DNA of 35,258 nucleotides from Bacilli bacterium (GTDB lineage: Bacteria > Bacillota_I > Bacilli_A > ML615J-28 > CAG-698). The notes beneath the pieces were generated by a model that made no database searches, was not told the origin of the DNA, and saw only the letters and a program-made list of their open reading frames with translations. The position numbers and the translations under genes were made by a program. The stretch's first letter is position 1; every line of letters begins with the position of its first letter. Positions 1 to 35,258 of the stretch are shown piece by piece. The stretch is taken from assembly GCA_017450215.1 (NCBI GenBank), contig JAFSVH010000078.1:1-35258 (forward strand), written 5' to 3'.

Positions 1-21
1 TATTTGACTAGTTAGGTCTTC

Positions 22-50
22 TTTATATCTATCAACAAACTTCTTGACAA
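22..50 (-). promoter_or_regulatory. leftward promoter for a gene outside the window
   Basis: On the minus strand TTGTCA (45-50) and TATAAA (22-27) are separated by exactly 17 bases. Transcription would start near position 15 and leave the window. One copy of the repeated palindrome at 31-47 lies in the spacer and runs into the -35 hexamer, which is a typical repressor position. The controlled gene is not visible, so its identity is unknown. Confidence 0.5.
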
Positions 51-133
51 TGCTCATCAACAAACTTCTTGAGAGAGAGCATTTATGCTCATAAAAATAA
101 AATAAAAATATTACAAATCAACAAAATTATTGA
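31..133. repeat. three operator-like palindromic repeats
   Basis: ATCAACAAACTTCTTGA occurs exactly at 31-47 and 56-72, and a close variant, ATCAACAAAATTATTGA, lies at 117-133. The 16-base core is an imperfect palindrome of the form TCAANAANNTTNTTGA with six of eight base pairs matched, typical of a dimeric regulator site. Copy 1 sits between the -35 and -10 of the leftward promoter, copy 2 just upstream of the -35, and copy 3 further upstream. I do not recognise the regulator. A short inverted repeat, GAGCATTTATGCTC, lies between copies 2 and 3 at 77-90. Confidence 0.6.
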
Positions 134-148
134 TAGAGCCATAAATAA

Positions 149-179
149 AAGATGTAACACATCAATAGTGTTACATCTT
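149..179 (-). terminator. terminator of the EF-G-like gene
   Basis: A perfect 12-base stem (149-160 with 168-179) closes a 7-base loop, 12 bases beyond the stop codon of the EF-G-like gene. The minus-strand side is followed by a T-rich stretch. The plus-strand side also carries a T run at 183-189, so it may work in both directions. Confidence 0.85.
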
Positions 180-190
180 GAATTTTTTTA

Positions 191-2278
191 TTATGCGTGA
201 TTTTCTTCGATAATCTTCTTAATCTTTTCTTCTGGAACTTGATCATAACGTAAGAATGTACGAGAGAATCTACCACTAGCTTGAGTCATTGCTTTTAAGT
301 CATTAGCATATTTTACGATTTCTGCTTCTGGAACTTCAGCAACAATTTCAGTCTTACCATTACCAACAGCATTTTGACCTAAGATACGACCTCTTCTCTT
401 GCTCATATCACCCATAACTGATCCTACATATTCATCTTTAATAATGATATGTAATTCCATAATAGGTTCAAGAATTGTAGGCTTAATAACTGGTCCTTCA
501 ATTCTCTTTCCACTTGTGCCTTGAGCACATGCATTTTCCCAAGATAACTTAGCAGCTAAAACGAATGATAATTCGTTAGAATCAACTGGATGGTAAGAAC
601 CATCAGTTAAAGTAGCTTTAACACCAATAACAGGGAATCCAGCAAGAGGACCTTTTTCTAAAGCAAGCTTTAATCCTTTTTCAACAGCAGGGAAGTAGTT
701 TTTAGGAACTGATCCACCAAATACTTCTTCATGGAATTCAAATGGTTCAGTTGTTGTTTCAAATCTAATCCAAACATCACCATATTGACCAGCACCACCA
801 GATTGCTTCTTGTGCTTTCCTTGTACACCGTGTTGATCTGTCTTGCCTTTGATTGTCTCACGATAAACAACTTTAGGATCATCAGTACCAACTTCAACCT
901 TGAATGAATTCTTTAATTTTTCTAAGATGTATCCAATATGAGTAGAACCTTGTCCACCAATTAATAATTGAGCAGTTTCAGGGTTTCTCTTGAATTCAAA
1001 TGTTGGATCTTCTTGTGATAATTTTTGAAGAGCAGTTGAAATCTTTTCTTCGTCTTGTTTTTGCTTTGGTTGAATAGCATAATAAATAACAGGAGTAGGA
1101 TATTCAGGCATATCAAATAAAGCAGGATTCTTTTTATCACAAATTGTAAATCCAGTTTGTAATTCTGGTAATTTAGAAACAGCAACGATATCACCAGCAA
1201 ATGCTTGATCTAAAGCGATTTGAGTCTTACCCATCATAGAGAAGATTTGAGGCATCTTGATTGTTTCATCAATATTTTGAATATAATATTCATTACCAGT
1301 CTTAACTGTACCAGAATAAATCTTAAATAAGTTAATTGTACCAACAAATGGGTCAACAATAGTCTTAAAGATATAAGCACTAACTGCTTCATCATCTTTA
1401 ACAGCTCTCTTTAATACTGCACCACTTGCAGGATCCTTTGGAGCTTTTGTGCATCTATCAAGAAGTGTAGGTAAATAATCAACTACTAAATCTAATAATA
1501 CATCAACGCTATTGTTCTTTAAACCAGCAGCACAAATAAGTGGGAATAAATCACCATTAGCAATACTTACCTTTAATCCAGCTTTTAGATCTTCATCTTC
1601 AAGCATTAATTCTTCCATATATTTATCTAATAATTCTTCACTTGTTTCAGCTGCTTTTTCATATAAAGCTTCTTTATCAGCTTCAATTTCACTTTGGTAA
1701 GCACTTAAAGGTCCTTCTTTACCAGCAACAACTTCTTTACCTTCAACTGTTAAAGCAACACCTTTGAAATTATTTTCTCCTCCAACTGGATAAGCAAAAG
1801 CCATAACTTTATCGCCAAAAGCTTCTTTAACTTCACCAAATACCTTATCAAACTTAACATTTTCTTTATCCATCTTATTAAGTAAGATAAATGTTGGAGT
1901 ATTAGTTTTTCTTAATTCTTCAAAACATCTTTCTGTTCCAACTTCAATACCTTTAGATGCATCAATTAAAAGAATTGCAGCATCAGAAACACTTAATACA
2001 TTGTCAAGTTCTCCAATGAATTCTTCACTTCCTGGTGTATCTAAGAAGTTAATCTTTGTACCTTTCCATTCAACAGGTATAAGACTTGTTGAAAGAGTTG
2101 TTTGTTTGTTTTGTTCTTCTGGTGTATAGTCACCAACTGTATTTTTCTTTTCAACTTCACCTTTTTTATCAATTGCTTTTCCAGCAAATAACAAAGCTTC
2201 AGCAAGACTAGTCTTACCTGAACCCATGTGACCTAGAAGTGCGACGTTTCTAATCGAATTAGCATGATATTCCTTCAT
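191..2278 (-). CDS. EF-G-like translational GTPase (EF-G-2 type paralogue)
   Basis: A 695-residue GTPase with full EF-G architecture: G domain, domain II, and the C-terminal domains III-V. The P-loop is GHMGSGKT (residues 16-23), Walker B/G3 is DTPG (80-83) and G4 is NKMD (134-137). The P-loop and the sequence around switch I resemble the second EF-G family (Thermus EF-G-2 type) rather than canonical FusA, so I do not call it fusA. The residue after DTPG, normally the catalytic histidine in EF-G, is Ser84. It has a strong AGGAGG site 7 bases before the ATG, its own promoter, and a terminator. The exact role of this family is poorly defined; a ribosome-associated GTPase is the safe statement. 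The true fusA is presumably elsewhere. Confidence 0.93.
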   Translation of the reverse strand: MKEYHANSIRNVALLGHMGSGKTSLAEALLFAGKAIDKKGEVEKKNTVGDYTPEEQNKQTTLSTSLIPVEWKGTKINFLDTPGSEEFIGELDNVLSVSDAAILLIDASKGIEVGTERCFEELRKTNTPTFILLNKMDKENVKFDKVFGEVKEAFGDKVMAFAYPVGGENNFKGVALTVEGKEVVAGKEGPLSAYQSEIEADKEALYEKAAETSEELLDKYMEELMLEDEDLKAGLKVSIANGDLFPLICAAGLKNNSVDVLLDLVVDYLPTLLDRCTKAPKDPASGAVLKRAVKDDEAVSAYIFKTIVDPFVGTINLFKIYSGTVKTGNEYYIQNIDETIKMPQIFSMMGKTQIALDQAFAGDIVAVSKLPELQTGFTICDKKNPALFDMPEYPTPVIYYAIQPKQKQDEEKISTALQKLSQEDPTFEFKRNPETAQLLIGGQGSTHIGYILEKLKNSFKVEVGTDDPKVVYRETIKGKTDQHGVQGKHKKQSGGAGQYGDVWIRFETTTEPFEFHEEVFGGSVPKNYFPAVEKGLKLALEKGPLAGFPVIGVKATLTDGSYHPVDSNELSFVLAAKLSWENACAQGTSGKRIEGPVIKPTILEPIMELHIIIKDEYVGSVMGDMSKRRGRILGQNAVGNGKTEIVAEVPEAEIVKYANDLKAMTQASGRFSRTFLRYDQVPEEKIKKIIEENHA

Positions 2279-2307
2279 TTCATTTCCTCCTAAACAAATT
2301 AAAAAAA

Positions 2308-2333
2308 TAATTTTTATAAATAATTTTTATAAA
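2308..2333. repeat. 13-base tandem duplication in the EF-G-like leader
   Basis: The unit TAATTTTTATAAA occurs twice in direct tandem (2308-2320 and 2321-2333, plus strand), inside the roughly 80-base untranslated leader of the EF-G-like gene. It is very A+T-rich and may simply be slippage, although it can form weak A-T hairpins. Confidence 0.6.
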
Positions 2334-2363
2334 ATACGAATATTTTTTGCGCATTACTATTAG

Positions 2364-2392
2364 ATTATACTATATACATCTTTCATTTGCAA
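2364..2392 (-). promoter_or_regulatory. promoter of the EF-G-like gene
   Basis: On the minus strand TTGCAA (2387-2392), a 17-base spacer, and a perfect TATAAT (2364-2369) lie about 85 bases upstream of the ATG. Start is expected near 2357. There is no clear terminator between the upstream U32 gene and this promoter, so readthrough may add to expression. Confidence 0.75.
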
Positions 2393-2450
2393 GTGTTATT
2401 TAATGAACATTATTAACTAACCAAAAAAGCACTCACAAAATATAATATAA

Positions 2451-4808
2451 TTATTCAACTCCAGTGACATATGCACCATGAGTTGTCAGTGAATTATATT
2501 CTTTACCATTGATATTTTTATCAAAACAATTTTTATAATTATTAATGACATCAACAGTCTCTTTATAATTCTCAATAACAAAATCAAGTAATATATTATT
2601 AATTCCCATCTTTCTAATATTTTCTATATTATCAATTAAACTTGTAATTCTAGAATTTAGTACTTTCATATTACAATCAATTGTTCTTACAAGTGGAAAT
2701 TCATAATCTTTTTTATCTTTTAAATAATATTGATGCTTCATACATTCTAAGCATCCTTTATTTTTATATCCATATGCTTTGTTAATAACACAATGCTTCA
2801 TAATCATCATTTCATATCGACCATAAACCATCATCATCAAATTAGGCATAAATTTAAATTTTGCTTTAAAGCTATCAATCATTTCTTTTATCTCTTCACC
2901 ACTTAATTCAGGACTTAAACCAACTACATTAACACCAGATTCAATCAAATGATTTATCGAATATATATTCATAACATTATTATAAACAGATGAAATAATT
3001 TCTCCGTCAATATTAACTATTATATCTTTACCACTTAAACGAGGATTCATATAATATACATTAATTTCTCTTTTTTTAAGTTCAGAATATAATTCTTCAT
3101 TTTCTGTAATGATATATTTGATATCACAATCAACACAAGCCATAGCTTGCTCTAATCTACTAACCTTCACAATTAACTTATCATTACTTTTTGCTATGAT
3201 ATTTGCTTTACTATAATATTTATATATATCTTTTCGATTTTTATATTCTTCTTTAAATCTTTCATCAATTTTTTCACTTAATAATTCAATCGCTTTTCTT
3301 CTTAATTCATTAATTTCTTTTATAGGTAAGAACAAAACTCGACCAATGTATGTTAATTTTTCAAAGCAATATTCAGTATCACTAATTTTACTTATTTGAG
3401 ATATGATCCTATCTTTCATATTCTCATTATTTGCTAATTCACATAATTCACTTGATCTAGCTTCTACTTCGATATCTTTATATTTAAGTATTAAAGATAA
3501 ATAATAATCTTCTTCTTTCACAATTCCTTCAATCATTATTTTTTTATCATTAATATCTTTAATATTATCAATTAGCTTTTTATCTTTAGTTTTAAGAACT
3601 ACTAATTCATTTATATTTTTTATTTTTGCTTCATTCAAATGACTAAATAGTTTTATTGTGTCCCCAGTTGAAGCAGTCTTAACTAGATTAATAGAATTGT
3701 TTTTATTTATTTTATACATATTATTTACAATGATAGCATCAATTGTTTCATCATATGTTTGATTATTTCTTCTAACAATTCTAATACAATCATCAATATT
3801 AAGTTCATCATTCAATTTAATATAAATGTTCTTATTTTCTTTTTTAATTACATTACCTATTTCAATACCTAAATGATTAACAGTATCAATATTTGATATC
3901 AAATTATTATCTTCATTTAAAATATAACCTTTTGTGAAAGAACGATTATAAACAGATTTTAATTCTTTTAACGAAATATCATTACTTACATTTCTAGTTT
4001 TATTATAATAATCATCAATTTTTTGCTTATACCATTTAGTAGTAATAGCTACATATTCACTTTCTTTGCTTCTTCCTTCAATTTTTAATGAATCAACTCC
4101 TGCATCAATTAAATCAAAAAGATGAGGTAAAGTCATTAAATCTTTCATACTCAAATAATATTTTTTATTTATTATTTCTTTTTCTAATCCATTATCAAAT
4201 TCAAGTTCATATTCTTGTCTACAGCTTTGAGCACATTTACCTCTATTACCACTTCTTCCGCCAATTAAGCTAGACATCAAACAATTACCACTATAGCTCA
4301 TACAAAGAGCACCATGACAAAATACTTCAAGCTCAATATCTAAGTTTTCTTTAATTCTTTTAATTTCTTTTAGTGAACATTCTCTAGCAAGTACAATTCT
4401 TTTAATTCCTAAATTTTTTAGTTTGATTGCATCTTCCAAACAAGTGCAATTCATTTGAGTTGATGCATGAAGAACTAAATTAGGAATTGCTTTATGAAGA
4501 ATATCAATCAAACCCAAATCTTGAACTAGAATTGCATCCACTCCACTTTTATATAATTCACAAACAAAATTTAATACTTCATTTATTTCACTATCTTTAA
4601 TTAATGTATTAACAGTAACATAAATAGAAACATCACGAAGATGAGCATATTTAATCATTTCTTTAATTTCAGTAATTGAAAAGTTTTTTACAAAATTTCT
4701 TGCATTAAAATTTTTGCCAGCCAAATAAATTGCATTTGCACCATTATTAATGGCACTAATAAATGCATCATATGATCCAGCTGGAGCTAATAATTCAACT
4801 CTTTTCAT
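2451..4808 (-). CDS. U32 family protein, long form with DUF3656-like insert (RlhA-like)
   Basis: A 785-residue U32 family protein. The family signature runs from E161 to S179 (EVFCHGALC at 161-169), with cysteines at 164, 169, 176, 192 and 196. The relatives UbiU/UbiV use four cysteines to hold a [4Fe-4S] cluster, which suggests the same here. The long middle region matches the form represented by E. coli RlhA/YdcP, which hydroxylates 23S rRNA C2501. A second Cys group lies near the C-terminus (GCLECMKH). The name 'collagenase/protease' in databases is historical; RNA hydroxylation is the better inference, and RlhA versus the tRNA-acting TrhP cannot be settled here. AAGGAGG lies 5 bases before the ATG. 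A degV terminator hairpin sits only about 20 bases upstream of the start. Confidence 0.88.
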   Translation of the reverse strand: MKRVELLAPAGSYDAFISAINNGANAIYLAGKNFNARNFVKNFSITEIKEMIKYAHLRDVSIYVTVNTLIKDSEINEVLNFVCELYKSGVDAILVQDLGLIDILHKAIPNLVLHASTQMNCTCLEDAIKLKNLGIKRIVLARECSLKEIKRIKENLDIELEVFCHGALCMSYSGNCLMSSLIGGRSGNRGKCAQSCRQEYELEFDNGLEKEIINKKYYLSMKDLMTLPHLFDLIDAGVDSLKIEGRSKESEYVAITTKWYKQKIDDYYNKTRNVSNDISLKELKSVYNRSFTKGYILNEDNNLISNIDTVNHLGIEIGNVIKKENKNIYIKLNDELNIDDCIRIVRRNNQTYDETIDAIIVNNMYKINKNNSINLVKTASTGDTIKLFSHLNEAKIKNINELVVLKTKDKKLIDNIKDINDKKIMIEGIVKEEDYYLSLILKYKDIEVEARSSELCELANNENMKDRIISQISKISDTEYCFEKLTYIGRVLFLPIKEINELRRKAIELLSEKIDERFKEEYKNRKDIYKYYSKANIIAKSNDKLIVKVSRLEQAMACVDCDIKYIITENEELYSELKKREINVYYMNPRLSGKDIIVNIDGEIISSVYNNVMNIYSINHLIESGVNVVGLSPELSGEEIKEMIDSFKAKFKFMPNLMMMVYGRYEMMIMKHCVINKAYGYKNKGCLECMKHQYYLKDKKDYEFPLVRTIDCNMKVLNSRITSLIDNIENIRKMGINNILLDFVIENYKETVDVINNYKNCFDKNINGKEYNSLTTHGAYVTGVE

Positions 4809-4828
4809 GATGTCCTCCTTCTCTTAAT

Positions 4829-4853
4829 AAAAGCCTAGGAACACTAGGCTTTT
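4829..4853 (-). terminator. hairpin between degV and the U32 gene
   Basis: A 10-base stem AAAAGCCTAG / CTAGGCTTTT closes a 5-base loop. On the minus strand it ends in TTTTATT, a short T tract. It is placed after degV but ends about 20 bases before the U32 start codon, so U32 transcripts must either read through it or begin within it. It may be a leaky terminator. Confidence 0.75.
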
Positions 4854-4897
4854 AGTTTTTGATTAATTATAAATTAAGATAAATAATGTATTATTTA

Positions 4898-5764
4898 TTA
4901 TACTTCTTTTTCTTTAAGTTCTTTTAAAATATATAAAACACCGATAGTTCTAGGTCCACAATGTGTAGCTACAGTACCACCTGCTCTAGTTTCCATGATG
5001 ATGCTTTTATCAAAATATTTAGATAATTCTCTCTTCAAATATACAGCATCACTATCAGCCCAAGGATGAGTTACTAGAATATGATCTAGGTCAACATTAT
5101 CTTTTTGATCTATTATGTCACTTAGCATAATATCAAGAGCTTTTTTATATCCCATTGGCTTCTTTGTGATTTCCATTTTACCATCACGAACAGCAATAAT
5201 TGGTTTAATATGCAAAGCACTAGCAATATATTTAGTAGTAGATTTACATCTTCCACCCATATGTAAATATTTTAATGTATCAACACAGAATTGACATCTA
5301 ACAAGTGGAACAATACGTTCAATTTCTTCTTTGATTTCAAGAGCACTCATCTTGCCTTCTTCAATGAACTTAATTATTTTTAATACTAATAATCCAGTAC
5401 CACCACTTAAATTCATAGAATCAATTGGATAAACATTATCAAAATTAGATGCAGCAATCAAAACAGATTGATGATTTGAAGAGAATCCACTACCAAGACC
5501 AATATAGATAATTGATTCATATTCTTTAGCATACATATTAAAACACTCTTCAATTTCAAATGGTGACATTGCTGAAGTCTTAGGAAGTTGTTTATTTTCA
5601 TCAATCAATCCAAATAAACCTATTGTATCGATATCAACACCATCTCGATATGACTTCCCACCAATAGAAACTCTAAAATGCATAATGTGAACATCTTTTT
5701 CACGTAAAAACTCTTGTGGCAAATCTACACTACTATCTACAATTAATTTAATTCTTTTATCCAT
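4898..5764 (-). CDS. DegV family fatty-acid-binding protein
   Basis: A 288-residue DegV-fold protein, of the usual length. The N-terminus (KLIVDSSVDLP) is the typical first strand, followed by the family's KTSAMSP-like fatty-acid-carboxylate contact region around residues 60-67. The C-terminal half has the VDTLKYLHMGGR segment, where the family usually has L-x-x-GGR, and ends with THCGPRTIGVLY. Members of this family (FakB) bind a fatty acid and present it to the kinase FakA for phospholipid synthesis; no fakA is seen here. It has a strong GGAGG site 6 bases before the ATG, its own promoter, and a downstream hairpin, so it is probably transcribed separately from the amidase gene upstream. Which fatty acid it binds cannot be read from the sequence. 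Confidence 0.9.
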   Translation of the reverse strand: MDKRIKLIVDSSVDLPQEFLREKDVHIMHFRVSIGGKSYRDGVDIDTIGLFGLIDENKQLPKTSAMSPFEIEECFNMYAKEYESIIYIGLGSGFSSNHQSVLIAASNFDNVYPIDSMNLSGGTGLLVLKIIKFIEEGKMSALEIKEEIERIVPLVRCQFCVDTLKYLHMGGRCKSTTKYIASALHIKPIIAVRDGKMEITKKPMGYKKALDIMLSDIIDQKDNVDLDHILVTHPWADSDAVYLKRELSKYFDKSIIMETRAGGTVATHCGPRTIGVLYILKELKEKEV

Positions 5765-5801
5765 ACGCCACCTCCAAATATTTTTAACCTATTACATAAA
5801 A

Positions 5802-5830
5802 ATTATAACTTATAAGCCAAGGTTTTTCAA
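5802..5830 (-). promoter_or_regulatory. promoter of degV
   Basis: TTGAAA (5825-5830), a 17-base spacer and TATAAT (5802-5807) on the minus strand, about 38 bases upstream of the degV ATG. It lies just downstream of the terminator that ends the large amidase gene. Confidence 0.75.
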
Positions 5831-5861
5831 TAAAAAAATTATTTTTTTTATTTTCTAAAAA

Positions 5862-5895
5862 AAGAGATTAATAGTTTTAACGCTATCAATCTCTT
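5862..5895 (-). terminator. terminator of the large amidase gene
   Basis: A 13-base stem with one mismatch (5862-5874 with 5883-5895) and an 8-base loop, followed on the minus strand by a run of seven T. It begins 30 bases after the stop codon. Confidence 0.8.
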
Positions 5896-5925
5896 ATGAT
5901 AATTTATTATTTAATAATTTATTAT

Positions 5926-8900
5926 TTATCTACTATAAATACCATTGATTGCTGAAGCAAGAATGATTTCTTCTTTTTGACCACCCTTAGTAATAACAAC
6001 TTTATAAGCAATCAATTTAGCTTTAGCATCTTGAGTTGCTCTTTCAGAGTTACCTTCATTACCTGAAACGATAGAGAATTCAAATTTATAATCACTGAAC
6101 TTAGTTAATTTTTCGTATTCAGCAATAACTAATTCTTTAAACTTCCACCAAATCTCTAGATCATTTTCAAGCATAGGTTGTGGACAATCTTTAGCACTAT
6201 AGAAATGATGTCCTACAACTCTTGTGATATCAAGATTATTATCTTGCATTAATTTTGCAACTAATTGAGCAGTCTTATGCCATGTATACCATAAATCACT
6301 ACCTAGGTTAACTGCAGATTCGATACCGATAGAATTCAAGTTACCACCTTTACTACAAATTCTACCAGAGCTAATTTGACTATAGCACCACCAAGTAGTA
6401 CCCATGTAATACTGTCCATCAACAATCTTAAATGCCAAGCCCATATTGTTAATACAAGGTTGTTCTTTTCCGTTAGCAACAAATGTATCACCAGTAACTT
6501 TCTTAGTAGCTTCAGTTGTTCCAGTTGGAACATCTATTGTAGTTTCTTTACCATTAATCTTAAATTTAGAATTTGAACTAATTCCCCAAACAGGATATTG
6601 TGGATCTCCTTCTTCATACATAACACCAGTTGGATACCAATAGAATGGTGTATCAGTCTTATCACCAGCATGAAAACCAATTAATGAATCATCAAGACAA
6701 TGGAATACACCATCATTACCAGTTACATAATGGATAGATGTACCATTACCACCAGTAGCAAAATAATTTGCATTAGCAGCAGCTGTAGCACCTTTAGCCA
6801 TATTTCCAGTATAGTGAACACAAATGAATTCAGTTGATGATTTCTTTCCACCATGGTTGCTTGATATAGCAGCTTGAGCTGCTTCATATTGACGATTAAT
6901 TACTAATTCTTCATTATATAATAAATCACTTACTGAACCAAAGATATCCATATAATAACTTGGAGTACCAGCACCAATACCTAAATTATATCTAGTGAAT
7001 ACATTACTTTCATGACTATTAAGAACAAGTTGTAATACATCACTAACATTTTGACCTACAACTGTAACAAGGAAATCAAAATAGATTTCTTGATCATTGA
7101 ATACATATGCTCTGATATTTACATTACCTTCGCTAACACCTTTTACAACACCTTTATTATCAACAGTTGCAATTGCTTCATCTAAGCTCTTCCAAGCTAA
7201 AATAGCTTCACTTTGATCTTGTAAAATATAAGTAGCATTTAATTGAATAGTATCACCTACTGTCACATATGAATTAGTTTCATAAGATATTTCAAATCTA
7301 CCTGGTGCATAAACCATAATTTCAATCTCCTGATTCAAACTGCTGTTAGCAGCTACTTTTATACTTAATGTAGCAACACCAATCTTCTTTGTATGAATCA
7401 ATCCAGTTTGTGAAACCGTAAAGATTGCTTCATTTGAAGAAGTAAATGTTACATTTTGATTATATGTATTAGATGGATTAAATAACCATTCTAATTGTAA
7501 ATCTTCTAAATAAGGAATTCCTTCATCTGGTAAATTAACAACGATGAAATCATTAGCATCAACTAATAATTGCCATGTAGCTGTTAATGATAAATTTTCA
7601 TTATATGAAGCTGGAATTTCAGTTAATACTGTTCCAAATTCATCCATCCAACCTTCAAAAGCATAACCAGCTCTTGTAGGTTTTGGAAGTGCTGTAACCT
7701 TACCTGGAGCATATGATGTAATTGCATTATTAGGATTAGTTCCACCATTAGTATTGTAAACAATGTTATTACTTAATGAATATAAAGCACCAAATGTTAA
7801 AACGGCATCTTTACTGCAATCATTAGAATGACTACTATTTAAGAATAAACTATCAGCAACATTATTAACACCATAATAGCTATGTTTAGAATCAATAGTG
7901 ATATCAGTATCACTGTTCTTAACAACATATGTACCACTACAATTAGTAAGTACATTGTCACTCAATGTAACTTTACTATCGCTTGTTAAATCAGTAGCAT
8001 CTAATCTTAATAACATATAAGAATTAACTATTTCGTTACATGTAATTTCAATATTTGCTGTACCAGTTCCAGTAAATTTAGTAAATGTAGCAGCAGCATG
8101 ACTTGCAGCTGTTTGTCCGCAGCTCTCAAATTTATTATTTATAATATTAAAGTTTCCAGCACCAAAGCCTCTAAACCATAATACATATTGAGAATAATTA
8201 TAGAAATAATTACCAATGATATTGACATCACCATAGAGTGCATTAGCACCATCAGTTGTCTTAACACCATCATTGTAATTAGATTTAACTGTACCACCAT
8301 AAAATTCTGAATTTTCGATTGTTAAATTCTTGACGAAATTAACAAATGCAATCATAGGTCTACCAGTTGTTAAAGCATTTATTCTAGCTTTCTTAATTGC
8401 GATATTGCTCAATTCAAATCCAGCTCCAGCAGCAAGATTAAATGGAGCAACATTGTTACTTTGAGAATCAGGGTTAACTGTACTACCACTTACTACGCAA
8501 TTTAAGAATTGAACATTATCAATATTCCTATCAGTTGCAAAAGTGAATTTTGCTAATCCAGTAATAGAAACACCATCAATAATAACATTATCACTTGCTA
8601 CAACTAAATCAGATGTAAATACAGTTTCATTACCACGTTCAGTTACATTAGGATTAAGTCCATAATTAGCACCCTTAATAGTAACAGCTTTATCAATAGT
8701 AGCACCAGCGAAAGAACCACTTAATACATAAATAGTATCACCATCTTTACTAGCTGCTAAAGCATCAGCAAGTGTATTATAACTAGCATTAGCACCAACA
8801 ATTAAACCAGTTGCAAAATTAGCATAAACTGTAACATCTGCAGTTTGGTTCTTGATTTCAGAAACATATACTCTAGATCCTTGACTTAAAGTCCAACCTA

Positions 8901-9987
8901 AGAATGTGAAACCAGTCTTTGTTGCAGTTGGTAAAGTAACAGCAGTACCAGCAGCAAATTCATTTAATTCACTAGATAATGTTCCACCATCCAAAACATA
9001 ATTAATCTTATATACACTAGCTTTCCAGTTAGCATATAAAGTCTTAGCTTCTGTAACATTTTCTAATTTTGTTACATATTCACTACTTCCCTTAGTAAGT
9101 GACCAACCTAAGAATTCACAACCAATCTTCTTAGCAGTACCTAAATTCAAAGTACCACCATAAGTAACATATTTAGCACCTGTATAATAACCACCATCTA
9201 AATCAAATGTGATATTCATTCTATTAGGTTCCCATACAGCATAAAGTGTATAATTGCCTTTTACATTTGCTACTTCAGTAACATATGAAGTAGAACTTTG
9301 TGAGAATGACCAACCTAAAAATGTAAAGTTTTCTTTAGAAGGAATACCTAATTGAATAGTAGAACCTTCTTCAACCTCACTCTTTTCAAGATTGTAAGTA
9401 CCACCATTTAATTCATAACTAATTTCATATAAACTAATCCAATTAGCTTTAACAGTTACATTTTCTTTTACATCAGTTAATTCAGTAACATAATCAGTAC
9501 TACCAGTAAATGACCAACCCAAAAATTTTGATTTATCTTTTGTTGGAATAGGTAATGTATAATTACTACCTTTCTTCAAAACAACATAGCCATCATTATT
9601 ACCAGCAATTGAACCACCACCAAGATTAAATGTTACTTTAAATTCATCATTTTCAGGAACAGTAATCTTTAATTCTTTAGTGATTACACTTCCATCAAGT
9701 AAATTAACTTTAACAGTAATAACAACTTCACCAGCTTTTCTAGCTACAACTTCACCAAATTCATCTACTTCAGCAATACTATCATCACTTGATGAATATT
9801 CAACTGAAGCTTCAGTTCCATTTTCAACAGTATAAGTGATTTGGTATTTTTCTTTTAGCTTAAGTTCGCTAATTTCATCTACCAATTTTACTGTAGCTTC
9901 ATTAGGTGTCGGATTGTCATTATCGCAAGCAACGAGAACAAATAACGCTATAATAGCTACAAACATGATTTTAATAAATCTTTTCAC
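5926..9987 (-). CDS. giant lipoprotein: Ig-like, InlB repeats, beta-helix and N-acetylmuramoyl-L-alanine amidase
   Basis: A 1353-residue secreted lipoprotein. It starts at GTG; the next ATG (codon 8) would cut the signal peptide. The lipobox is LVAC with Cys21. Order: Big_2-like Ig domain (about 31-112), four InlB/Listeria-Bacteroides B-repeats (116-183, 186-252, 257-321, 326-391, each with FLGW), a right-handed beta-helix-like region (about 397-740), a fifth B-repeat (742-805), two Ig-like domains (about 808-990), and an Amidase_2/PGRP domain (about 1050-1290). The expected zinc ligands are His1058, His1260 and Cys1268, with Lys1266 two residues before the Cys as in T7 lysozyme. A roughly 90-residue insertion splits the amidase fold. 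It should cleave the bond between N-acetylmuramic acid and L-alanine outside the cell; whether it targets own or foreign wall is unknown. It follows the TIM-barrel gene by 38 bases. Confidence 0.9.
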   Translation of the reverse strand: MKRFIKIMFVAIIALFVLVACDNDNPTPNEATVKLVDEISELKLKEKYQITYTVENGTEASVEYSSSDDSIAEVDEFGEVVARKAGEVVITVKVNLLDGSVITKELKITVPENDEFKVTFNLGGGSIAGNNDGYVVLKKGSNYTLPIPTKDKSKFLGWSFTGSTDYVTELTDVKENVTVKANWISLYEISYELNGGTYNLEKSEVEEGSTIQLGIPSKENFTFLGWSFSQSSTSYVTEVANVKGNYTLYAVWEPNRMNITFDLDGGYYTGAKYVTYGGTLNLGTAKKIGCEFLGWSLTKGSSEYVTKLENVTEAKTLYANWKASVYKINYVLDGGTLSSELNEFAAGTAVTLPTATKTGFTFLGWTLSQGSRVYVSEIKNQTADVTVYANFATGLIVGANASYNTLADALAASKDGDTIYVLSGSFAGATIDKAVTIKGANYGLNPNVTERGNETVFTSDLVVASDNVIIDGVSITGLAKFTFATDRNIDNVQFLNCVVSGSTVNPDSQSNNVAPFNLAAGAGFELSNIAIKKARINALTTGRPMIAFVNFVKNLTIENSEFYGGTVKSNYNDGVKTTDGANALYGDVNIIGNYFYNYSQYVLWFRGFGAGNFNIINNKFESCGQTAASHAAATFTKFTGTGTANIEITCNEIVNSYMLLRLDATDLTSDSKVTLSDNVLTNCSGTYVVKNSDTDITIDSKHSYYGVNNVADSLFLNSSHSNDCSKDAVLTFGALYSLSNNIVYNTNGGTNPNNAITSYAPGKVTALPKPTRAGYAFEGWMDEFGTVLTEIPASYNENLSLTATWQLLVDANDFIVVNLPDEGIPYLEDLQLEWLFNPSNTYNQNVTFTSSNEAIFTVSQTGLIHTKKIGVATLSIKVAANSSLNQEIEIMVYAPGRFEISYETNSYVTVGDTIQLNATYILQDQSEAILAWKSLDEAIATVDNKGVVKGVSEGNVNIRAYVFNDQEIYFDFLVTVVGQNVSDVLQLVLNSHESNVFTRYNLGIGAGTPSYYMDIFGSVSDLLYNEELVINRQYEAAQAAISSNHGGKKSSTEFICVHYTGNMAKGATAAANANYFATGGNGTSIHYVTGNDGVFHCLDDSLIGFHAGDKTDTPFYWYPTGVMYEEGDPQYPVWGISSNSKFKINGKETTIDVPTGTTEATKKVTGDTFVANGKEQPCINNMGLAFKIVDGQYYMGTTWWCYSQISSGRICSKGGNLNSIGIESAVNLGSDLWYTWHKTAQLVAKLMQDNNLDITRVVGHHFYSAKDCPQPMLENDLEIWWKFKELVIAEYEKLTKFSDYKFEFSIVSGNEGNSERATQDAKAKLIAYKVVITKGGQKEEIILASAINGIYSR

Positions 9988-10025
9988 TAACTATTCTCCT
10001 TTCATTTATCTATAATCATATTTTT

Positions 10026-10838
10026 TTATATATCTAATTTGTTTAATATTGATTTTAAACTATTTGCATATTCTCTTAAATCATCAACAGTAGAAAACAA
10101 AATCTCAAGACAGAATAAACCTTGATAATTATTCTTTTTTAAGTCTTTAAAAATCTTTTCAAATTCTACAGTACCACTACCAATTTTACCATGCATATCA
10201 CGAGTAGTATCATTATCATTGATATGAAAATGATATAATTCGTCTTTAAAATCATCTAATAATTTCTTTTCAAGAACAGTTGATTTCATTGCAACATGAC
10301 CATGACCAGTATCATAAATCAATCTTAAATTTGGTTTATTAATTTTATTAAATAAAAATCTTAATTCATCACTATAAGCACCAAACTCAAAATTACTTGG
10401 CATATTCTCAATCATAATCTTGGCAGGATAAGCTCTATCACATAGCTTCTTTACTTTTTCAATCAATCCATCAATACTATTATTATGACCATTAATACTT
10501 CTTACACCTAAATGTAAAGTATATCTTTCAACACCAAATTCTTTTCCATAATCAATAGCATCTAAATATCTTTGAAAAACTTCTTTTTCATATTCTTTAT
10601 CATCATCTCTTGATAAATCACTTATCTTTCCATGTGGAAGATGCATAACCATAGTTATATCTTCATCTTTAATTAATTCTTTTACTGCTTCTTTGTATTC
10701 ATCTTTTTTACTTTGCTCCATATTATATGGATAAAACATTTCAACTCCACCAAAGCCTTCTTTAAATAAAGGTTTGAAACTTAAAATAGTTTCTTTAGAT
10801 CTTAAGCAAGTACAAGTAAAACATATTCTATTCTTCAT
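10026..10838 (-). CDS. TIM-barrel protein, xylose isomerase-like / AP endonuclease 2 superfamily
   Basis: A roughly 270-residue single-domain TIM barrel. Likely metal and active-site residues fall at the strand ends as in this superfamily: His109 (TLHLG), Glu144 (IENM), Asp176 and His179 (DTGHGH), His203/His205 (HFHIND), His216 (DMHG) and Glu245 (CLEIL). This superfamily includes sugar isomerases and epimerases and endonuclease IV; the sequence does not decide the substrate, and I do not call it nfo. I chose the ATG at 10838; an earlier in-frame ATG at 10865 is possible but lies deeper in the upstream gene. Either way the start overlaps the stop of the DUF3592-like gene, which implies coupled translation. 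It is followed closely by the giant amidase gene, so a sugar- or wall-related role is plausible but inferred. Confidence 0.75.
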   Translation of the reverse strand: MKNRICFTCTCLRSKETILSFKPLFKEGFGGVEMFYPYNMEQSKKDEYKEAVKELIKDEDITMVMHLPHGKISDLSRDDDKEYEKEVFQRYLDAIDYGKEFGVERYTLHLGVRSINGHNNSIDGLIEKVKKLCDRAYPAKIMIENMPSNFEFGAYSDELRFLFNKINKPNLRLIYDTGHGHVAMKSTVLEKKLLDDFKDELYHFHINDNDTTRDMHGKIGSGTVEFEKIFKDLKKNNYQGLFCLEILFSTVDDLREYANSLKSILNKLDI

Positions 10839-11586
10839 CTTGGTTCTTCTTTCTTTTTTCATCATATTTTGATCTTATAGAAGTATAATCTAAAAAATAA
10901 TTATTTTTATCTTTTTCATTAAAATAAATATCAACTAAATAACCACTCATACCTTCAGGATTAAAAGCAAAACTTAATTTCTTGCTATCATAAACTACAT
11001 CATCACACATTGCACTGATAATGTATTTATGTTTGAATTCACTACTTACGTATTTATCTTCTATAGCTAACACAGTACCTATTTTTTTGATTCCGTATTT
11101 AATCAGTAGAAACACTCTTGTTTCTTCTTTCTTTGCTTTAAAATAAGCAATCAAACCATAGGTAATTAAAACAATGGATAAAGCAAGTAAGAATACAGAA
11201 AGTAAAATATAATTGGATGTTGAAGAAATATCATTAGGATTATCTTTTAAAACTAAAATATTTACACTTGAACCAATATCAAGATTAGCATCCCAGTATT
11301 TTAAAATATTTTGATAATCTTCTCCATTATAAGTATATTTGATTGATATCAAACGTTCATCTTCATTTACTGCTTTAACTGTTGCTACTATTTCTTCACC
11401 ATGAATTTTATATTTAATACCATGAGAGAAAACAGTAATTGAGAAATACAAGAAAACCAAAGCAATGAAAATGAACAAGAAATAACCAACATATAGTCTT
11501 TTATCAACTACAGGATGACTATTCATAACTTCCCGCATTTCTTTAGAATAAATAATCTTTTTTATCTTTTCATCTTTATTATGCAT
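10828..11586 (-). CDS. DUF3592-like membrane protein, two transmembrane segments
   Basis: A roughly 252-residue protein with two hydrophobic segments, about residues 33-54 and 127-150. Between them is a small beta-rich domain (about 60-125) resembling DUF3592: it contains VATVKAVNEDE, IKYTYNGEDY and a V-L-K-D-N-P motif. The second soluble part (about 160-235) resembles a repeat of the same fold. I chose the ATG at 11586 rather than 11610. The upstream ATG overlaps a TATAAT promoter element, so transcripts probably begin after it, and AGGAATAGG lies just before the later ATG. Function is unknown. The C-terminus is charged and its last codons overlap the next gene's start. Confidence 0.6.
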   Translation of the reverse strand: MHNKDEKIKKIIYSKEMREVMNSHPVVDKRLYVGYFLFIFIALVFLYFSITVFSHGIKYKIHGEEIVATVKAVNEDERLISIKYTYNGEDYQNILKYWDANLDIGSSVNILVLKDNPNDISSTSNYILLSVFLLALSIVLITYGLIAYFKAKKEETRVFLLIKYGIKKIGTVLAIEDKYVSSEFKHKYIISAMCDDVVYDSKKLSFAFNPEGMSGYLVDIYFNEKDKNNYFLDYTSIRSKYDEKRKKNQDEE

Positions 11587-11608
11587 ATTAATACCTATTC
11601 CTAATAAC

Positions 11609-11617
11609 ATTATAACA
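11609..11617 (-). promoter_or_regulatory. extended -10 promoter before the DUF3592-like gene
   Basis: TGTTATAAT on the minus strand is a perfect -10 with the TG extension. I see no good -35 at 16-18 bases. It would start transcription near 11602 and drive the DUF3592-like, TIM-barrel and giant amidase genes. Confidence 0.45.
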
Positions 11618-11647
11618 TATTACTTCAATAAAATTAAAAAACAAGCT

Positions 11648-13507
11648 TTATTTATTCTCTTGGGCTGCTTTTCTTTCAGCAATTCTCTTAGCATCGAATT
11701 TCTTTCTATTTACAGTGTCTAATATTCTTTTTCTAAGTCTGATACTCTTAGGTGTCACTTCAACAAGTTCATCATCATTAATGTAATCAAGACAAACTTC
11801 TAGGCTCATTCTTCTTGGTTTCTTTAAAACAACTGTTAAATCTTTATTCGCACTTCTTTGGTTTGTCATAGCTTTTGCTTTTGCTACATTTACACTTAAA
11901 TCTTCATCTCTTGAACATTCACCAACTATTTGACCTTCATATACATTTTCATTTGGTTCAACAAACATAGTTCCTCTATCTTCAACTTGACCAATTCCAT
12001 ATGCTGTCGTCTTTCCTTCTTCACAAGCAACTAAAACACCTAATTTTCTTTCACCAACTTCCATATTTTCCATTGGACGATATTCTAAGAAATTATGTGA
12101 CAAAGTTCCATAACCTTTAGTTGCTGTCATAAAGTCTGTTGATAATCCGATTAAACCACGTGAAGGAATATGATAAATTAATCTTGTTTGGGTGAAACCA
12201 CCTTCCATATCAATCATAATACCACCACGTCTACCTAATAATTCAATTGCATTACCAATAGTTTCATTAGGAGCATCAACTTGGCAAAATTCGAAAGGTT
12301 CACATTTAACACCATCAATTAATTTGATAATTGCTCGTGGTTTTGCCACTTGGAATTCATATCCTTCTCTTCTCATAGTTTCAATCAAAATTCCAAGATG
12401 TAATTCACCTCTACCACTGACAATCCACTCTTCACCTTTTCCAATTCTTTCAACTCTCAAGCTAACATCTTTTTGTGTTTCTTTAAACAAACGATCATTT
12501 ATTTTTGTACTAGTAACAAATGCACCTTCTCTTCCAGAGAATGGTGAATCATTAGTACTAAAATTCATTTCAACTGTTGGTTCACTTACATGAATCAATG
12601 GAAGTGCCTCTTCACGTCCTACATCACAAATTGTTTCACCAACAAAGATATCAGCAAGACCTGCTATAGCGATGACATCACCAGCATAAGCTGTTTCTAT
12701 TTCTCTACGTTCTAAACCCAGAAAACCAAATATTTTTTGAATTCTAAATTGCTTAATCGTCTTATCTGTTCTAATACAGCTAACCATTTGTCCAACACTA
12801 ACTTTTCCTCTCTTAACACGACCAATTGCCATTCTTCCAACATAATCATTATAATCAAGTAAGCAACCTTGGAATTGTAGTGAACCATTGATATCAACCT
12901 TTGGTGCTGGAATTTCAGATATAATCAAATCAAGCACTGGATTCATTGTTTCTCTTTGTGTTGTGATATCACTACTCAAACTAGAAGTACCTCTTAATGC
13001 ACTAACATAAGCAACTTTAAAATCAGCTTGTTCATCACTTGCACCTAATTCAATAAATAAATCTAAAACTTCATCAATTACTTCTTCACATCTTGCACTC
13101 TCTTTATCAACTTTGTTTATAACAACAATTGGTTTAAGATTTGATTCTAATGCTTTCTTAAGCACAAATCTTGTTTGTGGCATAACACCTTCATAAGCAT
13201 CAACAACCAAAACAACACCATCAACCATCATCATGATACGTTCAACTTCACCTGAAAAATCAGCATGACCTGGAGTATCTAAGATGTTAATCTTATAGTC
13301 TTTATATTTTACTGCTGTATTCTTAGCTAAGATTGTAATACCTCTTTCACGCTCTAAATCATTAGAATCCATTGCACGTTCTTGCAATTCAACTCTAGCT
13401 GATAAGGTGTCGCTCTTCTTTAGTAGTTGATCTACTAAAGTAGTCTTACCATGGTCAACATGGGCTATGATTGCTACATTTCTAATTTTTTCTGGACTAA
13501 ATTCCAT
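11648..13507 (-). CDS. typA: ribosome-associated GTPase TypA/BipA
   Basis: A 619-residue TypA/BipA of normal length. The G motifs are complete: AHVDHGKT at residues 15-22, RGITI in switch I, DTPGHADF, and NKVD, so the catalytic His is present, unlike in the EF-G paralogue at the left end. The beta-barrel, EF-G-like domains III and V, and the BipA-specific C-terminal domain (from about residue 480, including a KPRRMSLEV stretch) are all recognisable. TypA binds the ribosome like EF-G and assists 50S assembly and growth under stress or cold. It has a GAGGTGA site close to the ATG. It is 50 bases from the ABC-F gene upstream, with a 16-base palindrome between them. Confidence 0.96.
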   Translation of the reverse strand: MEFSPEKIRNVAIIAHVDHGKTTLVDQLLKKSDTLSARVELQERAMDSNDLERERGITILAKNTAVKYKDYKINILDTPGHADFSGEVERIMMMVDGVVLVVDAYEGVMPQTRFVLKKALESNLKPIVVINKVDKESARCEEVIDEVLDLFIELGASDEQADFKVAYVSALRGTSSLSSDITTQRETMNPVLDLIISEIPAPKVDINGSLQFQGCLLDYNDYVGRMAIGRVKRGKVSVGQMVSCIRTDKTIKQFRIQKIFGFLGLERREIETAYAGDVIAIAGLADIFVGETICDVGREEALPLIHVSEPTVEMNFSTNDSPFSGREGAFVTSTKINDRLFKETQKDVSLRVERIGKGEEWIVSGRGELHLGILIETMRREGYEFQVAKPRAIIKLIDGVKCEPFEFCQVDAPNETIGNAIELLGRRGGIMIDMEGGFTQTRLIYHIPSRGLIGLSTDFMTATKGYGTLSHNFLEYRPMENMEVGERKLGVLVACEEGKTTAYGIGQVEDRGTMFVEPNENVYEGQIVGECSRDEDLSVNVAKAKAMTNQRSANKDLTVVLKKPRRMSLEVCLDYINDDELVEVTPKSIRLRKRILDTVNRKKFDAKRIAERKAAQENK

Positions 13508-13530
13508 ATCTCACCTCTATTAACATAACA

Positions 13531-13546
13531 ATAGTTTAAAAACTAT
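13531..13546. repeat. 16-base palindrome between the ABC-F gene and typA
   Basis: ATAGTTTAAAAACTAT is an inverted repeat with 7-base arms and a 2-base centre, in the 50-base gap just before typA. It lacks a T run on the minus strand, so it looks more like a DNA-binding site than a terminator. Confidence 0.4.
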
Positions 13547-13557
13547 AATTTTAATTT

Positions 13558-15132
13558 TTATACATTTGTCTTAAAATTAATTTCAATTATTTTGTCGTTC
13601 TTTTGATTTTCTCTACTCAATCTTTTATAAAAATCTTTATCATGACTTACCAAAATAATAGTACCATCATATTTATTAAGAGCATCAACTAATGCATCCT
13701 TTGCAACTCTATCTAAATGATTAGTTGGTTCATCTAGAATCAACATATTACTAGGTTTTAAACTAATCCTTGCAAGTCTTACTTTACAGTTCTCTCCTCC
13801 TGATAATTCCTTCATACTAGATAAAGCAAGCTCACCTTTAACTCCAAAATTACCAAGCAATGTTCTAACCTTAGTATTATCCATTCTTGGATATTCTAAC
13901 CTTATGTAATCAATTGGTGTAATATCTAAGACATTTTCATCTTGAGAAAAATAAGTAATGTCATTAAATGGAGTAAGTTTAATCTTTCCACCTTTTGGTC
14001 TAATTATTCCCATAATTGTCTTTATAAAAGTTGTCTTTCCAACTCCATTAGCACCAGTTATAATATAACGTCTTCCAAATTCCATTCTTACATTTATATC
14101 TTTAAGTATTACTTTATCATAACCTATACTTAAATTTTTAACTTCTAAAGCTAGCATATTAAAAGAATGAGTGAACGGAAAATGAATAGCCATTTTATAA
14201 TCACTAGATAATTTTTCTAGTTTATCCATCTTCTCTAATTCTTTTCTTCTACTTTGTGCTTGCTTCGTTGTTGAAGCACGAACTAAGTTTTTCGCTATAT
14301 AAGTTTCCAATTTCTTTATCTTTTCTTGTTGTTTATTATATTGTTTAATATAAGCTTCCCTATTTGTTTCCTTTTGCATAATAAAAGCATCATAATTACC
14401 TTTATATTTAGTAAGCATCTTACCATCTAAGTCAACAATATAATTACAAACAGTATTTAAAAAGACAGGATCATGACTAATAACAACAAATTCTTTTTTA
14501 TAATTTGATAAAAACTTACCAAGCCATTCTATATGACTAACATCTAAAAAGTTTGTTGGTTCATCAAGCAAGAGAACATCTTTTTTTTCAAGTAGCATTT
14601 TACCTAAAAACACTCTTGCTCTTTGACCTCCAGATAAATCTTTAAGTAGTCTAGCATCATTTATACTATCTCCGATATCAATTCCTAAACCATTAATGAT
14701 ATTACCAATATCAGATTTAATTCTATAAAAATTATTCTTTTCTAAATATTCACTAATTCTTTCAGCTTTGGCTAATATTTTGTCATATGAAGATGCATCA
14801 GCATCGCCTAGACTCTCATATAATTTATTCATTTCATCTTCTTTTATAAATAAATCATTATAAACACTATATAAATATTCATTAATGGATACATCGCTAT
14901 TTACAACAAGCATTTGATCAAGATAAGAGAAAGTCTTATTCTTATCCCAAACAATACTACCTCTATCAGGACTTATCTTTAATGCAAGTAGATTCATTAA
15001 AGTAGTTTTGCCACAGCCATTAAGACCAACTAAACCAACATGTTCACCTTCATTAATTTTTAAAGATGCATTCTTCAACAAATCAATATCTGTATATCCA
15101 AAACATAAATCTTCAATTGAAACTACAGCCAT
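13558..15132 (-). CDS. ABC-F family ATPase
   Basis: A roughly 524-residue protein with two fused ATP-binding cassettes and no membrane segments, which defines ABC-F. The first cassette has GLNGCGKTT, LSGGQRARV and LLLDEPTNFLD. The second has GANGVGKTT, LSGGENCKV and LILDEPTNHLD. The linker between them (about 270-320) is charged and helical, as in the P-site tRNA interaction motif. ABC-F proteins act on the ribosome, relieving stalls or conferring antibiotic protection; which subfamily this is cannot be decided by eye. I chose the ATG at 15132 over a TTG at 15156 because the TTG lies next to the promoter and adds residues not expected before the first strand. Its neighbours typA and efp also act on ribosomes. 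Confidence 0.88.
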   Translation of the reverse strand: MAVVSIEDLCFGYTDIDLLKNASLKINEGEHVGLVGLNGCGKTTLMNLLALKISPDRGSIVWDKNKTFSYLDQMLVVNSDVSINEYLYSVYNDLFIKEDEMNKLYESLGDADASSYDKILAKAERISEYLEKNNFYRIKSDIGNIINGLGIDIGDSINDARLLKDLSGGQRARVFLGKMLLEKKDVLLLDEPTNFLDVSHIEWLGKFLSNYKKEFVVISHDPVFLNTVCNYIVDLDGKMLTKYKGNYDAFIMQKETNREAYIKQYNKQQEKIKKLETYIAKNLVRASTTKQAQSRRKELEKMDKLEKLSSDYKMAIHFPFTHSFNMLALEVKNLSIGYDKVILKDINVRMEFGRRYIITGANGVGKTTFIKTIMGIIRPKGGKIKLTPFNDITYFSQDENVLDITPIDYIRLEYPRMDNTKVRTLLGNFGVKGELALSSMKELSGGENCKVRLARISLKPSNMLILDEPTNHLDRVAKDALVDALNKYDGTIILVSHDKDFYKRLSRENQKNDKIIEINFKTNV

Positions 15133-15163
15133 TAGTATCCATCCACTTCCTTTCAACTTATAA

Positions 15164-15172
15164 AGTATAACA
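15164..15172 (-). promoter_or_regulatory. extended -10 promoter of the ABC-F gene
   Basis: TGTTATACT on the minus strand, an extended -10. A weak TTCTTT lies 17 bases upstream. The start would give a leader of about 25 bases. Apart from this promoter and the terminator at 15285-15312, I see nothing in the 215-base gap. Confidence 0.45.
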
Positions 15173-15284
15173 TATAATGATGTAAAAAAGAAATAAAAAG
15201 TGAAGCAAACATCAAAACAAGTAGTAAAATGTAAAACAAACTAGCACAATAATTAAATGGATTTTTCCTATAAAAAGAAAAAAA

Positions 15285-15312
15285 CATAATGAAATTTTGC
15301 TTTTTCATTATG
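15285..15312 (-). terminator. terminator of the GDPD lipoprotein gene
   Basis: A perfect 10-base stem CATAATGAAA / TTTCATTATG with an 8-base loop, followed on the minus strand by seven T, 35 bases after the stop codon. Confidence 0.85.
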
Positions 15313-15347
15313 CTTTATATTAAATTATTTTAATAAAATTTATCTAA

Positions 15348-18300
15348 TTAATTTGGTAAAATCCATTTTGCATATAGATTAATATCGCCATATTGACCCT
15401 TACTAATCTTAGTAACTTTCTCACCAGATAAATCTTGTTTAGCATACCATCCATCGAAAACAGCACCTGTTACAGTTGGAACTGGTAGATCAAATTCATC
15501 ATTAATTGTATATGTTAAATGTTCTGTAGGTAATGTTACACTAACATCTTCATATGCTTGCTTTTCATATTTTACTGGATAATTGTCAAATACAGCAATC
15601 TTAGTTCCTTTACACCATTGATGGAATCTAAAGAAGATTTGCACTCTATCGTTACTAGCAGGTTTAAATCTTGAACTATATCCTGTATATGAACCATTAA
15701 TAGCATTTAATAAATATGCATTCATTCCTTGATATTTAGTTCTATATGGTTCAGTATTTAAGAAGTATGCATTATCTTCTTCAGGAATATAATCAGCATA
15801 ATTATCAACAGTTAATTGTTTGTATAAATGACAACTAATTGATGCTTCAAATACATATAAATCTAAAGCTCTTAATTCTTCAACTGAACTCCAACTAGCT
15901 GTACCATTAGTACTACTATTATTAATTAATGTGAATTTACCATTTGTTAGACTTAATCCATTCATAATTCCAACTTGAGTACCCATCCAAGTATTCAAAT
16001 CATTATAGAATTCAGAAACAAAGGCTTCTTTATTTTCCCAAGCTGTTGAAGTGAGTTTATATAAATTAGAATCATAATTAATCTTATAATTAGATAATTC
16101 ATAAACAGCTTTAACAGTTAAATCAGATTGAACATTTTCAATACTTGCACTCCAATTTACAAAATTATAACCATTTACAACTGGAGCTGCAGGAGCTTGT
16201 GCATTCTTTCCTTCTTTAACCTTAACTTCTCTAATTAGGTTATCATCCTTATCTAAGAATTTAACTTTATAAGATTTAGTTTCAGGCTTCTTAGCTTGAT
16301 GAGTCAAGTGTTCCATTTCTTGCCAATCGCAAGTAACAAAATCAACACCTTTATCAATCCATGATTGAACTTCTGGATAATCAACATATTGAGTGAATGT
16401 CCAAGTAGAAACTTTGATATCAGCATCTTGATACTTCTTTAACCATGTATCATTGTTGCTGTATCCACCAGTTACATTAATAGAAACATCTAAACCATAT
16501 TGTACACATCTATTATAAACATCAACACTTTCAAATGAATTAACTAAATATTGACATGGAATATATTCATAACCATTTTGCTTAACCCAGATTAAACAAT
16601 TATATTGAGAGCCTAGGAATACAACTTGATCAAGCATATCAACTTTCTTAATTACTTCCATTAAGGCAGGCATTCTTGCTTGACTTGAATTTGTAATACC
16701 ATTTGAACTCTTAAGCTCAACAACAGCAATGATACCATATTCTTTACAAATCTCTAGATAACGTTCAAATGTACAAATCTTAGAAGAATATGAACCTGTT
16801 CCATTAGGAATCAAGTTGTAATTACTTGGTCCAGGGTAACCAGCAGTTCTAGTTGCTGTATGAACAACATCTTTAATATTATTCCAGCTTGTTGAAGAAA
16901 GAGTCTTACCAGCAAATGTATCATCATGGCATGTTACGAATACGCCATCACTTGTTTGTTTAACATCACATTCAATATATTGATAATGCAATGTAGCAGC
17001 AGCATTCAAGAATGCTTCTTCTGTATTAGCAATACCATAATAAGATCCAGCATGTCCAATGAAATTAGTTTGATATGGCCATACAACTTTAACCTGACGT
17101 TCAAATGTAGTTGTATTTCCATGTGCATCAGCAACTGCTAATTTAACTTTTTGAACATTGTATCTCTTTGTATCATGTCCTTCAACAACATAAATAAATT
17201 CAGTAATATCACCATCAAGATTATCACTTGCTACAACATCACCAGCAGGATTATATTCTTCACCATAATTGATTTCTAATATTTCACTAGCACCTTCTTT
17301 TAAGCTGATTGTAGGAGCTACATTATCAACTTCTGTAACAGTAATAGTTCTCTTATAAGTTGCCTTATTTCCATTATTATCAGTTACTTCATAAGTAAGT
17401 TCATAAATACCTAATTTAGAAGTATCAACACTACCAGTAATAACTAACTTATCTGTAACATCACCATCAAAATTATCAACAGCTTTAATTCCTTCTTTAG
17501 GATCAAATGTATCACCTTTATTAACAAATTGATCTTGTCTATATCCTTCTAAAACAGAAATAACAGGAGCAGCTAAATCAACTTCAATAACAGTAATAAC
17601 ACGTTCAAATGTTGCTTCATTACCAGCTTTATCTTTAGCTTTATAAACTAAAGTATATTCACCAGGAACATTCAAATCAACTGTTCCAGTAATTTGCATT
17701 GATGCAGTGATATCACCATCACGACCATCAATTGCTTGAACACCATCAAGTGGATTGAATGTATCAGTTTGTTTAATAGAAGCATTTTGTTCATATCCTG
17801 TTTTCATTGAAATAACAGGAGCAGTCTCATCAGGTTCTAATACAGTAACAGTTCTTTGTAATGTAGCTTTATTACCTTTACTATCTGTAACTGAATAAAT
17901 TAATTTTTGAGTTCCTGTCTTACTACTATCAACTTCACCAGTAACAACAATTTGAGAAGTCAAATCACCATCGATTGCACTTGATGCCTTAACACCAGCC
18001 TTAACATCAAATGTAGTGCCTTGAATAATAGTAGGATTTTGTTCATATCCACTTTCCATAGAAATAACAGGAAGTTTAGATTCATCTTGAACAACAATTA
18101 CTTTCAAATTAGCATAATAACTAGGGTCTTTTTGAACGATAACTTTTACAGTTACTTCACCAACGCTTAAAGCTGTAACTGTATTACCTTCAATACTAAT
18201 TATTCCATTATCAGCTACTTCATATTTAAATGCATCCTCACCAGTAATATTACTGATAGGATTAATCGTATATGTTTCACCTTCCTTTAATGTTACTTCA

Positions 18301-18398
18301 CCTTTTTCTAAGCTTAATGTAATGTTTTCAGTACATGCAACTATAGATAATAAGCAAACTAACGCAAAAACAAAAAACAAAAATCTTTTTAATTTCAT
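15348..18398 (-). CDS. lipoprotein glycerophosphodiester phosphodiesterase with Ig-like and InlB domains
   Basis: A 1016-residue lipoprotein (lipobox IVAC, Cys22). Order: Big_2-like domain (about 25-105); four DUF5011-like Ig domains (about 108-188, 192-272, 276-356, 360-440), each with a D-G-D-[IVL]-T motif; a GDPD TIM barrel (about 443-700); a B-repeat (708-767); an unrecognised module (about 770-930); and a last B-repeat (about 936-1013). In GDPD the usual HRG start is HAG here (His449), a variant I recall in some family members. The metal ligands Glu476/Asp478, His491 and Glu561 are present. It probably hydrolyses glycerophosphodiesters, possibly from teichoic acid or lipids, at the outer membrane face. 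The GGAAGGG site is about 10 bases from the ATG. Confidence 0.87.
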   Translation of the reverse strand: MKLKRFLFFVFALVCLLSIVACTENITLSLEKGEVTLKEGETYTINPISNITGEDAFKYEVADNGIISIEGNTVTALSVGEVTVKVIVQKDPSYYANLKVIVVQDESKLPVISMESGYEQNPTIIQGTTFDVKAGVKASSAIDGDLTSQIVVTGEVDSSKTGTQKLIYSVTDSKGNKATLQRTVTVLEPDETAPVISMKTGYEQNASIKQTDTFNPLDGVQAIDGRDGDITASMQITGTVDLNVPGEYTLVYKAKDKAGNEATFERVITVIEVDLAAPVISVLEGYRQDQFVNKGDTFDPKEGIKAVDNFDGDVTDKLVITGSVDTSKLGIYELTYEVTDNNGNKATYKRTITVTEVDNVAPTISLKEGASEILEINYGEEYNPAGDVVASDNLDGDITEFIYVVEGHDTKRYNVQKVKLAVADAHGNTTTFERQVKVVWPYQTNFIGHAGSYYGIANTEEAFLNAAATLHYQYIECDVKQTSDGVFVTCHDDTFAGKTLSSTSWNNIKDVVHTATRTAGYPGPSNYNLIPNGTGSYSSKICTFERYLEICKEYGIIAVVELKSSNGITNSSQARMPALMEVIKKVDMLDQVVFLGSQYNCLIWVKQNGYEYIPCQYLVNSFESVDVYNRCVQYGLDVSINVTGGYSNNDTWLKKYQDADIKVSTWTFTQYVDYPEVQSWIDKGVDFVTCDWQEMEHLTHQAKKPETKSYKVKFLDKDDNLIREVKVKEGKNAQAPAAPVVNGYNFVNWSASIENVQSDLTVKAVYELSNYKINYDSNLYKLTSTAWENKEAFVSEFYNDLNTWMGTQVGIMNGLSLTNGKFTLINNSSTNGTASWSSVEELRALDLYVFEASISCHLYKQLTVDNYADYIPEEDNAYFLNTEPYRTKYQGMNAYLLNAINGSYTGYSSRFKPASNDRVQIFFRFHQWCKGTKIAVFDNYPVKYEKQAYEDVSVTLPTEHLTYTINDEFDLPVPTVTGAVFDGWYAKQDLSGEKVTKISKGQYGDINLYAKWILPN

Positions 18399-18433
18399 AG
18401 ATATTTATCCCTTCCATAATTTTTGTATAATTC

Positions 18434-18442
18434 ATTATAACA
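18434..18442 (-). promoter_or_regulatory. extended -10 promoter of the GDPD lipoprotein gene
   Basis: TGTTATAAT on the minus strand, about 36 bases before the ATG. The region 17 bases upstream is the T run of the efp terminator and gives only a weak -35. Confidence 0.5.
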
Positions 18443-18460
18443 CACTATATAAAAAAATAA

Positions 18461-18487
18461 AATCTCATAATTAAAAATTATGAGATT
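18461..18487 (-). terminator. terminator of efp
   Basis: An 11-base stem (18461-18471 with 18477-18487) with a 5-base loop, followed on the minus strand by TTTATTTTTTT. It begins 21 bases after the efp stop. Confidence 0.85.
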
Positions 18488-18508
18488 TATATTCATTTCA
18501 TATCACTC

Positions 18509-19078
18509 TTATGCTCTAGAACAATATGAACCATCAACTGTTGAAACAATAATCTTATCGCCTTCTTCAATAAACAATGGAGTTTCAACAACTAAACCAG
18601 TTTCAAGAGTTACTTTCTTTCTTGCAGATTGAGATGTATTACCTCTTACAGCTGGATCAGCTTGTGTAACAGTTAATGTAACTTTTTCATCTTTAGTTTG
18701 AACGCCTAATACTTCGCCTTCGCACATCATAACTTGACAAATAGTTTCCCCTTCAACAATAAAATTCTTATACCATTCAAGTTGTTCTTTTGGTAATTCT
18801 ATTGTTGAATAGTCTTCATTATCCATGAATACATAACTATCACCATCAACATAAGAGAATAGCATATCTTTCTTATCAATAATGCACTTCTTATATTTAT
18901 TGTTAGGGTTAATAGTTGTAGCAACGATAGATCCACTTCTTAAATCTTTCATACGAACACGCATAACAGCGTTACCTTTACCAGGCTTCATAAAATCTTG
19001 TTCTAAAACTAGCCAAATACTATTATTATATTCAAAAGCAATTCCAGCACGAAGATCAATAGCAGCAATCATTTCCAT
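18509..19078 (-). CDS. efp: elongation factor P
   Basis: A 189-residue EF-P, slightly longer than the usual 185, with all three beta-barrel domains. The loop that reaches the peptidyl-transferase centre is KPGKGNAV, with Lys34 at its tip. EF-P rescues ribosomes stalled at consecutive prolines. Lys34 is the position that carries the modification in bacteria whose EF-P is modified; no modification genes (epmA/epmB, ymfI) are seen nearby. The C-terminal domain ends in GDKIIVSTVDGSYCSRA, close to the usual G-x-Y-x-x-R-A ending. AAAGGAGA lies about 9 bases before the ATG. It has its own promoter and terminator and is transcribed alone. Confidence 0.96.
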   Translation of the reverse strand: MEMIAAIDLRAGIAFEYNNSIWLVLEQDFMKPGKGNAVMRVRMKDLRSGSIVATTINPNNKYKKCIIDKKDMLFSYVDGDSYVFMDNEDYSTIELPKEQLEWYKNFIVEGETICQVMMCEGEVLGVQTKDEKVTLTVTQADPAVRGNTSQSARKKVTLETGLVVETPLFIEEGDKIIVSTVDGSYCSRA

Positions 19079-19122
19079 ATCTCAATGTCTCCTTTCGATT
19101 ACTCATCTTATTATTCTTTAAG

Positions 19123-19151
19123 ATTTTACCATATATTTATAATGATTTCAA
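19123..19151 (-). promoter_or_regulatory. promoter of efp
   Basis: TTGAAA (19146-19151), a 17-base spacer ending in TGG, and TAAAAT (19123-19128) on the minus strand. The core TAAATATATGGTA is identical in the rpsB promoter. Confidence 0.7.
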
Positions 19152-19168
19152 GACTTTGAATAATAAAG

Positions 19169-19723
19169 TTATAATATCAAATCATACATCAACTCAAATG
19201 ATGTTTCTCCGTTAGGATATTTACGTGTTCCAACATCATTGACACGCTTCATTCCTAACTTTTCCATTAAATTAATTGATGATATGTTTCTAACGTCAGC
19301 ATGAGCAATAAATCTCTTTGCTCCATTTTTCCTAGAATATTCAATAACACCTTCAATGGCTTCTTTCATAAATCCTTTACTTTTATAATTAGGATCTAGT
19401 ATCCAACCTAATTCATATGTATTCCGATCAATTGAACTAGTTCCAGTAATAGCAAATTTACCTTTCGCTTTTGCTGCTGTTACAATACCGATTAATACAT
19501 CATTACTGCATACTCCAAATTCAATAAAGTCTGGTTTATTATTATTATATTCAAGTACTGCTTTTATTACATATGCTGTAGTTTCTTCAATTGTTTGTTC
19601 ACCTCTAAACAACATAAATTCAGTATTTTCATCAGTAAATATTTTTTCATTAATGATTTGAACATCATCCATCTTAAGTGGACGAAGAATTAATCTATTT
19701 GTCATAATAGTAGCAACATTCAT
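19169..19723 (-). CDS. GNAT family N-acetyltransferase, RimJ/RimL-like
   Basis: A 184-residue acetyltransferase. The N-terminus TNRLILRPLKMDD is the usual first strand of RimJ/RimL-type GNATs. The central YELGWILDPNYKSKGFMKEA has the position of the acetyl-CoA loop, although the classic R/Q-x-x-G-x-G/A is written K-S-K-G-F-M. It ends with NISSINLMEKLGMKR, the conserved motif for the last helix. The acceptor may be a protein N-terminus or a small amine; it cannot be told. GGAGG lies 7 bases before the ATG. It starts 15 bases after azlD and so is probably the third gene of the azlCD operon. Confidence 0.85.
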   Translation of the reverse strand: MNVATIMTNRLILRPLKMDDVQIINEKIFTDENTEFMLFRGEQTIEETTAYVIKAVLEYNNNKPDFIEFGVCSNDVLIGIVTAAKAKGKFAITGTSSIDRNTYELGWILDPNYKSKGFMKEAIEGVIEYSRKNGAKRFIAHADVRNISSINLMEKLGMKRVNDVGTRKYPNGETSFELMYDLIL

Positions 19724-19738
19724 CTTTAATCCTCCAAT

Positions 19739-20050
19739 TTACATTATAAAACTAAGACCGTAAACCACAACAACTGCCGCAATAGCAACAACAATCAATT
19801 TTTGTTTACATAAAGAAAGTATGATTGCAACTATAGTTGCAATGATAGCAATATAAATATTACCAACACAAAATAGAATTGCAGGAAAAGTCATTGCTGA
19901 TAAAACACCATAAGGCACATAATATAAAAAATCTTTAATAAATCTTGAATTTATCTTCTTTGTAAAGAAAGTAATAGGAATAACTCTTGGAATATAAGTC
20001 GCAAGACACATTATTATTACACACAATATTTTATATGTTATTTCACTCAT
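19739..20050 (-). CDS. azlD: branched-chain amino acid exporter subunit AzlD
   Basis: A 103-residue, very hydrophobic protein with three to four membrane segments and the AzlD pattern near the N-terminus (ATYIPRVIPITFF). AzlD is the small partner of AzlC in the LIV-E class of branched-chain amino acid exporters. Its ATG overlaps the azlC TGA by four bases, so the two are translationally coupled and expected in equal amounts. Length matches the family. Confidence 0.92.
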   Translation of the reverse strand: MSEITYKILCVIIMCLATYIPRVIPITFFTKKINSRFIKDFLYYVPYGVLSAMTFPAILFCVGNIYIAIIATIVAIILSLCKQKLIVVAIAAVVVVYGLSFIM

Positions 20051-20748
20051 TCATTAACCATCTCCTTTCGTGGAAATATTAATGCACCGATAACACATGA
20101 AAGGATTGTGGAAATGATGATTTTAAAACCAAGACCAATTTCCTTAACATATGGAACATATTCAAAAAATAATGATAGTGCAATAGCCATCAAACATACC
20201 AAGAAAACATTCTTGCTTTTCTTTGCATCAGGGACAACTATAGCAATAAACATAGCATACAATGCTATATTCATTGCAGTTAAAAATCTATCACTCAAAA
20301 AATTAGCACCAACAGCCCCTAATAAAGTACCCAATGTCCATCCTAACAATGGAAGAGTAGTTAAGCCTAATAAATAACTAGTATTAACTTTTTTATCTTC
20401 AGTTATAGCAACAGCAAATATTTCATCTGTGATACCAAAACTACAAATTAGTCTTTGAAGTCTAGTCATTGATGAATCTATTTTTTGAGTTAAAGATAAA
20501 CTCATTAAAGCATATCTTAAATTAATTAACAACACTGTTAAAAACACTTCAACAAGACTAGCAACTTGAAATATCAATTTAACTCCTGCAAATTGACCAG
20601 CAGATGTCAGATTAGTAAATGAAATAATAGTTGCCATTAAAGGACTTATACCACCATTAACACACATCACTCCAAAAGCAAAGGAAACAGCAAAATATCC
20701 AAGTCCAATTGGAAGACCTTTCTTAACTCCATAAAAATAATGATTCAT
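20047..20748 (-). CDS. azlC: branched-chain amino acid exporter subunit AzlC
   Basis: A 233-residue membrane protein with the AzlC hallmarks: GLPIGLGYFAVSFAFGVM at residues 13-30, a FTNLTSAGQFAG segment, and LRYALMSLSL. It forms the large subunit of the AzlCD exporter of branched-chain amino acids and analogues. GGAG is only 4 bases before the ATG. The gene ends on TGA, which shows TGA is read as stop here. No azlB/Lrp-type regulator gene or T-box leader is seen in the upstream gap. Confidence 0.92.
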   Translation of the reverse strand: MNHYFYGVKKGLPIGLGYFAVSFAFGVMCVNGGISPLMATIISFTNLTSAGQFAGVKLIFQVASLVEVFLTVLLINLRYALMSLSLTQKIDSSMTRLQRLICSFGITDEIFAVAITEDKKVNTSYLLGLTTLPLLGWTLGTLLGAVGANFLSDRFLTAMNIALYAMFIAIVVPDAKKSKNVFLVCLMAIALSLFFEYVPYVKEIGLGFKIIISTILSCVIGALIFPRKEMVNE

Positions 20749-20804
20749 AATACTCCAAAAGAATCATATAATAATTATTCTTTATTCATTTAAATGCTAT
20801 ATAG

Positions 20805-20810
20805 ATTATA
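20805..20810 (-). promoter_or_regulatory. possible -10 of the azlCD operon
   Basis: A perfect TATAAT on the minus strand about 57 bases upstream of azlC. I find no convincing -35 at 16-18 bases, so this is tentative. Confidence 0.35.
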
Positions 20811-20864
20811 ACCCATAACCACATTTAATACATTAAAATAATATTAAATTAAAAAATATATGTA

Positions 20865-20898
20865 ATATAAAAAGAACTCCGAAGAGTTCTTTTTATAT
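20865..20898 (-). terminator. terminator of the GIN-domain lipoprotein gene
   Basis: A 15-base stem (20865-20879 with 20884-20898) capped by a CGAA tetraloop, with A/T-rich flanks on both sides so that it can act in either direction. It is 14 bases past the stop codon. Confidence 0.85.
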
Positions 20899-20912
20899 AT
20901 TATTCTAATATT

Positions 20913-21794
20913 TTATTTTTCTCTACTTGCTTTTGAACCACCTGTAGCACTTGATTCTTCATTAATTTTAGCTAAGCCATAAATAAATAATGAAGATGCT
21001 CCAGTTAATTTATAAAGGATAGTTTCTCTTGCATTTACAAGTGCAGATGATGCTCCATTCAATGTTACATTTGCATTATCAGCTGCAAAACTAGAACCTT
21101 CGAATGTAGAAGCAGAAGAACAATTTAATACTAAATCTCCAGCTCCACCATAAACCTTAGCTGATGAAGCACTTTTCACATTAATATTCATATTACTTGT
21201 TTCTATATCAGTACCAATGAATGTTGAAGCGGAAGATACATCAATATTTGATGTATTAGCAGTTAAAGCATTAATAGTTAATTTTGATGCACTACTAATA
21301 TCTGCTGTAAAATTATCTCCATTGTAATATACTAATCTAACTACACTAGCAGCATCAATATTAATATGAAAATCTTTCTCACATGATGTAGGATCGATAT
21401 CAACTTCACAGAATTCAAAACTCATTTCATTGAAATAATATCCAATAATTTCAATATATACTTGTTCCATTAAATAATAACTACGAGAATTAGCACTAAT
21501 AATAATAGTATCACTCTTCTCTTTAATCTTTAAATGATCAAAGAAACCTTCTTGTGCTTTTATAGTAATAGATTTATTCTTTGGCTTTCCATCAAATCTA
21601 ATTACTGGAGAATAAGTCTTACCATTTTCTTTTGTAGCTATGTCTTCAATGATAATCTTCTTTCCTTCAAGTTCTGTATATTCTTTCTTTATTACTTCAC
21701 CACTAACTTCTACATCCTTAATTGTACAACCAGTTAATGATAAAAGTGTAAAAAAAGTTGTGAAAATAAATATATAAATAAATGATTTTCTCAT
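20913..21794 (-). CDS. lipoprotein with GIN-type DUF2807 domain
   Basis: A 293-residue lipoprotein. I start it at the ATG at 21794, because the GGAGG site lies inside the longer frame, just after the earlier ATG at 21806. The signal peptide ends in LTGC (Cys23). The mature part resembles DUF2807, the 'head GIN' domain. From about residue 145 a short turn motif recurs about every 20 residues (DAAS, SSAS, SSAS, SASS, SSAS, GASS, GASS), which fits a beta-solenoid with small residues stacked at the turns. Function is unknown; in other bacteria this domain is found on cell-surface proteins of undefined role. It has its own promoter and terminator. Confidence 0.8.
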   Translation of the reverse strand: MRKSFIYIFIFTTFFTLLSLTGCTIKDVEVSGEVIKKEYTELEGKKIIIEDIATKENGKTYSPVIRFDGKPKNKSITIKAQEGFFDHLKIKEKSDTIIISANSRSYYLMEQVYIEIIGYYFNEMSFEFCEVDIDPTSCEKDFHINIDAASVVRLVYYNGDNFTADISSASKLTINALTANTSNIDVSSASTFIGTDIETSNMNINVKSASSAKVYGGAGDLVLNCSSASTFEGSSFAADNANVTLNGASSALVNARETILYKLTGASSLFIYGLAKINEESSATGGSKASREK

Positions 21795-21827
21795 AAATTC
21801 CTCCATATTTTAAAAATAACTATAAAC

Positions 21828-21856
21828 ATTATAAATTAAAAACCTTATTTTTTCAA
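21828..21856 (-). promoter_or_regulatory. promoter of the GIN-domain lipoprotein
   Basis: TTGAAA (21851-21856), a 17-base spacer and TATAAT (21828-21833) on the minus strand, about 35 bases before the ATG. Confidence 0.75.
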
Positions 21857-21865
21857 TAAATATAT

Positions 21866-21927
21866 CTACTAAGGTAATTAAAAAATACCCTCAAAGTAGA
21901 CTAACAATTATTTAAATGTTATTAGTC
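21866..21927. repeat. two adjacent inverted repeats upstream of the GIN lipoprotein promoter
   Basis: The first repeat pairs CTACT (21866-21870) with AGTAG (21895-21899), and GGTA with TACC inside it. The second pairs GACTAA (21899-21904) with TTAGTC (21922-21927). They lie between the membrane-protein genes and the promoter at 21828-21856. They may end the upstream transcript or bind a regulator; there is no clean T run. Confidence 0.35.
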
Positions 21928-21958
21928 CAATTTGAAGATATCTTATCACTATTCTTTT

Positions 21959-22795
21959 CTATTCATTTTTTTCGAATTTCGCATAAAGAGAAGTCACATT
22001 ATAATATTTTTTATTATTATCGTCAGTATAATAAGTAGGAACAATATCAACATCAAAATCCCATTTCTCTGTTAATTCTTTATCTTTATACCATCCAACA
22101 AAAGTATATCCATCATGACTAGGTGCATCCACCTTAAAACTTATTAATTCATTATCATAGTAATCAATAAAATACTTTTCATAAATAACCATTTCATCAT
22201 TGAAATTTGCATCATAATAAACAACATTCGCTGCTTTTAAATAATTATAATTTATTTCATAAGGCACAATATCATTTGAATAATATATTATTCTATCTGG
22301 ATAAAATCCATCAGGTAATATCTTAATTCTAGGGGCTTCATTTAAAAATATTATTTTCTTTAAACTATAACAATTAATAATTATATTATCCCATTCATCA
22401 GGCTCATATTCTATTATAATATATTCAACTTTATTAAGTGACTTATCATAATCATCAAATAGATGATTATTTACACATTTAACTTTATATCCATCAATAG
22501 AATCAGGAATTATGATAATCTTTGATTCTTTTAATTCTTCACTTAATCCTGTAATTTCCGCATAGCTTTTATTATGCAAGACATATGTATAATCTCCACT
22601 AGTAACTACTTGATTATTTCTTGTTGCTGGTCTTCCAAAGAAACCTGATATTGCAAACATATATGTAACTACTAAACTACGTAATATTATTATGATGATA
22701 ACTAATAAAATTAGTGTAGAAAATAAAACAATGTAAGCAATTCTAAATTTAGTTATTCTATTTTCAATAGTATTAAGATCTAATTCTTTATTCAT
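21959..22795 (-). CDS. membrane-anchored protein with BspA-type LRR-like segment and InlB repeat (copy 2)
   Basis: A roughly 278-residue protein with a short cytoplasmic N-terminus and one membrane segment (about residues 18-46). The external part begins with a segment like a BspA-type leucine-rich repeat (YAEITGLS ... IIIPDSIDGYKVKCV at about 77-108). It ends in an InlB-type B-repeat with GYTFVGWYKDKELTEKWDFD. I start it at the ATG at 22795, which overlaps the stop of the upstream paralogue by 8 bases; an ATG at 22816 is possible. The last 80 residues are clearly related to the upstream neighbour, so the pair arose by tandem duplication. A role in adhesion or surface sensing is only a guess. 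Confidence 0.7.
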   Translation of the reverse strand: MNKELDLNTIENRITKFRIAYIVLFSTLILLVIIIIILRSLVVTYMFAISGFFGRPATRNNQVVTSGDYTYVLHNKSYAEITGLSEELKESKIIIIPDSIDGYKVKCVNNHLFDDYDKSLNKVEYIIIEYEPDEWDNIIINCYSLKKIIFLNEAPRIKILPDGFYPDRIIYYSNDIVPYEINYNYLKAANVVYYDANFNDEMVIYEKYFIDYYDNELISFKVDAPSHDGYTFVGWYKDKELTEKWDFDVDIVPTYYTDDNNKKYYNVTSLYAKFEKNE

Positions 22796-23627
22796 TTGTC
22801 TTTTCCCATTTTGCATATAAATGCATTACCTTATGTATTTTAATATATTCATCATCTTCACTATTTTTAATAAAAGTATTAACTACATCATTATCAAAAT
22901 CCCATTCATCAGTTAATGTTTTATCTTTATACCAGCCAATAAATTTATACCCTTCTTTTTCAGGACTTTCAATTCTTTGCTTGATACATTCATTATCATA
23001 ATAATCAATATAATATGGATCATTATAAATATTATAATCATTATTATAATCGCTTAAATATACGACATTTGCATATTTAAAGAAGTTAACACTACATTCT
23101 TCTACTTCTTCACTATCCTTATACCCAATGATATTAATATCTTTATATTTATATGTTCCAAAACCAACTACATTATTTTCATTATTTTCCTTAAATACTT
23201 CATAATTTTTATAATCAAGATATACAATCTTTTCAAATTCTTGTGTAACATCAATAAATGTATGTCTAGAAAAATTAATATTTTCAGTTATATACACATA
23301 TTTTGTATTATCAATAGCTAAACCTTTGTCTTCATCACCATAATACTTAACATTATATTTTTTATTATTTACATAAATAACATTATTCAAATATATATAA
23401 TCGTTTGAAATATTATTTCTTATTCTTATAACATCATATTTATAACCATCTTTTAATAAAGAAACATTACTATCTGAAACTAGAGTTTTATTTTTTTTAT
23501 TATTAGAAACATTCAATATATTAATAAATAAAACTGATACAAATATAACCCAACAAGTCAAAGATATTATAAACAATGATAATACTACATGATATTTCTT
23601 TTTTCTTTTCAACAACCATTCGTTCAT
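22788..23627 (-). CDS. membrane-anchored InlB-repeat protein (copy 1)
   Basis: A roughly 279-residue protein: a basic N-terminus (LLKRKKKYH), one membrane segment (about residues 15-38), and an external region rich in Asn, Tyr and Asp, with little similarity to known folds. It ends in a B-repeat with GYKFIGWYKDKTLTDEWDFD. I chose the ATG at 23627, which has AGGAGGT 5 bases upstream; the ATG at 23654 has none. Its C-terminus matches the downstream gene (YIDYYDNE ... GWYKDK), so the two are tandem paralogues in one operon. Function is unknown. Confidence 0.7.
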   Translation of the reverse strand: MNEWLLKRKKKYHVVLSLFIISLTCWVIFVSVLFINILNVSNNKKNKTLVSDSNVSLLKDGYKYDVIRIRNNISNDYIYLNNVIYVNNKKYNVKYYGDEDKGLAIDNTKYVYITENINFSRHTFIDVTQEFEKIVYLDYKNYEVFKENNENNVVGFGTYKYKDINIIGYKDSEEVEECSVNFFKYANVVYLSDYNNDYNIYNDPYYIDYYDNECIKQRIESPEKEGYKFIGWYKDKTLTDEWDFDNDVVNTFIKNSEDDEYIKIHKVMHLYAKWEKTNE

Positions 23628-23667
23628 AAGATACCTCCTAAAAATGCTTTTCATATATAATTACAAT

Positions 23668-23688
23668 TGAGACACATAAAATGTCACA
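23668..23688. promoter_or_regulatory. operator-like inverted repeat before the tandem membrane-protein genes
   Basis: TGAGACA (23668-23674) and TGTCACA (23682-23688) form arms matching at six of seven positions around a 7-base centre, about 40 bases before the start of copy 1. On the minus strand GTGACA within it could serve as a -35 with TAATTA 18 bases on, which would put the repeat over the promoter. Tentative. Confidence 0.4.
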
Positions 23689-23741
23689 TTTTTTTCTTCA
23701 TTTTACCATTTTTTTTAAAAAAACAACATAAAAATAAAAAA

Positions 23742-23763
23742 GACCCATCATAATAGATGAGTC
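23742..23763 (-). terminator. terminator at the end of the rpsB-frr-amidase unit
   Basis: An 8-base stem GACTCATC / GATGGGTC (one G-T pair) with a 6-base loop, then TTTTTTATTTTT on the minus strand. It begins 20 bases after the amidase stop. Confidence 0.85.
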
Positions 23764-23783
23764 AAATTCAAAAATAGTACTGA

Positions 23784-25721
23784 TTATGCTAATTTTGTAG
23801 TATAAGTCTTTTCTAAAACTGTAGTATTATTCTTAGTAACTTTAACTGAATATGAAATTTCATCTCCAGCTCTACATGATAATGTAATGTAACCAGCATT
23901 TGTTAATTTCTTAGTATCATTTGAAGTCCATGAGAATTTATAATCTCCAAATGTGTCAAGACCATATTTCATTACAGCACACAAATCTCTGAATTGTGCC
24001 CAGTGATCTCCTTCACGAATTGCTTGAGGACAATTCTTACCACAGAAATTATTATGTTGATAAATTCTATCGCAATCTAAATTATATTTTCTAAGAAGCA
24101 TAGTTGTAAGCTTGCAAGCATTCATAAATGTCTTAACATAATCACTACCAGGATGAACACATGTTTCCATACTTACACTATTTCTATTACCGCCAGAATT
24201 AGAAATATAACCATAACCAGTATTATACCAAGCAGTATTCATCCAATAATTACCATTAGCTCCAACTGTAGTATAAATACCATATGGACCCCATCTTAAA
24301 TTTTGAGTATCAGATGGAATTCTAATCTTAGTTTTTTGTCCGCCAAGAACGAAATATCTATCGCTTGAAACTGAAAGTTTTGGTGCTCCCATTGTAGCCT
24401 TTACTCCCGTATCATTTAATTGATATAATCTTGAACCATCTGCTGCATGCCATGTAATTTCACCATCATTGATGTGTTGATAAATGCTTACATCATCAAC
24501 AGCAAAATGCCAACTAGTTTGAGCTCCACCAGAACCATTAGCGATGTATCTTGCATGCATTTCTGCGTTTGCACCATTACTTGGGTTACCCGTATCATGA
24601 ACTGTAATAAATTGAGTACTCGCTCTCATTTGGTCTGGCTTATTTCCTAAACCATCTTTAATCAATTGAACTTTAAGAATTGTTTCTGGTCCTGTTCCAT
24701 CATAGAAATAAATGAAACCATAACTTTGTGTAATATTTGAATAACTATAATTAAAATTCATCTTATTGAATGTATTAACAGCAATAGCATCAAGGAATTT
24801 ATTTAATTTTTCGTCCATACTCATATTCTTAGTATCAAGTGCTTTAACTTTACAATAGTATTCAGGAGAATTCTTAAATTGTCCATCATATTCAACTTTT
24901 GCTACAACACTTACATAACGTTCAAATGGGAATTCAGTAACTTTTCCATCAGCAGAAACTAAATCAGGATTACTTGATTTCCAAGTTATCTTAGCTCCAT
25001 TAACACCTTCGGTAATTAATCCTTTTTCACTAGTTAACATCAAATCAAGCATATTTTCATCAATATAATCAATGCTTTCTTCTAAAACATCTAAAACAGT
25101 CTTTCCTTGAACGCTCAATCTAAATTCCTCCGTAACTGTATCATAACTATCACCAATTGTAACTGTAAGAATAATTTCAGTATCTTGTACTGGTCTTGTA
25201 TATTTACCATCATTTGTAAATATTTCTTCATTTGATGACTGAACACCAACACTAATAATATTATAATAATTAGATGGTATATCAATATCTCTAGCAATGA
25301 AATATTGCTTTTTACCACCAACTTGCTTACTTGGTAAAATTGATTCAAATTTTGCTGCAGCCTCTTCTAAAGTGATTGGTGAAATATGTACAGTAATGTA
25401 ATCGCCATCGAATGATGAACCACTTTGAACAGTGAAACCTAAATCAACATCAGTTCCTCTCTTTGGTCTTTCAATAATCTCTCCTGTTTCATCCATAATA
25501 TCTGGATCAGATGAGAACCATGTAATTGTACCACCTAATGTAGGATGAGTTGTAGGAAGTGTTAAATCTTCAGTTACATTTACACCAATAGTATCTAAAA
25601 CCCATGCTTTAATTTCTGCAGCATTTCCTTCATTTGAAACCGGTTTATCTTCACATCCAACTAAAGAAAACAATAGAAATAATGCAAAAACAATAAATAG
25701 TATTTTAATGCTTCTTTTCAT
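23784..25721 (-). CDS. lipoprotein N-acetylmuramoyl-L-alanine amidase (Amidase_2/PGRP) with Ig-like domains
   Basis: A 645-residue lipoprotein. I chose the ATG at 25721 (GGAGG 7 bases upstream); the longer frame runs into frr. The lipobox is LVGC, Cys23. Three Ig-like domains of the 'atrophied' Big type follow (about 30-115, 120-205, 215-300, with TWFSSDP and TWKSSNP), then the amidase (about 345-600). Zinc ligands are His375 (TVHDTGN), His556 and Cys564, with Lys562 in the catalytic-lysine position. It is a divergent paralogue of the giant amidase at 5.9-10 kb: both share GGN-x-NS, GSD and H-x7-CPQ motifs, the same insertion, and a beta-rich tail starting DYKF. It starts 13 bases after frr, so it is probably co-transcribed with the translation operon. 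Confidence 0.9.
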   Translation of the reverse strand: MKRSIKILFIVFALFLLFSLVGCEDKPVSNEGNAAEIKAWVLDTIGVNVTEDLTLPTTHPTLGGTITWFSSDPDIMDETGEIIERPKRGTDVDLGFTVQSGSSFDGDYITVHISPITLEEAAAKFESILPSKQVGGKKQYFIARDIDIPSNYYNIISVGVQSSNEEIFTNDGKYTRPVQDTEIILTVTIGDSYDTVTEEFRLSVQGKTVLDVLEESIDYIDENMLDLMLTSEKGLITEGVNGAKITWKSSNPDLVSADGKVTEFPFERYVSVVAKVEYDGQFKNSPEYYCKVKALDTKNMSMDEKLNKFLDAIAVNTFNKMNFNYSYSNITQSYGFIYFYDGTGPETILKVQLIKDGLGNKPDQMRASTQFITVHDTGNPSNGANAEMHARYIANGSGGAQTSWHFAVDDVSIYQHINDGEITWHAADGSRLYQLNDTGVKATMGAPKLSVSSDRYFVLGGQKTKIRIPSDTQNLRWGPYGIYTTVGANGNYWMNTAWYNTGYGYISNSGGNRNSVSMETCVHPGSDYVKTFMNACKLTTMLLRKYNLDCDRIYQHNNFCGKNCPQAIREGDHWAQFRDLCAVMKYGLDTFGDYKFSWTSNDTKKLTNAGYITLSCRAGDEISYSVKVTKNNTTVLEKTYTTKLA

Positions 25722-25734
25722 TATTTTTCCTCCA

Positions 25735-26292
25735 TTAGAATTCAAGAATTGACTTTTCTTTTTCTTTTGCAACTTCTTCAAGTTTACCAATATATTTATC
25801 AGTCATCTTTTGGCAATCTTCTTGTCTATTCTTAAGTTCATCTTCAGAAATTAATGATTCTTTTTCTAAATCCTTTAAATCTTCATTTACTTCTCTTCTA
25901 ATGTTACGAATATTAACTTTAGCTTCTTCAAGTTGTTTCTTAACTTCTTTAACTAAATCTTTTCTCACAGCTTCAGTTAGAGGAGGGAAGAATATTCTTA
26001 ATACTTGACCATCATTTTGTGGATTTAGTCCAAGTCCACTAGTAGCAATTGCTTTTTCGATATCTCTTAGAATAGATTTATCGAAAGGCTTAATCATCAA
26101 TGTTGTAGCTTCTGGAGTTGATATAGTTGCAATTTGATTAATAGGCATATCTGATCCATAATAGCTAACTCTTACTTTATTCAATAAACCAGGATTAGCT
26201 CTTCCTGTCTTGATAAGTTGTAGACCAGTCTTATAAGTCTCAACTGCTTTTTCCATTTTTGCTTGTCCAGCATCAATAATACTTTGTGGCAT
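25735..26292 (-). CDS. frr: ribosome recycling factor
   Basis: A 185-residue RRF of standard length. It shows the family's GRANPGLL (about residues 30-37), the YYGSDMPINQIATIS segment, PFDKSILRDIEKAI, and the LTEAVRKDLVKEVKKQ helix. RRF and EF-G split the post-termination ribosome. AAAGGAG lies 7 bases before the ATG. It is 31 bases after pyrH, in the usual order. Its stop codon is followed directly by the amidase's ribosome binding site. Confidence 0.97.
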   Translation of the reverse strand: MPQSIIDAGQAKMEKAVETYKTGLQLIKTGRANPGLLNKVRVSYYGSDMPINQIATISTPEATTLMIKPFDKSILRDIEKAIATSGLGLNPQNDGQVLRIFFPPLTEAVRKDLVKEVKKQLEEAKVNIRNIRREVNEDLKDLEKESLISEDELKNRQEDCQKMTDKYIGKLEEVAKEKEKSILEF

Positions 26293-26323
26293 ATATTTTC
26301 TCCTTTAATATTATTATTTTTTA

Positions 26324-27028
26324 TTATTTAGTAACCAATGTACCAATTGAATAATCTATAGCAGCTCTAGCAATGTTTCCAGGAACATTCATATCAAATA
26401 CAACGATATCGATATCATTTTCCATGCATAATGCAGCTGCAGTCATATCCATTACTTGTAAGTGCTTCTCAACTATCTCAGCATGAGTAATCTTAGAATA
26501 TCTCTTAGCATTCTTTACTTTTCTAGGATCGTCATCATAAATTCCATCAACACCGTTCTTTGCCATTAAAATGACATCACAATTTAATTCAACAGCTCTT
26601 AAAGCAGCACATGTATCAGTTGAGAAGAATGGATTTCCTGTTCCTCCACCAAAAATACAAATAATGCCTTTCTTTAAATGAGAATCAGCTTTACGTCTAA
26701 TATAAGGCTCTGCAATTTGAGGCATATTGATAGCGGTTAAAACTCTAGTTTCAAGCCCTAACTTCTCAAGTGCAGATTGAAGTGCACAACAATTTAAAAT
26801 AGTACCAAGCATTCCCATGTAATCAGCATTAGTTCTATCCATTCCATTTTCAATTGCATCTCGACCTCTCCAAATATTACCAGCACCACAAACAATTCCA
26901 ATTGCAATATCACCTAAATCATGTAATTGCTTAATTTCTTTAGCCATCTTATTGACAATATTCATATCAATGGTTTTATTTACACCGCCTAAAGCTTCTC
27001 CGCTAATTTTTAGAATTACTCTTTTCAT
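26324..27028 (-). CDS. pyrH: uridylate kinase
   Basis: A 234-residue UMP kinase of the amino-acid kinase fold, which makes UDP from UMP and ATP. It has KISGEALGG at the N-terminus, the GNIWRGR turn, GGGTGNPFFSTDT (nucleotide binding), and VFDMNVPGN near the end. The bacterial enzyme is hexameric and unrelated to eukaryotic UMP/CMP kinase. AGGAG lies 6 bases before the ATG. A hairpin terminator between tsf and this gene may lower its transcript relative to rpsB-tsf. Confidence 0.97.
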   Translation of the reverse strand: MKRVILKISGEALGGVNKTIDMNIVNKMAKEIKQLHDLGDIAIGIVCGAGNIWRGRDAIENGMDRTNADYMGMLGTILNCCALQSALEKLGLETRVLTAINMPQIAEPYIRRKADSHLKKGIICIFGGGTGNPFFSTDTCAALRAVELNCDVILMAKNGVDGIYDDDPRKVKNAKRYSKITHAEIVEKHLQVMDMTAAALCMENDIDIVVFDMNVPGNIARAAIDYSIGTLVTK

Positions 27029-27054
27029 CTTGTTCTCCTATTTAATACTACAAA

Positions 27055-27072
27055 AAGGCACACCTGTGCCTT
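27055..27072 (-). terminator. internal hairpin terminator between tsf and pyrH
   Basis: A 7-base stem AAGGCAC / GTGCCTT with a 4-base loop, ending on the minus strand in a run of T. It lies 13 bases after the tsf stop and about 27 bases before pyrH. No separate pyrH promoter is visible, so it probably reduces rather than stops transcription. Confidence 0.7.
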
Positions 27073-27084
27073 CTTGTTTTTTAA

Positions 27085-27957
27085 TTATTTTGCAACTGCA
27101 GCCATAACTTCAGCTACGAAATCATCTTTTCTCTTTTCAATTCCTTCACCAACAGCAAGACGAACGAAAGACTTAATAGCACAGTTCTTACTCTTTACAT
27201 ATTCGCCTACAGTTTGATCAGGATTCTTTACAAATGCTTGTTCAACTAAACAAACTTCTTTTAAAGATTTTTGTAATCTACCTTGAACCATCTTATCAAC
27301 GATAGCAGCTGGCTTTCCTTCATTTAAAGCTTCTTGCTTTAAGATTTCAGTCTCACTCTTGATATATTCAGGATCAATTGAATTTCTATCTAAATATCTA
27401 GGGCTCATAGCAGCAACATGCATACATACATCTTTAGCACATTCAGCATTCTCACCATCTAAGATAGCGAAAGAAACAATCTTACCATTCATATGTGCAT
27501 AAGCACCAAATACTTGATTATCAGCCTTTTCATAAGCACTAACTCTTCTTAATGAAATCTTTTCACCAATAGTAGCAGTAGCATTAACAATTAAATCAGC
27601 AACTTTAACACCTTCATAAAGAGCTTCATTAGCTTCTTCATCATTCTTAGCACCACTAGCAAGTAATGCCTTACCAATTTGTTCTACTAATTCAACGAAT
27701 TTAGGATTCTTAGCAACGAAATCAGTTTCACTATTTACTTCATATAATACAGCCTTATTTCCATCAATTGCATAAGCACAAACACCTTCAGCAGAAATTC
27801 TTGATGCTTTCTTTGTAGCTTTTGTGATACCTTGTTCACGTAACCATTTAACAGCTTCTTCTAAATTTCCATCAGTTTCCATTAATGCTTTCTTGCAATC
27901 CATCATTCCAGCACCAGTTTGTTCACGTAGTTCTTTAACTTGTTGAGCAGTAACCAT
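27085..27957 (-). CDS. tsf: elongation factor Ts
   Basis: A 290-residue EF-Ts. The N-terminal UBA-like domain is typical (LREQTGAGMMDCKKAL), and TDFVAKN marks the core that releases GDP from EF-Tu. The protein has two core subdomains and a coiled-coil region and is the normal length. AGGAGG is 7 bases before the ATG. It follows rpsB by 24 bases in the conserved order. Confidence 0.97.
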   Translation of the reverse strand: MVTAQQVKELREQTGAGMMDCKKALMETDGNLEEAVKWLREQGITKATKKASRISAEGVCAYAIDGNKAVLYEVNSETDFVAKNPKFVELVEQIGKALLASGAKNDEEANEALYEGVKVADLIVNATATIGEKISLRRVSAYEKADNQVFGAYAHMNGKIVSFAILDGENAECAKDVCMHVAAMSPRYLDRNSIDPEYIKSETEILKQEALNEGKPAAIVDKMVQGRLQKSLKEVCLVEQAFVKNPDQTVGEYVKSKNCAIKSFVRLAVGEGIEKRKDDFVAEVMAAVAK

Positions 27958-27981
27958 TGTATTTCCTCCTATAAAACTTTC

Positions 27982-28950
27982 TTATTCGTTAACTTCTGTT
28001 TTAACTTCTGTTTTAACTTCTGTTTTAACTTCTTCTACAACTTCTGTAGGAGCTTCAACTTTTGCTTCTTCTAAAGTAGCTTCAGCTTTAACTTCTTCAG
28101 CGTTTTCTTCTTGTTTAATTACAGTAACTTTAACTTCTTTCTTTGTGAAAGGCTTCTTTTGTCCTTGATAAGGTTTCTTTCCTTGACGTTCAGGTTTGTT
28201 ACCTTTAGGAGCACGATTTCTTGGATCTTGTGGTTCTGGTTCATCAGTGAATACAACTTCAATTGGCGTTCCACCATTAGCTTCTACAACAGCATTAGCC
28301 ATAGTAGCAGTAATTAATTTAACTGATCTGATTGCATCATCATTTGCAGGAATAATGAAATCAACATCATCAGGATCACAGTTTGTATCAACTAGACCAA
28401 AAATAGGAATGTTTAATCTTCTTGCTTCAAGTACAGCATTGTGTTCAGTCTTTGGATCAACAATGTATAATGCAGCAGGAAGTTCTTTCATATCTTTAAT
28501 TCCACTAAAATATTTATCTAATTTAGCTTTTTCTTTCTTGATTAAGATAACTTCTTTCTTAGGTAAAACATCAAATGTTCCATCAGCTTCCATTTCTTCA
28601 AATCTATGTAATTTTGCAATACTCTTCTTAATAGTCTTAAAATTAGTAAGAGTTCCGCCTAACCATCTTTGGTCTACATAATATTGACCAGCACGAATAG
28701 CTTCTTCTTTAATAACATCTTGAGTTTGTTTTCTTGTACCAACAAATAAAACTGATCCACCATTTTGAGCAATTGTATATAATTGCTTATAAGCTTCTTC
28801 AACTAAAACTTCAGTTTTTTCTAAGTTGATAATGTAGATACCATTTCTCTCTTCAAAAATATACTCTTTCATCTTAGGGTTCCAACGGCGAGTATTATGT
28901 CCGAAATGAACGCCAGCTTCTAGTAATTGTTTTTTTGTAATTACAGCCAT
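27982..28950 (-). CDS. rpsB: 30S ribosomal protein S2 with extended acidic/basic tail
   Basis: A 322-residue S2; the family is usually near 240-260. The core is normal: [16 protein letters not shown] near the start, [23 protein letters not shown], and [14 protein letters not shown]. From about residue 238 there is a low-complexity tail, first basic ([19 protein letters not shown]) and then rich in Glu, Val, Lys and Thr, ending in three KTEV repeats encoded by a 12-base DNA repeat. The tail may be disordered on the outer face of the 30S. AAGGAG lies 10 bases before the ATG. It is the first gene of rpsB-tsf-pyrH-frr, with a structured leader. Confidence 0.97.
27991..28026. repeat. 12-base tandem repeat in the 3' end of rpsB
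   Basis: Three exact copies of AACTTCTGTTTT (27991, 28003, 28015), followed by a partial fourth, encode KTEV units at the S2 C-terminus. Copy number could change by slippage without a frameshift. Confidence 0.85.
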
Positions 28951-29103
28951 AATTTTAAATCTCCTTTTTCTTTCGTTTTTTCTTCCACAAATTCCAATGA
29001 GTGTCGCAACAATAAAAACCTAGAATAAACTTGTTTTTATTGCACTCAGCAACACCTACCTTTGTGTGGTTATTGGCAAAATGTAAGCTACACATCTTTA
29101 GCC
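28951..29103 (-). promoter_or_regulatory. structured leader of the rpsB operon, candidate S2 autoregulatory RNA
   Basis: About 150 bases between the promoter and rpsB. In the RNA, a 10-base stem (29010-29019 with 29033-29042) is extended by a 5-base stem (28999-29003 with 29043-29047), with a 6-base bulge TTGCGA on one strand. This hairpin is enclosed by a 5-base closing helix (28985-28989 with 29065-29069). A further small hairpin lies near the 5' end (29084-29090 with 29099-29106). No T run follows, so it is not a terminator. Repression by S2 binding its own leader is known in other bacteria; here it is inferred. Confidence 0.5.
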
Positions 29104-29109
29104 TTAAGC

Positions 29110-29138
29110 ATTATACCATATATTTATTATAATATCTA
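29110..29138 (-). promoter_or_regulatory. promoter of the rpsB operon
   Basis: TAGATA (29133-29138), a 17-base spacer ending in TGG, and TATAAT (29110-29115) on the minus strand: an extended -10 promoter. No terminator separates it from the lipoprotein gene upstream, so readthrough is possible. Confidence 0.7.
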
Positions 29139-29150
29139 GTCTTTTTTTAT

Positions 29151-30563
29151 TTAATTTTGCTTTTCTTCCCACTTAGCATATACTTTGATATCATCATAAA
29201 CTTTTGTAACTCTATTTCCTGCTTCATCATGCCATCCTAAGAATTCATAACCATCTCTAGTTACATCCTCAGGTAAAGTAACATAATCATGCTCAGAATC
29301 TGAATATACTAATTTCACATAACCAACTCCAGGAATATGGTCAAGTGCATAATTTACTCTATCACTATTAAACCAACGATATTTATCATGTAAATTTTCG
29401 CTTGTGAAAAAGAAGAATTTAGCAGTATCTACCATTGATGCCCATGGTTCAGCAAAGAAATCATTACCATGTGGATCAGTTTGTGAATATCCTTCATCAG
29501 TTCTCCAATATTCAAAAAACACAATCAAATGATTAATGAAATCACGATATTTATTGTTTTGATAACAATAACCAATAAATGTATCAACTGGTTGGCCTTC
29601 AACTTTACCATCGATATCAACAGTTACATATAGATTCCCAAAACTATCTCCTGTATGATATAAATCACTTCTATTACCAACTTTCCAAGTATTAAAATAT
29701 TCTAAGAAATCATCAATGCTCTCAATATTTATTCTATTAAAATCATAACTCTTATCTAAAAGGAAATTATAAAAATCAGTCAAAAAGGCAATTCTTAAAT
29801 CATCTTTTGTTTCAAAGCAATCATATCCAAAATCATATTCGATATCAATACTAGATCCATCTGCTTTTTTAAATCTACCATTTAAAGTTATTTCTTCTTT
29901 AATTTCTGTTTCAAAATCAAATAATTCATTATCTTTAAACCAACCAATGAAATCATAATCTTTTTTTGTTGGATTAGTAAGTCCAGTAATTTTAGAACCA
30001 TAATCTACATCAATTTCACTCGTTTCGTCATTCACAATTAATGTAACTTTAATTTTTACAGGTTCATAATAAGCATATAAGGAAATAGCTTCTTTAATTT
30101 GAGTATTAAAATTAAAGGCTACGCCATTATATCTCCATTCAATAAAATTATGTCCTTCCATACTTGGAGCAGTAATTTCAGGTGCACATCTATCTTCATA
30201 AACTCCAATAGTTTTAAGAAGCTTATCTTGAACATAATAGCTTACATCATATTTTTCAGCTAATTCTTTTTGAAGTTCAAATCTTGCAATTAAATTGATG
30301 TCATGATCAATTGGAATAGCTGGATCAAATTTCTCTAATGTTACTTTATCAAACCAACCAACAAAATCATAATCTTCTTTATCAGGTTGAGATGGAGTAA
30401 CAACTAATTGACCTGATTTAATTGTTTTTTCAATTATTTCTTCCCCATTATCTAAATCAAATGTGACTCTATAATAAACATCATTATCACAATTTGTGAA
30501 AAGGAAAAGAGAAAGACAAATAATTAAACAAATTAATATCTTCTTTAAATTAATTCTTTTCAT
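29151..30563 (-). CDS. lipoprotein with four InlB B-repeats and an unrecognised module
   Basis: A 470-residue protein. I start it at the ATG at 30563 with GGAG 6 bases upstream; two earlier in-frame ATGs lie in or before that site. The signal peptide ends FTNC (Cys25); Asn before the Cys is unusual for a lipobox. Three B-repeats follow (about 31-96, 104-168, 170-232), with YDFVGW, HNFIEW and YDFIGW. Then comes a module of about 175 residues (about 238-411) of unknown function, rich in Phe, Tyr, Trp and Asp. A fourth B-repeat (YEFLGW) ends the protein. The module resembles one in the GDPD lipoprotein. It lies 24 bases after the GH18 gene and is likely the last gene of the operon that starts near 35.1 kb. 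Confidence 0.8.
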   Translation of the reverse strand: MKRINLKKILICLIICLSLFLFTNCDNDVYYRVTFDLDNGEEIIEKTIKSGQLVVTPSQPDKEDYDFVGWFDKVTLEKFDPAIPIDHDINLIARFELQKELAEKYDVSYYVQDKLLKTIGVYEDRCAPEITAPSMEGHNFIEWRYNGVAFNFNTQIKEAISLYAYYEPVKIKVTLIVNDETSEIDVDYGSKITGLTNPTKKDYDFIGWFKDNELFDFETEIKEEITLNGRFKKADGSSIDIEYDFGYDCFETKDDLRIAFLTDFYNFLLDKSYDFNRINIESIDDFLEYFNTWKVGNRSDLYHTGDSFGNLYVTVDIDGKVEGQPVDTFIGYCYQNNKYRDFINHLIVFFEYWRTDEGYSQTDPHGNDFFAEPWASMVDTAKFFFFTSENLHDKYRWFNSDRVNYALDHIPGVGYVKLVYSDSEHDYVTLPEDVTRDGYEFLGWHDEAGNRVTKVYDDIKVYAKWEEKQN

Positions 30564-30587
30564 ATACATCTCCATTTATAACAACAC

Positions 30588-32204
30588 TCATTTTAATTTA
30601 ACACCATTTAATACTTGCATCAAAGTTCCCGTTGGGTCATCTTGATAACTCCAATACATAACACCACCTAAATTCTTTTGAATAGTATAATTATATTTAT
30701 CATTCACACTTGCTGCATTATCAAAGCTAATGACAACTTTATTTTTTGTATCATATAGATAATAAGCGAGAGCACTTGAATCATAGTATTCAACAACATC
30801 TCCACCAAGTCTAGATAAATAATCATTTACAACTGTATCATATTTAATAGTTGATCTCGTTTCGTATTTAGTACCTATTGCAGTCTTTGGGTTTTCAATT
30901 CCAGTATATTTACGAGCATAGAAAGCAATACCAATAACAATCTTTCTTGAATCAACTTTTCGATTTAATAATACATTAGCTCCAACTTTAGCAGTAGATA
31001 AATTAGTAAGATGCTTTACCACACCACTACCATCATCATCAAGATCATAAGTCATAATATAGAAATAATCCATATATTTATTTAGTTCAGTATAATTATA
31101 TCTTTCAGTTGCCCACTCACCACAAGGTACAGCAGCAGAAATCAAATATCCTTCATCCTTTGCTTTTAATGTGTCATAAATCTCTTTCATCAATAAAGTA
31201 AAATTATCTTTATCTTTTGCTTTAGGATATTCCCAATCTAAATCAATTCCATCAAGTTGATATTTCTCCATTACTTCTAGAATAGCATTTGCTACTTGCT
31301 TTCTATTTTCTTCAGTTGAACTGGCTTCACTATATGTATTCCAGAATGTTAAATCGGTATGCCAGCCACCAAGTGACAAGCACACTTTAACACCTTTTCT
31401 ATGCACTTCACTGATTGTATTAATGCTACTAGCACCGCTAACATCAATATAATATACATCATTGCCAGCTTCACTTCTTTTTGCAATCTGAGCAAAACTA
31501 TAATTGATGATATCAATAGTATCATAATCGATATCATTTAATCCATTAAACTTACCATAGAAATAACTAACAACTAATTGCTTATCATTGAATTTACGTT
31601 CTAACTTCTCAATTTTAACCGTCTTATTAAATTCATAATTATCACTTAATTTAAGACATGTGATATTACACTTTACATTAACATTTCTATCTTCACTTGT
31701 ATGATATACTTCACCAACTTCATTAATATATCTTAGATTGTCACTAGACCATTTAAGAACAAAGGTATATTCTGAATAATCATTTTTATAATCATAAAAC
31801 ATTGGAAAATCTAAAGTAAAATTATCTTTATCTATTACTTCAGGAATTATTGTTTCTAAATATCTTTTACATTCTTCAATACCTAAAACTATATATGAAT
31901 TTTCATTTTCTAAATAATTAATAAAATTATTAGCATATACCAAATTTTCATAATTAGTGACTAATGCTTTCTCTTCATCATTTAAATCATTATACATTTG
32001 ATTAGCATAGCTAACATCATCTTTTCTTCTCAATGTAACCTTACCATCAAATTCATCAATTAAATCAATAACAAATTGAACCTTATCTTCATCAATTCCA
32101 TCATCATCAATTCCACCATTAGGTGAAGGATCACTACATCCACATAAGAAAAGCACAAAGACAAAAACAAACAACAAAATTAAACATATTCTTTTATTTT
32201 TCAT
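30588..32204 (-). CDS. GH18 family glycosidase lipoprotein (chitinase / N-acetylglucosaminidase-like)
   Basis: A 538-residue lipoprotein (lipobox LCGC, Cys23). After a linker there is a helical segment (about 42-100) of a kind common in Bacillota surface proteins, an Ig-like region (about 110-200, with KWSSDNL), and a GH18 TIM barrel (about 208-535). The signature DGIDLDWE is intact at 318-325, with the catalytic acid Glu325, and LSLGGW lies at 276-281. GH18 enzymes cut beta-1,4 bonds next to N-acetylglucosamine by substrate-assisted catalysis, in chitin, peptidoglycan or N-glycans; the substrate cannot be read here. Its ATG overlaps the xerC stop, with AAGGAGG inside xerC, so the two are translationally coupled. 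Confidence 0.88.
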   Translation of the reverse strand: MKNKRICLILLFVFVFVLFLCGCSDPSPNGGIDDDGIDEDKVQFVIDLIDEFDGKVTLRRKDDVSYANQMYNDLNDEEKALVTNYENLVYANNFINYLENENSYIVLGIEECKRYLETIIPEVIDKDNFTLDFPMFYDYKNDYSEYTFVLKWSSDNLRYINEVGEVYHTSEDRNVNVKCNITCLKLSDNYEFNKTVKIEKLERKFNDKQLVVSYFYGKFNGLNDIDYDTIDIINYSFAQIAKRSEAGNDVYYIDVSGASSINTISEVHRKGVKVCLSLGGWHTDLTFWNTYSEASSTEENRKQVANAILEVMEKYQLDGIDLDWEYPKAKDKDNFTLLMKEIYDTLKAKDEGYLISAAVPCGEWATERYNYTELNKYMDYFYIMTYDLDDDGSGVVKHLTNLSTAKVGANVLLNRKVDSRKIVIGIAFYARKYTGIENPKTAIGTKYETRSTIKYDTVVNDYLSRLGGDVVEYYDSSALAYYLYDTKNKVVISFDNAASVNDKYNYTIQKNLGGVMYWSYQDDPTGTLMQVLNGVKLK

Positions 32205-33225
32205 TTTTATCTTCCTCCTTTTCTTGACTTTGTAAATGAGACCTTGGGAACTTCTCCATGTATTCTCTTCTTAATTGTTCTTTAGATACATGAGTATAAA
32301 TTTGAGTTGTACTCAAATTTTCATGTCCTAATAATTCCTGAACAGTAATTAAATCAGCACCATTATTAAGTAAATGAGTTGCAAATGAATGACGAAGCAT
32401 ATGAGGACTAATCTTAATATTTTTACTAGTCCTATTCACAATTCGCTCTAATATATCCCTAACTCCTCTAGGAGTTAAATCAGTTCCATTTTTATTAATA
32501 AATAATTTATCTGATTGTTTTCCCTTATTGACACTAGCAAGTGCTATTCTTCCATCAAATAAATATTCGTTCAATTCCTCAATTATCAATTCATGTAAAG
32601 GTAGATATCTCTCTTTTCCACCTTTACCTAAAACAATAACTTGATGATTAACAAAATCGATATCACTTATTTTAATACTGACAAGCTCACTAACACGAAC
32701 ACCAGTTCCATACATGAATTCCAATAAACAATAATCTCTTTGTCCAAGTGGAGTTGATGTATCAATTGATTCAAACATACTATCCACTTCTTCAACATAC
32801 AAAAACTTAGGTAATACTTTTTCAAGCTTTGGGGAATTAACTTCTAAAAATCTATTTTGGGTCACATAACCTTCTCTAGCACAGAATTTATAAAAAGATC
32901 TAAGTGAAGATAATTTTCTTGCCACTGTTCTTGTTTTATATCTTTTACCATCACTATTTACATGTTGATTCAAATAAGCAAGATAATTCCTTTCACCATT
33001 ATTAGAAAAATTAATTAATGAACCAAAATTTTCACTTCTTAAAAACTTTTTAAATTCGATAATATCTCTTTTATAATTCTCTAAAGTATAGGCTGAATAA
33101 TATCGTTCAGATTCGATATAATCAATAAATTGATTTATTATCTCAAAATCTTTCTCATCATCGATTCTAATTTGGTCTTGTCTAACTTCTTCTTGCTTTT
33201 TAGTTGGTCTAATATATTTCCCCAT
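32194..33225 (-). CDS. xerC: tyrosine recombinase XerC
   Basis: A 343-residue tyrosine recombinase with all catalytic residues: Arg177 (GVRVSEL), Lys201 (GKGGKER), His275 and Arg278 (HMLRHSF), His301 (LGHENL) and Tyr310 (TQIYTH). Together with XerD it resolves chromosome dimers at dif during division. Placement directly after trmFO is the Bacillota xerC (codV) locus, so this is a housekeeping enzyme, not a phage integrase. The N-terminus has about 28 more residues than typical. The AGGGAG site is rather far (13 bases) from this ATG, but I see no better start. The usual downstream genes hslV, hslU and codY are absent; a GH18 gene follows instead. Confidence 0.9.
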   Translation of the reverse strand: MGKYIRPTKKQEEVRQDQIRIDDEKDFEIINQFIDYIESERYYSAYTLENYKRDIIEFKKFLRSENFGSLINFSNNGERNYLAYLNQHVNSDGKRYKTRTVARKLSSLRSFYKFCAREGYVTQNRFLEVNSPKLEKVLPKFLYVEEVDSMFESIDTSTPLGQRDYCLLEFMYGTGVRVSELVSIKISDIDFVNHQVIVLGKGGKERYLPLHELIIEELNEYLFDGRIALASVNKGKQSDKLFINKNGTDLTPRGVRDILERIVNRTSKNIKISPHMLRHSFATHLLNNGADLITVQELLGHENLSTTQIYTHVSKEQLRREYMEKFPRSHLQSQEKEEDKNEK

Positions 33226-33270
33226 AAATTATTTTAAACTCCCTAAATAAACTATTTACATTTAATATTT

Positions 33271-34599
33271 TTATAATTGGTTTTCTTTTAATATTTTTTC
33301 TAGTGTTTCTAAACTTCTTAAAGCATACATTTGCTTTCTTTCTCGTTTTGATTTTTTTCTTCCTGAATATTTAATTTCATTAAATAAACAGAAATTAGCA
33401 TTCATTGGAATATATTTTGAATTTTCAGTAGCAACATAATTTTGTAAAGCACCAATTGATGTATCTTTTGAAAAATCAATTAATTCTTCTCCTTTAATTA
33501 ACCTAGCCATATTAATACCAGCAACCATTCCACTTGATGCACTTTCTAAATATCCTTCCACACCAGTAATTTGACCTGCAAAAAATAATTTTTCATCATC
33601 TTTAACTTGATAATATTTATTTAATATCTTAGGTCCATTAATATAAGTATTACGGTGCATTACTCCATATCTCACTATTTCAGCATTCTCAAGTCCAGGA
33701 ATTAATCTAATAATTCTTTTTTGTTCATCCCATTTTAAATGTGTCTGAAAACCTACAATATTATACATTGAATTAGCTGCATCATCTTGTCTCAATTGCA
33801 CAACTGCAAAAGGAGTCTTATTAGTTTTTGGATCTCTTAATCCAACTGGTTTCATCGGACCAAATAACAATGTTTGTTTTCCACGAGAAGCCATATCTTC
33901 AATAGCCATACAACCTTCAAACACGCGATGCTCAAAATCATGACTTACTACTTTTTGAGCATTAATCAATTCATCATAAAACAAATCAAATTCTTCTTCA
34001 GTCATTGGACAATTATAATAGCATGCTTCACCTTTATCATATCGAGATTTTAAATATGCAATATTTGTATTAATTGAATCTTTTAAAATAATTGGTGCAA
34101 CGGCATCAAAGAAGTATAAATCATCATCTCCAAATCTTGCAATTATTCTTTCGCTTAAATTATCAGAACAAAGTGGTCCAGCTGCAATAATTGTATAACC
34201 ATCTAAAAAATCAGTAACTTCATCTTCTATTACATTTACAAATGGATGATTCTTAATTTCTTCAGTTAAATATTTACTAAAATTAATTCTATCTACAGCT
34301 AAAGCACCACCTGCTTCAACCGAAGTCATCTCGGCTGCTCTCATAATTATAGAATCAATTCTTTTCATCTCTTCTTTAAGTAAACCTACTGCATTTTCAA
34401 TTGATTTAGCTCTTAAGCTATTACTGCAAACAAGCTCAGAAAACATATTTGTTTTATGAGCAGGTGTCATCTTACCACCTAATCTCATTTCATATAAATT
34501 TACTCTTATTCCTCTTTTAATTAATTGATATGTAGCTTCAACTCCAGCAAGTCCTGCTCCAACCACATTAACTACAATATTATCTATATCATTGTTCAT
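33271..34599 (-). CDS. trmFO: tRNA (uracil-54-C5)-methyltransferase, folate/FAD-dependent
   Basis: A 442-residue TrmFO. The FAD-binding N-terminus is [13 protein letters not shown], followed by [16 protein letters not shown] with Cys58; the second active-site Cys is Cys230 (FEGCMAIE). The C-terminus has [16 protein letters not shown]. TrmFO methylates U54 of tRNA with methylene-tetrahydrofolate as carbon donor and FADH2/NADPH as reductant. AGAGG is 5 bases before the ATG. It begins 10 bases after the flavin-reductase-like gene. Confidence 0.96.
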
Positions 34600-34609
34600 C
34601 GAAACCTCT

Positions 34610-35047
34610 TTATAAATAATTGGAATAATTTAAAAATTCATCATTATTCTTTATATTTTCGTTTATCTTTAAATATATCAAATTATCTTCTTCTACACCT
34701 TTCAAGTGAATTATATCTAATATTTCAGCCTTCATCATACGAGATGCACCTTTTATTAAAACAATACTACCATCTATATCAACATCAACACCTTCAAATT
34801 TATTCATTTTATCACTATGATGTGAACCGAGTTTATTTGATATTTCAACTTGATCTTTATTCAAAGCACTAACACCAACTAAATCTCCTTTTTCAAGAAT
34901 CTTTCCTGTAACACTTTGACTACCAAGTAACATCAATATCTTATCATAATCAACTTGCATACACCACGCACATGCCATGCCATATAAATGATTATTTTTA
35001 TTAATCGCAATAACAGCAACACTGGAATCTAAACATACTTTTTCCAT
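34610..35047 (-). CDS. flavin reductase-like (FMN-binding split barrel) protein
   Basis: A 145-residue protein resembling the flavin-reductase/FMN-binding split-barrel family. It has the [21 protein letters not shown] stretch (matching the family's 'N-G-x-T-x-S-x-x-x-Q-x-S-x-x-P-P' region), a [13 protein letters not shown] strand, and [13 protein letters not shown], where family members have G-x-x-S-G-x-x-x-x-K-F. It probably binds FMN or FAD and may pass electrons to a partner. GGAGG is 6 bases before the ATG and it has its own promoter. It starts the operon with trmFO, xerC and the lipoproteins, and its position 10 bases before trmFO, a flavin enzyme, suggests a possible link. Confidence 0.75.
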
Positions 35048-35078
35048 ATAATTCCTCCATCAATTTTTATCTATATGT

Positions 35079-35107
35079 ATTATATAATTTTTAAATTAAA
35101 TTATCTA
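35079..35107 (-). promoter_or_regulatory. promoter of the flavin-reductase-like/trmFO operon
   Basis: TAGATA (35102-35107), a 17-base spacer and TATAAT (35079-35084) on the minus strand. The -35 is the same variant as at rpsB. Confidence 0.65.
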
Positions 35108-35119
35108 TAAAAATAAAAT

Positions 35120-35157
35120 AAAAAGTTATCAAATCAATATTGATATGATAACTTTTT
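35120..35157 (-). terminator. terminator of the partial gene at the right edge
   Basis: A 12-base stem (35120-35131 with 35146-35157) whose loop contains the palindrome TCAATATTGA. It is followed by T-rich sequence on the minus strand and preceded by a matching A run, so it may act in both directions. Confidence 0.85.
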
Positions 35158-35163
35158 CAAAAC

Positions 35164-35258
35164 CTAAATTCTTTTAAGTGCCTGTTTATACTCTTCACTA
35201 GATATCTTTCGTTCTTTCTTCAAAGCTTTCAACTGAACTTTTTTAAGTTCATCAGAAA
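35164..35258 (-). CDS. C-terminal end of an unidentified protein (partial)
   Basis: An open frame enters from the right edge and ends at TAG at 35164-35166. The last 30 residues are charged and helical (LKALKKERKISSEEYKQALK) and look faintly like a SHOCT-type helical tail. I cannot name the protein. In related genomes topA or dprA precedes trmFO, but nothing here proves either. Confidence 0.55.
   Translation of the reverse strand, partial: SDELKKVQLKALKKERKISSEEYKQALKRI

Follow-up and report, generated by a model that had tools for sequence, protein, structure and literature searches.

Lipoprotein-type amidases with a widespread beta-rich insertion in seemingly wall-less gut Bacilli: a candidate enzyme set for cutting foreign peptidoglycan

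We analyzed two amidase genes in a 35,258-nucleotide stretch of DNA (the window) from the draft Bacilli genome G000, and we conclude that the beta-rich insertion they share is a widespread homologous subdomain within a set of surface-type amidases. The preliminary description, which had treated the two proteins as a distinct Amidase_2 subfamily, saw something real and drew it too narrowly. We consider it fairly probable (roughly 0.6) that each of the two proteins is a zinc amidase anchored in the membrane, facing outward and cutting foreign peptidoglycan, and that the walls so degraded feed a MurNAc pathway in wall-less relatives. Cell-wall amidases are usually taken as autolysins or phage lysins. 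The surprise is an amidase set as numerous in seemingly wall-less bacteria as in their walled relatives, and such numbers in genomes seemingly unable to build a wall point to a foreign peptidoglycan substrate. The set also offers candidate enzymes for the lysis of bacteria ascribed to rumen Anaeroplasma, and its insertion lies beside the active site of an endolysin-type amidase fold and was unmatched in any library searched.

Amidase 1 (5926..9987, minus strand) is a 1353 aa open reading frame with a GTG start, which the reading frame and its Pfam matches describe as a lipoprotein-type, Ig/InlB-repeat-stalked N-acetylmuramoyl-L-alanine amidase. The segment 5926-7100 corresponds to its C-terminal ~391 aa. 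Pfam placed five Flg_new and three Big_2 matches ahead of Amidase_2. Amidase 2 (23784..25721, minus strand; 645 aa) is also of lipoprotein type and has aBig_2 repeats followed by Amidase_2. The Amidase_2 family (PF01510) scored 54.4 bits in amidase 1 and 51.3 bits in amidase 2, against a Pfam gathering cut-off of 26, and in each protein the match was split into two stretches. Putative signal peptides were read by pattern at 9925..9987 (minus strand; lipobox LVA-C, Cys21) and at 25653..25721 (minus strand; lipobox LVG-C, Cys23). With lipoboxes called from sequence pattern alone, one was legible in nine of the 11 Amidase_2 paralogues of G000. We infer from these features that the proteins are extracellular and act as amidases. 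One paralogue without a signal peptide and one with an ambiguous start weaken the reading of the set as surface enzymes. The type without a signal peptide is conserved (L016, L079) and could act on imported muropeptides.

Both window proteins keep the residues expected of a zinc amidase. In amidase 1 (all on the minus strand) these are the first zinc histidine (6814..6816, in VH-Y-TGN), the catalytic-type glutamate of IGIE (6319..6321), which aligned with the IGIE glutamate of XlyA, and the second zinc histidine with lysine and cysteine (H-x5-K-x-C; 6184..6210). In amidase 2, also on the minus strand, the corresponding features are at 24597..24599, 24165..24167 and 24030..24056. All are invariant in the alignment, in which H62, E227, H264, K270 and C272 were conserved in 23/23 Amidase_2 domains. 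The H-x7-C spacing with lysine two residues before the cysteine, noted in the preliminary description as T7-like, was exact in both proteins. When a profile of the 23 domains was compared with solved structures, the Bacillus subtilis endolysin XlyA was the top match (E 2e-34); the alignment is interrupted at XlyA residue 85, and no XlyA residues lie opposite the insertion. An AlphaFold2 model of the amidase 1 domain (mean pLDDT 85.4, pTM 0.89) superposed on XlyA with Z 21.6 and an rmsd of 1.6 Å over 156/156 residues. The predicted model also belongs to the T7 lysozyme/PGRP fold, with Z 11.4 to T7 lysozyme (1lba) and Z 11.4 to PGRP-LB. An overlay on T7 lysozyme had been proposed as a check; T7 lysozyme was rejected as the closest relative, XlyA being much nearer. 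We conclude that, by predicted fold and by residues, both window proteins are Amidase_2 enzymes of the XlyA type.

The comparison with known enzymes also defines what sets the window proteins apart. XlyA, PlyL and PlyG are lysins of phages or prophages whose binding modules are different. Their catalytic domains resemble those studied here in the 156-residue domain and in the His, His-x7-Cys, Lys and Glu residues; they lack the insertion, however, and their solved domains stop before any aBig_2-type tail. Unlike these three, the window amidases appear from sequence to be of lipid-anchor and surface-protein type, with many paralogues. T7 lysozyme, which has the same His-x7-Cys spacing, has the zinc amidase fold in common with them and is more distant than XlyA, again without the insertion. 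No solved amidase or phage lysin among those examined has the insertion. The window proteins thus stand apart from XlyA-type enzymes through this element, their Ig stalk and tail, their lipid anchor and their many paralogues.

The insertion claimed for both proteins was present in both, between HA[GA]D and GGN-x-NS: 105 aa in amidase 1 (6349..6663, minus strand; beta-rich and included in the AlphaFold2 domain model) and 82 aa in amidase 2 (24195..24440, minus strand). It starts directly after the HA[GA] motif and stops 10 residues before the glutamate of IGIE, so in sequence it borders the active site. The YYMGTTWW / YWMNTAWY pattern reported earlier was found as described. The other proposed pattern, K-T-[KT]-I-x-[IV]-P, occurs literally in amidase 2 (QKTKIRIP), whereas amidase 1 reads K-E-T-T-I-D-V-P. 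Compared alone by BLASTP, the two insertions matched with E 1e-4 over 38 aa, and insertion-family profiles aligned by hhalign with 99.3% probability and E 3.5e-20 over 75 columns. The amidase 2 insertion predicted alone gave a mean pLDDT of 81.0 and a pTM of 0.69, with strands at residues 8-14, 22-24, 29-32, 35-40, 57-59, 64-68, 70-73 and 77-80. In the amidase 1 insertion, counted from its first residue, strands were predicted at 9-15, 26-28, 33-36, 39-44, 78-81, 84-88, 90-93 and 101-104. The eight predicted strands pair one to one and in the same order, and an extra hairpin (60-63, 66-69) is found in amidase 1 only. Judged by secondary structure and profiles alone, the two insertions thus correspond, and we conclude from sequence and models that they are homologous.

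A known identity for the insertion was not found in the libraries searched, which covered Pfam and the PDB by sequence and by fold; this agrees with the earlier expectation that it would align to no standard sub-domain. A Pfam search with the amidase 1 insertion gave zero matches, and over 23 insertions Pfam returned four families, each a weak match confined to at most two members (best E 0.0065). A PDB search by sequence found no match, Foldseek found none at E<=0.001 in the PDB or in BFVD (viral models), and the best second-look VIA Z for the fold was 3.2. Absence of a match in the PDB or in viral models does not prove a new fold. The conserved insertion positions are mostly glycine, aromatic and proline; with no invariant polar set, a catalytic role for the insertion was rejected. 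Reshaping of the substrate groove by the insertion is possible.

Both proteins end in the DYKF beta-rich tail that had been grouped with the insertion. The tail is real in each case, as a predicted Ig-like, aBig_2-type domain at 5932..6114 in amidase 1 (minus strand; assigned by alignment, the tail alone having no aBig_2 match) and at 23793..23960 in amidase 2 (minus strand; by alignment and aBig_2 comparison). The aBig_2 family (atrophied Ig domain) was detected at E<=0.1 in 13 of 24 tails, with a best value of 7e-6, and the amidase 1 tail was not among them. The tail is independent of the insertion, Ig-like, and common to insertion-free relatives, which rules it out as part of the insertion's novelty.

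The two window proteins are part of a much larger family. In G000, a genome of 2.05 Mb at 94% completeness, 14 Amidase_2 places correspond to 11 proteins, and the insertion is present in 10 of these 11, the exception lying on contig C138; the sister genome G001 has 12 Amidase_2 matches. In a search with an insertion profile, 35 of the order's 43 genomes gave a match, that of G003 being weak (E 2.6e-4); across the class, 47 of 395 sampled genomes did so. The 12 matching genomes outside the order comprise seven strong and five weak (E 5e-5 to 9e-4) cases. The strong ones fall in families f10 (five genomes, one genus), f8 and f15. Four of the five weak genomes, those whose loci were fetched, had no amidase core, and neither did a further genome. 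Wherever the insertion match was strong (35/35 loci), an Amidase_2 core lay in the same frame; the weak matches of family f7 (L093-L097, five of 40 loci) had none and are probably due to chance. The spacing from the first histidine to the glutamate motif is bimodal, at 58-83 residues in 25 rows and 138-200 in the 48 rows of carriers. Thus the insertion stood as real and homologous, whereas a subfamily of two proteins did not, given a paralogous set of this size.

Among 29 matching phage records none reached 80% coverage, and coverage was at most 54% among the 15 listed; of 30 viral loci, 27 were measurable, each with a spacing of 58-66. With no carrier among these phage records and measured loci, a phage origin of the insertion was rejected. 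None of 14 plasmid records reached 80% coverage.

We then considered whether the carriers form a single lineage. A core tree with the insertion removed was built from 73 rows, representing the amidases for which a motif anchor was available, several of them the same species from two collections. It left out, for example, L033, L039, L041, L051, L053, L069, L078, L081 and L085, and also L001-L008 and L064 as duplicates of the window genome's own loci. In this tree, 44 of 48 insertion carriers fell in one clade with support of 98/82; amidase 2, L009, L071 and L073 lay outside it. A clade of all 48 carriers, as a clean subfamily would require, was rejected over the 73 rows (AU p 0.006). The best core tree needs five insertion changes, and the supported branches force two. 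Homology among the insertions makes several independent origins less likely than recurrent loss or exchange. From these sequence comparisons, the insertion is likelier an often-lost or exchanged subdomain than the mark of a clean subfamily.

Most of the amidases appear to be kept in working order. Seven of the 11 G000 amidases formed reciprocal-best pairs with G001, with dN/dS of 0.23-0.73 (0.23 for amidase 1) at dS of 0.69-1.11, which is near saturation throughout. The other four had one-way best matches, with dN/dS of 0.32-0.91. Amidase 2 is among those without a reciprocal best match in G001; its one-way match has 38% identity and a dN/dS of 0.91. The amidase domains are free of internal stops. 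As dN/dS is below one in most pairs, most amidases of this wall-less genus, including amidase 1, seem to be maintained as functional proteins; we do not extend this claim to amidase 2.

The assignment of G000 to a wall-less genus comes from gene content. Searches for FtsW/RodA, PBP transpeptidase and MurA gave no match in the draft genome G000, and in the sister draft genome G001 they found no FtsW/RodA or PBP and a MurA match of only 28.8 bits, far below the cut-off. The same searches recovered FtsW/RodA in 33 of 60 genomes and PBPs in 24 of 43. Mur_ligase_M gave three weak matches in G000 (best E 5.9e-13), compared with 4e-33 to 5e-53 in the walled genomes of the order (24/24). Judged by sequence, G000 and G001 therefore seem to lack wall-building genes. 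We use wall-less for a genotype read from draft genomes, namely none of FtsW/RodA, full-length high-score MurA or PBP transpeptidase. By this definition 19 of the 43 genomes of the order were wall-less and 24 were not (nine versus 15 in the good-quality subset, n=24). Among the good-quality genomes, the median number of Amidase_2 matches was seven in the nine wall-less genomes versus six in the 15 walled ones (p 0.70), and that of insertion matches was four versus four (p 0.79). Since walled relatives carry equal numbers, the amidase family did not arise for wall-less life.

We next considered whether the order can use wall sugars. MurQ was found above cut-off in 32 of its 43 genomes; 12 of the 19 classed as wall-less, G001 among them, have it. 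AnmK was likewise found in 32 of 43 and 12 of 19. G001 has MupG-AnmK-MurQ on a 5.8-kb contig. Against our preferred reading, G000 has no MurQ above cut-off and no AnmK match; this absence is possibly an assembly gap, the two genes being neighbours elsewhere. We read the MurQ neighbourhood in eight of the 12 wall-less MurQ carriers, with some loci cut by contig ends. MupG, AnmK, MurQ and an alpha/beta hydrolase were present in 8/8 loci, NamZ and the pair EtfB and EtfA each in six, and a BadF-type kinase, a GlcD-type oxidase and a GH3 (NagZ-type) domain fused to MupG each in five. MurQ frees D-lactate from MurNAc-6-phosphate, and oxidation of this lactate would be a fitting task for the Etf and oxidase genes. 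None of the eight loci contains an amidase, so physical linkage of the amidases to the MurQ cluster was rejected for these loci, and Pfam named no importer family among the scanned proteins flanking MurQ. A GH25 lysozyme as partner enzyme was rejected, being present in only one of 43 genomes.

Amidase number and MurQ occur together across the order. MurQ was present in 31 of 35 genomes with at least two Amidase_2 matches against one of eight others (Fisher p 7e-5), and in 20/21 against 0/3 among good-quality genomes (p 0.002), both uncorrected for kinship. The link of the insertion itself to MurQ is weaker (29/35 against 3/8, p 0.017; p 0.11 for good-quality genomes), also with kinship uncorrected.

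This association bears on the possibility that the amidases are weapons, with the killing of competitors outweighing feeding and MurNAc catabolism a by-product. The large paralogue set with its diverse Ig stalks would suit such a use, as would the immunity of a wall-less producer, and rumen Anaeroplasma are cited as bacteriolytic (PMC5165256, PMC5981327, PMC8941964). However, amidase number tracks MurQ, and a Pfam scan of the 20 other window proteins found no toxin-delivery or immunity families. We regard a primarily offensive role as unlikely.

Another explanation is that the proteins are plain autolysins or wall-remodelling amidases, a legacy of walled ancestors that has so far escaped loss. 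The similar amidase numbers in walled members of the order fit this idea, as does amidase 2 with its lack of a clear sister orthologue. In addition, a published survey reports mur/wall genes in 40-60% of Anaeroplasmataceae genomes, where they could be a sign of walled species or mere remnants (PMC10868615); the figure also fits a family of mixed walled and wall-less members. In contrast, three independent wall-gene families are missing from the two genomes of the genus, and its amidase domains remain stop-free, with the dN/dS values of the seven reciprocal-best pairs given above. Furthermore, in a set of 17 class genomes outside the order, which excludes the f10 genus with insertion amidases, 6/6 genomes without FtsW had no Amidase_2, whereas 6/11 with FtsW had some. 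Weighing both sides, we think that inherited, not yet lost autolysins are a rather improbable explanation. Trimming of free gut muropeptides or of host-facing peptidoglycan signals without cell lysis, as by animal PGRP amidases, is very unlikely: the fold held in common with PGRP-LB and the paralogue type without a signal peptide speak for it, and endolysin domains as the closest relatives, together with long repeat stalks that would suit polymer binding, speak against it.

We therefore return to lipid-anchored amidases acting on foreign walls and outline how they might work. Both amidases would cut the MurNAc-L-Ala bond in the peptidoglycan of other bacteria, with a core working as in XlyA/PlyL. 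The insertion would occupy the loop that joins the HA[GA]D strand to the IGIE strand and, from that position, probably lines the substrate groove, where its conserved aromatics may hold glycan strands or set specificity. The Ig/InlB repeats could serve as a stalk rising from the lipid anchor. Because wall-building genes are apparently lacking, a cell with 11 such enzymes would have no need of protection against them. Wall sugars freed by wall-less relatives would enter a cytosolic pathway of NamZ, NagZ-MupG, AnmK and MurQ, and EtfAB with the GlcD-type oxidase would process the D-lactate from MurNAc. What we infer from these combined data is the foreign target, the use as food and the insertion's role.

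Parts of this scheme have precedents. MurNAc use has been proposed from genomes for wall-less Spiroplasma with murP and murQ (PMC3563533, PMC4607517, PMC12453411); those bacteria likewise combine the lack of a wall with MurNAc catabolism, and what differs here is the NamZ/NagZ-MupG/AnmK/MurQ/EtfAB cluster together with many secreted-type amidases. Recycling in Staphylococcus aureus has MupG and MurQ in common with the present cluster and acts on the organism's own wall in a walled organism (PMC6262408). Rumen Anaeroplasma are anaerobic mycoplasmas reported to be bacteriolytic (Robinson et al. 1975 in PMC5165256; Joblin and Naylor 2002 in PMC8941964; PMC5981327). The cited passages name no lytic enzyme (PMC5165256, PMC8941964), and the amidases described here would be a candidate set. 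In the open-access literature, judged by title or the start of the abstract, the matches listed included no paper tying such amidases to wall-less gut Bacilli and none naming the enzyme behind Anaeroplasma bacteriolysis. We tentatively put forward the broader idea, less secure than the reading of the two proteins, that wall-less gut Bacilli eat their neighbours' walls with about a dozen lipid-anchored amidases bearing a new glycan-gripping subdomain and with a cytosolic MurNAc/lactate cluster, and that this is the basis of Anaeroplasma bacteriolysis.

Two further observations count against reading the amidases as tools of wall-less cells that consume foreign walls. Seven class genomes outside the order, five of them in the f10 genus, also have insertion amidases, and a metagenome-assembled genome (MAG) labelled Anaeroplasma bactoclasticum appears to be the same as G036 (identical core), a genome that has wall genes. 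This MAG was the one so named among the 11 relatives recovered, the remainder being MAGs labelled Bacilli or Erysipelotrichaceae; seven of the 11 titles named the ruminant colon or rectum.

Among the insertion amidases (Amidase_2 domains with a beta-rich insertion between HA[GA]D and GGN-x-NS), we found a form of approximately 360 amino acids that bears the insertion and has no signal peptide (L016:2486-3583 and L079:1099-2175). This form was present in at least two genera and is possibly a cytosolic muropeptide amidase. In the insertion amidases of loci L083 and L084, the zinc cysteine is replaced by an aspartate (H-x7-D). Both come from genomes of family f10 (G129 and G123, respectively), which are not members of the order. 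AmpD likewise has an aspartate at this position. The frame of an amidase paralogue from the window's own genome (L010:2370-4712) is preceded by an in-frame stop, which is located downstream of a repeat-bearing ORF and could reflect decay or an assembly error.

In wall-less draft genomes (those without FtsW/RodA, a full-length, high-scoring MurA or a PBP transpeptidase), the MurQ cluster included a single protein joining a NagZ-type GH3 glycosidase to the 6-phospho-N-acetylmuramidase MupG (L132:3348-5996), and the same fusion was observed in L130, L131, L133 and L135. Two wall-less genomes of genus g14, in the family of the window genome (G014 and G023), had neither Amidase_2 nor MurQ above the cut-off, a joint absence.

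In the window itself, the closest solved structures to a lipoprotein-like GH18 glycosidase (30588-32204) were chitinases (E 6e-62), and the protein could have a role in foraging on sugar polymers. A second lipoprotein-like protein (15348-18398) carries Ig repeats and a glycerophosphodiester phosphodiesterase domain, and its substrate might be teichoic-acid-like polymers or lipids. Two overlapping tandem ORFs (21959-22816 and 22788-23654) each matched Flg_new once and may have a membrane segment at the N-terminus.
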